DNA of 64,000 nucleotides, from the NCBI RefSeq assembly GCF_023073415.1, contig NZ_JADPJL010000024.1, positions 62,001-126,000 of the forward strand, in the 5' to 3' direction. Every line of letters begins with the position of its first letter. Position 1 is the first letter of the stretch. Position numbers and translations under genes: made by a program. The stretch is from Bradyrhizobium sp. 190 (GTDB lineage: Bacteria; Pseudomonadota; Alphaproteobacteria; Rhizobiales; Xanthobacteraceae). Positions 1 to 64,000 of this stretch are shown piece after piece. The notes under the pieces were generated by a model that ran no database searches, had not been told where the DNA came from, and saw nothing but the letters and a program-made list of their open reading frames with translations.

Positions 1-108
1 ACTCAGCCAGATATCCCGGCCGGGTGGACAGCACGCCCAGCTATAAACCCAAGACGGACGGACAGGCTTCGCCCCAGATCAACTGGCGAAGCCGAGGGCC
101 ATCGATCG

Positions 109-204
109 ATGAATCAGTATCTTCCATGGTTACTGATTATCGCCGGGATCGTTGCTCTTGCAGCGGTGATCTACTGGCGAATGACCTATGTCGTATCTGA
201 TTGA
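109..204 (+). CDS. Possible 31-aa single-pass membrane peptide
   Basis: An ATG at 109 opens 31 codons: a short polar start, about 17 hydrophobic residues (LLIIAGIVALAAVIYW), then a short tail ending VVSD. The hydrophobic block would make one transmembrane helix. The same frame stays open to the left edge of the window, so this could instead be the end of a longer gene. No clear ribosome binding site precedes the ATG. I recognise no family. Confidence 0.3.
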   Translation: MNQYLPWLLIIAGIVALAAVIYWRMTYVVSD

Positions 205-540
205 GTCCGCACATCGTCGGGCGGAGATTTGGCTTTTGGCGAAAGGGCGAGTCCAAATGAAGCGAGAGATCACGACATCTCCAAACACATGTTTCTCGGT
301 CGTTTCGTCCACCTCAGCCGATGCAAATGCGGGGCTGTGCCAGTCACGGCCCTGCAAGTCATGACGCGTCGCCAACGCGCGCGCCTCATCTTCCATGTAG
401 GCCGCAACGACGGCAACCGCCCGCGCAGCCCGCAGGCGATACAATCGATTAGTTTCCCGAACGCCAAACGGCGCTGTCGGCGTTAAGTCAGCACCGACCT
501 TGGGTATCGCGACATCGTTTTTTGGATCGTATTCCACCAT
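130..540 (-). CDS. Uncertain hypothetical protein
   Basis: A 136-codon frame starting MVEYDPKNDVAIPK. The first 95 residues have a plausible composition, with an Ala/Arg-rich helix around residues 35-60. The last 40 are rich in Arg, Ser and Cys and look non-coding, and they run antisense to the small membrane ORF at 109-204. Either the real gene was longer and has decayed, or the frame is spurious. No family recognised. Confidence 0.3.
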   Translation of the reverse strand: MVEYDPKNDVAIPKVGADLTPTAPFGVRETNRLYRLRAARAVAVVAAYMEDEARALATRHDLQGRDWHSPAFASAEVDETTEKHVFGDVVISRFIWTRPFAKSQISARRCADSIRYDIGHSPVDHRCKSNDPGDNQ

Positions 541-852
541 TTGCTCGCCCGCTGCTGGGCGCGGCGCCCGTCACGGGGGTCCAGGCACACCGAGCCTGGA
601 AGCATTTCACGCTCCCTTAGGAACTTCGGCATGCCGCCGGTTGTTTAGAGTGACCTATGAGGCAGGCAGATGCCGACGGAGCGGCAAGCCAGATGAAACG
701 GAAATCCGTACCAGCCAAGGGCTTGAGACTATCTCGCGCGCGCAACCTCAGGGGCCAAAAGCCCCGCAGGCTCGATGAATCCGGTTCGGACGAACTGCTG
801 GATGACTGGATGGTCTCCGCTCCAGCAGCTGATCCGTCATCTGACTGAAGCG
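541..852. other. Gene-poor gap with one short candidate ORF
   Basis: The only plausible gene is a 51-codon ORF at 693-848 (+), with ATG after a GGAG at 678-681. Its product is basic at the start and acidic at the end (DESGSDELLDDW). A stress-sigma-like site, GGAAC (620-624), 17 nt, TGTT (642-645), lies just upstream with one mismatch to GGAAC-N17-CGTT. The rest shows nothing recognisable. Confidence 0.3.
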
Positions 853-1062
853 CTATGATTTCTTTGATCGCTTCTTCTTCGGGACCTTGGCGCCTTTCTT
901 TCGCGCTTCCGAAAGCCCGATAGCGATCGCCTGCTTCTTGCTTTTGACTTTCCGACCGGATCTTCCACTCCTAAGCGTTCCGGCCTTTCGCTTTTTCATG
1001 GCTCGGCCGACCTTCTTCGCCGCACCTTTGGAATATTTCCGCTTCTTTGCCTTCTTAGCCAT
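853..1062 (-). CDS. Small Lys-rich DUF6496-type protein
   Basis: A 69-residue, very basic protein. The N-terminal half (MAKKAKKRKYSKGAAKKVG) is Lys-rich. The C-terminal half carries the block SGRKVKSKKQAIAIGLSEAR followed by KKGAKVPKKK, which I recognise from the DUF6496 family, whose members share 'K-QAIAIGLSEAR--GAKVP'. The ATG at 1062 is preferred over one 11 codons upstream because family members begin MAKK. Function unknown; the charge would suit nucleic-acid binding, which is inference. It sits in the stress and repair-rich part of the island. Confidence 0.75.
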   Translation of the reverse strand: MAKKAKKRKYSKGAAKKVGRAMKKRKAGTLRSGRSGRKVKSKKQAIAIGLSEARKKGAKVPKKKRSKKS

Positions 1063-1227
1063 GCACCGATCCGTCAACTGATTTTGTTCAAGCAACCAAT
1101 GGGAACTCGCAGTTGGGACAAAGGTTCATTTCATCCACACAGGAATGGCTGTCCGAGAAGGGATAACGACTAGCCCAAAATCCGGCGGACCAATCCGCCG
1201 GAGCATAGGGATTCCTTTCAGTTAACT

Positions 1228-1467
1228 TCAGCCGCTCTTCTCCGCACTATCAACGCCTTCCCGATGGATTTCGATTCCGGCATCGTCGACCACAGAGACG
1301 AAGCAGCCCTTGCCAAGATATTCTTGCCGCGTTTCCGCAATATCGATGGCAAGACGTTTTGCGACGGCAAAAGCCTGGTCTCTATCGTTCACTGGCTCGC
1401 CGGTTGGATGCGCCAATCCGTTCTGATCCACCAGATTAAAATGAAATTTCCTGTTGTCGCCCGCCAT
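1228..1467 (-). CDS. DUF6894-like small protein
   Basis: A 79-residue protein with the layout of DUF6894 proteins: an N-terminal strand pair (KFHFNLVDQNGLAHPTGEPV), a central helix (DRDQAFAVAKRLAIDIAETR), then a last strand hairpin (CFVSVVDDAGIEIHRE). Such small proteins are common and multicopy in rhizobia and have no known function. It lies 35 nt downstream of the small gene at 1503-1682 on the same strand, so the two are probably co-transcribed. Confidence 0.7.
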   Translation of the reverse strand: MAGDNRKFHFNLVDQNGLAHPTGEPVNDRDQAFAVAKRLAIDIAETRQEYLGKGCFVSVVDDAGIEIHREGVDSAEKSG

Positions 1468-1502
1468 CCCGGACTATCTCCTCAATGCACATTGGCGGAT
1501 GC

Positions 1503-1682
1503 CTACGGACCGCCTGCGACCGAACCGGCGACGACCATGATCAGGGCATCGAGATCTATTTTGCCGTTGACGTAGAGATCGGGGGTATCGCTCACGCTAA
1601 GCGTTTGCGGCCTGTCGGCGGCCTGCCGCTTCAACTCGCCAACGATTGCTTCTTTCAGCTTTTCATCCAGGGTCGACGGCAT
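1503..1682 (-). CDS. Small hypothetical protein
   Basis: A 59-residue protein from the ATG at 1682 (MPSTLDEKLKEAIVGELKRQ). An amphipathic helix is followed by a short extended part (TLSVSDTPDLYVNG) and a hydrophobic end (KIDLDALIMVVAGSVAGGP). The frame stays open to 1781, but the extra residues look non-coding. The regular codon pattern and the DUF6894 gene downstream on the same strand support a real gene. No function can be given. Confidence 0.6.
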   Translation of the reverse strand: MPSTLDEKLKEAIVGELKRQAADRPQTLSVSDTPDLYVNGKIDLDALIMVVAGSVAGGP

Positions 1683-1882
1683 TTCGGTCTCCGTATCTCC
1701 CGCTTCTCGGCCATAGCCAAAACCGGCAGGCGCGTTCACGATGCCCTCGTCGTTCCCACGCCCAACCTTTCTGCGTTCCATCTCAATCCATTGGTAGAAA
1801 CGCCGTTCCTAACGCGACGGAGAAACATGGTCCCGGTGCACGCAATCGCCGATGCGTCCTGCCGGATCCGATAGCGCGCGGC

Positions 1883-1908
1883 GGAACATTTTTGCTGATT
1901 CCGTCGTT
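1883..1908 (+). promoter_or_regulatory. EcfG-type general stress promoter
   Basis: GGAAC (1883-1887), exactly 17 nt, then CGTT (1905-1908). This is the consensus for the alphaproteobacterial general-stress sigma factor EcfG. It lies 26 nt upstream of the ATG at 1935, leaving room for a short leader with the ribosome binding site GGAGGA (1923-1928). Exact match to both boxes and spacing; activity is inferred. Confidence 0.65.
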
Positions 1909-1934
1909 AGATCGCCACTTGACGGAGGATTTCA

Positions 1935-2219
1935 ATGGCAAGAGCAGCATGGAAGCGGCCCGGCTCGCCGATCGGCAAGAAGGGTCCGCGGAAAGTAAAC
2001 CCCTCGTACAAACGTCGGTCACGGCAGCCCTGGTCGACGACGGACGTGAACAAGCTGAAGCAACTCGCAAAGGGCAACACCCCGACCGGCGTGATGAGCG
2101 TTAAACTTCAACGGCCAATTGCGGCGATCCGCAGCAAGGCCCAGCGTGAGGGGATGTCTCTCAGGCCGGTGAATCGTTCGCCCTATAACCGAAGAGCGAA
2201 AGCCCCCAAAAGAGGTTAG
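1935..2219 (+). CDS. Conserved small basic protein, SANT-like
   Basis: A 94-residue basic protein. After a Lys/Arg-rich start (residues 1-30) comes WSTTDVNKLKQLAKGNTPTG and then IAAIRSKAQREGMSL. This pattern of two helices with 'PWS--D---LK-LA' and 'T--AIRSKA---G-SL' resembles Myb/SANT-like helix-turn-helix proteins seen in many rhizobia. The start follows a good ribosome binding site (GGAGGA) and a GGAAC-N17-CGTT promoter, so it is probably a general-stress gene. A DNA-binding role is inferred from fold and charge only. Confidence 0.7.
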   Translation: MARAAWKRPGSPIGKKGPRKVNPSYKRRSRQPWSTTDVNKLKQLAKGNTPTGVMSVKLQRPIAAIRSKAQREGMSLRPVNRSPYNRRAKAPKRG

Positions 2220-2390
2220 GCTGCGCCGCCGGGTAACGACCTGACACGACGTCGCTTATATTGCCTGGCGGTCCCACCCTTCTCACACTCAGCATCTCTC
2301 GCACTCAGCATCAACCCGGAAGGGCATTGCAATTCCTTGCGCTCGTGACGCGACATTATCGTCCACAAAAGCGTCCGGCCGAACGCAACC

Positions 2391-3416
2391 CTAGCCTCGC
2401 TTGCGGAGCAACGTTGCCGGCAGCACCGACTTCTGCTGGAGCTGCTCCATGGTGCATTGTCGCGGTTTCTTGTCGGGCCGCCAGCGCAGGACGGTCGTGC
2501 CGTGCCGAAAGCGCCCCCCGGTGAAATGGTCGTAGGACACCTCGACGACAAATTTCGGCTTGAGCGGCTGCCATTCCGCCGACCGCCTGGTCGACCAGCG
2601 GCTTGGGCCACCAGGGGCATTCCCGGTAAAGCTGCGGTCGCTGGCGATGGCCTCCAGTTTATCCGTCAGCGCCGCCTTCTGTGCCGATTTAAGCCCTGAG
2701 CTAAAGCCCACATGATTCAACCGGCCTTCGACGTCGTAGAGCCCCAGCAAGAGTGAACCCACTACTTTGCGTCCGCCAGCGCGTTTTTCCCCGTAACGAA
2801 ATCCTCCGATCACGCAGTCCGCGGAGCGCATGCGTTTGATCTTTTGCATGCCGTCGCGATTGCCGGCTTGATATGGAAGATCAACGCGTTTGGCGATGAC
2901 GCCATCGCTCCCGCCTCCCGCTGAATCGAGCCACCGCTTCGCGTCAGCGTAATTCCGGCTCGCCGGTGAAAGTCGGAAGACCTGATCGTTCTTGAAATGC
3001 CGTTTGGCGAACCGTTCGAGCGCCGGTCGCCTTTTCGTGAGCGGCAGCGTCACCAGATCGTTCGCGCCACAGCGAAGAAGATCGAACGCAAGGAATACTG
3101 CCGGTGTCTCGTCGGCGAGGCGCTTGATGCGGCTCGCCGCGGGATGAATTCGCTGTAACAGGTCGTCGAAGGAAAACCGTTCGCCGACCGGAATCACCAA
3201 TTCGCCATCCAGCGTGAATTGCGTCTCACCAATGCCTTTCGCTACAATCACCACTTCGGGAAAATAGCGGGCAAGGTCGCGTCCGGACTTGGACTGCATC
3301 CGAACGCGGTCGCCGCGGCGGATCAGCAGGCAACGGAAGCCATCCCATTTCGGCTCATATTGCCACTCGGCTCCGCGCGGCAGGCTGTCGACCGAACGGG
3401 CCTCCATCGCGAGCAC
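2391..3416 (-). CDS. ligC: ATP-dependent DNA ligase, LigC type
   Basis: A 341-residue ATP-dependent DNA ligase. The nucleotidyl lysine is in EPKWDGFR (K23). LDGELV, LAFDLLR, DGVIAKR and [13 protein letters not shown] follow as later ligase motifs, and the C-terminal third should be the OB-fold. There is no phosphoesterase or polymerase domain, so it matches stand-alone LigC enzymes, which seal nicks in repair and back up end joining in mycobacteria. The start is GTG at 3416, chosen because GGAGGAGG lies seven bases upstream. It is divergent from ligD, with 83 nt between the preferred starts. Ku is not in the window. Confidence 0.88.
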
Positions 3417-3499
3417 GACTGCCTCCTCCGCGCGAACTCCTGAACTGGAACTTTAACATGGGCGCCGGCTTTCTGTTCCAGAAGCGATCGGAGAGGCCT

Positions 3500-6151
3500 G
3501 TGGTCAAGAAATTGCTCGCCCGCTACCAAGCCAAGCGGGACTTTGAAAAGACGAGCGAGCCGCGCGGCACCAAGCCCGTCAAGGCTTCGAAACGCCTGCG
3601 TTTTGTCGTTCAGAAGCATGCAGCCTCTCGCCTGCATTACGATCTCCGTCTCGAAATCGACGGTGTTTTCAAATCGTGGGCGGTGACGAAAGGACCTTCG
3701 CTCGATCCCGCTGACAAGCGTCTTGCCGTCGAAGTCGAGGATCACCCGCTTGATTATGGTGATTTCGAAGGCACAATCCCGAAAGGCCAATATGGCGGCG
3801 GCACCGTGATGTTGTGGGACCATGGCTATTGGGAATGCGAAGAACCGCAGGAAAGCTACCGCAAGGGAAAGCTCGACTTTTCACTTGAGGGAGACAAGCT
3901 CACTGGAGGCTGGATTCTCACACGCATGCGGCCGCGTCATGGTGAGAAACGTACCAACTGGCTTCTGATCAAACATCGCGACGAAGCATCTCGCGAAGGC
4001 AAGAAAAACACCATTCTCGAAGACGATCGTTCGGTGGCCTCCGGTCGTTCCATGGCCGAGATTACGCAAGGAAAGGGCAAAGGCCCCAGACCCTTCCTGA
4101 GCGCCACTCGCGCGAGGCGGCCGGCCAAGGCAATATGGCGTTCAAAAAGTGCCGCTGCCTCTGCACCCGCGCCGGTTAAGCGCTCATCAGCCAAACCAGC
4201 CAAGCGCGGCAAGAACACGCCGTCCAGCGGACATCTTCCGGCATTCATAGCGCCGCAGCTGTGTACCTCGGTCGATCGTCCTCCTTCGGGAAATGCATGG
4301 GTCCACGAGATCAAGTTCGACGGTTACCGGATCCAGATGCGCGTCGCCGGCGGCCAGGTTACGCTCAAGACCCGCAAGGGTCTCGATTGGACAAGAAAGT
4401 TCCCGGCGATCGCGAGAGCCGCCGCTAGTCTGCCTGACTGCCTGATCGACGGTGAAATCGTGGCACTGGATCATCGCGGCTCGCCCGACTTCGCGGGATT
4501 GCAGGCAGCGTTGTCGGAGGAAAAGACCGATGACCTGATCTTCTATGCGTTCGATCTGATGTTTGAACGCGACATGGATCTTCGCCGGAAAGCACTAGGC
4601 GAACGAAAGCAGGCCCTGCAGAAACTGTTGGTGAAGACATTCGGAAAGAAGGAACAGGAGATCCGCTATGTCGAGCATTTTGAAAGTGGCGGCGATGCCG
4701 TGCTGAAGTCGGCCTGTCGTATGTCGCTTGAGGGCATCATTTCGAAGGAATTGAATACGCCCTATATATCCGGCCGGACTGCCCATTGGACCAAGGCCAA
4801 ATGCCGGGCTGGGCACGAGGTCGTCATCGGCGGCTGGAACAGCAATGGCTCGACATTTCGCTCGCTGATGGCTGGAGTCTATCGGGGTAACCACCTTGTC
4901 TATGTCGGCAACATTGGCACGGGCTATGGCGGCGATAAGGTGAGCCGTCTCATACCGAGGCTGAAGCCGCTGGCCTCGGACGTTAATCCCTTCGGCGGGA
5001 AAGACGCACCCAGGAAGAAAACTGGCATGCACTGGCTCAAGCCTGCCCTCGTCGCCGAGATCGAATTCGCGGGCTGGACCGGGTCAGGCATGATCCGCCA
5101 AGCCGCCTTCAAGGGCTTGCGGGAGGATAGACCAGCCACAGAGGTGGAGGCCGAAACACCGGCCCCGCTCGAGACAGTCGAGGTCCCCAAACCTGTTACA
5201 AAGCGGGCAAGCGTTCGCAAGCCTGCAGCAAACGACGTCGTCATGGGCGTGCCGCTAAGCCGGCCAGACAAAGTGCTCTGGCCTGACGATGGCGAAGGGG
5301 CGATAACCAAACTGGAGCTCGCCGAATACTACGCGGAGGTCGGCGCATGGATGATGGGCCATTTGAAAGGCCGCCCCTGCTCCGTTATCCGCGCCCCTGA
5401 TGGCATAGGCGGCGAACGCTTCTTTCAGCGGCACGCCATGAAAGGCGGCTCGAACCTGTTGGAGCAAGTGTCGGTCGGCGGCGACCGCAAACCATACATT
5501 CAAATCGATCGCATCGAGGGACTCGCAGCGGTAGCGCAGAGCGCCGGCGTTGAGCTTCATCCGTGGAATAATCAACCGGGCGACCCCGCTCTTCCCGGTC
5601 GCCTTGTGTTCGATCTAGACCCCGCGCCCGACGTTGAATTCGATCGGGTTATTGAGGCAGCCCTGGAGCTCAGGGATCGATTAGCGCGGCTTGGTTTGGT
5701 CTCTTTCTGCAAAACCACAGGCGGCAAAGGGTTGCATGTGGTGACGCCGTTGGCACGGCCACGAAAAGGCGAGAAGCTTGACTGGCCAACGGCAAAGAAC
5801 TTTTCTCGCGATGTGTCCGCGGCCATGGCCTCGGACTCGCCCGATCGCTTCCTTGTCAACATGTCCAAAGCGAAGCGAACGGGAAAGATCTTCCTTGACT
5901 ATCTTCGAAATGACCGTTTCTCGACCGCGGTCGCACCGCTGTCGCCGCGTGGCAGGCCGCATGCTCCCGTCTCGATGCCGCTGACATGGGCGCAGGTGCG
6001 CAGGGGTCTCAATCCGCTGAAGTACACGCTTAAATCGGTCCCCCAATTGCTGAAGAAATCAAAAGCGTGGAATGATTATTGCGAATGCGAACGGCCGCTT
6101 AGCGGGGCGATTTCGCAGTTAAAAAATGGCGTAATCAAGCTCGCTGCGTAG
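3500..6151 (+). CDS. ligD: DNA ligase D (phosphoesterase-ligase-polymerase)
   Basis: About 883 residues in three domains in the order usual for rhizobia. First is a 3'-phosphoesterase ([11 protein letters not shown] and [20 protein letters not shown]). Then an ATP-dependent ligase with catalytic lysine in EIKFDGYR at codon 4313-4315. Last is a primase-like polymerase with FDLDPAP (acidic pair at about 5612-5620) and [11 protein letters not shown]. LigD works with Ku in non-homologous end joining. GTG at 3500 is chosen over ATG 3458 because GGAGAGG precedes it and homologues start near this point. A GGAAC-N17-CTTT site (3447-3472) resembles a stress promoter with one mismatch. Confidence 0.93.
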
Positions 6152-6201
6152 CAGCCGTCGCAACCTTCTTTATGTCGATCTCCCCGCGCAGCGGCCGTGA
6201 T

Positions 6202-6987
6202 TCAGGATTTTGCGGTTCCGGGTTCCGCCATCTGGCGGTGTTGCTTGGCCAACCGCTCGGCTGGCGTCACATTGGCGACCGCCGACTGTATTTTGTTTTT
6301 GAGTCCACTAACAACATCGCCTTCGCCTTTCATCATCGCGTCGAAGCCGGTTTTGGCGACCATCGCGGCGTCATCCTTTGCTTCCGAGCCTACCTTGGTA
6401 TCGAGCATATCAGCACGCGCGAAAAATTCGGTTTCGGTGGCGCCCGGCATCAGGCAGGTGACACTCACCTTGGTGTCGCGCAATTCTTCACGCAGTGCGA
6501 AGGAAAAGGAATTCAGATAGGACTTGGTCGCGTTGTAGACCGCCTGGAAACTGCCAGGCGTAAATCCGGCGATCGAGCCTGTGATCAGGATACGGCCTTG
6601 GTTGGCCTGGCGCATATCTCGGCCCACTTTATGGATCAGATAGGTCGTACCGGTTACGTTGGTATCGATGACTTCCCGGGCTCGCGGCCATTCCTGGTCG
6701 AGGAAGGCGTGGCCGAGCCCGCGACCGGCGTTGGCCATCAACACATTCACCGGTCTGCCCTTGGCCGCTGCGTAAAGCTGATCGACGCCTTCCGTGGTAG
6801 CGAGGTCGACGTGCAGGGCCTCAATGGCGCCGGCATCCTTTTCATTTCGAAGCTTCTGGGCCGCGTCGTGAATCTCGGGTTCGTCAGCAGCTATCAGCAA
6901 GTCATAGCCTTCCCGGGCACAGAGCCGCGCGAGTTCGAAGCCGATACCGGTTGAAGCTCCAGTCACGATAGCCAGTTGTCCAGCCAT
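6202..6987 (-). CDS. Short-chain dehydrogenase/reductase
   Basis: A 261-residue classical SDR. The N-terminal Rossmann motif TGASTGIG binds NAD(P), ANAGRG is the NAG motif, and a Ser before VYNATKSYL supplies the catalytic Ser-Tyr-Lys set. Substrate cannot be told. It is divergent from the zinc alcohol dehydrogenase at 7117. A GGAAC box points toward it in the shared intergenic region (minus strand near 7045) with an imperfect -10 (CATT), so stress control is possible. The island context suggests redox or aldehyde stress. Confidence 0.88.
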   Translation of the reverse strand: MAGQLAIVTGASTGIGFELARLCAREGYDLLIAADEPEIHDAAQKLRNEKDAGAIEALHVDLATTEGVDQLYAAAKGRPVNVLMANAGRGLGHAFLDQEWPRAREVIDTNVTGTTYLIHKVGRDMRQANQGRILITGSIAGFTPGSFQAVYNATKSYLNSFSFALREELRDTKVSVTCLMPGATETEFFARADMLDTKVGSEAKDDAAMVAKTGFDAMMKGEGDVVSGLKNKIQSAVANVTPAERLAKQHRQMAEPGTAKS

Positions 6988-7116
6988 ACGGCGTCTCCGA
7001 TGACTCTAGATTGTTTCCGTCTTTAATGAACTCGGCACCGCAGCGTTCCTAACTTTCGTTTGGAACCGAGCGCGGGAAGGACACTTTATCTAAGTGGACT
7101 TACCTGGAGCACCCGT

Positions 7117-8292
7117 ATGAAAGCCCTCACCTGGCATGGCAAAAGCGACGTCCGATGTGAATCGGTACCCGATCCAAAAATCCAGGACGGGCGCGATGCG
7201 ATCATCAAGGTGACCGCCTGTGCCATTTGCGGTTCGGATTTGCACCTGTTCGACGGCATCATGCCAACCATGGAAAGAGGTGACGTGCTCGGCCATGAGA
7301 CGATGGGCGAAGTAGTTGAGGTCGGCAAGGACAACAAGAAACTGAAAGTCGGCGACCGGGTCGTAGTGCCCTTTACGATCTCGTGCGGCGAATGCTTCTT
7401 TTGCAGGAAAGGCTTCTATTCGGGCTGCGAGCGCTCCAATCCAAATGCCAAGGAAGCCGAGAAGATGTGGGGCCATTCGCCTGCCGGTCTGTTCGGATAC
7501 TCGCACATGCTTGGCGGCTTCGCAGGCGGCCAGGCGGAATACATGCGGGTTCCGTACGCGGATGTGGGCCCCTACAAGGTGCCGGAAGGCTTAACCGACG
7601 AACAGGTGCTGTTTCTGTCGGATATTTTTCCGACCGGCTACATGGCGGCCGATTTCTGCAATTTGAAAGGCGGCGAGACGGTTGCGGTGTGGGGCTGCGG
7701 CCCCGTCGGCCAGTTCGCAATCAAAAGTGCCTTCCTGCTCGGCGCAGATCGGGTGATTGCGATCGACACGGTGCCCGAGCGCTTGGCTCTGGCGCAACAG
7801 TCGGGAGCCACCACGCTCGATTTCATGAAAGAGGACATTTATGACCGCATCCAGGAATTGACGGAAGGCCGCGGCGCCGATGCCTGCATCGATGCAGTCG
7901 GCACGGAGCCCGAGACCAAAGCCAGCATGGATTCAGTCATGGATCGTATCAAAGTAGCGACATTCATGGGCACCGACCGGCCACATGTCCTGCGCCAAGC
8001 CATCCAATGCTGCCGCAACTTCGGTACGGTTTCGATCGTCGGCGTCTACGGCGGCATGCTGGACAAGATTCCAATGGGCAGCGCGATCAATCGAGGCCTC
8101 ACCTTCAAAATGGCGCAGACACCGGTCCAGCATTACATGCCGAAGCTGATGGAGCGGATCGAAAAGGAAGAAATTGATCCATCCTTTGTCATCACGCACC
8201 GCGCCGCCCTTGAGGAAGGGCCGGAGCTCTACAAGATGTTCCGGGCGAAAAAGGACGGCTGTATCAAGGTCGTCATGAAGCCGTTCGGATAA
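7117..8292 (+). CDS. Zinc-dependent alcohol/aldehyde dehydrogenase
   Basis: A 391-residue medium-chain dehydrogenase starting [20 protein letters not shown], like glutathione-independent formaldehyde-dehydrogenase-related enzymes. Catalytic zinc ligands are in [13 protein letters not shown] and GHETMGEV. Structural zinc cysteines are in [18 protein letters not shown]. The NAD fold has [14 protein letters not shown] 7117 is chosen over upstream codons because the family starts MKALTWHG. The csbD-like gene starts 13 nt downstream, suggesting an operon. A GGAAC-N17-CTTT site upstream (7060s) is a one-mismatch stress promoter. Confidence 0.9.
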
Positions 8293-8305
8293 GGAGGCCG
8301 TGGTT

Positions 8306-8485
8306 ATGGCCAAGGCAAAATCCGTCAAGAACGAAATCGCCGGCAAAGCGAAGCGCCTTGTGGGTGAGGTTCTGGGTGACCAGAAACTTCACGACGAAGG
8401 CAATGCGCAGGAACGCCAGGGCCGCGAAGAGCGCAACGAGCCGGCCGACTTCAAGCCTTTTGGCAACCTCGACAAATTGACCTGA
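8306..8485 (+). CDS. CsbD-like stress protein
   Basis: A 59-residue hydrophilic protein, MAKAKSVKNEIAGKAKRLVG then EVLGDQKLHDEGNAQERQGR, the typical CsbD pattern (K---N---G--K---G---GD--L---G--Q---G). CsbD proteins are general-stress proteins of unknown mechanism. The start is ATG 8306, eight bases after AAGGAGG (8291-8297). It follows the alcohol dehydrogenase by 13 nt and precedes the DUF305 gene by 2 nt, so the three are probably one transcript. Confidence 0.85.
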   Translation: MAKAKSVKNEIAGKAKRLVGEVLGDQKLHDEGNAQERQGREERNEPADFKPFGNLDKLT

Positions 8486-8487
8486 GG

Positions 8488-9621
8488 ATGCGCAAATCCT
8501 TGGTCGCCGTCATGTCGACGCCAAAATCGAATTGGCTCGCAGCCGTCGAACTCGGTCTGGTCAGCAGCACATTCTCCACCATCGTCAGCCACCTATTTGC
8601 CGCTCGGATTGGACGCGACGCGGCGGTCGACTGGATGACGGTTGCAGCGATCCCGGCCCGTGACTGGGCCATCAGCACCGAGCCTTCCTGGAGCTCGATT
8701 TTAATCGGGATCGCATTCCATCAATGGGCCGATTTCTCCTGGGCGCTGGTGTTTTTCGGCGTGCTCGGGCGCTGGACCGCCGGGCTTCGGCCGCTGACGA
8801 TTTTTTTGCTGGCGATGCCGTGGGCGGTATTCACGTCGGCGACTGAATGGCTCTTGCTGGTGCCACTGTTGCCATTCTGGCAGCCCCTCTTCACGCTGCA
8901 ACAACCCTACTGGATAGGGTTGTTGGTCCATATGAGCTCGGCCGCAATGTATCCCGTTTTCAGCTGGCTGCGCTATCCACTCGGCCGCGCACCGAACACG
9001 ACCGATGTCGTTACCGCCAAGGCCTGGGGCACGGCGGCACTGGCAACAATCGCCGTGCTGACAGGCCTGGCGATTTTCGCTTCGCTCGACCGCGAGTTGC
9101 CATGGATGGGCGCCGACCAGCAATCCGACCAGAATTATATGCGCCATATGACAACGCACCATGCCCAAGGAATCGAGTTGGCAAATCTCGCCGTCAGCCG
9201 TGCCCGCGACCCGCATCTTCGTTCACTTAGCATGCTGATGGTCGCGAGCCAAACTGGAGAAGTCAGAATTTTCGAGCGTTGGTGGCGCAGCTGGTTCGAT
9301 GCGTCGATGCCGCTATGCTCGGCGTCCGAACTCGCGGCCATGCCAGATCTGCTTTCCGACGGTCAAATGCAGCAGATCAAATCGGCTGCGCCAGACCAAT
9401 TCGATACCCTGTTCATCCATCTCATGAGCATCCATCACGCCGGCGCAGTGAAGATGGCCGATCAAGCCTGGCGTGGGCAAGGCGATCCTCGGCTCCGCGT
9501 TATGGCGCACGCGATCCGTCACGGACAGCAGGGCGAGATCTACCTCATGCACAGTGCCAGCGGGTTTGATGCGGTCTACGCCTCACTCCGGAATATGATC
9601 GCGGACAACGTCAATCGTTGA
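8488..9621 (+). CDS. Membrane protein with C-terminal DUF305 region
   Basis: A 377-residue protein. Residues 1-200 contain about five hydrophobic segments (for example LTIFLLAMPWAVF and AALATIAVLTGLAIFASL). Residues 206-365 are a soluble DUF305 region with two ferritin-like repeats: MRHMTTHHAQGIELANLA, and LMSIHHAGAVKMADQA with Q-GEI about 30 residues later. DUF305 is linked to metal handling in many bacteria, but usually as a small exported protein, so this membrane fusion is less common. An alternative start is ATG 8512. It lies 2 nt after the CsbD gene. Confidence 0.8.
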   Translation: MRKSLVAVMSTPKSNWLAAVELGLVSSTFSTIVSHLFAARIGRDAAVDWMTVAAIPARDWAISTEPSWSSILIGIAFHQWADFSWALVFFGVLGRWTAGLRPLTIFLLAMPWAVFTSATEWLLLVPLLPFWQPLFTLQQPYWIGLLVHMSSAAMYPVFSWLRYPLGRAPNTTDVVTAKAWGTAALATIAVLTGLAIFASLDRELPWMGADQQSDQNYMRHMTTHHAQGIELANLAVSRARDPHLRSLSMLMVASQTGEVRIFERWWRSWFDASMPLCSASELAAMPDLLSDGQMQQIKSAAPDQFDTLFIHLMSIHHAGAVKMADQAWRGQGDPRLRVMAHAIRHGQQGEIYLMHSASGFDAVYASLRNMIADNVNR

Positions 9622-9841
9622 TTCTTGCTAGTCCAGCCGGAATTGGAACCTATTCATCTGCACGCGATTGTCGCTTTTGTTCATAGCGAACGGTTCGCGG
9701 TGCGTATTCTGGTTCTGCTCGTGTGCATCTCGCGCCTTGAGGGACGCCAGCGGGAGGAGCGCCAGTTGCGGCTCGATCCTCCAATCGCGACGCTGCCGAG
9801 CGATGTCACCGCACACAAACCTAGGACACCACGGACTGCTC

Positions 9842-10477
9842 ATGGACTCCGCCCTCTGGATAGCGTTCGTCGGGACGGTCATCGTGATGCAGATGCCTCC
9901 AGGGCCGGACAGCATGCTGGTGATGGCGCGCGGAATCGGACAAGGGCGTCTAGTTGCGCTGTTCACCGTGTTGGGGATGACAGCCGGTGCGGGCATGGTG
10001 CAACTGCCGTTGCTCGCGCTCGGTGTCTCGTCTCTCGTGAGAGCATCCCCGTTTGCATTCGCGATGCTTCAATGGTTAGGAGCTGCCTATCTCGTTTGGA
10101 TAGGACTACGGCTAGTCTTCAGGACCAAGGACATGCCAGTCCAGCAGATCGTGCACGGAATTAGCCCGTTTGTAGCGGCCCGAGAAGGAATGATCGCCAA
10201 CTTGATTAATCCTTGGCCCATTACGTTTATGGTCGCCTTCCTTCCGCAGTTCATAGATGCGCATGCCGGTTCCGTAGGTCTGCAACTCCTCGTGTTAGGC
10301 GCTACTCAGAAAATGACGGGTGCATTGGTGTTGGGCGCCTATGCCGTGGCATCTGGCAGCCTCGGTTCTTGGATCATGAAGCGACCTCGTGTGAGGCTCT
10401 GGCAACAGCGGGTCGCAGGCTTTTTCATCGTTGGTCTTGGCATTCGAATGGCTCTTGGTGGCGGTGCCAGCCGCTAG
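9842..10477 (+). CDS. LysE/RhtB family exporter
   Basis: A 211-residue integral membrane protein of the LysE/RhtB amino-acid exporter family. PPGPDSMLVMARGIGQG near the N-terminus is the family signature. GAAYLVWIGLRL and NLINPWPITFMVAFLPQF follow, with six hydrophobic segments. ATG 9842 is chosen over upstream starts because families begin with this helix (MDSALWIAFVGTVIVMQMPP). Substrate unknown. The 220 bp upstream hold no other gene. Confidence 0.85.
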   Translation: MDSALWIAFVGTVIVMQMPPGPDSMLVMARGIGQGRLVALFTVLGMTAGAGMVQLPLLALGVSSLVRASPFAFAMLQWLGAAYLVWIGLRLVFRTKDMPVQQIVHGISPFVAAREGMIANLINPWPITFMVAFLPQFIDAHAGSVGLQLLVLGATQKMTGALVLGAYAVASGSLGSWIMKRPRVRLWQQRVAGFFIVGLGIRMALGGGASR

Positions 10478-10586
10478 TTGGCCTGGAACTAGCCGCAACA
10501 GCCTTAGTCGCACGCCCATTATTGCGTTGAAACGACCGAATATGATGGAGCCGTCATCGACAGTGTTATCGAGCGACTAGCGAAAG

Positions 10587-10849
10587 ACAAACTGCCGTCC
10601 CCTTGCCGGCGCCGGTCATTCCGGAAGGGAATGTGCTCATCCCGATCATCGACCGGGAGATCGAAACGCTGCCCCCAGTCCTCGGCGCGCCATTCGGCCT
10701 TCGGTTCTTCGATGCGGTCCTTCGAGGAGGCGACGAAGTTCCACCCAGATATAGCGCGGTCCGCTGAGCGGTGCGCCGCCGAGGATCATCAGCCGTACAC
10801 CTCGTCCGCCGGCCGCGACGGTGATCCTGTCACCAGACCTGAAGACCAT
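10587..10849 (-). pseudogene. Pirin C-terminal remnant with frameshift
   Basis: Reading from 10849 downwards, VFRSGDRITVAAGGRG and RLMILGGAPLSGPRYIW match the C-terminal part of pirin-family cupins. After YIW an extra G shifts the frame. In the next frame the match resumes with WNFVASSKDRIEEPKAEW and ends near HIPF. The N-terminal half of pirin is not found upstream. Thus this is a truncated and frameshifted relic, or a truncated gene plus a sequencing error at about 10,745. Confidence 0.65.
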
Positions 10850-11390
10850 CGTCCAATCCCGGATATGGAGTCGAACTCTCCGGTGGGTCGCAGTCGGATG
10901 TCTTGCAGGTGAGGGCCGTGGGCATCGGGATTCCGGCGGAAACGCGTGACCCGGGGCGGGATCGCGACATGGAAACGTTATGGTGTGTGGCGAATTCGAA
11001 CGCCTGCAGTCGCTGGTCGCGAAATCAGGAGGAAATCTCTCGATCGAAAGCGCCCGTCCCGTGGGCCAATACCCGCTAAAAGTCGTGGCGGATCTCGGGC
11101 ATTCGCAAGTTCACGACGACGTCGCAACGATCCGTCATCTCACGCGCAAGTAAGAATTGCGGCGCTCGCGGCAAAGCTCGAGGCGCCCTCGCAAGAGACG
11201 CAGAGGGGACTTCCTCCGGCGCGATTCTACCCCCGACGCCGATGCGCGGCGCCTCGGCGCATTGCGACCGTTTCCGACCTGGCCGGCTGACGGAAGATCC
11301 GGCGCTGGCCGCGGGGCCCCGCCGGCCGCGCCGGGCGGCGCCGGGCCGGGCCCGGTCCGCCGCGGCGGGGTCTGCGGCCCGCACTAGTCT
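10850..11390. other. Decayed stretch without a supported gene
   Basis: No convincing gene. A 57-codon frame at 10980-11153 (+) ends DLGHSQVHDDVATIRHLTRK and resembles no family I can name. From about 11,280 the sequence becomes almost pure G and C, with overlapping short palindromes, up to 11,385. It lies between the pirin remnant and the repeat cluster and looks like eroded or rearranged DNA. Confidence 0.5.
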
Positions 11391-11592
11391 AGTTTCCAGA
11401 GGACTCGTGTCAAAGAATTCGATTTTTCAAGGATTCAATTTTCAAGGACTCGTTCTTCAAGGATTCGAAATTGACGCGCTTTCAAGGATTCAATTTTTAA
11501 GGACTCGATTTCAAGGATTCGAATTCACGAAGTTCGAGTCCTTGAAAACTCAAATCCTTGGAATTCGGTTTCCAAGGACTCGAATTCCCGAA
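11391..11592. repeat. Cluster of about 15-bp repeats, TTTCAAGGAYTCGAATT
   Basis: Eleven copies of a unit close to TTTCAAGGAYTCGAATT. Nine are direct, with the GGAYTCG core at 11401, 11415, 11431, 11446, 11461, 11486, 11501, 11515 and 11576. Two are inverted at 11533-11549 and 11549-11566. Most direct units are 14-16 bp apart. The inverted units form hairpins with their neighbours (11509-11547, nearly perfect; 11554-11579, 9-bp stem). The A+T-rich cluster is flanked by G+C-only blocks that share GCGCCGGGCCGGGC in direct orientation (11338-11351 and 11621-11634). Origin unknown. Confidence 0.75.
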
Positions 11593-11834
11593 CCCCGCCG
11601 CCGGACGCCAGCGGCGGCACGCGCCGGGCCGGGCGGCGCGCCGGCCGCGCGCTAAAGGCGGGAAGCCGGGACCGACCGGTCGAACGGCCTCCGCGCATCG
11701 CCGCCCTGCTGGTCACTCGTCGGAGCCGCATGTCCGTGCGCTCGCGCGGCGGCAGCCGGTCGCGGGCGCGACGCGGGCCCCGGACCCGGCGAGACCAGAT
11801 CGAATGCTTAAGATACCGGATGGCATCGCCTTCC

Positions 11835-12070
11835 GTGCATTCCTTAAGCCGGAATCCGAGGACGGCATGGCCAAGATAGGCCACGGCCTCTCCCCGAGAG
11901 GCGATTGCGAAGCGTTGGGCCATCGCGCTATGTCCGAGTCCGGCAACCTGCGGGAAGATGAACCACATCCAATGGCTTTGCTTCTGGCTGCGGCGCAATT
12001 CGGCGAGGACCCGCGCGTAGATTGGCGTCTGCGCATCGAGGAAGCGCTGGAGATCGAAGGCGTCCGTCAT
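11835..12070 (-). pseudogene. DUF1810 protein, 3' part replaced
   Basis: From ATG 12070 the first 77 residues (FDLQRFLDAQTPIYARVLAE, SHWMWFIFPQVAGLGHS, YLGHAVLGFRLKECT) match the N-terminal half of DUF1810 proteins, normally about 140-150 residues. After ECT at about 11,839 the similarity stops and the frame runs through Arg-rich junk into the repeat cluster. So the gene lost its 3' half. Its ATG overlaps the original stop of the upstream NUDIX gene as ATGA (12067-12070), showing a former two-gene operon. Confidence 0.7.
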
Positions 12071-12569
12071 GGCGCGCTCCTTCCACGTTGGTTAACGAAT
12101 GCGGCGAGCCGATCGAGAAGTGGACGCTGGCGCTCGAGAATCTTTGCATGGGCGGATGGCAGGTCGAACCACTGGCGCGATCTATCTCAGGAAAACTCTT
12201 CATCCGTCCGCCTTTCGGCGGCCATTCGATTTCGAAAGTGTTGCTTCTTATGGTCTGGACGTCGACATCGCCTTCGACGGCGAACGCAATCACCCGCTTG
12301 CCGCCACGCTGGCGAATCTCGCCGAGCGAATCCAGCGGCCCCAAGTGGGCGAGGCCGGTTTCCTCCATGAACTCGCGGCGCGCAGCAGCTTCGGCGTCCT
12401 CGCCTTCATCCATCTCGCCCTTGGGGATCGACCATGCCCCTTCATCCTTCTTGCGCCAGTAGGGGCCGCCTGGATGCACCAGGAGCACCTCCAGGTCTTC
12501 ACCGGCTCGCCGGTACATTAAGATCCCCGCACTCGGTACGGACCGGCGCCGGGATTTCAGGTCAGACAA
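12067..12569 (-). pseudogene. NUDIX hydrolase with C-terminal frameshift
   Basis: A NUDIX protein: VHPGGPYWRKKDEGAWSIPK, a full Nudix box (G-EMDEG-E-DAEAAAR-REFMEETGL) and SNTFEIEWPP. One base is missing near 12,175-12,180. Before it the frame reads FPEIDRA; in the next frame it continues QWFDLPSAHAKILERQ and ends at the TGA at 12067, the expected C-terminus. Unrepaired, the frame instead runs on to 11928 as junk. A paralogue without the shift is at 19676-20179. It overlaps the HAD gene by 8 nt. Confidence 0.75.
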
Positions 12570-13272
12570 CGATGCCTTCCGCGTCGCTGCCGACTTCCGG
12601 TAACAAGGACGACAGGTCAGGCACTTCGAGGTCGGGTACCTCGGTCAGCAGCCGGGCGGAGCGGCCGCGCCGGCGCACCCAGACGGTCGCGCAGCCGAGC
12701 CGCCGTGCGGGCGAGATTTCTGTGACGCCCTCTGCGACATGGGCGACCTGATGCCCTTTTACCCCGAGACGCCCGAGCGCCAGCTCGAAGATGGCCTGGT
12801 CCGGCTTGTAGCACCGCGCTGCCTGCGCCGTGACGACGCAATCGAAGAAGACACCGAGCTGCGGCACGGTGGTCTTGAACAGGTCGTCGTCAATGTTGGA
12901 GATTATAGCGAGCCTGTAGCGCGCCTCGAGGGCGCGTAGCGCGCGCACGGTGTCGGGGAACGGTCGCCATGACGCGACCGATACCGCGAGCTCCTCTCGC
13001 TCAGCGTACCCGACTGGGAAGCCGAAGCGCCGCCCGAAGCGCTCGACCACGTCGGCAAGCACCGTGCGATACGACCTGTAGGGCGGCTCACACAGCGGTG
13101 CCTCGATGTCTTGGAAGGTCGCGACGATTTCGTCGTCCGACTGGGCAATCCCATATCGTGCCAGCAACGGCCTCAGCACGTCGATCACGCCCGCTTCCCA
13201 GTCGATCAGCGTGCCGTAGCAATCAAAGGTGAGGGTGGTGACGCGGGTGAGATCGAGGGGAGACCCTGACAC
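12562..13272 (-). CDS. HAD-family hydrolase, haloacid dehalogenase type II-like
   Basis: A 236-residue HAD hydrolase. LTFDCYGTLIDWE holds the nucleophile Asp and is typical of type II (L-2-haloacid) dehalogenases. IISNIDDD supplies motif II, YKPDQAIFELAL motif III, and HVAEGVTEISPARRLG occupies the place of motif IV (usually H-S---D---A), which is divergent here. The substrate is not certain; many such proteins are phosphatases. Its 3' end overlaps the NUDIX gene start by 8 nt, so HAD, NUDIX and DUF1810 formed one operon. Confidence 0.85.
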   Translation of the reverse strand: MSGSPLDLTRVTTLTFDCYGTLIDWEAGVIDVLRPLLARYGIAQSDDEIVATFQDIEAPLCEPPYRSYRTVLADVVERFGRRFGFPVGYAEREELAVSVASWRPFPDTVRALRALEARYRLAIISNIDDDLFKTTVPQLGVFFDCVVTAQAARCYKPDQAIFELALGRLGVKGHQVAHVAEGVTEISPARRLGCATVWVRRRGRSARLLTEVPDLEVPDLSSLLPEVGSDAEGIVV

Positions 13273-13409
13273 TTTGCTGGTTCCTACACTGGGAGCGCGA
13301 GCTCTCCGAAGAGATTTCGCTAGAGTCGGGGTCCAAACAGACAGCCTGTCTTACCGGAATTAAGCATTTATATCGCCCGGAGCCGTGAGTGATATGGTGG
13401 GCGTGGGCT

Positions 13410-14489
13410 TCATAGTTTAAGCGCGATTTGCGCTGGATCGTCGGTATCCTCCCCGACAAACCCGGAGACTGACACGCCGAGCAGTCTGACGGGTTTCTTC
13501 ATCGGGAAGAGTGCTATCAACAATTCGGTTATCACGTTCGCCAACTCCTCGCGGCGCACGACCGGAGCGACAACCGTTCGGCTCCTTGAGATCAACTCGA
13601 AGTCGGCGAATTTCACCTTGAGCGTCACCGTCCGGCCGCGCGTGCCCTTATTCTCGCAATGGCGCCAGACCTTGTCGATCAACGGCTGCAGTTCCGACAC
13701 CATCGCCTCGAACTCGGTGAGGTCGGTGAAGAATGTATTTTCGGCACCGACGGATTTCCGGATTCTGTCGGGCCGAACTTCGCAGTTATCGATGCCGCGC
13801 GAGATCCAGAAGTAGTAGCTGCCGGCCTTGCCGAAATTCGCCTGCATGAATTCGAGGGACTGGTTGCGCATGTCGAGGCCGGTGTGGAGACCGAGAGAGT
13901 TCATCTTCGCGCTGGTCGCCGGCCCGATACCGTGGAATTTGCCGACCGGCAGCGTCTCGACGAACGCTGCCCCCATCTCCGGCGTGATGACGTACTGGCC
14001 GTTCGGTTTGCGGTGGTCGGAAGCGAGCTTCGCCAGGAACTTGTTGTAGGAGATGCCGGCCGAGGCGTTGAGGCCGGTCACCTCCTTGATCTTCGCGCGG
14101 ATCGCGAGCGCGACGTCGCGCGCCAGCGGAATTCCCCGCAGGTTCTCCGTGACGTCGAGATAGGCTTCGTCGAGCGATAGCGGCTCGATGATCGGCGTGT
14201 GCTCGGCGAATATCTCGCGGATCTGCTGCGATACCGCCTTGTAGACCTCGAAGCGCGGCTTGACGAAGATCAGGTCCGGACACTGCCTTTTGGCCGTCAC
14301 CGACGGCATCGCCGACCTGACGCCGAACTTGCGGGCTTCGTAGCTGGCTGCCGCCACGACGCCGCGCTCGCGGGATCCGCCGACGGCGACCGGCTTGCCG
14401 CGGAGATCCGGATTGTCCCGCTGCTCGACCGACGCGTAGAAGGCGTCCATGTCGACGTGAATGATCTTCCGCTGACGGGTTTCGTCCAT
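13410..14489 (-). CDS. dinB: DNA polymerase IV (Y-family)
   Basis: A 359-residue Y-family translesion polymerase. IIHVDMDAFYASVEQRDNP carries the first metal-binding Asp and steric-gate region. PLSLDEAYLDVTE carries the Asp-Glu pair, and SYNKFLAKLASDHRKP and KFHGIGPATSAKM (helix-hairpin-helix) follow. The C-terminal little-finger domain is complete. It makes error-prone synthesis past lesions. It is divergent from the FAN1-DnaQ gene, and a perfect GAAC-N7-GAAC LexA box lies 58 nt upstream, so SOS control is likely. Confidence 0.95.
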   Translation of the reverse strand: MDETRQRKIIHVDMDAFYASVEQRDNPDLRGKPVAVGGSRERGVVAAASYEARKFGVRSAMPSVTAKRQCPDLIFVKPRFEVYKAVSQQIREIFAEHTPIIEPLSLDEAYLDVTENLRGIPLARDVALAIRAKIKEVTGLNASAGISYNKFLAKLASDHRKPNGQYVITPEMGAAFVETLPVGKFHGIGPATSAKMNSLGLHTGLDMRNQSLEFMQANFGKAGSYYFWISRGIDNCEVRPDRIRKSVGAENTFFTDLTEFEAMVSELQPLIDKVWRHCENKGTRGRTVTLKVKFADFELISRSRTVVAPVVRREELANVITELLIALFPMKKPVRLLGVSVSGFVGEDTDDPAQIALKL

Positions 14490-14546
14490 TGCACTCCAGT
14501 GATTTGCGGCCGCCTCGAGCGGACCTTGACAAATCGGCCTGCTTTA

Positions 14547-14561
14547 GAACAAAGATAGAAC
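14547..14561. promoter_or_regulatory. LexA (SOS) box between dinB and the nuclease gene
   Basis: GAAC (14547-14550), seven bases, GAAC (14558-14561), the direct-repeat LexA operator of alphaproteobacteria (GTTC-N7-GTTC on the other strand). It is the only such site in the dinB/FAN1-like intergenic region. A TTGACA (14526-14531) on the plus strand may be a -35 element for the nuclease gene. Confidence 0.8.
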
Positions 14562-14595
14562 ATCTCCGGCGCAGCGGCAACCGACTGCGCGTGGC

Positions 14596-16800
14596 ATGGC
14601 GCTCTTGCGTGTGATCCAGGAAGGCCCAAGGGCGCTGCGGATGAAACGGCCGGATCTACCTATCTATTATTACCACGACCATTTCGTCGAGATGCTCGCG
14701 TTCGTCAGAGCTACCTACGGCTCGATCCTGACGGATGAGCACGAGGCCTTCGTCACGCGTTTCCAGCATCTTTCCAAGGATGCGCAATGCCTGCTGATCC
14801 GGATGGTCAATCGGCGGGGTACGATCTTCAATCGGTCGCTCTTCAGGTACGCTGAGATTTCGGATCTGGAACGCGCGGTCGACGACCTATTGGCGTGCGG
14901 CCAAGCGCGATTTCTCAGGGACGAGGACTATTCCGCGTTCCTGGCGTGCCTGCCAAAGGACGTCCTGCTCTCCGGTGCGAAGGCGGCGGGCCGGACGGAC
15001 GTCCGCGTCTCATGGCCGAAAGCGAAGCTGGCCGATTATTTTTTGGCGCAGGTTCCTTTTGAGGTCGCCGCCGAGCATTGTACCGCGTCGAAGTTCATCG
15101 CGTTGGACGACATTCGGCCGCTCGAGTTCCTGCTTTACCTCTACTTCGGCAAGACCGAGAACGACTTGAAGAACTTCGCGCTGCGTGATCTGGGAATCAT
15201 GCGGACCAACAAGGCCACTTCGTTCAAGGCCCGTTTCACGGATGGCGACGAGGCACGGGCTTGCTTTCATTATAGCCGCCTCCTCGATCGGCTCGAAGTC
15301 AAATCGTTGACCATCTACCAGGATGCAGTCACCGACATCTTCGGCGGGCCCGGTTGCTCTAGCGATTATGCCGCTGATCTCCGCAGTCGCGCCGCCTGGC
15401 TGGTCGGTCAGTTTTTCGAGAAGAGGGCTGAAACGGATCTCGCCAGGCAGCTTTATCGTGCGGATTCGTCGCCGGAATGCAATGAGCGGTTGGTCCGCCT
15501 GCTTTACGGCGCCGGAGATAAGGAGGACGCGGAAGATCTGCTGCGGCGGATGATCGACGATCCGGCCAGCGACGGCGAATTTGTCTTCGCTACTGATTTC
15601 TATTCTCGGAAATTCGGCGGTCGCCGGACTGGATCGTGCACCGATCTGCTTCGCGCGGGAGTCACTCTCACGGTCGATGACGTTTTCCGCGGCAACCCGG
15701 AAGGGGGTGTCGCCGGTGTGATGCGCCGCCGGGGCTACCGGGTTTTCTTCGCGGAAAATACACTTTGGCATTCGCTGTTCGGGTTGCTGTTTTGGGACGA
15801 GCTTTTCGAGTCCGAGCTGCTTCCCAGCAGTTTCGATTGGGTGCCTCATTGCCTCAAGGACCGAAGCTTCGCGCGTCGGTTTGCCGCCCAGATTGACGAC
15901 AAGCTGGATGCCGTTCGATCCGGAAGTGCTCTCAATCTGCTGCTACGCCCGCTTGCGGCAAACTGGGGCCGTCCGAACGGCATCTTCGCCTGGGATCATG
16001 TCGACGTCGACGCGTTGCGGCTGCTGCTGTCGGGAACCAGCGGGGAAGGAATCGCGACGATCGTCCGCTCGTTATGCCAGAACTTTCGCGACATGCGGGA
16101 CGGATTCCCGGATCTCATGCTGGAGAAGGACGGCACCGTCTCATTCATGGAGATTAAAGCCGAGGGCGACGTTATCCGACGCAATCAACTCACGCGGTTG
16201 AAACAGCTTGGGAACGCCGGCATCCGTGCGGAAATCGGGAGGGTCGATTACCGCTTCGACCCCGAGCAGGATTATGTCGTGGTCGACGTGGAGACGACCG
16301 GCAGTTGGGCGGCGGGGGATCGGATAACGGAAATCGGCGCGGTTAAAGTTCGCAACCATCAGGTCGTCGACGAATGGCATTCCCTGTTGAATCCGCAGCG
16401 GACCATTCCGGCAAGAATAACGCAGATCACGAACATCACGAACGAGATGGTTCGCGATGCGCCGATATTCGCGGAAGTCGCGGACAGCTTCATGCAGTTC
16501 ATGGGCGACGGTATCTTCGTCGCGCACAACGTCAATTTCGACTACTGTTTCATCAGCTACGAATATGAACGGCTTGAGCGCCGCTTTCGTTTTCCGAAGC
16601 TATGCACCGTCGCAGGAATGCGTCGGCGCTATCCGGGGCATAAGTCATATAGCCTTGGAAAACTCTGTGAATTCTACGGGATCGAACTCAAAACGCACCA
16701 CCGTGCGCTGTGCGATGCCCGTGCAACGGGCCATCTTCTAAACCTTATCAATCAAAAGCGTGAAGCAGCCCTGCCGTCAGCACTTGAAGACGCGGCCTAA
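14596..16800 (+). CDS. FAN1-like nuclease fused to DnaQ-type exonuclease
   Basis: A 734-residue protein. Residues 20-110 (YYYHDHFVEMLAFVRATYGS, LSKDAQCLLIRMVNRRGTIF) and TLWHSLFGLLFWDELF match FAN1-type structure-specific nucleases. Residues about 470-550 are a VRR-NUC domain with GFPDL (Asp about 505) and FMEIKAEGD. Residues 560-725 are a DEDDh exonuclease: VVVDVETTG (D564, E566), AHNVNFDY, and HHRALCDARATGHLL (D707). FAN1 handles interstrand crosslinks and flaps; the exonuclease could trim products. ATG 14641 is an alternative start. It shares a LexA box with divergent dinB. Confidence 0.88.
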   Translation: MALLRVIQEGPRALRMKRPDLPIYYYHDHFVEMLAFVRATYGSILTDEHEAFVTRFQHLSKDAQCLLIRMVNRRGTIFNRSLFRYAEISDLERAVDDLLACGQARFLRDEDYSAFLACLPKDVLLSGAKAAGRTDVRVSWPKAKLADYFLAQVPFEVAAEHCTASKFIALDDIRPLEFLLYLYFGKTENDLKNFALRDLGIMRTNKATSFKARFTDGDEARACFHYSRLLDRLEVKSLTIYQDAVTDIFGGPGCSSDYAADLRSRAAWLVGQFFEKRAETDLARQLYRADSSPECNERLVRLLYGAGDKEDAEDLLRRMIDDPASDGEFVFATDFYSRKFGGRRTGSCTDLLRAGVTLTVDDVFRGNPEGGVAGVMRRRGYRVFFAENTLWHSLFGLLFWDELFESELLPSSFDWVPHCLKDRSFARRFAAQIDDKLDAVRSGSALNLLLRPLAANWGRPNGIFAWDHVDVDALRLLLSGTSGEGIATIVRSLCQNFRDMRDGFPDLMLEKDGTVSFMEIKAEGDVIRRNQLTRLKQLGNAGIRAEIGRVDYRFDPEQDYVVVDVETTGSWAAGDRITEIGAVKVRNHQVVDEWHSLLNPQRTIPARITQITNITNEMVRDAPIFAEVADSFMQFMGDGIFVAHNVNFDYCFISYEYERLERRFRFPKLCTVAGMRRRYPGHKSYSLGKLCEFYGIELKTHHRALCDARATGHLLNLINQKREAALPSALEDAA

Positions 16801-16848
16801 GGGCGAGAATCTATAAATTTGGAGCGGCCGGTGGACGTGCGCTTACTA

Positions 16849-17412
16849 TTACAGAGCCGGCAAGGCGCGAAACCGGGACGACGGTAGCCGAACCCGCGCG
16901 GCGTCGCCGGCCGCGACCGGTCCGCCGGACCGTACCACGCCCAGCACCCCACATTTGAACGGAGGGCCCGTTTCATCCGACGAGAGCACCTGCCGTTTTA
17001 AGCCCGCCTGGAAACGGTCGATGAGGACACACGGCGTCCGGAGGCCGGTCAGCTCGATCATCGCCATGGGTCCGAGCTCAATCAGCGTCCCGAGCGGCAT
17101 CCGCTCGAGGTCCAGGCCGGTTGTCGTGATATTCTCGCCCAGGTCACCCGCTGCGACCTCGAAGCCCGCTTCCGAGAGGGATCTAAAGAGCTCGGACGGG
17201 ATCAAGTGGACCTGTCTGAGATTGGGTACGCGGGGCCGGCGGCGGGCCAGATAACGGTGTCGGACAAATGAACCTGCGTGTGCGTCGCCTTCGACGCCAT
17301 GGCCTTCCAACAGCACGATCCGATCCCGAGTTTGCTTGCTGAAGCGGTGACCGCCATCGGCGGCGACCGCGACCACAGTGCCCTCCAATGAGAGCGCGTC
17401 CTGCTGCGTCAT
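16849..17412 (-). CDS. MOSC domain protein
   Basis: A 187-residue stand-alone MOSC protein. LLEGHGVEGDAHAG, GDLGENITTTGLDLERMPLG and ELTGLRTPCVLIDRF are characteristic; the late Cys is the expected cofactor-binding or sulfur-carrying residue. MOSC proteins bind molybdenum cofactor and act in sulfur transfer or N-hydroxylated base reduction. The start overlaps the PolX stop by one base (TGATG at 17410-17414), so it is translationally coupled to the repair gene. Reduction of modified nucleobases would fit that context but is inference. Confidence 0.87.
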   Translation of the reverse strand: MTQQDALSLEGTVVAVAADGGHRFSKQTRDRIVLLEGHGVEGDAHAGSFVRHRYLARRRPRVPNLRQVHLIPSELFRSLSEAGFEVAAGDLGENITTTGLDLERMPLGTLIELGPMAMIELTGLRTPCVLIDRFQAGLKRQVLSSDETGPPFKCGVLGVVRSGGPVAAGDAARVRLPSSRFRALPAL

Positions 17413-19094
17413 CAGGCCGCCCGGGCGAGCGAGCGCCGCTTCTGACGGAGGTATCGCGTGATTTCCGGAAGAGGCATCGCGTTGAGGACGCGGTCGGCGG
17501 GGACACCGCCCTTGCGCGCCATCGCGACGCCCCAGTGCATGTGGTCGAGCTCGGGGATCGAGTGCGCGTCCGGATTGATGCTGAGCATGCAGCCGAACTC
17601 AAGGGCGGCCTGGTGCCAGCGCCAATCCAGATCGAGCCGCCATGGATGAGCGTTGATCTCGACAACGACGTCATGCTTGGCGCAGGCACGCAGCACTTTC
17701 TCGATGTCGATTTCGTAGCCTGGCCGCCGCTGGAGCTGGCGCCCGGTCATGTGTCCGATGATGTTAGTATGAGGATGCGAGATGGCCCGAAGCAGGCGCA
17801 AAGTCTGTGCTTTACCGTCCAATTTGAATCGGCCATGGATGCTCGCGACCACAAAATCGAAGCCTTCCAACACGTCGTTTTCATAATCGAGCGATCCGTC
17901 CGCCAAAATGTCGGACTCGATGCCTTTGAGGATCCGAAAATCTTTGCCGAAGCGCTTGTTCAAGCGGTCCGCTTCCCGGTGCTGCTGCGCGATCTCGTCG
18001 ACCGAGAGACCACCGGCGTAGTGCGCGGACTTTGAATGGTCGGCGACGCCGAAATACTCAAAACCGCGCTGACGCGTAGCTTTGGCCATTGCCTCCAGGG
18101 TCTCGGTGCCGTCGGAGGCATCCGTGTGGCAGTGAAGGATCCCGCGCAGGTCCTGGTCGTTAACGAGCTTCGGCAACTTGCCCTTCAGAGCAAGCTCGAC
18201 CTCGCCGCGCCCCTCCCGGAGTTCGGGATCGATGAAGGGCAGGCCGAGGGCGCGATAGATCTCGGTTTCGTCGCCGGCGATCAGGGAGCGGCCCTTGTGC
18301 AAGCCGTCGGCCTCTAACCGCATTTCCTTCTCGGCAGCCAACGCCTGGAGCTGGGCAACGTGAGCGGCAGAGCCGGTGGCGAAGAGAAGGGCAGCGCCGA
18401 AGTGCTTTCGGTCGGTCAAGCGGATCTGCAATCCATCGGCCAGGGACGCCTTCGACGTTTTGGCTACCTTGGGCGCTTCTGCGACGATCATGAGTTCACC
18501 GACGAGTTCGCAGCCTCGGCGGAAGTCGCCTGCGACTGCAACGCGCTTGAGCTCGGGCCGGGCCTTACGGAGCGAATCCTTGGCGTGCGCGAGAAGAGCG
18601 GCGGCTCGATGCAGGTGGAGGCGACCTTCTCCGTTTTTTGCGATGGCCAAGTTCTGTAGGATCTTGGTCTGCAGCGCAGCGCCTAATCCTTTGGCCTTCT
18701 TGACGCGATCGTCTTTGGCCGCGGCTTCCAGCTCGGCGAGCGAGGCGATGCCGAGATCCTTGTAGAGACGCAGCACTTTTTCGGGGCGGAGACCTGGCAC
18801 GGCAAGCAACTCGAGCACTCCCTCGGGGATCTCCTTCCGGAGCTTTTCAAGACTCGGATGAGTACCCGATTTGCTAAGCTTGGTGATGATGTCAGCTATG
18901 GCATCGCCGACCCCGGGTATCTCCGTAAGCCGGTCTTCGGCGACGAGCACATGCAGAGGTACAGCGAGCGCCGTCAAACTATCGGCGGCGCGCCCATAGG
19001 CTTTGGCCCTATAGGGGTTGCCGCCGCGCAACGCGGTTCGCTGCGCGTACTCTCGCAGGAGACTTGCTATGGCGCGAGCGTCGAGGGAGGGCAC
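17412..19094 (-). CDS. polX: PolX-like protein with PHP domain, degenerate polymerase site
   Basis: A 560-residue protein with the PolX layout. An N-terminal helix-hairpin-helix part (ALRGGNPYRAKAYGRAADSL, EIPGVGDAIADII) is followed by a Pol beta-like core and a C-terminal PHP phosphoesterase (ILHCHTDASDGTETL, GVADHS, SIHGRF, EINAHPWRLDLDW). In the core the usual GS-RR---GDIDIL is AGDFRRGCELVGELMIV, so both catalytic Asp are missing. I infer a nuclease that binds like a polymerase but cannot polymerise. The start is GTG, directly abutting the stop of the upstream small gene (TGAGTG). Confidence 0.87.
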   Translation of the reverse strand: MPSLDARAIASLLREYAQRTALRGGNPYRAKAYGRAADSLTALAVPLHVLVAEDRLTEIPGVGDAIADIITKLSKSGTHPSLEKLRKEIPEGVLELLAVPGLRPEKVLRLYKDLGIASLAELEAAAKDDRVKKAKGLGAALQTKILQNLAIAKNGEGRLHLHRAAALLAHAKDSLRKARPELKRVAVAGDFRRGCELVGELMIVAEAPKVAKTSKASLADGLQIRLTDRKHFGAALLFATGSAAHVAQLQALAAEKEMRLEADGLHKGRSLIAGDETEIYRALGLPFIDPELREGRGEVELALKGKLPKLVNDQDLRGILHCHTDASDGTETLEAMAKATRQRGFEYFGVADHSKSAHYAGGLSVDEIAQQHREADRLNKRFGKDFRILKGIESDILADGSLDYENDVLEGFDFVVASIHGRFKLDGKAQTLRLLRAISHPHTNIIGHMTGRQLQRRPGYEIDIEKVLRACAKHDVVVEINAHPWRLDLDWRWHQAALEFGCMLSINPDAHSIPELDHMHWGVAMARKGGVPADRVLNAMPLPEITRYLRQKRRSLARAA

Positions 19095-19379
19095 TCAACG
19101 AGCCTCCCGTCCGGCGTTCTGGCGCCTCGGCGGGTCAAAGCGACCTTGAACAGTCGAACCGACATCCGCCCCACCTTCGACGGATCGCTCAAGCTTCTGC
19201 GCTACCCGGAAGTCCTCGAGATGCTGCGTGTTCGGGCTATAAGCGGCTTCTTTCTTGAGCAGATTATAGATGCGGCCGGCCATTAGCTGCAGACGCTTCA
19301 TCCTGCCATGCGGCATTGATCGCGCCTTGCCAAGAGCTCGGACGGCGTACGCCCGGAAGTAGTCAAATGCGTCCGACAT
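19095..19379 (-). CDS. Conserved small protein upstream of PolX
   Basis: A 94-residue protein from ATG 19379 (MSDAFDYFRAYAVRALGKAR). RMKRLQLMAGRIYNLLKKEA and PNTQHLEDFRVAQKLER follow. It is helical and similar to small rhizobial proteins of unknown function. The frame is open much further upstream, but that part is Arg/Ser-rich and non-coding in look. It abuts the GTG of the PolX gene, so the three genes (this, PolX, MOSC) form an operon. Confidence 0.65.
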   Translation of the reverse strand: MSDAFDYFRAYAVRALGKARSMPHGRMKRLQLMAGRIYNLLKKEAAYSPNTQHLEDFRVAQKLERSVEGGADVGSTVQGRFDPPRRQNAGREAR

Positions 19380-19675
19380 ATTGATAAAACGCCAGCTCTG
19401 ACCTTTAGTTCTGTCGGCGGTCGTGAGAATCGTAGGCGGCCTGCTCCGGGGTTCACGCCCGGAACTGGCGGGAGCCCGCGGTCGGCGGCTCGTTTGGAAC
19501 CCCTCACCGCGGGAGCTTGGCGTCCTCCGGCATTGCAGAAAGTCGGCGCGCTGAGGTGTATCCAAGGCCCGCTGCGCTACTGTGCTGCTTCGAACGATCT
19601 CTGCCGCGGAATCAGCGTCGTCCCGTCTCCTCCGCCGTTGCTCGGCGCTCGATTGCTCTGCAGAATGGAAGCGAT

Positions 19676-20179
19676 ATGGCTGCGCTGAAAACCACCTCCG
19701 GAAGATCGACAACGAGCGCGGGCGTTCTGGCCTACCGGAAAGGCGCTCGCGGGCTCGAGGTCCTGCTCGTTCACCCCGGCGGTCCGTTCTGGCGCAAGAA
19801 AGATGGTGGTGCCTGGTCTATTCCGAAGGGCGAAATGGATGGCGCTGATGCTCCAGAACAGGTCGCGCGGCGTGAGTTTGCCGAGGAGCTCGGCCCGAGC
19901 GCTTCGATTGGTCCACTCCGGCCGCTGGGGGAGATCCGACAGCGAGGAGGGAAGCGCGTCGTCGCATTCGCTGGCGAGGGCGATTTTGACCCGGCGGCGC
20001 TGACCAGCAATACCTTCGAGATCGAATGGCCGCCACGAAGCGGTCGACGGCAGAGCTTTCCCGAAGTCGACCGCGCGGAATGGTTCAATATCGAGTTCGC
20101 GCGGACGAAGATGCTGTCCGGGCAGGTAGAGCTTCTCGATCGTCTTGTGGCGATCGCGGTTGAGAGCGCCGGGAAATGA
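19676..20179 (+). CDS. NUDIX hydrolase
   Basis: A 167-residue NUDIX protein, paralogous to the frameshifted copy at 12067-12569. It has VHPGGPFWRKKDGGAWSIPK, a Nudix box with Asp replacing the first Glu (G-EMDGA-D, REFAEELGP), and a complete C-terminus (FPEVDRAEWFNIEFARTKML). It likely hydrolyses a nucleoside diphosphate derivative; substrate unknown. ATG 19676 fits the paralogue. Its stop overlaps the phosphoesterase start as ATGA (20176-20179). Confidence 0.85.
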   Translation: MAALKTTSGRSTTSAGVLAYRKGARGLEVLLVHPGGPFWRKKDGGAWSIPKGEMDGADAPEQVARREFAEELGPSASIGPLRPLGEIRQRGGKRVVAFAGEGDFDPAALTSNTFEIEWPPRSGRRQSFPEVDRAEWFNIEFARTKMLSGQVELLDRLVAIAVESAGK

Positions 20180-20634
20180 CGTTCAGGATTGGAATCATTT
20201 CGGACACGCACGGCCTGTTGAGGCCCGAGGCGGAACGAGGCCTGGCGGGCGTCGATCACATCATTCATGCCGGCGACATCGGGCGCCCCGAGATCGTCGA
20301 CGCGCTTCGCCGGATCGCGCCTGTCACGGCCATCCGTGGAAACGTGGACAGCGGCGAGTGGGCCCACCAATATCCCGACACGAAACTCGTGCGCCTGGCG
20401 GGAAAGTCGATCTATGTTCTGCACGACCTGAAGACGCTGCAGGCCGATCCCGGCGTCGACGTCATCATCTCTGGGCATTCCCACGTGCCGAAGATCGACA
20501 CCGTCGGCGGGGTGCTTTACCTCAATCCCGGCAGCGCGGGACGGCGGCGCTTCAAGCTGCCTATCACGCTTGCGACGCTTGAAGTCACGCCTGCGGGCAT
20601 GCGACCGGCAATCCACGACCTTGGAGGCAGCTAG
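20176..20634 (+). CDS. YfcE-type metallophosphoesterase
   Basis: A 152-residue calcineurin-like phosphoesterase of the YfcE/MJ0936 group. IGIISDTHG (metal-binding Asp and His), IIHAGDIG, AIRGNVD, VIISGHSHVPK and LNPGSAGRRR are all present. The usual length and complete motif set suggest an active phosphodiesterase. It overlaps the NUDIX gene by 4 nt, so the two are translationally coupled; both could act on nucleotide-like substrates. Confidence 0.9.
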   Translation: MTFRIGIISDTHGLLRPEAERGLAGVDHIIHAGDIGRPEIVDALRRIAPVTAIRGNVDSGEWAHQYPDTKLVRLAGKSIYVLHDLKTLQADPGVDVIISGHSHVPKIDTVGGVLYLNPGSAGRRRFKLPITLATLEVTPAGMRPAIHDLGGS

Positions 20635-20712
20635 ACTCGCTATCGCGGCAGGGAATTCACAGCGGAGAGGCGAATGCATAAATTCGTTCCGTCCGCCGGC
20701 TACGCAGAAACG

Positions 20713-21659
20713 CTATTTGCGCGGACGTTCTCGCTCGCGCACGACATCCCTCGCCCGCTTGTCGGTCCGGAGCCCGAGATAGACCGGCTGGCGCAGTTCG
20801 CCCTTGCTCGTCCACTCTGCGAATTTGACCTCGGCAACTAGCGAGGGCTTGACCCAGGTCGTGTTGGCCTCGTCCTTCACTTTGGCAGGAAAGGGTGACT
20901 TCGAGGCCGTCAGCTTCACGAGCTTGACATGGAGGTCTTCCAGGACCTTGTGGCTGAAGCCGGTGCCGACATGACCGATGTAGCGCCATGCGTCGCCTTC
21001 CCGCACGGCGAGGACCAGGGCGCCGAAGAACGACCTGGTGCGCCTGGGCGCCGTGAAGCCGGCGATCACCACTTCCTGTCGCTTTGCCGTCTTGATCTTC
21101 AGCCAATCCGGGGTCCGGCTTCCGGACGCATAAACGCTGTCGGCGCGCTTGGCCATGATCCCTTCGAGGCCCTTCCGCTCGGCCTCGGTGAAGAATTTCG
21201 TACCGTCCCCTTTGCGGTGAGCGCTGAAGGCGATCAGCTTGTCGCGCGGCAAAATCGCCTTCAGCCGCTTCTTACGCTCAAGGAGAGGCTGCCTGCGCAA
21301 GTCCGCTGCGTTCTCGAACATGAGGTCGAAGGCGCAATACAGCAGCTTTGCTTCATGGCGCAGCGCGTTTTGAAGCAGCTGGAAATGCGAGACGCCGTCC
21401 TTCCGATCGCGACGAGTTCGCCGTCGATCACGGCGTCGCCCTTCACGCCCTCCAGCGCTTTGGCGACCTCGATATAGCTGTGGCTGATGATCTTGCCGTT
21501 GCGGCTGTAGAGTGCAACCTTGCCCCGCCGGATTTCCGCGATCATCCGGAAGCCGTCATACTTGTCCTCGAAAACCCAGCCGGTGTCGTCGAACGGCGCG
21601 TCGGTGAGCGTAGCGAGCATCGGCTGCAGGCGCTTGGGCAGGATCAACGTCCGGCTCAT
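20713..21659 (-). pseudogene. Third ATP-dependent DNA ligase, frameshifted
   Basis: A LigD-type ligase domain without phosphoesterase or polymerase. From ATG 21659 it reads LQPMLATLTDAPFDDTGWVF, EDKYDGFRM (catalytic Lys) and DGELVAIG. A missing base near 21,401 (AAA to AA in GGAAAGGAC, by inference) shifts the frame. The rest continues as VSHFQLLQNALRHEAK, GLEGIMAKRADSVY, KIKTAKRQEVVIAGF and WVKPSLVAEVKFAEWTSKG, about 315 residues in all. Either a recent pseudogene or a sequencing error. A perfect GGAAC-N17-CGTT promoter lies upstream. Confidence 0.8.
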
Positions 21660-21978
21660 TCGCGGGACAATCCTTCAGAACTCGTTGCGTAAGGCATGGA
21701 CGTCCTTCAAGGATTAGGGAACGCTCCAGGGCTGCGCCATGTTCCGTCATGCGCCGGACAACAAGGGCGCGGGCGTTCATGATCCAGGAGGGCGGCGAGA
21801 CAGATGGCTAGAAGACTAAACCTACCAGACGTCGCTGGGCTGCTTCGACCAGGCGATCACTGCTTCGTTGATGAGGCGGCCTTACGCCTTTCCGTGAAGT
21901 TCCACTGGCTCAGAGCGCCCCTTTCAGACATTCGCCACAAAGCTCGGCGACACCTCGGCGGCGCAGCTTGAGGCTATC
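21660..21978. other. Intergenic region between the third ligase and rnhB
   Basis: Apart from the stress promoter at 21720-21745, nothing could be assigned. A minus-strand frame reads RLINEAVIAWSKQPSDVW and stops near 21,823; it may be the tail of a lost gene. No terminator, tRNA or repeat was seen. The core TTCAAGGATT at 21706-21715 also occurs in the repeat cluster at 11.4 kb, perhaps by chance. Confidence 0.4.
21720..21745 (-). promoter_or_regulatory. EcfG-type stress promoter before the third ligase
   Basis: On the minus strand, GGAAC (21745-21741), 17 nt, CGTT (21723-21720), the exact stress-sigma consensus. It points at the ligase pseudogene whose ATG is at 21659, giving a leader of about 50 nt. 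With the site at 1883 it suggests that island genes answer to the general stress response. Confidence 0.65.
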
Positions 21979-22821
21979 GTGACCCGCTACTCACTGGATG
22001 AACTACGTCAGCGTTATATTATTGAGGGTAGGCCGCTGGAGGCGAGCCTCGAAGAAATCCTGCGCGCCGACACCCGAGCGGGAGCGCGCGCTATCCTTGC
22101 TTCGATTGAAAAGCGCCGCTTTGAAAACCGGTCTGAAGGGCAGCGGCTTCGCAAGATGCTGCGCTTTGAGACGCTTTTGTGGGATGAGGGGCAGGATGCC
22201 GTTGCGGGCGTCGACGAGGCCGGAATGAGCCCGCTTGCGGGACCCGTCGCCGCTGCCGCGGTTATCCTAAAGCCCGGCACGCGCATCGCCGGTATCGACG
22301 ACTCGAAAAAGCTGGATGCGAATTCGCGTGAGGCTCTTGCGAAGGAAATCAAAGAAAAGGCGGCTTCATGGTCTGTCGCGTTTGTCGAAGTCGAGGAGAT
22401 AGACACCATCAACATCTACTGGGCGGGCGTTCTCGCGATGCGGCGGGCTGTTGAAGGCCTGGGAGTAGTCCCGCAGCATCTCCTGATCGACGCGAAACGT
22501 TTGAAAGAGATAGCGATCCCGCAGCAGGCGATTATCAAGGGTGACGCGAAATCCGCCAGTATCGCGGCTGCTTCCATTCTAGCGAAGGTCTCGCGCGATG
22601 CGCTGATGCGAACGCTCGACACGCGTCATCCCGGTTACGGCTTCGCCGATCACAAGGGTTATCCTGTTCGCGCTCACTACAATGCCTTAGCTCAGCTGGG
22701 TGCGTGCCCTGCTCATAGACGTTCGTTTGGCCCTGTGCGCGAGGTCCTTGGCTTGCCGCCGCTACCGCCCTGGCCCGTGGCATCGGAACGCGCCAGTGCC
22801 ACGTCAGGGCCTGAGGCATAA
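21979..22821 (+). CDS. rnhB: Ribonuclease HII with atypical GMS motif
   Basis: A 280-residue RNase HII. AGVDEAGMSPLAGPVAAAAV holds the first catalytic Asp-Glu (D79, E80). IDDSKKLDANSRE, HLLIDAKRL, SIAAASILAKVSRD and HPGYGFADHKGYP complete the fold. It has an about 70-residue N-terminal helical extension. The normal GRG, which reads the RNA-DNA junction, is GMS here. I recall that form from myxobacterial enzymes, so transfer is possible. The start is GTG. It removes RNA from DNA-RNA hybrids and embedded ribonucleotides, with altered junction preference if GMS matters. Confidence 0.9.
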   Translation: MTRYSLDELRQRYIIEGRPLEASLEEILRADTRAGARAILASIEKRRFENRSEGQRLRKMLRFETLLWDEGQDAVAGVDEAGMSPLAGPVAAAAVILKPGTRIAGIDDSKKLDANSREALAKEIKEKAASWSVAFVEVEEIDTINIYWAGVLAMRRAVEGLGVVPQHLLIDAKRLKEIAIPQQAIIKGDAKSASIAAASILAKVSRDALMRTLDTRHPGYGFADHKGYPVRAHYNALAQLGACPAHRRSFGPVREVLGLPPLPPWPVASERASATSGPEA

Positions 22822-22878
22822 GGCCTGCAGCCACCGAGTTGCACGGAAACGCGGCGCCGGATCTGCCGTATAGTTCGT

Positions 22879-23067
22879 TCACTCTTTCTGTTTTTCTTGT
22901 GCGCTCCTTCCATCGGAGCTTTTAGAGCGTTCTTCGAAGCGATCAGCGCCCTTAGCTAGATCGTGTCCCGTCTTGCTCTCGTTTTTCGCTTCGTCCTTAG
23001 CAGTTGCCTCGCGCAAGCCTTCAGCGGCCCGTTCCCCCGCTTTTGATGATTTTCGCTCGTTGTTCAT
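22879..23067 (-). CDS. Small hydrophilic protein
   Basis: A 62-residue, highly charged protein (MNNERKSSKAGERAAEGLRE, ending SAQEKQKE), rich in Lys, Glu, Ala and Ser with no hydrophobic core. It is probably disordered or a long helix, like small stress proteins. ATG 23067 is chosen because GGGAAGGAAATCAA precedes it. It is convergent with rnhB, 57 nt apart. No family recognised. Confidence 0.6.
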   Translation of the reverse strand: MNNERKSSKAGERAAEGLREATAKDEAKNESKTGHDLAKGADRFEERSKSSDGRSAQEKQKE

Positions 23068-23357
23068 TTGATTTCCTTCCCTGATAAACACGGTTCTCCA
23101 AGAATACTTTCTTGTCTATCCCAGCAAAAATTTCCAATCAGCTCGCTCGGACATTGTTCCAGTTCCGTTTGAGGCTCGTGGCCTCCCGGCGTAATGGAGT
23201 CGCTAAACAGCGGAAAACCCGCCATCGAAGATTACAAGCAGCATCTCCCCTAAGACACTGGCTGGGGCAAAATCGGAGTCGAATGGGCCAAGGTCGATTT
23301 CCGCTTTGGCACTCAATGCAGACCACGGCCCATCTTGGCGGCCGTCCTCTTCGAACG

Positions 23358-24081
23358 TCACGTCGCTGATCTGATCGGCTCTTCCTTGACGCCGCGGGCG
23401 ACGATCCGCAGCGCCCCGTCCGGCAGCGGCCGCTTCAGCTTGAGAGCCTCATCCGGAGTGGCCGTCATCCAGGTCTCGACCTCATCGGCCGTCGTCAGGA
23501 TGACCGGCATTGCCTTGGGGTGGACAGCGCCGACCTCGGCGTTCGCCTCCGTCGTGAGGAAGGCGTACAAGTCGTTGGTGGTCTCGCCCTCCTTAACCTT
23601 GCGCATGGAGGTCCAGTTGGTCCAGATGCCGGCGAAGCAGGCAAGCGGGCGGGCCTCGTTGAGCGCGAACCAGATGTCACCGCCCTCGGCCTTGTTGAAC
23701 TCACTGAAGGAATTAAACGGCACCACGCAGCGGTTCTCGACTCCTAGCCAACGCGTCCAGTGTTTGCTGTTTAAATTGCGGATGTTGGTCGTGCCGCCGT
23801 CCGGCTCCATGCGAAGCAGTTCCTTGAAGTCGACGGTCTTGCCTTGGCCTGCAGCTTTTCGGCACGCTTTTTGGTGGCGTCCATCAACGCCTTCGATGAC
23901 GATGGCATGCCCCACCGCGCCGTGGCGAGCTCGCGACCGTCGGCACTGTTGCGCTCGATCGGCGCCTTGTAGTCGGGAACACGCCCGGCATCGGCGCCAG
24001 GTTGCCAACGTATCGGTTAACGACGCGAAAGAGCGCGCTGATGGCGGCCTGGTTGGTCGTGATCGAATACAGATTGCACAT
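23358..24081 (-). pseudogene. SRAP (YedK-like) gene with two frameshifts
   Basis: An SOS response-associated peptidase-like protein. The first frame from ATG 24081 gives MCNLYSITTNQAAISALFRV, with the catalytic Cys2, and APMPGVFP. A missing base near 23,975 shifts to DYKAPIERNSADGRELATAR and WGMPSS. A second missing base near 23,842 shifts to KTVDFKELLRMEPDGGTTNI, RCVVPFNSFSEFNKAEG, CFAGIWTNW, and the final HPKAMPVIL. SRAP proteins crosslink to abasic sites in single-stranded DNA. Both indels are in short runs. It sits 3 nt after the 122-aa zinc-ribbon gene. Confidence 0.8.
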
Positions 24082-24084
24082 CGT

Positions 24085-24453
24085 TCAGGCTTCGGTTCGA
24101 GGATGGCGCGGCTGCCACCCTAATTGTAACAGAGTCGCTGATGGGCGCCGGCCCGCCTTGGCGCATTTGCGGCAGCGCAGCCGGCTCGCGAGGTCGTGGA
24201 CGAAGGTCGTCGGCGGATGTTTCATGGCTGCGAGGTCGACGTCGCTGGGCGTCTTGCACCGCGCGCAGCGGATCTCCAACCAGGAAAAGCCGGCGTTGAC
24301 GGCCTGGTCGATCGTCGGTGACGGATCGATCGGCTCGCCGTCCGACCACATCCGCTCGTTCCAGCTTTCGCAGAGCAGCTTGTCGGCCTGCTGAGGCATT
24401 GCCTCGCCCTTGGCCCGCATCTCCGCCGACTGGGCGGCCAGGATGTTGGTCAT
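24085..24453 (-). CDS. Small protein with two CxxC pairs
   Basis: A 122-residue protein (MTNILAAQSAEMRAKGEAMP). It has WLEIRCARCKTPSDVDLAAM, then HPPTTFVHDLASRL and RCRKCAKAGRRPSATLLQLG, so four cysteines in two CxxC pairs can form a zinc ribbon. Similar proteins of unknown function occur in rhizobia. Its ATG overlaps the stop of the integrase remnant (ATGA, 24450-24453), and the SRAP gene follows after 3 nt. Confidence 0.65.
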   Translation of the reverse strand: MTNILAAQSAEMRAKGEAMPQQADKLLCESWNERMWSDGEPIDPSPTIDQAVNAGFSWLEIRCARCKTPSDVDLAAMKHPPTTFVHDLASRLRCRKCAKAGRRPSATLLQLGWQPRHPRTEA

Positions 24454-25514
24454 CGCGCGCGCCTTACAGTCTTGAAGCGATGTCGCCATCCGTGGGAGGG
24501 CGCTACGTTGGGGTCGTCGATGCCGAGACCGCGGACCCATTCGGCAAGTTTGTTGCCCACGCTTGCATAAATCGGGTTGACACGATCCTTCTTCCGCTGT
24601 CTCGCGAGCGAGTAGAAAAGTGGCGCTCCCTTGGGACGGGACCCAACGTATTTTAGGAAACCTTGATCGATGAGGTGAGGATGAAGCGGGACGATCCTCG
24701 TCTTCGTATCCTTCACCGAACCCGCCTCCGGGGTGATCCGGATGCACGGAAGACCGAGGACCAAGAAAACGTCGTTCACCCGCAGCTGCGTCATCTCGTT
24801 GACGCGCCCGCCGGTGTACGCACAGAGCCACGGCACCCATCGGCGGGCCGCGACGTTTTCGGGCGTCATCAGGCGACTGACCGGCGCGAGCGTCGCGGCA
24901 AGGATGAGGCTCGCCTCAGCATCGTTGAAGCCACGTTTCCGTTGCGGCGTTCGCGCCGTAGGCTCGACGAAGATTTCCGCGGCGGGGTTGGCAGGAAGCT
25001 TCTTGTTGCGCCGCGCCCAGCCGAAGAAGGATTTCAACGCGGCGGCATACCCCTCTTTGACGGTCTTCCTCGACTTGCTCTTCTTGAGCTCGTCGATCCA
25101 CTCCGCGAGGTGCACTTCGGTCACCGCCGACATGTCGTCCGTTCCCATGCGCGCGACCAAGCCGTCCAGGATGCCTTTGTACTTCTTCCGCGTGCTCCGC
25201 GATACTTGGCGATCGGCGACGAACTCTTCCCATAGTTTCGCCAGCCGCTGCTCGTCGGACATGGGAGTCCATTCGGGAAATCTGTCGGCGCTCCGGTCGG
25301 GGCTGAAGTCGCCTCGTGCGTTGCGCGCCAATACGCTCTCAGCTTGGGTTTTCGCCTCGAGATACTCTTTGACGAATGAGTCGAAGGTTGTGGGCGCAAG
25401 CGTCAGATTCTTGCTTTCGAGGAAAGCCCGGACTTGGTCGCCGAACAGGAAGCGGCGGTGCTGAGCGGGCGTTAGGGGTGAACAGCGAAGCAGGCGAAGT
25501 AAGCCAGCGATCAA
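24450..25514 (-). pseudogene. Tyrosine recombinase (integrase) remnant
   Basis: A 354-codon frame with a core-binding domain (STRKKYKGILDGLVARMGTD) and most of the catalytic domain: WLCAYTGGRVNEMTQL (first Arg), DTKTRIVPLHPHLID, and SHGWRHRFKT (His-x-x-Arg). It then stops before the region that should hold the last His and the nucleophilic Tyr. The N-terminus also seems to lack the usual first 100 residues. So this integrase is probably inactive. It lies 106 nt from the 3' end of tRNA-His in the same orientation, the usual place for an island integrase. Confidence 0.75.
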
Positions 25515-25620
25515 AATTGAATCGTCTCGACCAAAGACAAACCTTCGTGCTTGATGGTAGCTGGGTGGTAGCTAAGAAGGTCCCCTCTTCCGAAGGTGCT
25601 CTCTAACTGTCTGATCTTGT

Positions 25621-25697
25621 TGGTACAGTTGGGTGGGCTCGAACCACCGACCTCCTGTTCCACAGACAGGCGCTCTAACCAACTGAGCTACAACTGC
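25621..25697 (-). tRNA. tRNA-His (GTG)
   Basis: A 77-nt cloverleaf including an encoded CCA (25621-25623). The 5' end GCAGTTG is at 25697. The anticodon arm CCTGT-CTGTGGA-ACAGG has anticodon GTG at 25661-25663, and the T-arm contains GGTTCGAGCC. The acceptor stem has G1-U72, discriminator A73 and no G-1, as known for alphaproteobacterial tRNA-His. Its 3' end faces the integrase remnant, so it is the likely attachment site of the island. Confidence 0.95.
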
Positions 25698-25876
25698 ATC
25701 TCTCACGCGAGGTCCTCAAAAAGGGGGCCTGCGAATGGGCCGGAAACTAGGTGCAACGCCTCGCTTTGGCAAGGCCGCGAAGCGTCTGATTATAGTCGTC
25801 CCGAGGGCATTTTGCGTTCAATTGACGGGCCCCTCGGCCAAGCCCCGGCAGCCTGCCAAAATCACCCCGCGCAGCA

Positions 25877-25906
25877 AAAAGCCCGGGTCGCTTGGCCCGG
25901 GCTTTT
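25877..25906. terminator. Bidirectional terminator after the phasin
   Basis: A perfect 11-bp stem (AAAAGCCCGGG at 25877-25887, CCCGGGCTTTT at 25896-25906) with an 8-nt loop and T-runs on both sides. It lies 21 nt after the phasin stop and would end that transcript; on the other strand it shields the tRNA side. Confidence 0.85.
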
Positions 25907-25927
25907 CGTGATTAATAGCTGAAACTG

Positions 25928-26371
25928 TCAGGCGGCCGGCTTGTAGAGCTTCGAGGCCGAGGCCTTGATCGGCTCGACGGTCTCGGTCGCGACCTTCTGG
26001 CCGAGTTCGGCGAGCTCCTTGGCTTGCGCCGTGAGGGTCTCGTACTGCTTGCGGGCATGCGAGGTCCACAGCTCCATCGCCGCCGCCGGCGTCTTCACGC
26101 CGAACAGCTCCTGCGCGAAATCGAGCTCAGCAGAGGTGTTGGCCTTGAAGAACTCGATCAGCTTGGCGTTGTACTCGCTGGCGCCCTTGCTGGCCGAGGT
26201 GAACACGGCCTCGATGGTGCCGTTATGGGTTTCGGCCGCATCCTTGAACTTGGCGTAGCTGTCGCGAGCCTGCGAAACGCCCTTTTCGGCAAGCGCGCGC
26301 ATCTGCTCGGGGACTTCGAAGGGAATGATGGAGGCAGAGAAGGGATCGGTGGAGCTGGTCACGGCTTGCAT
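25928..26371 (-). CDS. phaP: Phasin
   Basis: A 147-residue phasin: FEVPEQMRALAEKGVSQARD, YAKFKDAAETHNGTIEAVFT, FAQELFGVKTPAAAMELWTS and YETLTAQAKELAELGQKVA. Phasins coat polyhydroxyalkanoate granules. It is mostly helical with no signal peptide. A second phasin lies upstream on the same strand but is separated by 250 bp, so it is probably transcribed separately. A TGC-rich palindrome in that gap could bind the repressor PhaR. Confidence 0.9.
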   Translation of the reverse strand: MQAVTSSTDPFSASIIPFEVPEQMRALAEKGVSQARDSYAKFKDAAETHNGTIEAVFTSASKGASEYNAKLIEFFKANTSAELDFAQELFGVKTPAAAMELWTSHARKQYETLTAQAKELAELGQKVATETVEPIKASASKLYKPAA

Positions 26372-26527
26372 CCTTCACAATGGGGTTAAACACTGTTCCC
26401 CCTCGCGGACGCCGGGCAGGTAATCAGCCGGGACGCCGAAGGGATCACGTACTCACACACACACTCACGGAAAGTGCCCATTCGCGGGCTCGCCCAATAC
26501 GCACCCATATCGTGTCAAATTTGTGCA

Positions 26528-26538
26528 TTGCACTGCAA
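26528..26538. promoter_or_regulatory. Possible PhaR operator
   Basis: TTGCACTGCAA, a perfect palindrome around a central base, in a TGC-rich tract (26521-26549) about 157 bp upstream of the phasin start. PhaR of other alphaproteobacteria binds TGC-rich dyads before phasin genes; that this is such a site is inference. Confidence 0.35.
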
Positions 26539-26621
26539 TTTCTGGTGCGTCGCCACAAATTTAACGCGGCATGCGGGTTCCAACAGGCGATCCAGCGGTA
26601 GCTCCCGCCAGTGGCGGCCGG

Positions 26622-27005
26622 TCAGGCTTTCGGCCTGGCCGCGTCCATGGCGGCCTTGCCGACGACCTGGCTCATTTCGCTGGCCTGCTCCGCCAGCGAG
26701 CGCATCTGCGCCTGCACATATTCGCCATGCAGCCGCATCACCTCGGGTAGGTCCTTGGCCTTCAGAAGTGACTGCGCGTGATCGAGCGAGGCCTGCATGT
26801 TCCTCTCGGCATAGGTGATCGCCTTGCCGCTGACATCCTTGGCGCCCGCGCGAACCGTGGCGTTGCGCTCCTCGATGGTATCGGCGGTGGTCTGCGCGGC
26901 GGTGACGAATTTCTCAAAAGCCTTGCGGGCCTGCTCGACGCTCGCTTCCGCCATCGATCGCATTTCCTTGGGTATCTCGAATCGGTCTCGCACTTCGTCA
27001 CTCAT
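26622..27005 (-). CDS. Phasin, second copy
   Basis: A 127-residue phasin: FEIPKEMRSMAEASVEQARK, FVTAAQTTADTIEERNATVR, AITYAERNMQASLDHAQSLL and MRLHGEYVQAQMRSLAEQAS. The ATG at 27005 follows an A/G-rich leader (AAAGGAACGCACC). It is shorter than, and only moderately like, the downstream phasin. Upstream, GGAAC-N17-CGTC is a near match to a stress promoter. Confidence 0.88.
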   Translation of the reverse strand: MSDEVRDRFEIPKEMRSMAEASVEQARKAFEKFVTAAQTTADTIEERNATVRAGAKDVSGKAITYAERNMQASLDHAQSLLKAKDLPEVMRLHGEYVQAQMRSLAEQASEMSQVVGKAAMDAARPKA

Positions 27006-27269
27006 GGTGCGTTCCTTTGCATTGGCAGGGATTGCGTCCGGATACGTCAGGGGGCCGCTCCGGGGACGGATGCGGCGCCGGGGAGGTTCCTCTTTGAACC
27101 CGTGACGGCCGTTTGCAACCACCCAACGCCGCGGCCGGCCAAAGGGTCCCGCCGGGTTAAGGTTATCCGCTGCTTAATTTCCGCCAACCTGCCGGGCCGT
27201 GGACCTGCCGCTGCCGGCTTGCGATAGTAATGTTCCCTTAACGCTGTCGGCATCTGGCTGCCGATCCTG

Positions 27270-30200
27270 ATGCTGGGCGGTCATGTGGTTGCGATGAAGG
27301 ATGGGGAATTTCAGTGGCTGGCCTTGAGCGATCCCCGATTGGCGGCTTACGCGGCGAGCCCCCTGCCCGCATGGCTGTGGACCGCCGACGGCACGCGGAT
27401 CCTGTGGGCCAATCCGGCCGGCGTCCGCGTGTTGGGCGCAGCGAGTGCTGCAGCCCTTGCCGAAAAAACCTTCGGGCCGGCCGACCGGCACCGGCGGCAG
27501 ATTGCACGGCTCGCAGGCCGGTTGCTCGCCAACGGCGCCATCCGGCTAGAACGCTTGCAGGGATTTGGCGCGGCGCCCGGCGGGCTTGCGACCTGCGGCG
27601 CTTCGCGGTTCGACTTTCCCAACGGCAGCCACGGCGTTCTGATCGCCGCCGGCAACATCGCGCTGATCGCGCCGCGACCGGCGCAGGCGCAGTCCGATAA
27701 CGAGATGCAGCCAGCCACCGCGGCATCAGAGCCAGTCTTGTCAGAGCCAGTTTTGCAGCCGAGCGCACCCGTCATGGAGCAACCGGTCGTGCCGCAACCG
27801 GCTCCCGACTACCCGCAGCCGGCACCATCGGGCGAAGCGCCCGCCGGGTTTGCGTTGTTCGATGCGTTTACCGAACCTGTCGCCGCAGACGAACCACCCG
27901 CGACTGAGACCATTGCGCGCGCGCCACCACCTGCCATCGAAGCGTTTGCCGGCCAGCCGCAGGCGCGCCGCCTGCCGCTGCGCTTCACCTGGCAGATGGA
28001 TCGCAACGGCCGCTTCACACTCGGCACCGACGAATTTTTGGGCCTGATCGGCCCGCGCACCACGGCCGCTTTCGGCCGGCCATGGCGCGAGATCGCCGAG
28101 ACCTTCGGATTCGATTCGACCGGCCGGATGATGCAGGCCTTTGCGACGGGCGCCACCTGGAGCGGCATCACGCTGAACTGGCCAGTCGATGGCGGCGGCA
28201 CATTGCCCGTCGAACTGTCCGGCCTGCCGATCTTCGATGAGGCACGGAATTTCATCGGCTATCGCGGCTTCGGCGTCTGCCGCGATTTCGATGCGCTGGC
28301 GCGGCTCGCCGCCAGGCGCCTGGCGGAATTGTCCGGTGAAATGGTGACGCCGCAAGAACCGTCCGCTGCGCCATCTGCCGAGCCGGCCAGCGTTGCATCG
28401 CCTTCATCAGACGAATTGCCCGAACCGGTTGCTGCCAAGCCTTCTGCTGCAGAGGCTTCTGCTGCAGAGCCTTCACATCAAGAAGATTTGGAAACGCCCG
28501 TGGAACCTCCCAAGGAAGCCTTAGAGGAAAGCGTCCAGGAAATCGTCAGCGAAAGCGTCCAAGAAAGCGTTCGAGAAAGCGTTCGAGAAATCGCCAAGGA
28601 CACGCTGACGGAAACCGCAACGGAGTTGCCGGCAGACGCCGCTGCAAACGTCTTGCCGTTCCGCGCCCCGGGCGAAGCGAAGCAGCAGCCAGCGCTGACG
28701 CCGGTTGAAAACAGCGCCTTCGACGAACTGGCGCGGCAATTGTCGGCGCGGCTCCACACCGAGAACGGCAACGAGGCGGTGGACGCCGACGGCGAAACCA
28801 TCTTTGAACCGCTGGCCGCGCGCGAACCGGCTCCCGCGCCGCCGGAATGGCTGGCGCCGCCCGAGCCGCCGGCGCGAGGCGAAACGGCGCGCGACAGAGC
28901 GCTGCTCGATTTGCTGCCGGTCGGCATCCTGATCTACCGGCTCGACCGGCTGCTCTATGCCAACCCCGCCTTCCTGACGCAGATGGGCTATCCGGGCCTG
29001 CACGCGCTGGAAGATGCCGGCGGCCTCGACGCGCTCTATGTCGAACCCGGCGTATCAAACGCCTCCTCGACATCGGACACCGGCAAGCCGGTGACGATTT
29101 CAGCAAGCCAGCCCGCGGACGCGGATACGCCGGCAGCGGCGGCCGACGCGCGCCTCTACACCATCTCGTGGGACGGCGATTCGGCGCTGGCCTTGATCTT
29201 CTCGGGCACGCGCCATGAGGGCGCGGCGATCGCGGCCGCCATCGCGCGAGCCGAGCCGGTATCGGTGTCCGAACCGGCGGTATCGGAGCCTGACGTCTTC
29301 GCGTCGGTATCCGAACCTGACGCTCCCGAACCGTCGGATGTCGGGCATGCCAACGCCGAAGACCTCGCCGCCATCCTCGACACCACGGCCGAAGGCATCC
29401 TGATGTTCGACGCCGAGGGCAACATCCATGCGGCCAACCGCAGCGCCGAAGCGCTGTTCGGCCATGACGGCAACGAACTTGCACGACGCAATCTCTCGGA
29501 GCTGTTCGCGCCCGAAAGCCAGCACGGCGTGTTCGAATATCTCGCCGGCATCAAGGCTTCCGGCGTCGCCAGCCTGCTCGATCACGGCCGCGAGGTGCTG
29601 GGCCGCGAAAGCAAGGGCGGCATCATCGCGCTGTCGATGACCATGGGCCGCACCCGCCCTGACGGCCCTAATTTCTTCGCGGTGTTCCGCGATCTCTCGC
29701 AAGCCAAGCACAACGAGAGCGAATTGCGCGAGGCACGGCGGCTGGCCGAACGCGCCGCCAATGCCAAGGCCGACGTGCTGGCGCGAATCAGCCACGAGGT
29801 GCGGACGCCGCTGAACGCTATCATCGGCTTTTCCGAAGTGATGATCGGCGAGCGTTTCGGCGCGCTCGGCAACGAGCGCTACCTCGAATACATGAAGGAC
29901 ATCCGCGCCTCCGGCGAACGCGTGATCGCCATCGTCAACGACCTGCTCGACCTGTCCCGGATCGAAACTGGCAAACTCGATCTGGCTTTCACCAACCAGA
30001 ACCTCAACGAACTGGTCGAGAGCTGCGTGGCGGTGTTGCAGCCGCAGGCCAATCGCGAGCGCATCATCATCCGCACGTCACTCGCGCGCATGTTGCCGCC
30101 TGTGATCGCGGATGCGCGGGCCTTGCGCCAGATCACGCTGAACCTGATCGGCAATTCGATCCATCTCGCCAATGCCGGCGGCCAGGTCATCGTCTCGACC

Positions 30201-30455
30201 GCGCTGTCCGATTTCGGCGAGGTGATGCTGCGGGTCCGCGACACCGGCAACGGCCTCAACGATAATGAGGTTGCCGCCGCGCTCCAGCCGTTCCGGACGG
30301 CTGCGCCATCGGATCGGGCCGAGAGTTCGGCCGTCAGCCTGTCGCTGACCAAAGCCCTTGTCGAAGCCAACCGCGCCAAATTCCAGATCAAGACCGGCGG
30401 CCATTCCGGCACGCTGATCGAGATCGTGTTCCCGCACGCGGTGGTGCGCACTTAG
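27270..30455 (+). CDS. PAS-domain sensor histidine kinase, PdhS/DivJ-like
   Basis: A 1061-residue cytoplasmic kinase with no clear transmembrane segments. PAS-like regions are near residues 20-80, 230-330, 540-640 and 690-800. A Ser/Glu-rich linker (residues about 410-450) repeats ES-V-E. HisKA has ISHEVRTPLNAIIGFSE (His842) and DLLDLSRIETGKLDL. The ATPase keeps the N-box Asn (LIGNSI) and RDTGNGL, but the G2 box, usually GTGLGL, reads SSAVSLSLTKALVEA. The layout resembles the PdhS/DivJ/PleC cell-cycle kinases. The altered ATP lid may reduce kinase activity. Confidence 0.85.
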   Translation: MLGGHVVAMKDGEFQWLALSDPRLAAYAASPLPAWLWTADGTRILWANPAGVRVLGAASAAALAEKTFGPADRHRRQIARLAGRLLANGAIRLERLQGFGAAPGGLATCGASRFDFPNGSHGVLIAAGNIALIAPRPAQAQSDNEMQPATAASEPVLSEPVLQPSAPVMEQPVVPQPAPDYPQPAPSGEAPAGFALFDAFTEPVAADEPPATETIARAPPPAIEAFAGQPQARRLPLRFTWQMDRNGRFTLGTDEFLGLIGPRTTAAFGRPWREIAETFGFDSTGRMMQAFATGATWSGITLNWPVDGGGTLPVELSGLPIFDEARNFIGYRGFGVCRDFDALARLAARRLAELSGEMVTPQEPSAAPSAEPASVASPSSDELPEPVAAKPSAAEASAAEPSHQEDLETPVEPPKEALEESVQEIVSESVQESVRESVREIAKDTLTETATELPADAAANVLPFRAPGEAKQQPALTPVENSAFDELARQLSARLHTENGNEAVDADGETIFEPLAAREPAPAPPEWLAPPEPPARGETARDRALLDLLPVGILIYRLDRLLYANPAFLTQMGYPGLHALEDAGGLDALYVEPGVSNASSTSDTGKPVTISASQPADADTPAAAADARLYTISWDGDSALALIFSGTRHEGAAIAAAIARAEPVSVSEPAVSEPDVFASVSEPDAPEPSDVGHANAEDLAAILDTTAEGILMFDAEGNIHAANRSAEALFGHDGNELARRNLSELFAPESQHGVFEYLAGIKASGVASLLDHGREVLGRESKGGIIALSMTMGRTRPDGPNFFAVFRDLSQAKHNESELREARRLAERAANAKADVLARISHEVRTPLNAIIGFSEVMIGERFGALGNERYLEYMKDIRASGERVIAIVNDLLDLSRIETGKLDLAFTNQNLNELVESCVAVLQPQANRERIIIRTSLARMLPPVIADARALRQITLNLIGNSIHLANAGGQVIVSTALSDFGEVMLRVRDTGNGLNDNEVAAALQPFRTAAPSDRAESSAVSLSLTKALVEANRAKFQIKTGGHSGTLIEIVFPHAVVRT

Positions 30456-30556
30456 AGCGTTTTCGAGCGAAGTGGACACCGGTTCGCGTCAAGAAAACGC
30501 GTCAAAACAAGAATCTAGAGCCCGGTTCTGATTCAATCAGAACCGAAAGGCTCTAG
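30453..30556. repeat. Dispersed palindromic element, possible terminator
   Basis: Begins TAGAGCGTTTTCGAGCGAAG, passes ACCGGTTCGCGTCAAGAAAA (30479-30498), and ends with a perfect hairpin of 11 bp (CGGTTCTGATT, 1-nt centre, 30523-30545) enclosed by TAGAGCC/GGCTCTA. The same element occurs inverted at 44402-44466. It lies between two convergent genes, so it may end both transcripts. I recall such elements from Bradyrhizobium genomes. Confidence 0.75.
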
Positions 30557-30562
30557 CGTCGA

Positions 30563-31282
30563 TCACCTCGCTATTGGCGAGAGAAACGCTGGAACGCTGC
30601 GGCCATCGCTGCGCAAATAATCGGCCATCGGTGCGACGACTTTGATGACAGCCGGTCTTGCCGTCATGCGCTGCCGCCATTGCAGAAGGTTTGGCGTCTC
30701 ATTGGTCATGTCGGCCCCCATGCGGGCGCCGAACAGCTGGGCCATATAGAACGCGATATCGGCAAAGGAATATTCGCCGGCGAGAAACTCGCGGTCGCCA
30801 AGCGCGCGCTCCATCGTTCGGTAAAAAGCGGCAGCGGCCTCGCGCGCGGGCTTCCCGGCGGGATCGTCTGGCGTATTCCAGAGCGGCATCAATTTGATGA
30901 TATGCGGGAAATAGACCTCGTCCGATTCATGCTCCAGCCGGCGAGCCCAGGCTCGCGCTGCCGGAGTCGCGGGCCACAGCGCAGGATTCGGCATGATGTC
31001 TTCGAGATACTCGAAGATCTGGGTGGAATCGAAAATCTCGAGGTCACCGTCGATCAGCACCGGGACCTGGCGCTTCGGATTGATGCGCAGGACTTCCGGA
31101 TGCTTTGGCGCATAACCCTCCTTCTGGGTGAAGGGGACCATGACCAGCTCGAAGTCGATGTCCTTCTCGTGCGCAGCAATCTGAACCTTGGCGCCGAACA
31201 TGCTCAAGGCGGCGGAGAACAGCCGCATCTTGCGGCCGCTGCTTCGATCGGCTTCTCGGCCGGATTGAGAATTCTCGTGCAT
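30563..31282 (-). CDS. Glutathione S-transferase family protein
   Basis: A 239-residue GST. After a polar leader of 18 residues the thioredoxin-like domain is MRLFSAALSMFGAKVQIAAH, with VPVLIDGDLEIFDSTQIFEY (cis-Pro and Asp-Ser). The helical domain is LWPATPAARAWARRLEHESD and FLAGEYSFADIAFYMAQLF. The substrate is unknown. ATG 31282 is chosen because AAGGGAAATCA precedes it; ATG 31228 (MRLFS) is an alternative. Confidence 0.85.
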   Translation of the reverse strand: MHENSQSGREADRSSGRKMRLFSAALSMFGAKVQIAAHEKDIDFELVMVPFTQKEGYAPKHPEVLRINPKRQVPVLIDGDLEIFDSTQIFEYLEDIMPNPALWPATPAARAWARRLEHESDEVYFPHIIKLMPLWNTPDDPAGKPAREAAAAFYRTMERALGDREFLAGEYSFADIAFYMAQLFGARMGADMTNETPNLLQWRQRMTARPAVIKVVAPMADYLRSDGRSVPAFLSPIAR

Positions 31283-31594
31283 TGATTTCCCTTCCATCAT
31301 CGCCGGCGCGTTCGACCCCGAGGTCCTGGCCACCCTTCGTCATCGCGTTCTACTCAGGCGCCCTAGCCAAGGCGAAGCAAAGCACGGCTCCTCTTCGGAC
31401 GTGCCGAGCAGTTGGCGTTTCACTTCGTTCAAGGCAAGTGCCGAAGGCCAAAAACGCACACGCTTCAAAGCCCTAGCGAAATCTTTGAGATCCGGTTCGG
31501 ACACGTAAGGTCCTTCTGGACAGCGGCGCCTTTTCCGGCTGATATGCGGCGAATTGACACAGAGCCGCTCTGTGTGAGCCTGGAGGAAACCCCC
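31283..31594. other. Divergent intergenic region before tctC
   Basis: A 312-bp region between the GST and tctC. No gene, RNA or clear operator is seen. The tctC ribosome binding site GGAGG is at 31582-31586. Confidence 0.5.
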
Positions 31595-32563
31595 ATGATC
31601 CCGTTTCATACGCGCCTGTTCGGCGCGGTCTTCGCGTTGACGCTTGCAGCCGCAGCACCTGCCCTCTCGCAGCAGCTCGAGCTCAAGATCATGGCGCCCG
31701 CCGCACCCGGCGGCGGATGGGATCAGACCGCCCGGTCGATGCAGCAGGCGCTGGTCGCCGCCAAGATCGCCCGCAGCGTGCAGGTCACCAACGTGGCCGG
31801 CGCTGGCGGCAGTGTCGGCATCGCGCAGTTCGTCAACGGCGCCAAGGGCGACGGTAACCAGATGATGGTGAACGGCTTCGTCATGGTCGGCGCGCTCGCC
31901 ATGAACAAGTCGCCGGTGACGCTCGAACAGGTGACGCCGATTGCGCGCCTCACCGAGGAGATCCAGGTGATCGTCGTGCCGGCGAATTCGCCGATCAAGA
32001 CGGCGCAGGATCTTGCCGCTGCCGTGAAGGCCGACATCGCCAAGGTGACCTTCGCCGGCGGCTCGGCCGGCGGCGTCGACCATGTGATGGCGGCGCTGTT
32101 TGCGGGCGCGATCGGCGCTGACGCCAAGAAGGTCAACTACATTCCATTCTCCGGAGGCGGCGAGTCGCTGGCGGCCATTCTTGGCGGCAAAGTCACCGCG
32201 GGCATTTCGGGACTGAGCGAATACGAAGGCCAGATCAAGTCCGGCAAGCTGCGCGCGCTCGGCGTGACGTCGGAGAAGCGTATCGCCGGCAGCGACATTC
32301 CGACCTTCAAGGAACAAGGCATCGACCTCGTGCTGGCCAACTGGCGCTCGGTGGTCGCGCCTCCCGGCATCACGCCGGAACAGCGCAAGACCCTGAGCAA
32401 TGCGGTGGAGAACATGGTCAAGTCGGACGCCTGGAAGGACATCCTCAAGCAGAAGGGCTGGGATGACGCTTATCTCGGCGGCGATGCGTTCGCCGATTTC
32501 CTGAAGAAGGAAACCGCGCGCGTCACCGACGTGCTGAAGTCGGTCGGCCTCGTCAAATCATGA
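31595..32563 (+). CDS. tctC: Tripartite tricarboxylate transporter, binding protein
   Basis: A 322-residue TctC-family periplasmic binding protein with a signal peptide ([20 protein letters not shown], cleavage after ALSQ). [36 protein letters not shown] and [17 protein letters not shown] are family motifs. ATG 31595 is supported by GGAGG eight bases upstream and the signal peptide. It overlaps tctB by 4 nt (ATGA). The ligand is probably a carboxylate; identity unknown. Confidence 0.92.
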
Positions 32564-33045
32564 CGGATCTTCCGCAAGGTCCGGCGGCGCGGCGCGTCGA
32601 TCGCGCCGGTGTCGTCATTGCGCTCGCGCTCGCGGCACTTGCCGTGGTGCTGGTATGGGACTCAAGGCAACTGCCGGCCACGACGATGTACGGGATGGGG
32701 CCCGAGGTGATGCCGGTCGTCATCGCCATCGGGCTTGGCCTTCTCGCGATCGGCAATCTGATCGACGCGCTGCGCGGCAACCTGCCGGAGCGCGAGAGCG
32801 CCGATCCCACGGCCGTGCTGCTGATCCTCGGGGGCCTGGCGCTTTTGATCGCCATCATCGGCCTTGGCGGCGGCTTCATCCTTGCGACCTCGGCCTTGTT
32901 CGTCACTACCTCGGCTGCTTTCGGACGGCGCGCCATTTTCGCCGACTCCGCCATCGCCATCGTGATGACCACCCTGATCTATCTCGCTTTCGATCGGCTG
33001 CTGACGTTGAGCCTCCCCACCGGGCCTCTGGAAAGACTGCTGTAA
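32560..33045 (+). CDS. tctB: Tripartite tricarboxylate transporter, small membrane subunit
   Basis: A 161-residue TctB: four predicted transmembrane helices ([67 protein letters not shown]). It overlaps both neighbours (ATGA with tctC, TAATG with tctA), a tightly coupled operon. Confidence 0.9.
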
Positions 33046-34544
33046 TGGAAACTTTCGCTGCGCTCGCGCATGGCATGGCTGTCGCCGTGCAGCCGATGAA
33101 CCTGCTCTACGCGCTGATCGGCGTGTTCCTCGGCACCGCGGTCGGCGTGCTGCCCGGCATCGGTCCGGCGCTCACGGTCGCGTTGCTGCTGCCGGTTACC
33201 TACAAGCTCGATCCCGGCGGCTCGCTGATCATGTTCGCCGGCATCTATTACGGCGGCATGTATGGCGGATCGACCACCGCCATCCTGATCAACACGCCCG
33301 GCGAGAGCGCATCGATGGCGACGGCGCTCGAGGGCAACAAGATGGCCAAGGCCGGCCGCGGCGGGCCGGCGCTGGCGACGGCGGCGATCGGCTCGTTCGT
33401 CGCGGGCACCATCGCCACCATCGGCCTCGCCTTTCTGGCGCCGTGGCTGGTGGATTTCGCGGTGCGCTTCGGGCCTGAGGATTATTTCGCGCTGATGTGC
33501 GTGGCCTTTATCACGGTGTCCGCAACCTTCGGAGATTCGCCGATCCGCGGACTGACCAGCCTGTTCATCGGGCTGACGCTCGGCCTGATCGGTATCGACA
33601 AGCTCACCGGCCAGGCCCGGCTTGCGTTCGGCATCCCCGAACTGCTCGACGGCGTCGAAGTGACGACACTTGCGGTCGGCCTGTTCGCGCTCGGCGAAGC
33701 GCTCTACGTCGCCTCGCGCCGCCATCACGCCGAGGAGAAGATCGAGCCGGTGCGCGGCTCGCTGTGGATGACGAAACTGGACTGGAAGCGGTCATGGAAA
33801 CCGTGGCTGCGCGGGACGATGTTCGGTTTTCCGATCGGCGCGCTCCCCGCCGGCGGGGCCGAAATTCCGACATTCCTGTCCTATTCGACCGAGAAGCGGC
33901 TGACGAAACATCCGGAGGAATTCGGCAAGGGCGCGATCGAAGGTGTCGCCGGGCCGGAAGCCGCCAACAACGCCTCCGCCGCCGGTACGCTCGTGCCTTT
34001 GCTGACGCTGGGCCTTCCGACCTCGGCAACGGCTGCGATGATGTTGGCGGGATTTCAGCAATACGGCCTGAACCCGGGACCGCTGCTGTTCGCCGAGCGG
34101 CCCGACCTGGTGTGGGGCCTGATCGCCAGCCTGTTCATCGCCAACGTCATGCTGCTGGTTCTCAACCTTCCGCTGGTCGGCCTGTGGGTAAAACTGCTCG
34201 CGATCCCGCAGCCGTGGCTGTACGCAGGCATTCTCGTGTTCGCGACCATGGGCACCATCGCGGCAAAGCCATCGGTCGTCGAACTGTCGATGCTGGCGGG
34301 TTTTGGCGTGCTGGGCTTTCTGATGCGCCGGTTCGATTTTCCGATCGCGCCTGTCGTCGTCGGTCTCATCTTAGGGCCAATCGCCGAAAGCCAGTTGCGC
34401 CGCGCGCTCGCCATCAGCCTCGGCGATCCCATGGTGCTGCTGCAAAGTCCGATGTCGGCCACGCTGCTCGGCATTGCGCTGATCGCGCTGCTGGCGCCGT
34501 TCGTGCTGAAGGGGATGAACCGGTTCAAGGCGAGCGAGGATTAG
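33045..34544 (+). CDS. tctA: Tripartite tricarboxylate transporter, large membrane subunit
   Basis: A 499-residue TctA with about 12 transmembrane segments. Signature blocks are [60 protein letters not shown] and [20 protein letters not shown]. It makes the transport channel with TctB and takes substrate from TctC, driven by an ion gradient. The start overlaps the tctB stop by one base. Confidence 0.93.
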
Positions 34545-34608
34545 TCCCTCTATCAGGGATAATCCCGTTTGAGATCACGGCCGACAGAATTCGGCCGAAG
34601 ACCGAGCA

Positions 34609-34926
34609 TCAGATCTTTTCGAGCATGGCGGCTTTTAGCTTGGCGATGCGCGCTTCATCGCGCTTGTAGAACGTCCACTGCTTGACGCGCTTGGCGCTCA
34701 CCAGTCCGGCCTGCGACAATATCTTCAGATGCTCGCTCACGGTGGGCTGGCTGACGCCGAGCTTCTCGGCAATCAACACCCCGCAGACCCCGTCCTTGAC
34801 CAGATCGCCGTCGACCTGCGGGCGAAAATGCGCCCGGGGGCGTTTCAGCCATTCCAGGATCAACAGCCGCCGATCGCTGGCGAGCGCGCGAAAAGCAGAC
34901 TCGACGTCATCCTCGAAAGAAGCCAT
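34609..34926 (-). CDS. ArsR-family transcriptional regulator
   Basis: A 105-residue winged-helix repressor of the ArsR/SmtB family: FRALASDRRLLILEWLKRP, then VLIAEKLGVSQPTVSEHLKI (recognition helix) and QWTFYKRDEARI (wing). No metal-binding CxC is seen, so it likely senses something other than metal. It is divergent from the threonine dehydratase-like gene. GCTAATTAGC, just upstream, is a likely operator. Confidence 0.87.
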   Translation of the reverse strand: MASFEDDVESAFRALASDRRLLILEWLKRPRAHFRPQVDGDLVKDGVCGVLIAEKLGVSQPTVSEHLKILSQAGLVSAKRVKQWTFYKRDEARIAKLKAAMLEKI

Positions 34927-34930
34927 ATTG

Positions 34931-34940
34931 CTAATTAGCT
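34931..34940. promoter_or_regulatory. Likely ArsR operator
   Basis: The perfect palindrome GCTAATTAGC lies 4 nt before the regulator ATG and within an A+T-rich stretch continuing as TAAATGACTAAT. Binding would repress both the regulator and the divergent dehydratase gene. Inferred from position and symmetry. Confidence 0.5.
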
Positions 34941-34981
34941 AAATGACTAATTTCTGTCAACAAGCCGTGGGGGACTTGGGA

Positions 34982-35938
34982 ATGAACGCGCCGGTGGATG
35001 CGGTAACTTCGGAAACGATCGAACAATGCGAGAGGCTCATTCGGCCCCTCATCCGGCGAACGCCGGTCGTCGACGTCGATGCGACCGAGTTCGGCCTTCC
35101 CGGCCAGACGCTGACGCTCAAGCTGGAGCTGCTTCAGCACTCCGGCTCGTTCAAGGCGCGCGGCGCGTTCGCCAATCTTTTGACCCGTGACGTACCGAAG
35201 GCCGGCGTGGTCGCGGCGTCCGGAGGCAACCACGGCGCGGCGGTCGCCTATGCCGCGATGAAGCTTGGCAAGCCGGCCAAGATTTTCGTTCCGAACATCT
35301 CTTCGCCGGCGAAGCTGCAGCGTATCCGCGACTATGGCGCCGACCTCGCGATCGAGGGCGATCGCTATGCCGACGCGCTCGCGGCAAGCGAGATATGGGC
35401 GCAGCAAACCGGCGCATTGCAAGTGCCGGCCTTCGACCAGAACGAGACCATCATGGGACAGGGAACGCTCGGCCTCGAACTCGCCGACCAGGCGCCGGAT
35501 ATCGATACGCTGCTGGTATCGGTGGGCGGCGGCGGACTGGTCGCAGGACTTGCCGCCTGGTACGCTGGCCGTATCAAGGTGATCGGCGTCGAGCCGCTTG
35601 CTTCGCCCACGCTGACCCGGGCTTTTGAGGCTGGCCATCCGGTCGATGCGGAGGCCGGTGGGCTGGCGGCGGATTCACTGGCGCCGAGACGCGTGGGTGA
35701 ACGGGTCTTTCCGATCGTCCAGAAATACGCACGACAAACCGTGCTGGTTTCGGACGCCGCAATCGCCGACGCACAGGCGACGCTTTGGCGCGCCTTGCGC
35801 ATCGTGGCAGAACCGGGTGGCGCAGCGGCATTCTCGGCGATCCTGTCGGGCGCCTACAGGCCCGTCACGGGCGAGCGCGTTGCCATCATCATCAGCGGCG
35901 GCAACACCGCTGCCGTCAATTTCGACCTCACCCATTGA
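34982..35938 (+). CDS. Threonine dehydratase-like PLP enzyme
   Basis: A 318-residue fold-type II PLP enzyme. LLQHSGSFKARGAFANLL has the PLP lysine, ASGGNHGAAVAYAA binds the substrate or phosphate, SVGGGGLVAGLAAWYAG is the glycine loop, and IIISGGNTAAVNF closes the site. It resembles serine/threonine dehydratases or serine racemases without a regulatory domain. ATG 34982 is preferred; ATG 34943 would add 13 residues overlapping the operator. Confidence 0.87.
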   Translation: MNAPVDAVTSETIEQCERLIRPLIRRTPVVDVDATEFGLPGQTLTLKLELLQHSGSFKARGAFANLLTRDVPKAGVVAASGGNHGAAVAYAAMKLGKPAKIFVPNISSPAKLQRIRDYGADLAIEGDRYADALAASEIWAQQTGALQVPAFDQNETIMGQGTLGLELADQAPDIDTLLVSVGGGGLVAGLAAWYAGRIKVIGVEPLASPTLTRAFEAGHPVDAEAGGLAADSLAPRRVGERVFPIVQKYARQTVLVSDAAIADAQATLWRALRIVAEPGGAAAFSAILSGAYRPVTGERVAIIISGGNTAAVNFDLTH

Positions 35939-35992
35939 GCGCCGATGGTTGCGTCCCCGCACACGGTTCGCACACGGTGGCAGCTCGTCCAC

Positions 35993-36033
35993 TTTGGAAT
36001 CACTCTAAATCATAACGCTGGAATCCTTCTAAA
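35993..36033. promoter_or_regulatory. Two tandem iron-control (Irr-type) boxes
   Basis: TTTGGAATCACTCTAAA (35993-36009) and CTGGAATCCTTCTAAA (36018-36033) are two copies of an imperfect dyad close to TTTAGAAN-NTTCTAAA, the iron control element bound by Irr in Bradyrhizobium. The copies are 24 bp apart and about 92-132 bp upstream of the iron-binding protein gene. Confidence 0.6.
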
Positions 36034-36124
36034 TCGGGCCGTTCGCGACATCCAGTCGCTGACGGCATGGCAGCCGCTGCGCTACTGACACCGGCATCTT
36101 CACCAGCTTTGTCGGGCAACTCTC

Positions 36125-37150
36125 ATGACCAAATTTCGCGCTACCGCCGCAACCGCAGCGTTGCTTTGTTTGACCGCGTTCGGAGCTTCGCCGGCGTCCG
36201 CCGACGGCGAGGTCAATGTCTACACCTATCGCGAAACCAAGCTGATCCAGCCGCTGTTCGATGCCTTCACCAAGGACACCGGCATCAAGGTCAACGTGGT
36301 CTCGGCAAGCTCAGGTCTCGAGCAGCGCATGAAAGCCGAAGGGGCCAACAGCCCCGCCGACGTACTGCTCACGGTCGATCTCGGCCGTCTCGACGACGCC
36401 GTGAAGGCCGACGTCACCCAGCCGATCAAATCCGTCGTGATCGACGAGATCGTGCCGGCGCAGTACCGCGATCCTGACGGACACTGGGCCGGCATTTCGA
36501 TGCGCGCGCGCGTGATCTACGCCTCGAAGGACCGCGTCAAGCAGGACAAGATCACCTATGAAGAGCTCGCCGATCCCAAGTGGAAGGGCAAGATCTGCAT
36601 CCGTTCCGGCCAGCACATCTACAACAACGGCCTGTTCGCGGCCTACACGGCGAAGTACGGCGAGGCCAAGGCCGAGGAATGGCTGAAAGGCCTGAAGGCC
36701 AATCTGGCGCAAAAGCCCTCCGGCGGCGACCGCGAAGCCGCGCGCGACGTCGCGGCCGGCAAGTGCGACATCGGCATCGGCAACACCTACTACTGGGCGC
36801 TGATGATGAACAACGATCCCGAGAAGAAGCCGTGGGCGGAAGCAACTAAGGTGATCCTGCCGACCTTCGAGGGCGGCGGCACCCACGTCAACCTCTCGGG
36901 CGTCCTCTTGGCGAAGAACGCGCCGAACAAGGCCAATGGCGTCAAGCTGATCGAGTGGCTCGTCGGCGACAAGGCGCAGAAGATCTACGCCGACTCCAAC
37001 TACGAGTACCCGGTCCGCGCCGGCGTCGGCGTCAACCCGACGATTGCGGGCTACGGCAAGCTCACCGCCGATCCGCTCCCGATCGCCAAGATCGCCGCCA
37101 ACCGCAAGGCAGCCTCGACGCTGGTGGACAAGGTCGGATTCGATAATTGA
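36125..37150 (+). CDS. fbpA: Iron(III) ABC transporter, binding protein
   Basis: A 341-residue periplasmic ferric-iron binding protein with signal peptide (TAALLCLTAFGASPASA). VNVYTYRETKLIQPLFDAFT, GNTYYWALMMNN (Tyr pair that binds iron) and NYEYPVRAGV are FbpA/FutA motifs. The permease gene follows after 103 nt with a hairpin between. Tandem iron boxes upstream suggest control by Irr. No ATPase is present nearby. Confidence 0.92.
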   Translation: MTKFRATAATAALLCLTAFGASPASADGEVNVYTYRETKLIQPLFDAFTKDTGIKVNVVSASSGLEQRMKAEGANSPADVLLTVDLGRLDDAVKADVTQPIKSVVIDEIVPAQYRDPDGHWAGISMRARVIYASKDRVKQDKITYEELADPKWKGKICIRSGQHIYNNGLFAAYTAKYGEAKAEEWLKGLKANLAQKPSGGDREAARDVAAGKCDIGIGNTYYWALMMNNDPEKKPWAEATKVILPTFEGGGTHVNLSGVLLAKNAPNKANGVKLIEWLVGDKAQKIYADSNYEYPVRAGVGVNPTIAGYGKLTADPLPIAKIAANRKAASTLVDKVGFDN

Positions 37151-37182
37151 TCGCACCAAGTCGCGACAGTAATTACGCCAAC

Positions 37183-37211
37183 ATGCCCTCTCCCACCCCG
37201 GGAGAGGGCAT
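37183..37211. terminator. Hairpin between fbpA and the permease
   Basis: A 12-bp perfect stem (ATGCCCTCTCCC at 37183-37194 and its complement at 37200-37211, loop ACCCC) with no T-run. Probably protects the fbpA message or partly limits read-through, giving more binding protein than permease. Confidence 0.6.
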
Positions 37212-37253
37212 AATGCTGCATGGGCTTCCGGCTTCTTGCCGATGTGAGCTGGC

Positions 37254-38900
37254 GTGACCCGGACCACGCGCTCGGGCCGGATCGCCGCATTGATCGCGGT
37301 CGCGACCGCCATCCTTGTTGCCGCTCCCGTCATCTCCATCATCGTGCTGGCGATGCAGCCTGCGCCTGATGTCTGGCAGACCCTCATCAAATACGTGCTG
37401 CCGCGGAGCCTTCTCGACACCGCGCTCCTGCTCTTCGGCGTCGCCGCCCTGTCGCTCGCGATCGGCACCGGCACGGCGTGGCTGATCTCGCTGCATGAGT
37501 TCCGCGGCCGGCAAATGCTGCTCTGGCTGCTGCCGCTGCCGCTCGCGATCCCCACCTACCTCGCGGCCTATGTCTATGTCGATTTGTTCGAGCCGCTCGG
37601 CCTGGTCCACAAGACGCTCGCACTTTGGCTGCCGCTGCAGGACGCGGTGCGCGTGCTTCCCAATTTGCGCTCGCTGCCCGGCGCCATCATCGTAATCGCG
37701 CTGGTGCTCTACCCTTACGTCTATCTTTCGGCGCGCACGATGTTTCAGTTCCAGAGCGCGGAGTTCGCCGAGGCCGCGAAGACGCTCGGCGCCGGCCGCT
37801 GGACCACCTTCTGGCGCATCTCGCTGCCGATGGCACGGCCGGCGCTTGCGGTCGGCGTCGCGCTGGTATCGCTGGAAACGCTGAACGACATCGGCGCCAG
37901 CGAATATCTCGGCGTCCGCACGCTCACGGTCTCGGTGTTCACGACCTGGCTCAACCGCGGCAGCCTTGCCGGCGCCGCGCAGTTGTCCTGCTTCATGCTG
38001 GCGATCGTGGCAGGCCTGATCGCGATCGAGCGTTACGGACGGCGCAACGTCACGACGGAATTTTCCGCCGAGAGCCCGCGGCTGACGCAACGGACGACGC
38101 TTGCCGGCATCAAGGGCGGTCTAGCATTCGCGGCTTGCCTGCTGCCGGTGTGCCTCGGATTTCTGGTGCCGCTGTTGTATCTCGCGCATCAGAGTTTCAA
38201 GCGCGGGCTGTTTGCGAATTTCGACATGGCGTTGTGGCGCGATGCCTTCAACTCGATAGCGTTCGCGAGCCTTGCCACACTCGCCGCGCTGCTGCTGGGA
38301 TTCGCGACCATTCTGGCCTGGCGCTGGCGGCCGAACAGGCTGCGCTTCGTTGCGATGAACATCGCGCAATTGGGTTACACGCTGCCCGGGCTCGTGCTGG
38401 CGCTCGGGCTGCTGGCGCCACTGCTCGCCATCGACAACGCGCTGAACACGCTCGCCGCATCGCTCGGACGATCGATGCCGGGACTGATCCTGGTCGGCTC
38501 CGGCGCCGCCGTCGTCATCGCCTATGTGATCCGGTTTCTCGCGGTACCAACCGGATTCATCAAGGCAGGGTTCGAGCGGATTCCGCGCGATTACGACGAC
38601 AGCGCGCGCGCCGTCGGCGCCGGCCAGACCACGACGATGCGGCTGATCCATCTGCCGCTGCTGCGCCCTGCCATGCTCGGCGCTGTCATCGTGGTGTTCG
38701 TGGATTGCCTGAAGGAGTTGCCGGCAACGCTGTTGCTGCGGCCGCTCAACGTCGAAACGCTGGCCACCTCGATCTACCAGTACGCCAGCCGCGGCAGTTT
38801 TGAGGAAGGCGCGCTGGCGGCGTTACTGATCGTCGCCGCCAGCATCGGCCCGGTGGCGTGGCTGACGCGGTTCTCGGACATACCGTCAGGGCCGGCGTAG
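37254..38900 (+). CDS. fbpB: Iron(III) ABC transporter permease
   Basis: A 548-residue fused permease of the FbpB type with two homologous halves and about 12 transmembrane helices. Each half has an EAA loop: FAEAAKTLGAGRWTTFWRIS in the first and DYDDSARAVGAGQTTTMRLI in the second. The start is GTG. It follows fbpA; the ATPase (fbpC) must be encoded elsewhere. Confidence 0.92.
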   Translation: MTRTTRSGRIAALIAVATAILVAAPVISIIVLAMQPAPDVWQTLIKYVLPRSLLDTALLLFGVAALSLAIGTGTAWLISLHEFRGRQMLLWLLPLPLAIPTYLAAYVYVDLFEPLGLVHKTLALWLPLQDAVRVLPNLRSLPGAIIVIALVLYPYVYLSARTMFQFQSAEFAEAAKTLGAGRWTTFWRISLPMARPALAVGVALVSLETLNDIGASEYLGVRTLTVSVFTTWLNRGSLAGAAQLSCFMLAIVAGLIAIERYGRRNVTTEFSAESPRLTQRTTLAGIKGGLAFAACLLPVCLGFLVPLLYLAHQSFKRGLFANFDMALWRDAFNSIAFASLATLAALLLGFATILAWRWRPNRLRFVAMNIAQLGYTLPGLVLALGLLAPLLAIDNALNTLAASLGRSMPGLILVGSGAAVVIAYVIRFLAVPTGFIKAGFERIPRDYDDSARAVGAGQTTTMRLIHLPLLRPAMLGAVIVVFVDCLKELPATLLLRPLNVETLATSIYQYASRGSFEEGALAALLIVAASIGPVAWLTRFSDIPSGPA

Positions 38901-38908
38901 TCGAGAAT

Positions 38909-38996
38909 CGTAGGGTGGGCAAAGCGCAGCGTGCCCACCATTCAGGATAATGGTCGAGGATAGATGGTGGGCACGCTGCGCTTTGCCCACCCTACG
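38909..38996. repeat. Perfect 33-bp inverted repeat
   Basis: Arms 38909-38941 and 38964-38996 are exact reverse complements (starting CGTAGGGTGGGCAAAGCGCA), with a 22-nt loop. It lies between convergent genes (permease ending 38900 and acetyltransferase ending 39004). It resembles a dispersed palindrome I recall from Bradyrhizobium and may terminate both transcripts. Confidence 0.85.
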
Positions 38997-39003
38997 AAAT
39001 TTT

Positions 39004-39654
39004 CTAGATCGCGCGCGCGAAGCGGCGGAAGCCCGGTGAACCCGTGATCGCCTCGAACGCCGGGTCGCGCTTCTCTTCAGCGAATGTAAAACCCGCTTTG
39101 GCGTAACATCGCTCCGCCGCCTCGTTGCCGATCAAAAAAGAGATCGAGGCCCGCTCGAATCCCGCAGCCCTGCCGGCGGCGAGGGCGTGATCGATCGAGG
39201 CCTGCACCAACCCGCGCCCACGAAATTCCGGCAGCGTGGCGACATGCTCGATCAGCCATTCGCCGTCGCCGCCCTGCACCCAGCAATTCGCTCCATAGGC
39301 GCCACGCCGGAAGATCGCCATCAGATCGGCGGCGCTCAGCCCTATCGCGGTCGCCACCTCCCGGATCGCCGCCCGCGCGGCAGCCTCGGTGCCTTCAGCG
39401 GGCAGCGCGCAGAGCGATGCGGCCGGTTCACCCTCGACCTCAGCGACGATGAATTGGGTGATGTGCCACCACGATTGCGTTGGCGCGATCGCGATGCATT
39501 CGACGAACGCAAGGCATTGCGGTTCGTCCCAGCCAAGCGCGATGTCGAACCAGCCGCGCGGGAACGGGCCGCGCTGCGACGACAGGATGTTGCGGGCAAT
39601 GAAGCTTGCGTCTTCGGGACGTGCGGGGCGGATCGTGACTGCCGATCGCCCCAT
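39004..39654 (-). CDS. GNAT-family acetyltransferase
   Basis: A 216-residue GNAT protein: VTIRPARPEDASFIARNI, then LIEHVATLPEFRGRGLVQAS (acetyl-CoA pyrophosphate loop, R-G-RG) and SFLIGNEAAERCYAKAGFTF. The substrate is unknown. It is 7 nt downstream of scoB and probably in the same transcript. Confidence 0.87.
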   Translation of the reverse strand: MGRSAVTIRPARPEDASFIARNILSSQRGPFPRGWFDIALGWDEPQCLAFVECIAIAPTQSWWHITQFIVAEVEGEPAASLCALPAEGTEAAARAAIREVATAIGLSAADLMAIFRRGAYGANCWVQGGDGEWLIEHVATLPEFRGRGLVQASIDHALAAGRAAGFERASISFLIGNEAAERCYAKAGFTFAEEKRDPAFEAITGSPGFRRFARAI

Positions 39655-39661
39655 CAGCGGC

Positions 39662-40312
39662 TCACGCGTTCTTCAGCGCGACGCGGAACTCGGCTTCGGT
39701 CTTCGCCTTCACCTCGTCCAGCGTAACGCCGTCGGCGAGCTCGATCAGCGCCATGCCGTCCTTGCCATGCTTGTCGATGGTGAAGACCGCGAGATCCGTC
39801 ACCACCATGTCGACGACCTTCTCGCCGGTCAGCGGCAAATTGCACGTCTTCAAAAGCTTCGGACCGTCCTTGGCGGAATGCTCCATGACGACGACGACGC
39901 GCTTGACGCCGGCGACGAGGTCCATCGCGCCGCCCATGCCCTTCACCATCTTGCCGGGGATCATCCAGTTGGCGAGGTCGCCGTTCTGCGCGACCTGCAT
40001 CGCGCCGAGGATCGACAGATCGATATGCCCGCCGCGCACCATGCCGAAGGAATCGGCCGAGGAGAAATAGCTGGTCGACGGCAGTTCGCTCACCGTCTGC
40101 TTGCCGGCGTTGATGAGGTCGGCGTCTTCCTCGCCCTCGTAAGGAAACGGGCCCATGCCGAGCATGCCGTTCTCGCTCTGCAGGTTCACGTCGATGCCGT
40201 CGGGAATGTAGTTCGAGACCAGCGTCGGGATGCCGATGCCGAGATTGACGTAATAGCCGTCGCGCAACTCTTTCGCGGCGCGCGCGGCCATCTGTTCACG
40301 GGTCCAGGCCAT
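39662..40312 (-). CDS. scoB: 3-oxoacid CoA-transferase subunit B
   Basis: A 216-residue CoA-transferase beta subunit: [20 protein letters not shown], then [13 protein letters not shown] with the catalytic Glu, and [20 protein letters not shown]. It moves CoA from succinyl-CoA to acetoacetate or a similar 3-oxoacid, with ScoA. It is 21 nt downstream of scoA. Confidence 0.93.
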
Positions 40313-40333
40313 GTCAGTTCTCCTGTGTCGCGC

Positions 40334-41041
40334 TTATGCTGCGGGCCGCGGGCGGGTGTTGCGGAACTCGATCCGCTTCGTGCCGGTGCCCACTTCGATG
40401 ATGCGTTTGACGAAAATGCCGGGTGTATGGATGTGGTCGGGATTGAGTTCGCCGGCCGGCACCAGTTGCTCGACCTCGGCCACCGTGACCTTCGCGGCGG
40501 TCGCCATCATCGGGTTAAAGTTGCGCGCGGTCTTGCGGTAGATCAAGTTACCGGCAGTGTCGCCCTTCCAGGCGTGGACGATGGCCAGATCAGCGAACAG
40601 GCCACGCTCCATGATGTATTTCTCGCCGTCGAATTCCTTCACTTCCTTGCCTTCGGCGATCAGCGTGCCGACGCCGGTCTTGGTGTAGAAGGCCGGGATA
40701 CCGGCGCCGCCGGCGCGGATGCGCTCGGCCAGCGTGCCCTGCGGGTTGAATTCGAGTTCCAGTTCACCTGCGAGGTATTGCTGCGCGAACAGCTTGTTCT
40801 CGCCGACATAGGACGAGATCATCTTTTTGATCTGCCGCGTCTCCAGGAGCCTGGAGAGGCCGATGCCGTCGACGCCCGCATTGTTGGAGACGACCGTCAA
40901 ACCCTTGACGCCGGAATCGCGGATCGCGTCCGACAGGGTTTCGGCGATACCGCACAGACCGAAACCACCGGACATGATCATCATGCCGTCCTTGAGAACG
41001 CCATCGAGTGCCGATTTGGCGTCGGGATAAACCTTGTTCAT
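40334..41041 (-). CDS. scoA: 3-oxoacid CoA-transferase subunit A
   Basis: A 235-residue alpha subunit: MIMSGGFGLCGIAETLSDAI, VSNNAGVDGIGLSRLLETRQ, GGAGIPAFYTKTGVGTLIAE and AWKGDTAGNLIYRKTARNFN. It is first in the operon scoA-scoB-acetyltransferase. It serves ketone-body or polyhydroxybutyrate degradation, fitting the phasin genes in the window. Confidence 0.93.
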   Translation of the reverse strand: MNKVYPDAKSALDGVLKDGMMIMSGGFGLCGIAETLSDAIRDSGVKGLTVVSNNAGVDGIGLSRLLETRQIKKMISSYVGENKLFAQQYLAGELELEFNPQGTLAERIRAGGAGIPAFYTKTGVGTLIAEGKEVKEFDGEKYIMERGLFADLAIVHAWKGDTAGNLIYRKTARNFNPMMATAAKVTVAEVEQLVPAGELNPDHIHTPGIFVKRIIEVGTGTKRIEFRNTRPRPAA

Positions 41042-41310
41042 GGAATATGACCTGATGGAGGGAACGGCCGTAGGCCGGCATTATGTCCCGGATTATTAGG
41101 CGAATTCTTCGCGGTGCGTCAATGACAGGGGGATTATGCCGCCGAACCGCCCACCGGGCGCCACCTCGGCCTTGAAAGCGTCAAGAAAACCCTTCAAGTT
41201 GCGTGGGTTGGCACGGGCTTACCGACACGGCGCCTGCCCCAATCATGATAGACCCTTAATCAACAAGTCCCCGTAGCAGCAACCCGAGTTCGGTTTAGCC
41301 AGATCCGGAT

Positions 41311-43248
41311 ATGTCATTGACGATGGCCCAAGGAATGAAGCGCCTCGGGATGCCGATTGCGGCGTTGTTCGGCTTGGCGGTGCTCGCCCTGATCGGAACC
41401 TCCTGGTTCCTCAACCGCGACGCGCTGCGGCAGGCGGTCGAGGCGCAGATCCGCGATGTCACCGGGCTTGATCTGATCGTTGCCGGCGCCATCGACGTTT
41501 CGGTGTTTCCGGGAAGCTACGTCTCCTTTCACAATGTCGGGCTGAAGGGCGGCGGCACCATGGACCCCGCGCTGCAGGTCGATGTGCTGACCGCGAACCT
41601 GCGCCTGCTGCCATTGCTGCTGCGCCGCTTCGAAATCGCAGATGTCATGATGTTGCGGCCGCATATCCGCGTCGTCAGGGAAGCGGGCGGCGAGAGCAAC
41701 TGGACGCCGTTCGTCGAGCGGATCGCGCGCACGATGAAGCCCGGCGCCGAAAACCAGGTGTCGTTTTCCGAAATCAGGATCCAGGACGGCCAGCTCAAAT
41801 ATGAGGACGCCGCCAACAACGTCAAAGAACAGCTCGCCGACATCGATCTCTCGCTGGCCTGGCCGTCGATCTCGCGCTCGTTCGCGGCGACCGGGCAATT
41901 CGACTGGCGCAACGAGCGCGTCGACGGCTCGATCTCGGCCAGCGACTTCGTCGCGATGCTGTCGGGCGACCGCTCGGGCCTGAAGGCGCGCCTCGTGAGC
42001 GCGCCGCTGAAACTGGCCTTCGACGGCTCGGTCGCCAACCGCACCAGCCTGATGATGGAAGGCACCGTGACCGTCGACAGCCTGTCGCTGCGCAATGCGA
42101 TGCGCTGGATGGGACAGCCGGTGCCCGGCAGCGGCGGCTTCGGCCGCTTTACACTGAGAGCCCGCGCCAATGTCGTCGGCGCCTCGGTCGCGTTGACCAA
42201 CGTGAATGTCGAACTCGACGGCAACGCCGCCGAAGGCGTGATGACGGTGGCCAACAACGGCCGCCAGACGCTGCAGGCCACCCTCGCTGCCGGCAACCTC
42301 GATTTCACGCCCTACATCTCCACCGTGCGCCTGCTGGCGAGCGGCGCGCGGGACTGGAACCGGCAATTGTTCGACCTCACGTCGTTGTCCGCCACCGATC
42401 TCGACATGCGCCTGTCGGCGGCGAAGGTGACGGTCGGCGGGACCAAGCTCGGCCGCACCGCCCTGGGCGCTAACCTGCGCAACGGCGCGCTGGCGCTCTC
42501 GGTCGGCGAAGCGCAGATGTATGGCGGCATTGCCAAGGGCTCATTCGGCATCGCGCGCTCGGACGCAGTGGCCGACGTCAAGGCGCAGTTGCAGTTCACC
42601 GACGTCGATCTGCAGACCTGCGCCAACGAATTGTTCGGCATCACTAAACTATCCGGCCGCGGCAATCTCGGGGTTTCGCTGACGGCCTCCGGCTCGAGCC
42701 CGTTCGGCCTCGCCTCCTCGCTCGACGGCAGCGCCACGCTGGTCGGCCATGATGGCGCGATCGCCGGCTTCAATGTCGAACAACTCCTGAAGCGGCTGGA
42801 GCGCCGGCCGCTAACCGGCGCCGGCAATCTGCGCAGCGGCTCGACGCCCTACGACAATCTTAACGTCTCGGTGCGCTTCAACGACGGCATCGCCACCGTC
42901 GAGGACGTCCGCGTCGACGGACCGACGACGCGCCTGACCTTGACCGGCACCGCCTCGGTGCCATCCCGCGAATACGACCTCAAGGGCGTCGCCAGCCTGA
43001 CGCCTGCGGCGGCCGGCGGCGACAAGGGATTTGAACTCCCGTTCGTGGTGCAGGGCCCATGGGACGATCCCCTGGTATTCCCCGATCCCGAAAGCCTGAT
43101 CCGCCGCTCGCCGGGTGCAGCGCCCTTGCTGGATGCCGTGAAGGACCGCAAGACACGCGATGCGGTGCGCTCGGTGATCGAGCGGTTTACCGGCGGTGGA
43201 CGGCAGCCGGCGGCGCCGGAAACGGCGGATGGAGCGAAGGCGAACTAG
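41311..43248 (+). CDS. AsmA-family protein
   Basis: A 645-residue protein with one N-terminal membrane anchor (MPIAALFGLAVLALIGTSWF) and a long periplasmic beta-rich part. AIDVSVFPGSYVSFHNVGLK is near the start, and GFNVEQLLKRLERRPLTGAG is in the AsmA C-terminal domain. AsmA-like proteins help move lipids to, or keep up, the outer membrane. It is a single gene flanked by non-coding DNA. Confidence 0.87.
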   Translation: MSLTMAQGMKRLGMPIAALFGLAVLALIGTSWFLNRDALRQAVEAQIRDVTGLDLIVAGAIDVSVFPGSYVSFHNVGLKGGGTMDPALQVDVLTANLRLLPLLLRRFEIADVMMLRPHIRVVREAGGESNWTPFVERIARTMKPGAENQVSFSEIRIQDGQLKYEDAANNVKEQLADIDLSLAWPSISRSFAATGQFDWRNERVDGSISASDFVAMLSGDRSGLKARLVSAPLKLAFDGSVANRTSLMMEGTVTVDSLSLRNAMRWMGQPVPGSGGFGRFTLRARANVVGASVALTNVNVELDGNAAEGVMTVANNGRQTLQATLAAGNLDFTPYISTVRLLASGARDWNRQLFDLTSLSATDLDMRLSAAKVTVGGTKLGRTALGANLRNGALALSVGEAQMYGGIAKGSFGIARSDAVADVKAQLQFTDVDLQTCANELFGITKLSGRGNLGVSLTASGSSPFGLASSLDGSATLVGHDGAIAGFNVEQLLKRLERRPLTGAGNLRSGSTPYDNLNVSVRFNDGIATVEDVRVDGPTTRLTLTGTASVPSREYDLKGVASLTPAAAGGDKGFELPFVVQGPWDDPLVFPDPESLIRRSPGAAPLLDAVKDRKTRDAVRSVIERFTGGGRQPAAPETADGAKAN

Positions 43249-43266
43249 ACTAGCCTGGTCGTGGCC

Positions 43267-43347
43267 GCGTAGCCCGGATGAGCGACAACGACATCCGGGA
43301 TTCTATCTCCGATCCCGCATATCGCAGCGCTCATGCGGGCTACTTGC
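43267..43347. repeat. Dispersed repeat, copy 1
   Basis: Begins GCGTAGCCCGGATGAGC and ends CTCATGCGGGCTACTTGC, so its ends are imperfect inverted repeats; the middle has ACATCCGGGA and GATCCCGCATATCGCAG. Related copies are at 45062-45206 and 46124-46160. It matches the style of Bradyrhizobium intergenic palindromes. Confidence 0.7.
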
Positions 43348-43424
43348 TGTTTGGCAGCAGGTTCAAGGTGTGGCTATCGGCGGCCTGACTCGGCGTAAGG
43401 ATTCGCTATTTCGCAATACGCGGG

Positions 43425-43652
43425 CTACGCAGCCAACACGGCCCTTCTGACAGCCTGCGGCAGCGCGATCGAACGGAAGAAAGCCTTCGGGTAGAGGTAA
43501 TCCTCACCGGATTCATCGACAATCCGCAGCATATCGTGCTTGTCGGCTGCGGCATCGCGCAGCGCCACGTAGATCTTGCGCTTCTCAAGCGAAACCGCAT
43601 AGCCGTCGTTTTCAACGCAAACGACCAATTGTTTTGCTTGTGTCTTGGTCAT
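43425..43652 (-). CDS. Small hypothetical protein, second of a pair
   Basis: A 75-residue protein from ATG 43652 (MTKTQAKQLVVCVENDGYAV). It then reads LEKRKIYVALRDAAADKHD, LRIVDESGEDYLYPKAFFRS. The pattern suggests a small beta-barrel plus helix. It is 4 nt downstream of the next small gene, so both are co-transcribed. No function known. Confidence 0.65.
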   Translation of the reverse strand: MTKTQAKQLVVCVENDGYAVSLEKRKIYVALRDAAADKHDMLRIVDESGEDYLYPKAFFRSIALPQAVRRAVLAA

Positions 43653-43656
43653 GGCC

Positions 43657-43887
43657 TCAAAGCAGGTGCTTGATTTTGAATTCCTTGCGACCGATCCCAG
43701 TCGCCTCGTACCAGTGTAACTCAGCCACGTGGGTCGAGCCATCGGATAATCTTACGCGGGCAATGCCTTTGCGCTTGCGCCAGCGGCCTCGTCCATAGAT
43801 TCGTCGCAGTCGCGCAATCTCGCGAATACCGGACCCGGTCGCGAAGGTTTCGATGCCGGAAATTTCACCAAGAATCTCGAAACGCAT
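43657..43887 (-). CDS. Small hypothetical protein, first of a pair
   Basis: A 76-residue protein: MRFEILGEISGIETFATGSG, IREIARLRRIYGRGRWRKRK, GIARVRLSDGSTHVAELHWY, ending GRKEFKIKHLL. Basic and beta-rich. Four nt separate it from the next gene. Size and pairing recall a toxin-antitoxin module, but no toxin family is recognisable. Confidence 0.65.
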   Translation of the reverse strand: MRFEILGEISGIETFATGSGIREIARLRRIYGRGRWRKRKGIARVRLSDGSTHVAELHWYEATGIGRKEFKIKHLL

Positions 43888-43993
43888 GGCAGGAACCTGC
43901 CGGGCCTGTCTGGCAGGGTCAATAGCCGGTCGGATAACTTGCGAGGGCGAACCGAGTCTGTCATCGGGCCATAGCTATACAAATTCCAGACAA

Positions 43994-44221
43994 TTAGGGG
44001 ACGTCATTGCTCCGGCCACCCCCAACCCCATAAGGCTTGTTGAGAAAATAACTCCGGTTACCCAACGCCGCTTCGGCATACTGGTCGATCGCAACGATGA
44101 TCGCCTGCACATGCGCGTGGCACCAGCCTTCCCGCGTCGCCTGGATGCGGACCTCCGCCAGGGCTTTTATCCATGGCGGGTTATCCGCATTGTGGTCGTA
44201 CCATCTGAGCGGTCCTGACAT
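43994..44221 (-). CDS. Conserved small protein
   Basis: A 75-residue protein: MSGPLRWYDHNADNPPWIKA, then WCHAHVQAIIVAIDQYAEAA and LGNRSYFLNKPYGVGG. Similar small proteins occur in Bradyrhizobium. Its start overlaps the end of the 44167-44379 gene by 55 nt on the same strand. Function unknown. Confidence 0.6.
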   Translation of the reverse strand: MSGPLRWYDHNADNPPWIKALAEVRIQATREGWCHAHVQAIIVAIDQYAEAALGNRSYFLNKPYGVGGGRSNDVP

Positions 44222-44379
44222 CGCTGGCCCCTGTTGATGAAGTCTTCCAGCTCCGCCCGCTTGCGCGAGAGCAGGAGCTGCGCCCTCGCATTGTCGAGGC
44301 CGGATTGATCGAGCTGACGCGTAAGCTGGTCCAGCTCGGCAATCCGCCGGCGCAGGGCTTGAATCGGATCATCGCTCAC
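44167..44379 (-). CDS. Small coiled-coil protein
   Basis: A 70-residue protein from GTG 44379 (SDDPIQALRRRIAELDQLTR), with a likely coiled coil continuing LLLSRKRAELEDFINRGQRC. The tail DGTTTMRITRHG overlaps the next gene. The GTG start is chosen because all sequence upstream in this frame comes from the dispersed repeat at 44402-44489. Confidence 0.5.
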   Translation of the reverse strand: MSDDPIQALRRRIAELDQLTRQLDQSGLDNARAQLLLSRKRAELEDFINRGQRCQDRSDGTTTMRITRHG

Positions 44380-44779
44380 GGCGGCCTCGAGCCTTTTCCG
44401 TTCCGATTGAATCGAAACGGTGCTCTGGATTTTTGATTGGACGCGTTTTCTTGACGCGAACCGGTCCCCACCCCGGATCAAATCCGGGGCCGGCTTTCGC
44501 TGGAAAACGCGCTGGCACCCCGTTCGCGGGTTTTCTGCTGGCCGCGCGGACATCCAGCTTCAGCCGCTCGTCGACATTGAGCAGCCGCTCTTCGCCGCCG
44601 AGCCGGTTCCGCTCGCTGATGAGCCCGAGCATGACGACCCGCATGGACATCAGGTGAATGGCGGCCTCCGAGCAGTCCTCATCCCGGTTGACCCGTTTGC
44701 GGATATTATCCTCCGCGCTCAACATCTCCGCCCGCAAGAACCTGATTTTTCTACGAATTTCATTCAATTTATTGTCCAT
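44369..44779 (-). CDS. Small helical protein extended by a repeat
   Basis: A 136-residue frame. Residues 1-85 (MDNKLNEIRRKIRFLRAEML, AAIHLMSMRVVMLGLISERN) form a plausible helical protein. Residues about 90-136 are the translation of the dispersed elements at 44402-44489, so the natural C-terminus has been replaced or lengthened by repeat insertion. A LexA box lies 31 nt upstream of the ATG (44810-44824), suggesting SOS control. Function unknown. Confidence 0.55.
   Translation of the reverse strand: MDNKLNEIRRKIRFLRAEMLSAEDNIRKRVNRDEDCSEAAIHLMSMRVVMLGLISERNRLGGEERLLNVDERLKLDVRAASRKPANGVPARFPAKAGPGFDPGWGPVRVKKTRPIKNPEHRFDSIGTEKARGRRER
44402..44489. repeat. Inverted copy of the 30.5-kb element plus hairpin
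   Basis: 44402-44466 is the reverse complement of the element at 30479-30547, including GACGCGTTTTCTTGACGCGA (44440-44459). Just beyond lies a second palindrome, CCCCGGAT (44471-44478), CAA, ATCCGGGG (44482-44489). Both fall inside the 3' part of an open gene on the minus strand. Confidence 0.7.
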
Positions 44780-44809
44780 GGGCCACCTCGCTCGGGTTGA
44801 ACCCTATAA

Positions 44810-44824
44810 GAACAAATAAAGAAC
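44810..44824. promoter_or_regulatory. Second LexA-type box
   Basis: GAAC (44810-44813), seven bases AAATAAA, GAAC (44821-44824): the same direct-repeat operator as at 14547. It lies between the helical protein (start 44779, minus) and the DUF3072 gene (start 44876, plus), so it could control both. The local A+T richness makes a chance match more likely than at dinB. Confidence 0.55.
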
Positions 44825-44875
44825 AAATTTCAAGTTAAGAGTCGGCCCCCAAGCAAAGATTCTTTGGAGTTCCCG

Positions 44876-45055
44876 ATGCCCCGCCTCCCCGACCAGGTCG
44901 ACGCGCCGATGACACCGCGCCAACTGGCGACGCTCCGCACCCTCAGCGCCGAGGCCTATCAGCCGAAGTTGTTCGAGAGGGATCTGACGGCAAGGGAAGC
45001 CGAGCGGCGGATCGCGGCGCTGAAGGCGGAGATCGAGCTGGCGAATTCGTTTTGA
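44876..45055 (+). CDS. DUF3072-like small protein
   Basis: A 59-residue protein: MPRLPDQVDAPMTPRQLATL then RTLSAEAYQPKLFERDLTAR, EAERRIAALKAEIELANSF. This 'PMT--Q---L--LS-EA-------LT--EA---I--L' is the DUF3072 pattern. ATG 44876 follows GGAG six bases upstream. It is just after the LexA-type box. Function unknown. Confidence 0.75.
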   Translation: MPRLPDQVDAPMTPRQLATLRTLSAEAYQPKLFERDLTAREAERRIAALKAEIELANSF

Positions 45056-45061
45056 TAAGCA

Positions 45062-45206
45062 AGCGTAGTCCGGATGAGCCAACGGCTCGCGCGACTGCGT
45101 GCCCAGCAACGAGCGCAATTGCGCTCGCACAGTGGTGACAGGCTCTGCGACATCCGGGACCTTGTCTCTGATCCCGCGTATCGCTGTGCTCATGCGGGCC
45201 GCTTGC
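45062..45206. repeat. Dispersed repeat, copy 2
   Basis: Related to 43267-43347: starts AGCGTAGTCCGGATGAGC, includes CGACATCCGGGACC and GATCCCGCGTATCGC, and ends CTCATGCGGGCCGCTTGC. It is 60 bp longer than copy 1 owing to extra sequence in the first half. It ends just at the stop of the ThuA-like gene. Confidence 0.65.
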
Positions 45207-45982
45207 TAGGGCGATCGTCGAATAGACCAGAGGATCGCATTCGCTAAGATTCGCTGGTAGCGGGCGTCCTGCCAGACTGACGGCTCGTGGCCTAGCGCCG
45301 TATAGAATACGCGTCCCTCGCCGTAAGTTCGCGTCCATGCGAGAGGCCAACCATAGAATCGCCGATGCACGCCGGCCTTGCCAACGTCCACCGAGCTTGG
45401 GTCGAGGCGCAGGAGCACGCGTGATCCGCGATAGTCGAAGTCGCTGATCTGGTAGATCTCGTCCTCGATTTGCAACGAATTCCCGAGAAAAGCCACCAGG
45501 GGATCGCGGGGATCAATTACCTCGATCGTCACGGCCTGATGCCAGGGATGACCATTAAAGTAGCCGCCGACCAGATCGAGATAGTCCGGCCAGCTGTAGA
45601 ATGTGTCCGTCGCCGAATGAACGCCGAGGAACCCGCGGCCTGAGCGCACAAAGTTGAGAAGCGCCGTCTTTTGCGCGCCGCTCATCGGAAGTTCTCCTGA
45701 CGTGTAGAACATCACCGCGGCGTAGCGCTCGAGGTTTTCGGCGGAAAATTCAGACGTGTCTTCCGTTGCATTGACTTCAAAGACACCCGAATTGCTTCCA
45801 AGCTGATGCAGGACTGTCTTGGAAAGCGGTATGACATCGTGCCGGTAGCCGGCCGAGTGTGTGAAATAGAGGATGCGCTCCGGCGAGCGCTCGGCATGCG
45901 CGCCGAGTGGCCGGATTGCCGCCGCGCTGCCGAGGAGCGCGATGAACTCACGTCGCCTCACAATCCTCTCCGCGAAACCCAA
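45206..45982 (-). CDS. Exported ThuA-like protein
   Basis: A 258-residue protein with a twin-arginine-like signal (RRREFIALLGSAAAIRPLGA). The mature part is ThuA-like: ILYFTHSAGYRHDVIPLSK, VMFYTSGELPMSGAQKTALL, GRGFLGVHSATDTFYSWPDY, and GEGRVFYTALGHEPSVW. ThuA proteins have a glutamine-amidotransferase-like fold and are linked to sugar use or other unknown roles. Confidence 0.87.
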   Translation of the reverse strand: MGFAERIVRRREFIALLGSAAAIRPLGAHAERSPERILYFTHSAGYRHDVIPLSKTVLHQLGSNSGVFEVNATEDTSEFSAENLERYAAVMFYTSGELPMSGAQKTALLNFVRSGRGFLGVHSATDTFYSWPDYLDLVGGYFNGHPWHQAVTIEVIDPRDPLVAFLGNSLQIEDEIYQISDFDYRGSRVLLRLDPSSVDVGKAGVHRRFYGWPLAWTRTYGEGRVFYTALGHEPSVWQDARYQRILANAILWSIRRSP

Positions 45983-45999
45983 CCAACCATCTGCTGGAA

Positions 46000-47146
46000 G
46001 AAGCTTAGCATAGATCTAGCCCGGCGCTGGCCCTGCGGGATCGCCCTCCGTCGTATGCAACGCCCACGTTCAGTTCATGGCGCCGCGGCTTAGCGACATT
46101 CGTCAATGGCCAGCCAGCAAGTGGATCCCGCATATCGCTCTACTCATGCGGGCTACTTGCAGCATTCGACCCGTCCAGCCCCCTTCCCCAAAAATATTCC
46201 CCTTCCCGTTTCCCCCAAAACCACGCCCATAACTCCGGCTCCTCATCCCCTTGAACGAGGGGCGTATCGCGATCGTCACGAAACGTTGGGATGGGGTGCG
46301 GTGGACGCGGCAGCGTTGGGCGCGCAGGCATGTTCGCAGGGCGGTTTTCCGTGAGCGATCGACAGCGTGTAGACGAACGGCGCTTAAACGCCTCCGCCCA
46401 GAACTTCGGCCGGTCGCACATAGCCGGTTGAATGGTTTGGTGAAGGAAGCTGCGTACGGCAAAACTGTGTGGTCCTGGCACCCGTTGCTGGTGTCAAATC
46501 GGCGGAGGTTTTCGCAAGCCCAACCGGGTCTCGCAAAACCGCTAATTCGCCGATGACGGAGGCAAGAGGAATTCGTCTCCGGGGAGAGCGCGGCATAAGC
46601 CGTAAAACCATTGCGCAGGGAAGGCCGGATGCTCTCCGCTGGACCTGTATGCTCGTGTGCGCACTTCTTTGTGCACATTGCACACGAGACCGCGGGTGCA
46701 GCGCGCACCCGGTCTTCCCTGCGCCCTCATTGGGCGAGAGCTTCGGTCAAGCCTCGGGCGCATCGCGCCGCGAGATTACGGATGCATATTCAGTTGTCAT
46801 CGCCCGGCTTGCCGCCTCCGCTAAAGCTCCGGCAAGCCAGCGAGGAAAGGCCTCGACGAAGCCTTGGCGTGGCGACCCAGTATTCCAGAGACAGCAGTGA
46901 TTGAATCGATAGGCCGCGGCGTACTGGATGCCCCGCTTTCGCGGAGCATGACAGTTTTTGTGCGGCGAGAGTCTGGATCGCTTCCTTTCGCCCGTTGCGC
47001 TAATGCGGACAATTCGCCTTCGCCCGTAATGACGCCACAAACGGTCCCTCCCCTACGCAAGTCTGGGGTTTGCCATCTGGATAACGCCGCATGGTTGCGC
47101 TATCATTATCCAACCGGTTAAAAGCCGGGTTTTGAGGGAGAACAAC
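46000..47146. other. Non-coding, repeat-bearing region
   Basis: No convincing gene in about 1.1 kb; the open frames are short and antisense to each other. It holds repeat copy 3 (46124-46160) and a hairpin (GGCTTGCCG 46806-46814 / CGGCAAGCC 46830-46838). The stretch 46590-46745 resembles intergenic DNA I recall from other Bradyrhizobium genomes. The end (47120-47146) is the leader of the sugar-binding protein gene. Confidence 0.55.
46124..46160. repeat. Dispersed repeat, copy 3 (partial)
   Basis: GATCCCGCATATCGCTCTAC then TCATGCGGGCTACTTGC, nearly identical to the right half of copy 1 (43311-43347). Only this half is present. Confidence 0.7.
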
Positions 47147-48532
47147 GTGATATCCAAGAAATTAGGTGGGCTTTCACTCGCGGTCGCAGCCGTCGGGCTG
47201 TTTTACGCAACGGCACCCGCGCTCGCCCAGCAAAAAACCATCACCGTCTGGTTCGGCAAGGGCTTTTACAAATCCGAGGACGATGCGCTGCTTGAGGCGA
47301 TCAAGAAATTCGAGGCCAAGACCGGCATCAAGGTCGAACTGTCGCAATACGCCATCCAGGACATGATCCCGAAGACGGTGGCTGCGCTGGATTCCGGAAC
47401 CGTACCCGACGTCGCCTATTCCGACAGCTATGACGTGCAGGCGCAGGGCAAATGGGCGTTCGAGGGCAAGCTTGAGGATCTCGGCGACATCCTGACGCCG
47501 ATGAAATCGGCGTTCGCGCCGAACACGCTGGAAACCGCTCTGCTCTATAACGACGTCGCCAAGAAGAAAGCCTATTACGGCTTCCCGCTGAAGCAGCAGA
47601 GCATGCACGTCCAGATCTGGCAGGACATGCTGGAACAGGCCGGCTTCAAGCAAAGCGACATCCCGACCAAGTGGGAAGATTACTGGTCGTTCTGGTGCGA
47701 CAAGGTGCAGCCCGCGATCCGCAAGGCCACCGGCCAGCGTGTCTACGCCGTCGGCCAGCCGATGGGCGTGGAATCCACCGACGCCTTCCAGTCGTTCTAC
47801 ACCTTCATGGACGCCTACAACGTCAAGCTGGTCGATGACGACGGCAAGCTCCTGGTCGACGATCCCAAGGTGCGGGAAAACCTGATCAAGGCGATGAAGG
47901 ATTATACCGATACCTACCTCAAGACCTGCTCGCCGCCCTCCTCCACCACCTGGAAGGACCCGGACAACAACGTCGCCTTCCACAACAAGACGATCGTGAT
48001 GACGCACAACTTCACGATCTCGATCGCGGCGAAATGGCTCGACGACTCCAACAACGCGGCACTGACGCCGGAACAGCGGGCACTCGGCAAGAAGAACTAT
48101 GACGAGACCATCATCACCGCGTCGTTCCCCAACAAGCCGGACGGCACGCCGATCAAGTACCGCTCGGACGTCAAGACCGGGCTGATGTTCACGGTCGCCA
48201 AGAACAAGGCCGAGGGCAAGGAGTTCATCAAGTTCCTGCTGCAGGAGGAAAACCTTCGGCCCTATATCGAAGGCGCGCTCGGCCGCTGGTTCCCGGTGAC
48301 GACGGCCAGCCAGCAGAGCCCGTTCTGGCAGGCTGACCGCCATCGCAAGGCCGTGTACAATCAGTTCACCGGCGGCACCACGCCGTTCGACTTCACCAAG
48401 AACTGGAAGTTCACGATCCTCAACAACGAGAACGTCTGGGCCAAGGCGATGAACCGCGTGGTGAGCGAGAAGGTGCCGGTCGAAAAGGCCGTCGACGAAC
48501 TGATCGCCCGCATCAAGCAGGTCGCGGGTTAA
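47147..48532 (+). CDS. Sugar ABC transporter, binding protein
   Basis: A 461-residue extracellular solute-binding protein (family 1) with signal peptide ending ATAPALAQ. KTITVWFGKGFYKSEDDALL, KFEAKTGIKVELSQYAIQDM and VAALDSGTVPDVAYSDSYDV are typical of sugar-binding proteins. GTG 47147 is chosen because GAGGGAG precedes it. Two permease genes follow; no ATPase gene is seen. The ligand cannot be told. Confidence 0.92.
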   Translation: MISKKLGGLSLAVAAVGLFYATAPALAQQKTITVWFGKGFYKSEDDALLEAIKKFEAKTGIKVELSQYAIQDMIPKTVAALDSGTVPDVAYSDSYDVQAQGKWAFEGKLEDLGDILTPMKSAFAPNTLETALLYNDVAKKKAYYGFPLKQQSMHVQIWQDMLEQAGFKQSDIPTKWEDYWSFWCDKVQPAIRKATGQRVYAVGQPMGVESTDAFQSFYTFMDAYNVKLVDDDGKLLVDDPKVRENLIKAMKDYTDTYLKTCSPPSSTTWKDPDNNVAFHNKTIVMTHNFTISIAAKWLDDSNNAALTPEQRALGKKNYDETIITASFPNKPDGTPIKYRSDVKTGLMFTVAKNKAEGKEFIKFLLQEENLRPYIEGALGRWFPVTTASQQSPFWQADRHRKAVYNQFTGGTTPFDFTKNWKFTILNNENVWAKAMNRVVSEKVPVEKAVDELIARIKQVAG

Positions 48533-48570
48533 GGTAACCGATGCCGGCCGCTGCGGAAGTATGTAACCTC

Positions 48571-48711
48571 GTCGTCCCTGCCGAGTGCGCGGTTGCGCAC
48601 GGAGCAGGGACCCATACGCCGCGGCGGCCGTTTTGAAGGATGCTGGTCAACGACTTTGCACAATAACAACATCCTGTGGTTATGGGTCCCTGCGTTCGCA
48701 GGGACGGCGGC
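48571..48711. repeat. Dispersed element with nested inverted repeats
   Basis: GTCCCTGC (48574-48581) pairs with GCAGGGAC (48604-48611); a second GTCCCTGC-GTTC-GCAGGGAC is at 48686-48705; and GGGACCCATA (48608-48617) is inverted as TATGGGTCCC (48681-48690). A mobile-looking palindrome between the binding-protein and permease genes. Confidence 0.7.
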
Positions 48712-48753
48712 GTAGCCGCAGCCGGCATCACCTAAGCCTGCAAGAGTAGACGT

Positions 48754-49626
48754 ATGGCAATCACGCTTTCGGGCGACCACGCGACACCCGGTCCTCCGCT
48801 ATCCGCACGGCTCACCACCCCGCAAGTCTGGGGCATCGTGCTGCTGGCGCCCTATATCCTCGTGTTCCTGGCGTTCGTGGTCTATCCGGTCGGCTACGGG
48901 CTGTGGCTGGCGCGGCATCCGGCGAGCTATGTCGCGCTCTGGCACGATCCGATCTTCGCGCGCGCCGCCGTCAACACGCTGATCTTCCTGCTGGTCGGCA
49001 TCAATATCAAAATGGCGATCGCGCTGTTTTTGTCCGGCTTCTTCGCCCAGCAGCGCACCTGGATCAAATGGCTGTCGGTGCTGTTCATCCTGCCCTGGGC
49101 GGTGCCGTCGATCCCGACCATTCTCTCCGTGCGGTTCATGTTCAATCCGGAATGGGGCGTGGTCAACCAGCTGATCTTCAAGTTCACCGGCGAGGACGGC
49201 CCGAACTGGCTGAACGACCCGACGGTGGCGCTTAGCATGGCGATCGGCGTGCACATCTGGAAATCGCTGCCGTTCTGGACCCTGATCCTGATGACGGGAC
49301 GCCTCGCGATCTCGCATGATCTGTATGAAGCCGCCGAGGTCGACGGCGCGAGCTGGTGGCAGAAGTTCCGCTTCATCACCTGGCCGTCGATGCAGACGCT
49401 CTACATCACCTGCACGCTGCTCTCGATGATCTGGACGCTGGGTGACTTCAACAGCGTCTATCTCTTAACCGGCGGCGGTCCCGCCGATCTCACCCACGTG
49501 CTGGCCACACTCGGCATCCGCTATCTCCGGCTCGATCAGCTCTCGCTCGCGATGGCCTCCATCGTCTGCGCGCTGCCCTTCGTGCTGCCGCTGGTCTATT
49601 TCATGATGAAACGGTTGTCGCGATGA
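48754..49626 (+). CDS. Sugar ABC transporter permease 1
   Basis: A 290-residue MalF/UgpA-type permease with six transmembrane segments and the EAA loop LYEAAEVDGASWWQKFRFIT. It ends with an ATGA overlap into the second permease (49623-49626). A 221-bp repeat-bearing gap separates it from the binding-protein gene, which may lower its expression. Confidence 0.93.
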   Translation: MAITLSGDHATPGPPLSARLTTPQVWGIVLLAPYILVFLAFVVYPVGYGLWLARHPASYVALWHDPIFARAAVNTLIFLLVGINIKMAIALFLSGFFAQQRTWIKWLSVLFILPWAVPSIPTILSVRFMFNPEWGVVNQLIFKFTGEDGPNWLNDPTVALSMAIGVHIWKSLPFWTLILMTGRLAISHDLYEAAEVDGASWWQKFRFITWPSMQTLYITCTLLSMIWTLGDFNSVYLLTGGGPADLTHVLATLGIRYLRLDQLSLAMASIVCALPFVLPLVYFMMKRLSR

Positions 49627-50474
49627 AGCTGCCAACACTCCGCGAAATCGGTACCGAAGCAAAACTTCTGCTGATCGGCATTCCCGTGTTCATCTGGACC
49701 ATGGTGCCGATCTACCACATGTTCCTGTTCGCGATCTCGCCGAAGGAGGACGCGTTTTCAGGCAAGCTGTGGCCTACGCATCCGACGCTGAACAATTTCA
49801 ACATCGTGTTCCACCAGCAGCATTACTTCCTGCGCGATTTCTGGATTCAGTTCCTGAATTCGGTGGTGATCGCGCTTTCGGCGGGCGCGCTGACGTTGAT
49901 GATCGCGACTGCCGCGGCGTTTTCGATCTCGCGGCTGCGCGTGCCCGGCGGGCGCTGGGTGATGAATCTGGCGCTGTTCACCTATTTCATCCCGGCGGCG
50001 TTCCTCGCCGTGCCGATGTACCGCACCATGGGCAATTACGGCCTGCTCAATAATCACTGGTCGCTGATCCTCGCCATGGTCACCATCGCCTCGCCCTACG
50101 CGATCTGGGTGCTGAAGCAGGCCTCCGACAAGCTGCCGGTCGAACTGGATGAAGCCGCCACCATGGACGGCGCGACCACGCTGCAATTGTTCCGTCTGGT
50201 CTATGTGCCACTGATGATGCCGTCGCTGGTGGCGATCGGCACCTACGCGATCCTGCTCGCCTGGAACGAATATCTCTACGCCTTCCTGCTGCTCTCCAAG
50301 GACACCGAGATCACGCTTCCCGTAGCCCTCGGCAACTTCCTGGCCGCCGACGACTCGCCGTGGGAATTGCTGATGACCACCGGCTTCATCTACGCGCTGC
50401 CGCCGGCGGCGATCTATTACGCGTTCAAGCGCTATATGGTGGGCGGGCTGACCGCGGGCGCCGTGAAGTCGTGA
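49623..50474 (+). CDS. Sugar ABC transporter permease 2
   Basis: A 283-residue MalG/UgpE-type permease; the EAA loop is ELDEAATMDGATTLQLFRLV and WNEYLYAFLL is conserved near the C-terminus. Translationally coupled to permease 1. It is convergent with the polyamine-type operon, with no space between the two stops (50474/50475). Confidence 0.93.
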   Translation: MKLPTLREIGTEAKLLLIGIPVFIWTMVPIYHMFLFAISPKEDAFSGKLWPTHPTLNNFNIVFHQQHYFLRDFWIQFLNSVVIALSAGALTLMIATAAAFSISRLRVPGGRWVMNLALFTYFIPAAFLAVPMYRTMGNYGLLNNHWSLILAMVTIASPYAIWVLKQASDKLPVELDEAATMDGATTLQLFRLVYVPLMMPSLVAIGTYAILLAWNEYLYAFLLLSKDTEITLPVALGNFLAADDSPWELLMTTGFIYALPPAAIYYAFKRYMVGGLTAGAVKS

Positions 50475-51290
50475 CTACAGCGGCGCCGCGCTCTTAGCTT
50501 CAGAGCTCGACAGTTTCGAGGCGAGTGAAGCGAGCACGATCGTCACCGCGATGAGCGCGATCACCATGGTGCAGATCGCGTTGATCTCGGGCTTAACGCC
50601 CAGCCGCACCTCGGAGTAGATCCGGATCGGCAGCGTCGCCGAGCCCGGACCGGTGGTGAAACTCGCGATCACGACATCGTCGAGCGAGAGCGTGAACGCG
50701 AGCATCCAACCGGCGGCGATCGCCGGAACGATCAGCGGCAGCGTCACGCGAAGAAATGCCTGCACTGGATCGCAACCGAGGTCCATTGCCGCCTCCTCGA
50801 GGCTACGGTCGAGCGAGGCGAGGCGCGACTGCACCACAACGGTCACGAAGCACATGGTCAGCGTGGTGTGGGCGATCGTCACCGTCCAGAAGCCGCGCTC
50901 GGCGTTCAGCGCCACGAACAGCAAGAGCAGAGAAAGGCCCGAGATCACCTCCGGCATCACCAGCGGCGCATACAGCATCCCGGAAAACAGCGACCGGCCC
51001 CTGAAGCGCTCGCCACGAACTAGCCCAACCGCAGCCAGCGTGCCGAGCAGCGTTGCGATCGTGGCCGATACCGCGGCGACGCGAAGGCTCATCCATGCTG
51101 CATCCAGCATCGCGCGATCGTTGAAGAATTCGCGATACCAGCGCAGCGACCAGCCGCCCCACACCGTGACCAGCCGCGAATCGTTGAAGGAATAGATGAC
51201 CAGGATCACGATCGGCAGATACAGAAACGCCATTCCCAGCGCGAGCGCGGTGATGTTGAACGGCGAGATGGCGTTGGCCTTGCGAGCCAT
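50475..51290 (-). CDS. Polyamine-type ABC permease, PotI/YdcV-like
   Basis: A 271-residue permease: FLYLPIVILVIYSFNDSRLV, then EAA loop LEEAAMDLGCDPVQAFLRVT and FTLSLDDVVIASFTTGPGSA, which is typical of PotC/PotI. The start (ATG 51290) overlaps the stop of the upstream permease by one base. Confidence 0.92.
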   Translation of the reverse strand: MARKANAISPFNITALALGMAFLYLPIVILVIYSFNDSRLVTVWGGWSLRWYREFFNDRAMLDAAWMSLRVAAVSATIATLLGTLAAVGLVRGERFRGRSLFSGMLYAPLVMPEVISGLSLLLLFVALNAERGFWTVTIAHTTLTMCFVTVVVQSRLASLDRSLEEAAMDLGCDPVQAFLRVTLPLIVPAIAAGWMLAFTLSLDDVVIASFTTGPGSATLPIRIYSEVRLGVKPEINAICTMVIALIAVTIVLASLASKLSSSEAKSAAPL

Positions 51291-52204
51291 CAGTTCGCCC
51301 CTCCGAGCTGACGGCGCTGCAGCCGGTCGTAGAGCAATAGCGGCGGCACCAGCAGCACCAGCAACGCGACGGCTGCCGCTGCGGCGACCGGCCAGTCCTT
51401 GTTGGTGAAGAATTCCAACCACAGCGTCTGGCCGATCATCATCGAACTGGAACCGGCCAGAAGATCGGGAATGACGAACTCGCCGACGATCGGGATGAAG
51501 CATAGCAGCGCACCGGCGCCGACCCCCGGCAGGGACAGCGGAAACGTCACCAGCCAGAATGCCCGAAGCGGCGACGCACCGAGGTCGCTTGCGGCTTCCA
51601 GCAGCGAGGGATCCATCCTGGCGAGCGTCGCATAGAGCGGCAGGATCATGAACGGCAGGTAGGAATAGACGATGCCGATATACATCGCGCTGTCGGTCGA
51701 GAGCCACACCACCGGCGTCGAGACCAGGTGCAGCGCGAGCAGTACCTTGTTGAGCAGCCCGTCATGCTGCAAAATATTGATCCAGGCATAGATGCGGATC
51801 AGGAACGAGGTCCAGAACGGAATGATTACCAGCATCATCGCGATCGCCTGCCAGCGTTGCGGCAGCCGCGCCATGCCATAGGCGATGGGATAGCCGATCA
51901 ACAGCAGGATCAATGTCGAGGTCACCGCGACGACGAGGCTGCGCAAATAAGAGCTGATATAGAGATTGTCCGAGACCAGCAGACTGAAATTATCCAGCGT
52001 AAGCTGCGCGAAGGCCGCCTTGATCGCCGCCCATCCTTCGGTGAAATCGAACAAGGGCACATAGGGCGGCTGCGCGATCGCGGTCTGCGACAAGCTGATC
52101 TTCAGCACGAAGCCGAACGGCACCAGGAAGAACAGCACCATCCAGACATAGGGCGCGATCGCAGCATAGCGCGCCGGCTGCGCGAAAATGCGGCGCGCGC
52201 TCAT
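51290..52204 (-). CDS. Polyamine-type ABC permease, PotH/YdcU-like
   Basis: A 304-residue permease: YVWMVLFFLVPFGFVLKISL, the region FWTSFLIRIYAWINILQHDG typical of PotB/PotH, and EAA loop LLEAASDLGASPLRAFWLVT. ATG 52204 overlaps the ATPase stop (ATGA). The set ATPase-PotH-PotI is one operon without a binding protein in view. Confidence 0.92.
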   Translation of the reverse strand: MSARRIFAQPARYAAIAPYVWMVLFFLVPFGFVLKISLSQTAIAQPPYVPLFDFTEGWAAIKAAFAQLTLDNFSLLVSDNLYISSYLRSLVVAVTSTLILLLIGYPIAYGMARLPQRWQAIAMMLVIIPFWTSFLIRIYAWINILQHDGLLNKVLLALHLVSTPVVWLSTDSAMYIGIVYSYLPFMILPLYATLARMDPSLLEAASDLGASPLRAFWLVTFPLSLPGVGAGALLCFIPIVGEFVIPDLLAGSSSMMIGQTLWLEFFTNKDWPVAAAAAVALLVLLVPPLLLYDRLQRRQLGGAN

Positions 52205-53376
52205 TGCTCCAGCACCACGCAGTCGTCGGGCGTGAACCACGCCACCACGCGCTGACCCACGCTATAGGTATCCCTGTCGAGCCGCGCGGTATTGGCCACC
52301 GACGAGCGCACCATCGCGCCGGAATCGAGCTTGACCTTGTAGACGGTTGAGCCGCCAAGATATCCGACATCGGTGACGACGCCTTCGAGCCGGTTGATCG
52401 CCTGCGAATTGTCCGCATCCGACGCCGGGCCGCGGCGCGACAGCTTTACCTTCTCGGGGCGGATCGCGACCGTGACCAGGGACTTCGTGACAGGCTGACG
52501 CGGCGCGGCGACCACGATGGCACCGCCATCCCGGGTCGCAACCGTCAGGCGCTGATGTTCGTGCGACGTGACTTCGCCGTCGAACAGGTTGACGTCGCCA
52601 ACGAACTCGGCGACCCAGCGCGAGGCGGGTGCCTCGTAAAGGTCGCGCGGGGTCGCAACCTGTTCGAGCCGGCCGGCATCCATCACGCCGATTCTGTTGG
52701 CCATCGTCATCGCCTCTTCCTGGTCGTGGGTGACGATGATGAAGGTCATGCCGAGACGGCCCTGCAGCTCCATCAATTCGAGCTGCGTGCTCTCACGCAG
52801 CTTCTTGTCGAGCGCCGCCAGCGGCTCGTCGAGCAACAGAACCTTGGGCCGCCGCGCCAGCGAGCGTGCCAGCGCCACGCGCTGCCTCTGGCCGCCGGAA
52901 AGCTGGTCCGGCTTGCGCTTCTCCATGCCATCGAGCCTGACCAGCGCGACCATCTCGGCGACGCGGGTGTCGATGGCGGCGCGGGCCATCCCTGCGCGCT
53001 TCAGCCCGAACGCGATATTGTCCCGCACGGAGAGATGCGGGAACAGCGCGTAGTTCTGGAACATCATGTTGACGGGCCGCTCATACGGCAGCACCGGCGC
53101 GATATCGCGGCCACTGAGCAGGATGCGGCCCTCGTCGGGCGTCTCGAAGCCGGCAAGCATGCGCAGCAGCGTGGTCTTGCCGCAGCCGCTCGGCCCCAAT
53201 AGCGCAAAGAACTCGCCGGCCCGGATGTCGAGCGAGAGCCGGTCCACCGCGCGGAAGGCGCCGAAATTCTTGGAGACCCCCTCGATCCGGAGCAAGGGCA
53301 TGTCGGCCGCCGCCTCGGCGGGTGCCGCCGATACGTCGATATTCGGCCTGCCGATATCAGGCGATTCCTCAGTCAT
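52201..53376 (-). CDS. potA: Polyamine-type ABC ATPase
   Basis: A 391-residue ATPase. Walker A is LLGPSGCGKTTLLRMLAGFE, the Q-loop is NMMFQNYALFPHLSV, the signature is LSGGQRQRVALARSLA, Walker B is VLLLDEPLAALD and the switch His is VTHDQEEAM. A C-terminal TOBE domain (VAIRPEKVKLSRR) follows. It is the first gene of the operon with the two permeases. Confidence 0.93.
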   Translation of the reverse strand: MTEESPDIGRPNIDVSAAPAEAAADMPLLRIEGVSKNFGAFRAVDRLSLDIRAGEFFALLGPSGCGKTTLLRMLAGFETPDEGRILLSGRDIAPVLPYERPVNMMFQNYALFPHLSVRDNIAFGLKRAGMARAAIDTRVAEMVALVRLDGMEKRKPDQLSGGQRQRVALARSLARRPKVLLLDEPLAALDKKLRESTQLELMELQGRLGMTFIIVTHDQEEAMTMANRIGVMDAGRLEQVATPRDLYEAPASRWVAEFVGDVNLFDGEVTSHEHQRLTVATRDGGAIVVAAPRQPVTKSLVTVAIRPEKVKLSRRGPASDADNSQAINRLEGVVTDVGYLGGSTVYKVKLDSGAMVRSSVANTARLDRDTYSVGQRVVAWFTPDDCVVLEQ

Positions 53377-53546
53377 GTGATCTGCCAGCCCCGTCGTGAC
53401 CGCACGCTAGCGGCGGATCGGCATCCGCTCAACCGCTTCACGGCGCACGGCCACAACATTATGGGTGCCGCCGCGCTCGGCTCTGGTATGGTTCTGAGCG
53501 CTTGGAACGCCCGGGTTTCTCGCAGTATGCGGGATCGCGGAGGAAG

Positions 53547-54049
53547 ATGATGACCGTTAGGAATCTGTTGGCTGCGACCACACTTCTTTCCCTGCTCGCC
53601 GGCGCGGCCGCCGCACAGGAAGCCCTCGTGAGCTACAAATCGTTGAGCCCCGAACTGGCGCTCGATCTGGCGCGAGCGACGCTGGCAGATTGCCGAAAGC
53701 GCGGCTTTCAGGTGTCGGTCGCCGTTGTCGATCGCTTCGGCGTCACGCAGGTGCTGCTGCGCGACCGCTTTGCAGGCCCGCACACGGTGTCGACCGCTTC
53801 AGGCAAGGCATGGACCGCGGTCAGCTTTCGCACCAGCACGACCGAACTCAACGCCATCAGCCAGCCCGGGATGATGCAGGCCGGAATCCGCAACCTGCCC
53901 GGCGCCGTCATCATCGGCGGCGGGCTGACGGTCGAGGCGGCAGGCTCACTGCTGGGCGCCGTTGGCGTCTCCGGGGCTCCCGGCGGCGACGCGGACGAGG
54001 CCTGCGCCAAGGCGGGCATCGACCCGTACGCGACAAGCTCGATTTCTAG
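53547..54049 (+). pseudogene. GlcG/HbpS-like heme-binding family protein, C-terminal frameshift
   Basis: A signal peptide (LLAATTLLSLLAGAAAA) precedes a GlcG domain: LSPELALDLARATLADCRKR, VAVVDRFGVTQVLLRDRFAG and GAVIIGGGLTVEAAGSLLGA, then GDADEACAKAGID. At about 54,020 a missing base moves the natural end VRDKLDF-stop (TAG 54047-54049) out of frame. The actual frame runs on 147 codons to 54491, antisense to the superoxide dismutase gene. Only the last seven residues are affected, so function may remain. GGAGGAAG precedes ATG 53547. Confidence 0.75.
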
Positions 54050-54104
54050 GGCGTGCATCTGCGTCGAAGACGTAGCGTTCAGCTTTTACCTTGCTGGCGC
54101 CCGA

Positions 54105-54830
54105 TCAGCCCTCGCGGCTGAGCCGGTCGTACAGCTTCGCTGCGTTATCCCAATTGATGGCCTCCATGAAGGCGTCCACATACGCGCCGGCCTTGGCACC
54201 ATAGTCCATGTGATAGGCGTGTTCGTACATGTCGAGCGCAATCACCGGCCGGCCGCCGGCGACGGCATTGGTGTGATCGGCCGCCCATTGATTGACAAGT
54301 CGCTTGTCGTGAGGCGAATAAGACAGCAGCACCCAACCGGAACCGCCGCCTTCCGCCTTGCCCATCGCAGAGAATTCGGCGCGCCAGCGATCGACGCTGC
54401 CGAAATCGCGTGCAATCGCGTCTCCCAGCGAGCCTCGTGCCGCACCGCCCCCACCGAGACTGTCGAAATAGGCCTCGTGCAAAATCATTGAGTTCATCGC
54501 GACCAGTTCTTCGCGCTTGAGGCCATTGATCAGAAAATTCGGCGCCTTGGCAAAGTCCAGTTCCGCCAGTTGGACAGCGATTGCGTTCAAGCGTTTCACC
54601 GCGCCTACATAATTGTTCTCATAGTGGCTTATGAGAATTTTCTCGGAAATTCCCTTCACCGATTTCGGATCGAGCGAAAACGGCTTGATCTCATAAGCCA
54701 TGCGCTTTGCTCCTGGTTGCTGCGCGGTCTCTGCATTCGCGGATCGTTGGCCGAGCGTCGAAGCCGCCGCGATCCCGGCGACCAGCCCAGCACTCTTGAT
54801 GAAGTCCCGCCGTTCCATGTTTTCTGCCAT
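54105..54830 (-). CDS. Exported iron/manganese superoxide dismutase
   Basis: A 241-residue Fe/Mn superoxide dismutase with a Tat signal (ERRDFIKSAGLVAGIAAAST). Metal ligands are the His in ISHYENNYVG, the His in ILHEAYFDSLGG, and Asp and His in LDMYEHAYHMDYG. The leader suggests a periplasmic location, less usual for this class. Iron or manganese use cannot be told from sequence. Starts at 54830 or 54818 are both possible. Confidence 0.9.
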   Translation of the reverse strand: MAENMERRDFIKSAGLVAGIAAASTLGQRSANAETAQQPGAKRMAYEIKPFSLDPKSVKGISEKILISHYENNYVGAVKRLNAIAVQLAELDFAKAPNFLINGLKREELVAMNSMILHEAYFDSLGGGGAARGSLGDAIARDFGSVDRWRAEFSAMGKAEGGGSGWVLLSYSPHDKRLVNQWAADHTNAVAGGRPVIALDMYEHAYHMDYGAKAGAYVDAFMEAINWDNAAKLYDRLSREG

Positions 54831-55108
54831 CGTTCACTCTCCGGGTTTGCCCTTGCCCCAGATTCATCGCGGCGCTCATCGCGTCTCCGATGCGCCAAGG
54901 GCACATCGTCGTCGCGACGGCACGAGAAAAAGCGTAAAATGAGATCGGATTGGCGGCTGACACACTGCGTCCTTGGATGGTTTTCAAAACCGGACGCGAT
55001 TCTTCGGCATGTCGCCTCGTGGGGAGATCGCTTCCCCATGGAAAGGATGACACCAGCGGGGGCCTGCCCTGTCAATCTCGCTCGCTGTAACAATCAGGCG
55101 ACGGAACC

Positions 55109-55819
55109 CTAGTACCTCGGCCGATGATCGACCACCCACCGGCGGGCGTGCTCGACGGGCTTTCCGAGATGAGGCATCACCATCGCGCGCACGGCCATAA
55201 CGCTCGGCAACGCCTCCATGGCCGCACGCCAAGCCGCGATGCGGGGTTTGTCGTTGAGCATCTGCTGTCCTTCCGGAGTGAGGCTAAGACTCGTCATCGT
55301 CGGCAACATGAAGAAGTCGGCCAGCGTCGGTTGGTCATTGACCAGGAATTTTCGGCCGGGATCGAGGTCGTTCTCCATGACATCAAGGCCGATCGCGATC
55401 TTCGGCAGCGCGGCGGCGACGACCTTTTCGTCCGGCGCGATACCGAGAACCGGGTAGATCAAACGCTCATGACTGAGATGATAGGCAATGTAGGGATAAT
55501 AGTAATTGTTCAACGAGCTGATCCATCGATTCATCCGCGCCCGCGCTCGCGGGTCGACGGGCTGAAGCGGCGGTCCATCGAACGCCTCATCGACATAGGC
55601 TGCAATTGCGGACGTTTCGTAGAGCACGAAACCGTCGTGGTCGAGAATCGGAACGCGGTTGAACGGATGCAGCGTCAGATGGCGCGGACTGCCCATCTCC
55701 GATTCCAGGTCGCAGAACGTGAACGGCACGCCTTTCTCGGTCAGCACGAGCCGGACGATGTTCACGAAGGTACTGACCGGAAAGCCGTAAACAATGACGC
55801 CGGCCATTGGGTCGCTCAT
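55109..55819 (-). CDS. Glutathione S-transferase family protein
   Basis: A 236-residue GST: VIVYGFPVSTFVNIVRLVLT, FNRVPILDHDGFVLYETSAI (cis-Pro, Glu-Thr-Ser) and FLVNDQPTLADFFMLPTMTS. The start overlaps the stop of the DUF1127 gene by 4 nt (ATGA), so it is co-transcribed with it. The LysR gene is divergent and may control the pair. Confidence 0.9.
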   Translation of the reverse strand: MSDPMAGVIVYGFPVSTFVNIVRLVLTEKGVPFTFCDLESEMGSPRHLTLHPFNRVPILDHDGFVLYETSAIAAYVDEAFDGPPLQPVDPRARARMNRWISSLNNYYYPYIAYHLSHERLIYPVLGIAPDEKVVAAALPKIAIGLDVMENDLDPGRKFLVNDQPTLADFFMLPTMTSLSLTPEGQQMLNDKPRIAAWRAAMEALPSVMAVRAMVMPHLGKPVEHARRWVVDHRPRY

Positions 55820-56064
55820 CGCCAGAACGGCTTCGCCGCCTCACGCAATGCCTCCTCGCGCGATACGCCGATGTCCTTGAGAAGATAATCATTGAGTTCG
55901 GCCAATTCGCCGAGCTGCGTTCGCTGATGGCTCCGGTCGATCCAGATTTCCAACGTGCGCAACCACCCGCCCACCAAACTTGATGAGACAGATTGTTGAC
56001 GAAAGGTCCGCTTGCCGGCGGCTTCGCGCGGCAAGGCCAATCCTTGAGGAGAGTAGTTTGACAT
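55816..56064 (-). CDS. DUF1127 protein
   Basis: An 82-residue protein with the C-terminal DUF1127 motif LGELAELNDYLLKDIGVSRE. Such small Arg-rich proteins are common in alphaproteobacteria; some affect RNA and phosphate or stress responses. ATG 56064 follows an A/G-rich site. It leads the operon with the GST. Confidence 0.82.
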   Translation of the reverse strand: MSNYSPQGLALPREAAGKRTFRQQSVSSSLVGGWLRTLEIWIDRSHQRTQLGELAELNDYLLKDIGVSREEALREAAKPFWR

Positions 56065-56194
56065 GACAATGCTCCAGAATGCGACGGGGCTTTTTCGAGC
56101 CACGGCGAGAGCAGGATCAATAGAGCCAGGCAAGGCTTGCGCGCAAAGCATCCTTTCTCTAGCCTAACGGAGTTTTTCTCATGAAGGTCAGGTC

Positions 56195-57118
56195 ATGCTT
56201 CGCCGCCTGCCGCCACTGAATGCGCTCAAGGCCTTCGAGGCCGCCGCGCGGCATGAGAGCTTCACCCAGGCCGCCGAAGAACTATGCGTCACTCAAGGCG
56301 CGGTCAGCCATCAGGTCAAGGCGCTGGAAGTGGAGCTCGGAATCAAACTGTTCATCCGCGAACGCCAGCGACTGGTCATTACCGGAGCCGGCCGCGACTA
56401 CCTCACTGTCGTACGCGATGCACTAGACCGCATTGCCGTTGGCACAGAGCGCCTGATGCAACGCCAGAGTTCAGGTGTTCTGACGGTCAGCACTTCGCCT
56501 GACTTCGCGGCCAAGTGGCTGGTGCACCGACTCGGTCGTTTTTCCGAATCCCATCCCGAAATCGATCTGCGAATTTCGGCGACCATGCACCACGTCGACT
56601 TCGCCCGGGAGGATGTCGATCTTGCGGTCCGGCACGGCGACGGCAATTGGCCGGGACACGATGTGATACGGTTGTCTCCCGAGCAATTATTCGCTGTCTG
56701 CAGTCCCAAGCTGCTAGCGGGGCGTCACCGTTTGGTCCGGCCTTCGGACGTCCTGAAGTTTTCCTTGCTCCACCTCGACGATCGCAAGGCGTGGACAAGG
56801 TGGCTCGAAGTTGCCGGCGTTGCGGACGCAGAGCCTTCACAAGGGCCGGTATTGAATCGCGCCAGCATGGTTATCGATGCCGCGGTCGACGGCCAGGGAA
56901 TAGCACTCGCGCGCACCACGCTTGCCGCGTGGGACCTCATCTGTGGGCGCCTCGTTCGGCCGTTCAAGGAAGCAAGTCGGCTTTCCCGGACATACTGGAT
57001 CGTGTGCCCGAAGGCCACGTCTGACCTTCCTAAGATCAAGCTGTTTCAGGATTGGTTGCTCGCCGAAGCGGCGCAAGATCATCGGCATTTACAGAAGCTC
57101 GGAACGAAAGCGGCCTAG
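56195..57118 (+). CDS. LysR-family regulator, GcvA type
   Basis: A 307-residue LysR regulator. The helix-turn-helix is HESFTQAAEELCVTQGAVSH followed by QVKALEVELGIKLFIRERQR. PLNALKAFEAAARH and the effector domain (LVHRLGRFSESHPEIDLRIS) fit the GcvA/AmpR group. It is divergent from the DUF1127-GST operon, its probable target. Confidence 0.92.
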   Translation: MLRRLPPLNALKAFEAAARHESFTQAAEELCVTQGAVSHQVKALEVELGIKLFIRERQRLVITGAGRDYLTVVRDALDRIAVGTERLMQRQSSGVLTVSTSPDFAAKWLVHRLGRFSESHPEIDLRISATMHHVDFAREDVDLAVRHGDGNWPGHDVIRLSPEQLFAVCSPKLLAGRHRLVRPSDVLKFSLLHLDDRKAWTRWLEVAGVADAEPSQGPVLNRASMVIDAAVDGQGIALARTTLAAWDLICGRLVRPFKEASRLSRTYWIVCPKATSDLPKIKLFQDWLLAEAAQDHRHLQKLGTKAA

Positions 57119-57149
57119 TTACCCGCCCTCGTACAACGGAACAAGAACA

Positions 57150-58439
57150 ATGAACCGGGACAGATACGATCTTCCGCTGACCACCGCCTCGGACCGCGCC
57201 GCGGCGCATTACCGCGACGGCGTCGACTGCATGCTGTCGGCCTGGCACGGCGCCGAGGATGCCTTCGACAAGGCGATCGCGGAAGATCCGGGCTTTGCGC
57301 TGGCGCATATCGGGCGCGCGCGGCTGCATCAGCTCAACATGGAGGGCGGCAAGGCGCGCGAGCTGGCCGACGGCGCGACGCCACGAGAAAAGAACCATGT
57401 CGAGATCATGGCCGCCGTGATCGAGAGCAAGCCGAAAATCGCCGTGACCGGCGCCGAGGCGCATCTCGAAGAATATCCGCGCGACGCGCAGGTGCTGTCG
57501 ATCCTGCTCGGCGCGTTCGGCCTCTATGCATTCTCGGGCCGTCCCGACCACGATGCCGCCAAGCTCGCGATCTGCGAACGCCATGCGCGGCACTATGGCG
57601 AGGACTGGTGGTTTGTCAGTTACCTCGGCTGGTCGCATACCGAGGCGGGTAATCTCTCCACCGGCCGGACATTGTCCGAGCGCGCAATGGCGCTGCGTTC
57701 CGAAAACGCCAACGCCGCGCATGGCCTCTCGCATGCGATGTTCGAGCAAGGCGACATGGCGGTGGGCCGCAAATTCCTCGCGCAATGGATGCCTTCGCAT
57801 GATCGCAAGAGTTTTCTGCATGGGCACCTTGCCTGGCACGTCGCGCTGACCAACCTCGACGAAGGCGATCTTGATGGTGCGCTTGCGATCTACGAACAGC
57901 ATATCAAGCCGGCAGGCCGGCCCTATCCGCCACTGAACATCTTCACCGACGGCGCCTCGCTGCTGTGGCGGTTGTCGCTGGCCGGCAAGGCCGGGCTGGA
58001 GCCGCATTGGCGGGACGTTGCGGCCTATGGCGAGAGATATTTTCCACAAGCCGGAGCGCACTTCGCCGACGTGCATTTTGCACTGGCCGCAGCAATGGCA
58101 GGCGGCGATGCGCTGGACACGCGACTGGCCCAGCTGGAAGCGCGCGCGGCCGACGGCAAGCTGGCGCCGGGCGGCTGCGCGATCAACCTCTGTCGCGGCA
58201 TCCGGGCGTTTGCCGAAGGCGACAATGACGGTGCGGTCCGCCTGCTCGAAGGCGCGATTTCCGAACTGGCGCGGATCGGCGGCAGCCACGCCCAGCGCCA
58301 GTTATGGGAAGACACGCTGATCGTCGCCTATATGCGCGCCGGTCACGGCGGCAAGGCAGCCCGACGCATCTCGGCGCGGCTCGACCGCAGACCTTCGGCG
58401 CGCGACGAGGCCTGGTCGCGCGCGGCGCAGCGGAATTGA
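57150..58439 (+). CDS. TPR-like protein, TTC38 type
   Basis: A 429-residue all-helical protein made of degenerate tetratricopeptide repeats, for example DAFDKAIAEDPGFALAHIGR, WSHTEAGNLSTGRTLSERAM and HLAWHVALTNLDEGDLDGAL. HGLSHAMFEQGD is typical of TTC38-like proteins. No catalytic residues are known. ATG 57150 is chosen because homologues begin just before YDLPLTT; it follows LysR by 31 nt. Confidence 0.85.
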   Translation: MNRDRYDLPLTTASDRAAAHYRDGVDCMLSAWHGAEDAFDKAIAEDPGFALAHIGRARLHQLNMEGGKARELADGATPREKNHVEIMAAVIESKPKIAVTGAEAHLEEYPRDAQVLSILLGAFGLYAFSGRPDHDAAKLAICERHARHYGEDWWFVSYLGWSHTEAGNLSTGRTLSERAMALRSENANAAHGLSHAMFEQGDMAVGRKFLAQWMPSHDRKSFLHGHLAWHVALTNLDEGDLDGALAIYEQHIKPAGRPYPPLNIFTDGASLLWRLSLAGKAGLEPHWRDVAAYGERYFPQAGAHFADVHFALAAAMAGGDALDTRLAQLEARAADGKLAPGGCAINLCRGIRAFAEGDNDGAVRLLEGAISELARIGGSHAQRQLWEDTLIVAYMRAGHGGKAARRISARLDRRPSARDEAWSRAAQRN

Positions 58440-58501
58440 AAGAACCGGCAGCGATAGTTCACGACTTGAGCTGACGGAACCAACTGAAGCCGGGCCGCAC
58501 A

Positions 58502-59536
58502 TCAGATCCGGCGCTCGACGGCAAACACCTCGATTGCCGCCGCGCGGCCACGCAAGCGCGCCTCCCCCAGCGGTTCGACCGCGAAAGCAGGCTTCAGCTT
58601 CATATGGCGCAGCAGATCGGCAGACACCAGCAAGTTCCGGCCAACCTCCTTGCAGTGCTCCTGCAGCCGCGCCGTCACGTTCACGGTATCGCCGAAATAG
58701 GCAAGCTGGCGGCGTGAGCTGCCGCACTCGCTGATCACGACGTGACCGGCATGCAGGCCGGCGCGGAAGCTCGGCACCATGCCGAACTCCTGGCGGTAAG
58801 AGTCCGCTTTTTCCGCGATGCTGTCGGCAATCGCGAAGAAGCAGTCGATGCAGCGTCCGCCCGAGATCCGCCCATCGAGCGGCCACGTCACGATGACCTC
58901 ATCGCCGACATAGGCGTGAACCTCGCCACCATGCGCAACGATCGCGCCGTCAATGTCGAAGAAGAACCGGGTGAGCAGGCCCTGCACGCGCAATTCTCCC
59001 ATCGACTCGGCGAGAGATGTCGAGCCTGCCAGGTCGAGGAACATCAGCACACGCGCTTCCCGCACCGGGCTTCGGTATCGCCCGAGCGCTATATTGAAAA
59101 GCACGCGGCTGCCGACCAGCCGAGTCAGTTCGAAGGCCGACATGACGAGCAGCGACGCGAAGAAGCTAAACGCAACGACAATGGGAAACTTCTCAATCAG
59201 CCACTTCGTCTCGATCCATTCCCAGTACAACGTCACCTGCAAGACCAGCGCCGTGCTCGCGACGACGATTGCCATGGTCGCGGAGCGCACCGCCAGATCC
59301 GCCAACAGCGGCCATCTGCTGACCCACTCACTTCGTCGCGAAGTGAAGTAGAGATGAACGCCCCAGGCGGCCAGCGTTACGCCCATCCCATGCAGGCTGC
59401 TCCGGAGATAATACGGCAGCGTTGCTTCGATCGGATCGTCAATGAAATAGCGATAGACTATTCCCCCAAATAAGCCGCCAACCGCAAAGAAAACAGTTGG
59501 CCCGATCGCGCGCCGCATGTCCGATCCATTCTTCAC
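58502..59536 (-). CDS. Membrane adenylate/guanylate cyclase
   Basis: A 344-residue class III cyclase. About four transmembrane segments (residues 10-155) precede the catalytic domain: [20 protein letters not shown] (first metal Asp), [18 protein letters not shown] (second Asp), [20 protein letters not shown] and [20 protein letters not shown]. It likely makes cAMP. Its ATG overlaps the glpD stop (ATGA, 59533-59536), so translation is coupled. Confidence 0.9.
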
Positions 59537-60999
59537 ACCGCTGCCGCCATGAACGCGGCCAGTGCCTCGCGATCCGCCGGCTGCATGGTGAGGTCAAGCT
59601 TGGAGCGCCGCCACAGGATGTCATCAGGAAATCGCGCCCATTCCTTTTGCATGAGATAGCGCACTTCGGCGCCCGTCAACTCGGGCCCGAAGGCCGGGCC
59701 AAGGTCGCCGCGTTCCTTGGCATCGCCAAGGACCGCCTTGGCGTTCGACCCGTAGGCGGCGACCAGACGCCTCGCCTGGTCTTCGCCGAGAAACCGCCAG
59801 CGGTCGCGTACTTCGTCGATCTCGTTGTCGAAGCGGTCCCAGGCAAAATCGCCACCGGGCAGCGGTGCCTTCGCGGTCCACCGCGCCGACATCGGATAGA
59901 ACGGCGTCAGCTTCGATACCGCCCGCTCCGCGCGCAGCCGCGAGGTCGTGACGTCGCCGCCGACGATAGTGAGCAGCGGCGCCTTGCCGCGCCCGTGCTC
60001 AAGCGTCACCGCCCCGTCGCGCCTGCTTGCAGGCTTCAGCACCATGTTGGCGCCGGAGAGCGTACGCACCACGTCGACCGTCTCGATCCGCTCGCGGAAA
60101 TAGCGGTTCGCCGCATCGCAGAGATAGGCGACGTCTCCCGCCGCCATCGCAACGATGGCGGGATCGCCCTTGAAGGCATGGCTGACGGTACCGATCAGGG
60201 TAAAATCGCGCTCATAGGGACTTGCGAAAATTAGCCGTCCGTCGCTGTTCTGGAACACATAGATGTTGTCGCTGTCGAACAGGCGGCGGACGACGATCTG
60301 GTCCATCTGTACGGCGGCCACTTTCGGCGGCGGCACGCGCAACACCGTCTCGGCAACAGACGGCGTCCACGCTCCGGTGGCGTTGGCGACCGCCCGTGCC
60401 GTGATCACCTGGCGAAAGCCACGATCTTTCGTCGCCAGCCGCCATTCCTTGCCACGTTCGGCCCGGGTGCAGCGTGCGCCGGTGCGAATCACGGCACCGC
60501 GCGCCGCGGCATCGACGGCGGTGAGAACCACCAGCCGGGAATCGTCCACGACGCAGTCGGAATATTCAAATGCGGTGCCGAACGGCCGCTTCAGCGCATT
60601 GCCGACCGGATGATGGGTGACGTCGACGGTCGCCGAGGCCGGCAGACCGCTGCGCGAGGCCAGCCGGTCGTAGAGCAAGAGCCATGAACGCAACCGCCAG
60701 GCCGGGCGTTCGTCGGAATGCGCGGGGATGGCAAAGCGCATCGGACGCACCAGATGCGGCGCGATCCTGAGCCAGATGTCCCGCTCGGCAAGCGCCGAAC
60801 GGACGCGAAGAAAATGCCGGCGCTCAAGCCCCGCGAGATCGCCGTGGATCAGCCGCGGCGAGGCCGAGGAGGCGCCCGCGCCGAGATCGCCCTGCTCCAG
60901 CAGGATGACGCGCAAGCCGCGTCCGGCGGCGTCGCGCGCGATGCTGACGCCGTTCAATCCGCCGCCAATGATCGCGAGATCGTAGTCCGCCATACGCAA
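59533..60999 (-). CDS. glpD: Glycerol-3-phosphate dehydrogenase
   Basis: A 488-residue FAD enzyme of the GlpD/GlpA family: [20 protein letters not shown] (dinucleotide fold), [19 protein letters not shown] and [12 protein letters not shown]. The C-terminal region has [20 protein letters not shown]. It oxidises glycerol-3-phosphate to dihydroxyacetone phosphate, passing electrons to quinone. It overlaps the cyclase gene by 4 nt, an unusual pairing. Confidence 0.92.
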
Positions 61000-61106
61000 G
61001 GGCTACTGGTGAGAAGCTGACTTCACTACACTAGGTCATGATGGCCAAAAGTGGATGTCGCTCCTGGAAATGAATCAAGTCCGGCAGAAACCAGGCAGCC
61101 GCCGCC

Positions 61107-62630
61107 CTAGCCGGTTGCGATCGATACGAAGAATCCCTCCGGTCCTTCCAGTTCCACCAGCTTCTTCCTTTCGATCAGCCAGAACCGGCTTCCCACCGTT
61201 CGTACGAAGCTGCGGTCGTGTGAAACCAGCAGGCAACTTGCCTGATGCGCCAGTAATTCTTCTTCCAGCGCTTCCTGTCCCTCGATATCCAGGTGGTTGG
61301 TAGGCTCATCGAGCAGATAGAAGTTTGGCTGGGCAAGCTGCAGCAAAAGCATGCCGAGACGCGCCTTCTGTCCGCCGGAAAGCCGGCCGATCGGACGGCT
61401 CTGCATCGCAACCGACAGGCCGGAGCCGGCGAGCAACGCGCGCGCACGCTGATCGCCGACCTCGAAACGGCTGACGATCGTGTGCATCGGCGTGTCGGCA
61501 TCGGAAAGATCGGCAAGATTCTGTTCACAGTAGCCGAGAGCAAGAGACTGCGAGACCTTGATGCCGGCCTGCATGGCTTCCGGGTTTTCGATCGCTTGAC
61601 GCAGCATCGCCACGAACCGGGTCTTGCCTGCCCCGTTCGGCCCCAGCAGCACGATCCGGTCTCCCTTGCAGATGAACTGCTTTCCGGTCTTGAACAGCAA
61701 CCTGCCGTCGGGGGTAGCGACGGTGGCATCATCAAGCGCAATCAGAACCTTGGCATGCGTTCCGCGGTTGGCAAGCTTGATCGTCCCTGCGGATCGCTCC
61801 AGGTGGACGGGCTTTGCCGCATCTTCCAGCTTCTCGGCTCGCTGCCTCAGTTGCTTCGTCTTTTGTAACAGAAGGTCGCTACCGGAATTGACGCCGATGT
61901 TGTTGAGCTTTGCAGCGTGCTGGCGAAGCTGCTCGGCAGCCTTCAGGTCACGTCGGTAGCGCCGTTCATCCGAGGTATCCACCTCGCTGAGCGCGGCGCG
62001 CGCCTGCGTATAGGGCAGCGAAAATATCTGCGACCGCTCGGGCCGCAAGAATACCGTGCGGTTTGTGGTTGCGTCGAGAAACGCGCGGTCATGGCTCGAT
62101 ATGACGACCGGCATATCCCGTGGCAGCGCGTTCAGCCAGGCTTCAAGCTGACAAATCCTGGCGAGGTCCAGGTGGTTGGTCGGCTCGTCGAGCAACAACA
62201 CATCGGCCTCGGCCACCACGATGCGGGCAAGCATGGCAAACCGCTGCCAGCCGCCGCTCAGCTGCTTCAGCGGCCTCTGCCGCAGCGCCTCGGGCACCTC
62301 AAGCGATTCCAGGGCAACATCGACCCTCCAGCTCTCACCCGCCCGTCGTTCAGCGGGAAGCATGTCGAGCACCGCCGCATAGAACGGTGTATCCGCGAGC
62401 GCGGACGGGACATCCTGCTCGACATAGCCGATGGTCAACCCTCGCGATCTGGCGATATCGCCATCGCTTGGCTCCGCCATGCCTGCAATGCAGCGCAGTA
62501 ACGTGGACTTGCCGCGCCCATTGGCGGCGACGAGCCCGATGCGGTCACCAGCATTGACGGAAAGGTCCAGTCGGGAAAACAGCGGAGCGTTCAGCGTCAC
62601 GCCGAGATTACGAATATTGATAAGGGTCAT
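61107..62630 (-). CDS. ABC-F family ATPase
   Basis: A 507-residue soluble protein with two ABC domains. The first has VAANGRGKSTLLRCIAGMAE and LSGGWQRFAMLARIVVAEAD with LLLDEPTNHLDL. The second has LLGPNGAGKTRFVAML and LSGGQKARLGMLLLQLAQPN with LLDEPTNHLDI. There are no membrane helices. ABC-F proteins act on ribosomes, some giving antibiotic resistance. ATG 62630 (MTLINIRNLGVTLN) is chosen over upstream codons because the ABC fold starts here. Confidence 0.92.
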   Translation of the reverse strand: MTLINIRNLGVTLNAPLFSRLDLSVNAGDRIGLVAANGRGKSTLLRCIAGMAEPSDGDIARSRGLTIGYVEQDVPSALADTPFYAAVLDMLPAERRAGESWRVDVALESLEVPEALRQRPLKQLSGGWQRFAMLARIVVAEADVLLLDEPTNHLDLARICQLEAWLNALPRDMPVVISSHDRAFLDATTNRTVFLRPERSQIFSLPYTQARAALSEVDTSDERRYRRDLKAAEQLRQHAAKLNNIGVNSGSDLLLQKTKQLRQRAEKLEDAAKPVHLERSAGTIKLANRGTHAKVLIALDDATVATPDGRLLFKTGKQFICKGDRIVLLGPNGAGKTRFVAMLRQAIENPEAMQAGIKVSQSLALGYCEQNLADLSDADTPMHTIVSRFEVGDQRARALLAGSGLSVAMQSRPIGRLSGGQKARLGMLLLQLAQPNFYLLDEPTNHLDIEGQEALEEELLAHQASCLLVSHDRSFVRTVGSRFWLIERKKLVELEGPEGFFVSIATG

Positions 62631-63042
62631 GATCGTTCCCTGGTCTTGCCGGCCAACACAACATCCGGGGCATGCAGCCATCATCGGATGTTCGTGTTTG
62701 GAGCGCGGCGAGCTACTGAAATGCGGGCGCAAACGATCAGACGTTCGACGCCGCATTGCCACGGGGGCAGACCAGGAAGAGATTTTCGGAAAAGTCTCTG
62801 GTCAGCCCTGCAAATGCATTTGCAGGGCGTTGACGGGGCCACGCTGGCGATAGTGCCGTAAAGATATCGTCACCGCGCAGCCCTCCTTTCTCGAACCAGC
62901 TAGGTCACCAAAATATCCGGGCCTTCAGGGGAAGGCAAGCCAGGGTCTCGTCGAAATCAAATCGCGAAAAGCCGGAGAGGTCGCGCATGCAATCGCATCT
63001 CTGGCGCTAGCGCCCGATGCACCGCAGCGCGATTTCGCGAAA
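62631..63042. promoter_or_regulatory. Upstream region of the ABC-F gene with a palindrome
   Basis: A 412-bp gap. It contains a perfect 24-bp palindrome at 62805-62828 (half-site GCCCTGCAAATG) and an imperfect hairpin at 62778-62799 (AGAGATTTTC/GAAAAGTCTCT). No gene is seen. The palindrome is 175 bp upstream of the ABC-F start. It could be an operator or part of an attenuator as known for some ABC-F genes; neither is shown. Confidence 0.4.
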
Positions 63043-64000
63043 TCAGGCGCTGGCGAGCTTGCGCGCGGTTTCGACGTCGTTTGCGACGCTGCGGCCGACG
63101 AGTGCGGCGTACTGGCCGATCGGCAAGGGCTTGCCGAGGAAATAGCCCTGCACCGCGTCGCATCCCTCTTCCGACAGGAAGCTGAGCTGTTCCTGGGTCT
63201 CGACGCCCTCGGCAACAATCGACATTTCGAGGCCGTGGCCGAGGTCGATGACGGCGCGAACGATCGCCGCCGACTGCGGATTGCGCCCGAGGTTCATCAC
63301 AAAGGCGCGGTCGATCTTGATCTTGTCGAACGGGAACGCCTGCAGATAGCTCAGCGAGGAGTAGCCGGAACCGAAATCGTCCATCGAGATCCGCACGCCG
63401 AGCGCCTTCAGCCGCCTCAATAGGGCGAGACCGCGATCGAAATCCTCGATCAGGACGCCTTCGGTGATTTCAAGCTCGAGCCGGCCGGGAGCCAGGCCGG
63501 TTTCAAGCAGGATCGAATGCACCAGGCTGACCACGTCGCCATGCATGAACTGGGCCGGCGAAAGATTGACGGCGATCTGCATCGGCACCGGCCAGGAGGC
63601 GGCCTCGCGGCAGGCTTCGCGCAGGATCCAGACGCCCATTTCGACGATCAGGCCGCTTTCTTCCGCCAGCGGGATGAATTCACCCGGCGACACGAAGCCG
63701 CGCACTGGATGCATCCAGCGCGCCAGCGCCTCGAAGCCGATGATCTTGCTGGCCGCGACCGTTGCGCCCGACGCGGCCTGCGGCTGATAGTACAACGACA
63801 ATTCGCCGTTCCTGATCGCCATCGAGAGGTCCTGATGCAGCACGCGGCGATCGCGGATCTGCTGGTCCATCTCGGGCGCGAAAATGCTGATCGAGCCGCG
63901 TGACTTCTGCTTGGCGCGGAACAGCGCCGCGCCGGAATTGGCGAGCAGCGAAGCCGCGTCCGCGCCGTGATGCGGAAATACCGAGATGCCGGTGGTGACC
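63043..64000 (-). CDS. GGDEF-EAL protein, 5' part outside the window
   Basis: The last part of a cyclic-di-GMP signalling protein. At the window edge the end of a GGDEF domain is visible (GISVFPHHGADAASLLANSG, ALFRAKQKSRGSISIF). An EAL domain follows: LYYQPQ, IGFEALARWMHPVRGF, LEITEGVLI, SMDDFGSGYSSLSYL, KIDRAF, IVAEGVETQEQLSFL and GYFLGKPLP. The EAL, DDFG and EGVE motifs are intact, so phosphodiesterase activity is likely. The GGDEF motif itself is not in the window. Confidence 0.92.
   Translation of the reverse strand, partial: VTTGISVFPHHGADAASLLANSGAALFRAKQKSRGSISIFAPEMDQQIRDRRVLHQDLSMAIRNGELSLYYQPQAASGATVAASKIIGFEALARWMHPVRGFVSPGEFIPLAEESGLIVEMGVWILREACREAASWPVPMQIAVNLSPAQFMHGDVVSLVHSILLETGLAPGRLELEITEGVLIEDFDRGLALLRRLKALGVRISMDDFGSGYSSLSYLQAFPFDKIKIDRAFVMNLGRNPQSAAIVRAVIDLGHGLEMSIVAEGVETQEQLSFLSEEGCDAVQGYFLGKPLPIGQYAALVGRSVANDVETARKLASA

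Follow-up and report, generated by a model that had tools for sequence, protein, structure and literature searches.

A FAN1-type nuclease fused to a DEDDh exonuclease behind a LexA-type box in Bradyrhizobium

INTRODUCTION

Why should a FAN1-type nuclease and a DnaQ-like exonuclease share one polypeptide chain in Bradyrhizobium, and is their gene part of the SOS response? The locus that raises this question lies in a stretch of 64,000 nucleotides from Bradyrhizobium sp. 190, here called the window, where the gene stands back to back with dinB. According to excerpts of the literature, human cells use FAN1 to repair crosslinks, and the enzyme also acts on the expansion of CAG repeats that underlies Huntington's disease. 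A 3'-trimming enzyme on the same polypeptide, its residues intact and its spacing fixed, offers a testable partner activity beside the FAN1 cut. Papers given by PMC number are cited from excerpts, except where their main text is named.

RESULTS

Start codon, domains, and fold

The features of the locus are collected in Table 1. ATG 14641 is the likelier translation start, rather than ATG 14596, because homologues of the fusion align from residue 15-17 of the 734-aa reading and because two of the three annotated plasmid CDS (L057 and L060) have their first codon at a place that corresponds to residue 15-16; the third (L059) begins inside the protein. The sequence-only reading had a gap of 106 bp facing dinB. 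The divergent arrangement stood, but the distance of 106 bp applies only to ATG 14596 and becomes 151 bp with the likelier start. No sigma-70 site was seen between dinB and the fusion when the start region was scanned for promoters.

Table 1. Features of the locus, in window coordinates
Feature	Position	Strand	Remarks
dinB (DNA polymerase IV)	13410..14489	-	359 aa; IMS, IMS_HHH, IMS_C; NCBIfam PRK02406, E 1.9e-137
Alphaproteobacterial LexA-type direct repeat GAAC-N7-GAAC	14547-14561	+	perfect GAACAAAGATAGAAC, conserved upstream of orthologues
FAN1-DEDDh fusion gene, start of the sequence-only reading	14596..16800	+	ATG 14596, 734 aa
FAN1-DEDDh fusion gene, likely start	14641..16800	+	ATG 14641, 719 aa
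FAN1_HTH domain	14665..14901	+	PF21315, E 2.9e-24, residues 24-102 of the 734-aa reading
VRR_NUC nuclease domain	15970..16245	+	PF08774, E 6.9e-11, residues 459-550
DEDDh (RNase_T/DnaQ-like) exonuclease domain	16276..16734	+	PF00929, E 9.8e-35, residues 561-713
Broken SRAP (YedK/HMCES-type) gene	23361..24119	-	Pfam SRAP, E 8.4e-16 over part of the profile; pieces in different frames

The chain had been read as a FAN1 N-terminal region, a VRR-NUC nuclease with intact GFPDL and EIK, and a full DnaQ-like exonuclease. Indeed, ORF 14596-16800 gave the three corresponding Pfam domains, all exceeding the Pfam cut-offs, and all three were present in 65 of 65 fusions searched in the same way. GFPDL was found at 503-507 and EIK at 519-521, and the DEDDh residues are D564, E566, D649, H702, and D707. 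In an alignment to 4r89, D506, E519, and K521 pair with D507, E522, and K524 of PaFAN1, the residues named in PMC9635880. When 77 fusions and 44 ordinary FAN1s were aligned, E387, D506, E519, K521, D564, D649, H702, and D707 were identical in all 77 fusions and E566 in 76 of them. From Q531 in VRR-NUC to D564 in the exonuclease, the spacing was 33 residues in 81 of 81 fusions. Mean pairwise identity among the fusions was 0.59 in the exonuclease half versus 0.38 in the FAN1 half; the 33-residue spacing is constant although the FAN1 halves average just 38% identity. Six ortholog pairs gave a dN/dS of 0.09 to 0.11 for the FAN1 half and five of them a dN/dS of 0.05 to 0.09 for the exonuclease half (in the sixth, WIN/L009, dS was saturated and gave no value). 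Since these values are low in both, both halves of the fusion are under purifying selection. A dead exonuclease domain is unlikely in view of the conserved catalytic residues and the low dN/dS.

The AlphaFold2 model of the fusion, built with 61 aligned sequences, had a mean pLDDT of 91.3 and a pTM of 0.82. With VIA-align, model residues 4-538 matched the PaFAN1-DNA structure 5y7g (Z 28.4, rmsd 3.5, 525 aligned residues, 25% identity), and residues 540-710 matched the exonuclease domain of Staphylococcus aureus DinG (Z 26.3, 1.4 A, 169 residues, 37% identity); the exonuclease domain also matched Pol III epsilon (Z 23.6). Structural matches of the model were listed by Foldseek as well. A search against solved structures likewise paired the first part (residues 15-535) with 5y7g (E 1.2e-31) and the last part with the PolC, DinG, and Pol III epsilon exonucleases. 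The protein has the marks of the FAN1 family, namely, the HTH domain, a VRR-NUC domain with the catalytic D/E/K, and the full-length PaFAN1 fold, and that of the DEDDh exonuclease superfamily, an RNase_T domain with D, E, D, H, and D. These analyses confirm that a FAN1-type protein is joined to a complete DEDDh exonuclease and that both active sites are intact.

Distribution among genomes and plasmids

A match spanning both halves was found in 23 of 146 Bradyrhizobium genomes, including the source genome. In two of these 23 genomes, the match was interrupted, by a frame change (G006) and by a stop (G033), and a further one had a stop codon at the very end of the fusion (G024); three genomes (G142, G021, and G036) had two copies each. 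In an even sample of the phylum, FAN1_HTH occurred in 55 of 398 genomes, and 11 of these 55 were fusions, as confirmed with an exonuclease profile built in this analysis. Of the other 44, 39 were read and had no exonuclease, and 5 were judged by their ordinary lengths of 539 to 581 aa. The gammaproteobacterial family f40, which, from the tree position of the named plasmid copies L057 and L058, seems to include Pseudoalteromonas, had FAN1_HTH in 51 of 147 genomes: 46 were fusions (one of them, G160, interrupted) and 5 were ordinary. The fusion is the main form of FAN1 in this family, and the architecture is not rare.

In the gammaproteobacterial class sample, 20 of 369 genomes matched, 19 of them above the cut-off; 5 were fusions, two in f40 and three in a second family, f265, and the remaining matches were read or judged by frame length only. 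The alphaproteobacterial sample gave two matches in 289 genomes, the source genome and G1313, both fusions, and in the order-level sample, the FAN1 half matched in 5 of 297 genomes, all with a fusion-length frame (G684 has an additional decayed copy). Ordinary FAN1 was not seen in the alphaproteobacterial samples, and E. coli gave no DNA match to the fusion. A scan of named genomes with short query peptides found 24 loci, 23 of the Bradyrhizobium type and one in Woeseiaceae; the other genome scans for the fusion covered Pseudomonadota only. The fusion is present in two bacterial classes, the Alphaproteobacteria and the gammaproteobacteria.

Among 72,556 plasmid records, 5 had one place covering at least 80% of the query, two from Bradyrhizobium and three from Pseudoalteromonas; the three annotated members were labelled just "exonuclease domain-containing protein." None of 50,697 phage records reached this coverage, and no relative turned up when viral contigs were scanned with a peptide pattern; a phage origin of the fusion was therefore rejected. 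Some match was present in 691 plasmid and 177 phage records, part of which were examined. Three tblastn matches starting in or near the VRR-NUC motif were considered as second fusions and dropped, since none had VRR_NUC at an E value of 0.01: an Enterococcus faecium plasmid protein had RNase_T only, a Vibrio phage match was RdgC beside a separate RNase_T, and a Rhodococcus plasmid protein joined RNase_T to a helicase.

Origin of the fusion

In a tree of the FAN1 part, one branch (SH-aLRT 100) separated 78 fusions from 44 ordinary FAN1s, which amounts to one change. A tree of 92 rows, from which 34 near-duplicates had been removed and which included the f265 and G1313 copies, again had a single branch between fusions and ordinary FAN1s, and its 19 alphaproteobacterial rows needed one change. 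The fusion seems to have arisen once. In the first tree, that of 78 fusions and 44 ordinary FAN1s, the 30 Hyphomicrobiales rows formed one group (100) nested among gammaproteobacterial lineages (88). Because of this position, transfer from gammaproteobacteria fits as the source of the alphaproteobacterial fusions. Both trees were quick searches with SH-aLRT support only and no bootstrap, and inner support was modest. The single branch and the constant spacing rule out a recent chance fusion or an assembly error.

Outside the tree and the box control described below stood the exonuclease-only pieces L023, L026, L027, and L050 to L055, the frame-split copy L024, and L028 to L049, mostly re-fetched copies.

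LexA-type boxes

Alphaproteobacteria have GTTC-N7-GTTC as their LexA motif, whereas most beta- and gammaproteobacteria have CTGT-N8-ACAG (PMC8565304 and PMC3323433). The perfect LexA box claimed in front of the fusion was indeed present. By pattern alone, it says little: GAAC-N7-GAAC occurred 3 times in the window versus 2.08 expected, and 34 of 100 shuffles reached 3. Judgement by pattern was therefore dropped and conservation used instead, which made the case strong. In 220-bp windows at the aligned start, GAAC-N7-GAAC preceded 30 of 30 Hyphomicrobiales fusions versus 20 of 1,916 other windows of those loci (background, 1%), and an E. coli-type box (CTG-N10-CAG agreeing with the E. coli consensus at 15 or more of its 20 letters) preceded 26 of 48 gammaproteobacterial fusions versus 2 of 2,819 windows (background, 0.07%), where the counts cover related, nonindependent copies and are not probabilities. 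The 48 were the 46 of f40 plus two Pseudoalteromonas plasmid copies; 22 of them had no box at 15 of 20 letters or better. The box type of the opposite class was found in 0 of 48 gammaproteobacterial and 0 of 30 Hyphomicrobiales copies. In all 30 Hyphomicrobiales copies, the box nearest the start had the same orientation, and it was present irrespective of an upstream dinB.

Among copies added later, L201 had the alpha-type box, and one of the three f265 copies had a box (L200, gamma type; L198 and L199 had none). No box was found before the Woeseiaceae copy or the frame-split copy L024. Nine of L028 to L049 had their boxes checked: L033 and L035 are identical with L195 and L193, respectively, and of the other seven, six had a box and L031, a Bradyrhizobium copy interrupted by a stop, had none.

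Such boxes also preceded ordinary FAN1 genes: 20 of 44 genes had one that agreed at 14 or more of 20 letters, versus 0 of 1,029 windows, and 8 of 44 had one that agreed at 15 or more. The SOS link is thus not special to the fusion and, from these boxes, may predate it. This fits the report that PA1865 (PaFAN1) is induced by UV-C and ciprofloxacin, although it is listed there outside the three known damage regulons (PMC12796719). The gene in the window has the mark of a LexA regulon member, a predicted LexA-type operator in its promoter region. It is a putative SOS-regulated, accessory SOS-type gene in Bradyrhizobium, often beside dinB or SRAP. The operator data suggest that a repair gene moved between classes whose LexA motifs differ and still kept operators of the SOS type.

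Neighboring dinB and SRAP genes

The sequence-only reading had taken the fusion and dinB for one repair unit. In the fetched flanks, mostly 6 kb, 14 of the 30 Hyphomicrobiales copies had a dinB, in one of three arrangements. Six had it upstream and divergent, six had it downstream on the other strand, and in two it lay downstream and codirectional; the dinB match of L008, L059, and L091 was in pieces. Of the 48 gammaproteobacterial copies, 47 had no dinB in their flanks, and one had a weak (28%) match. The unit claim did not survive these counts, and dinB was rejected as part of a conserved core. Contig C31 of the source genome carries another dinB, with 84% identity to the one in the window.

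Relatives of the broken SRAP gene in the window adjoin the fusion, directly upstream, in other Bradyrhizobium strains. SRAP lay directly upstream and codirectional in 8 other Hyphomicrobiales copies, two of them by partial matches, and just downstream in one (L004); as a constant partner, it was rejected because it is upstream in only 8 of 30. Neither dinB nor SRAP was beside 8 of the 30, and no repair partner was constant across the Hyphomicrobiales and gammaproteobacterial loci compared. Seven conserved gammaproteobacterial neighbor clusters, judged by eye, seem unrelated to DNA repair. SRAP together with DinB is a known SOS neighborhood, at times with Ku and ligase (PMC3765255, whose main text never mentions VRR, KIAA1018, exonuclease, or DnaQ), and HMCES, the animal SRAP protein, acts in abasic-site crosslink repair (PMC9436759).

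DISCUSSION

A probable crosslink-repair nuclease and its alternatives

From its domains and its operator, the fusion is probably a bifunctional crosslink-repair nuclease inducible by DNA damage through the SOS response. Inactivation of LexA would derepress the gene. The FAN1 part would bind 5'-flap or gapped junctions, for example, at an interstrand crosslink or a stalled fork, and the VRR-NUC site would cut the flap strand and could digest it 5' to 3'. At its fixed distance from the VRR-NUC core, the fused DEDDh domain should digest the neighboring 3' end in the opposite direction, 3' to 5', because all its catalytic residues are present. Together, the two activities would unhook the lesion and produce a clean gap on which a translesion polymerase or recombination could then act. 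The basis of this mechanism is the domains, the predicted fold, the intact residues, their conservation, the spacing, the one tree branch, and the LexA-type boxes; from these we infer the substrates, the polarity, actual induction, the division of labour, the order of the steps, and the partner polymerase. FAN1 orthologues are reported to cut 5' flaps and to show a degree of 5'-3' exonuclease activity, the Pseudomonas enzyme cutting 4 to 5 bp past the branch (PMC4103454). E. coli DinB bypasses crosslink intermediates (PMC3901139), and RNase T, a DnaQ-like exonuclease, can act together with Endonuclease V and trims structured repair DNA from its 3' ends (PMC3942315). The latter two reports make the scheme plausible; neither proves it.

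Flapped DNA other than crosslinks, as in recombination or at slipped repeats, could also be a substrate. The SOS system responds to many lesions, which would suit an enzyme whose task is to process DNA ends or flaps in general recombination or in the repair of slipped repeats, and not crosslinks as such, a role that we hold to be rather unlikely. FAN1-type enzymes do act on branched DNA mimicking several repair intermediates (PMC4103454), but PMC12796719, with reference to Gwon 2014 and Jin 2018, describes PaFAN1 as a guide to the unhooking step at interstrand crosslinks. A different division of labour, in which the exonuclease domain mainly proofreads in trans for the SOS polymerase DinB while it fills the FAN1-made gap, would agree with the closeness in fold to the DinG, PolC, and Pol III epsilon exonucleases and with the dinB genes that, in three arrangements, neighbor 14 of the 30 Hyphomicrobiales copies. 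Y-family polymerases are not known to have proofreading of their own. However, dinB is absent from the fetched flanks of 16 Hyphomicrobiales copies out of 30 and, apart from the single weak match of 28%, from those of the gammaproteobacterial copies (47 of 48), and we consider proofreading as the main role distinctly improbable. An anti-phage or anti-plasmid nuclease switched on by SOS during infection is an idea with hardly any chance of being right: the exonuclease half matches the PADLOC candidate family PDC-S48 (E 4.3e-45), and one plasmid copy lies within about 10 kb of AbiEii-type and GTPase-associated (GASH) genes, but the PDC-S48 match covers the exonuclease part only (positions 4-172 of 411), the FAN1 half is matched by no PADLOC model at an E value of 0.001, none of the seven gammaproteobacterial neighbor clusters judged by eye suggests defence, and neither the phage records at 80% coverage nor the viral-contig scan gave a relative.

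The crosslink-repair reading can be extended to a history of the family, to which we give an even chance. The fusions would be an undescribed FAN1 subfamily that arose once in gammaproteobacteria and couples a 5'-flap/5'-3' nuclease, in a fixed geometry, to a 3'-5' exonuclease, so that the two form a crosslink-repair machine that unhooks and resects in both directions; it would have crossed into the Alphaproteobacteria under SOS control by adopting a host-type LexA operator and there have become part of accessory SOS clusters that contain dinB or SRAP, the shield of abasic sites. That the fusion may be undescribed had been proposed from the window. In the open-licence literature, searched by titles and the starts of abstracts, we found no report of FAN1 or VRR-NUC fused to a DEDDh/DnaQ exonuclease, nor was there a fusion report among the matches listed for SOS/LexA with VRR-NUC or FAN1 or for FAN1 with Bradyrhizobium. 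The proposal holds to this extent, but the fusion is not rare, with 46 of the 51 FAN1-bearing genomes of f40 carrying it.

Comparison with known systems

PaFAN1 (PA1865; PDB 4R89 and 5Y7G) shares the catalytic residues of the fusion and its predicted fold over 525 residues. Ordinary FAN1 genes resemble the fusions in that SOS-type boxes precede many of them, but the proteins end after VRR-NUC, without an exonuclease in 44 of 44 read, and the fusions form a separate group in the tree. With the exonucleases of DinG, PolC, and Pol III epsilon, the fusion has in common a whole DEDDh domain with five catalytic residues; its domain, however, is C-terminal on a structure-specific endonuclease and not on a helicase or polymerase. 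The best NCBIfam match of the exonuclease half was PRK07883 (183.8 bits, residues 559-724), but only profile positions 7-174 of 563 were matched and the score lies below the curated cut-off of 495. PRK07883 proteins, we presume, join a DEDDh exonuclease to a UvrC-like endonuclease; a paper on a DnaQ/UvrC fusion was not found in the literature search. Among the best 25 of 30 NCBIfam matches, no family covered the FAN1 half. In the work of RNase T after Endonuclease V in E. coli, a 3'-trimming DnaQ-like exonuclease also follows a repair endonuclease (PMC3942315), but there the two are separate proteins and the endonuclease is a different one.

Partial and decayed relatives of the fusion

Several Bradyrhizobium genomes carry pieces that span only the last stretch of the VRR-NUC part and/or the exonuclease part of the fusion (loci L023, L026, L027, and L050-L055; 73 to 94% identity), and some of these pieces form a single open frame of 207 to 236 aa. 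The 500 bp ahead of L023, L026, and L027 contain no alphaproteobacterial LexA box. The pieces are either remnants or exonuclease-only genes. A decayed second copy of the FAN1 half, spread over several frames, lies on contig C12 of genome G684 (L184), which also contains an intact fusion.

Other genes of the window

DNA repair genes are abundant around the split ATP-dependent DNA ligase, and two NUDIX genes are also found nearby. Since a broken SRAP gene adjoins the phage-integrase-like ORF, positions 23361-25571 are suggested to be an accessory region that is mobile or decaying.

Features of the window
Feature	Positions	Strand	Remark
PolX-like gene	17412-19094		near split ligase
ATP-dependent DNA ligase	20713-21659		divided between two overlapping frames
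RNase HII	21979-22821		near split ligase
Phage-integrase-like ORF	24453-25571	minus	beside broken SRAP
ORF, 136 aa	44369-44779	minus	double GAAC-N7-GAAC box close upstream

LexA-type boxes at other genes

Two perfect, overlapping GAAC-N7-GAAC boxes (three GAAC in 11-bp steps) are located at 44799-44824. The neighboring 136-aa ORF had no match in a Pfam search and is a candidate SOS gene.

Of the 44 ordinary FAN1 genes (L061-L090, L098, L138, L142-L144, L146, and L185-L192), 20 have an upstream LexA box of the E. coli type that agrees with the consensus in 14 or more of 20 letters, compared with 0 of 1029 background windows. Such boxes may explain the damage induction of Pseudomonas PA1865 that PMC12796719 reports and leaves unassigned.
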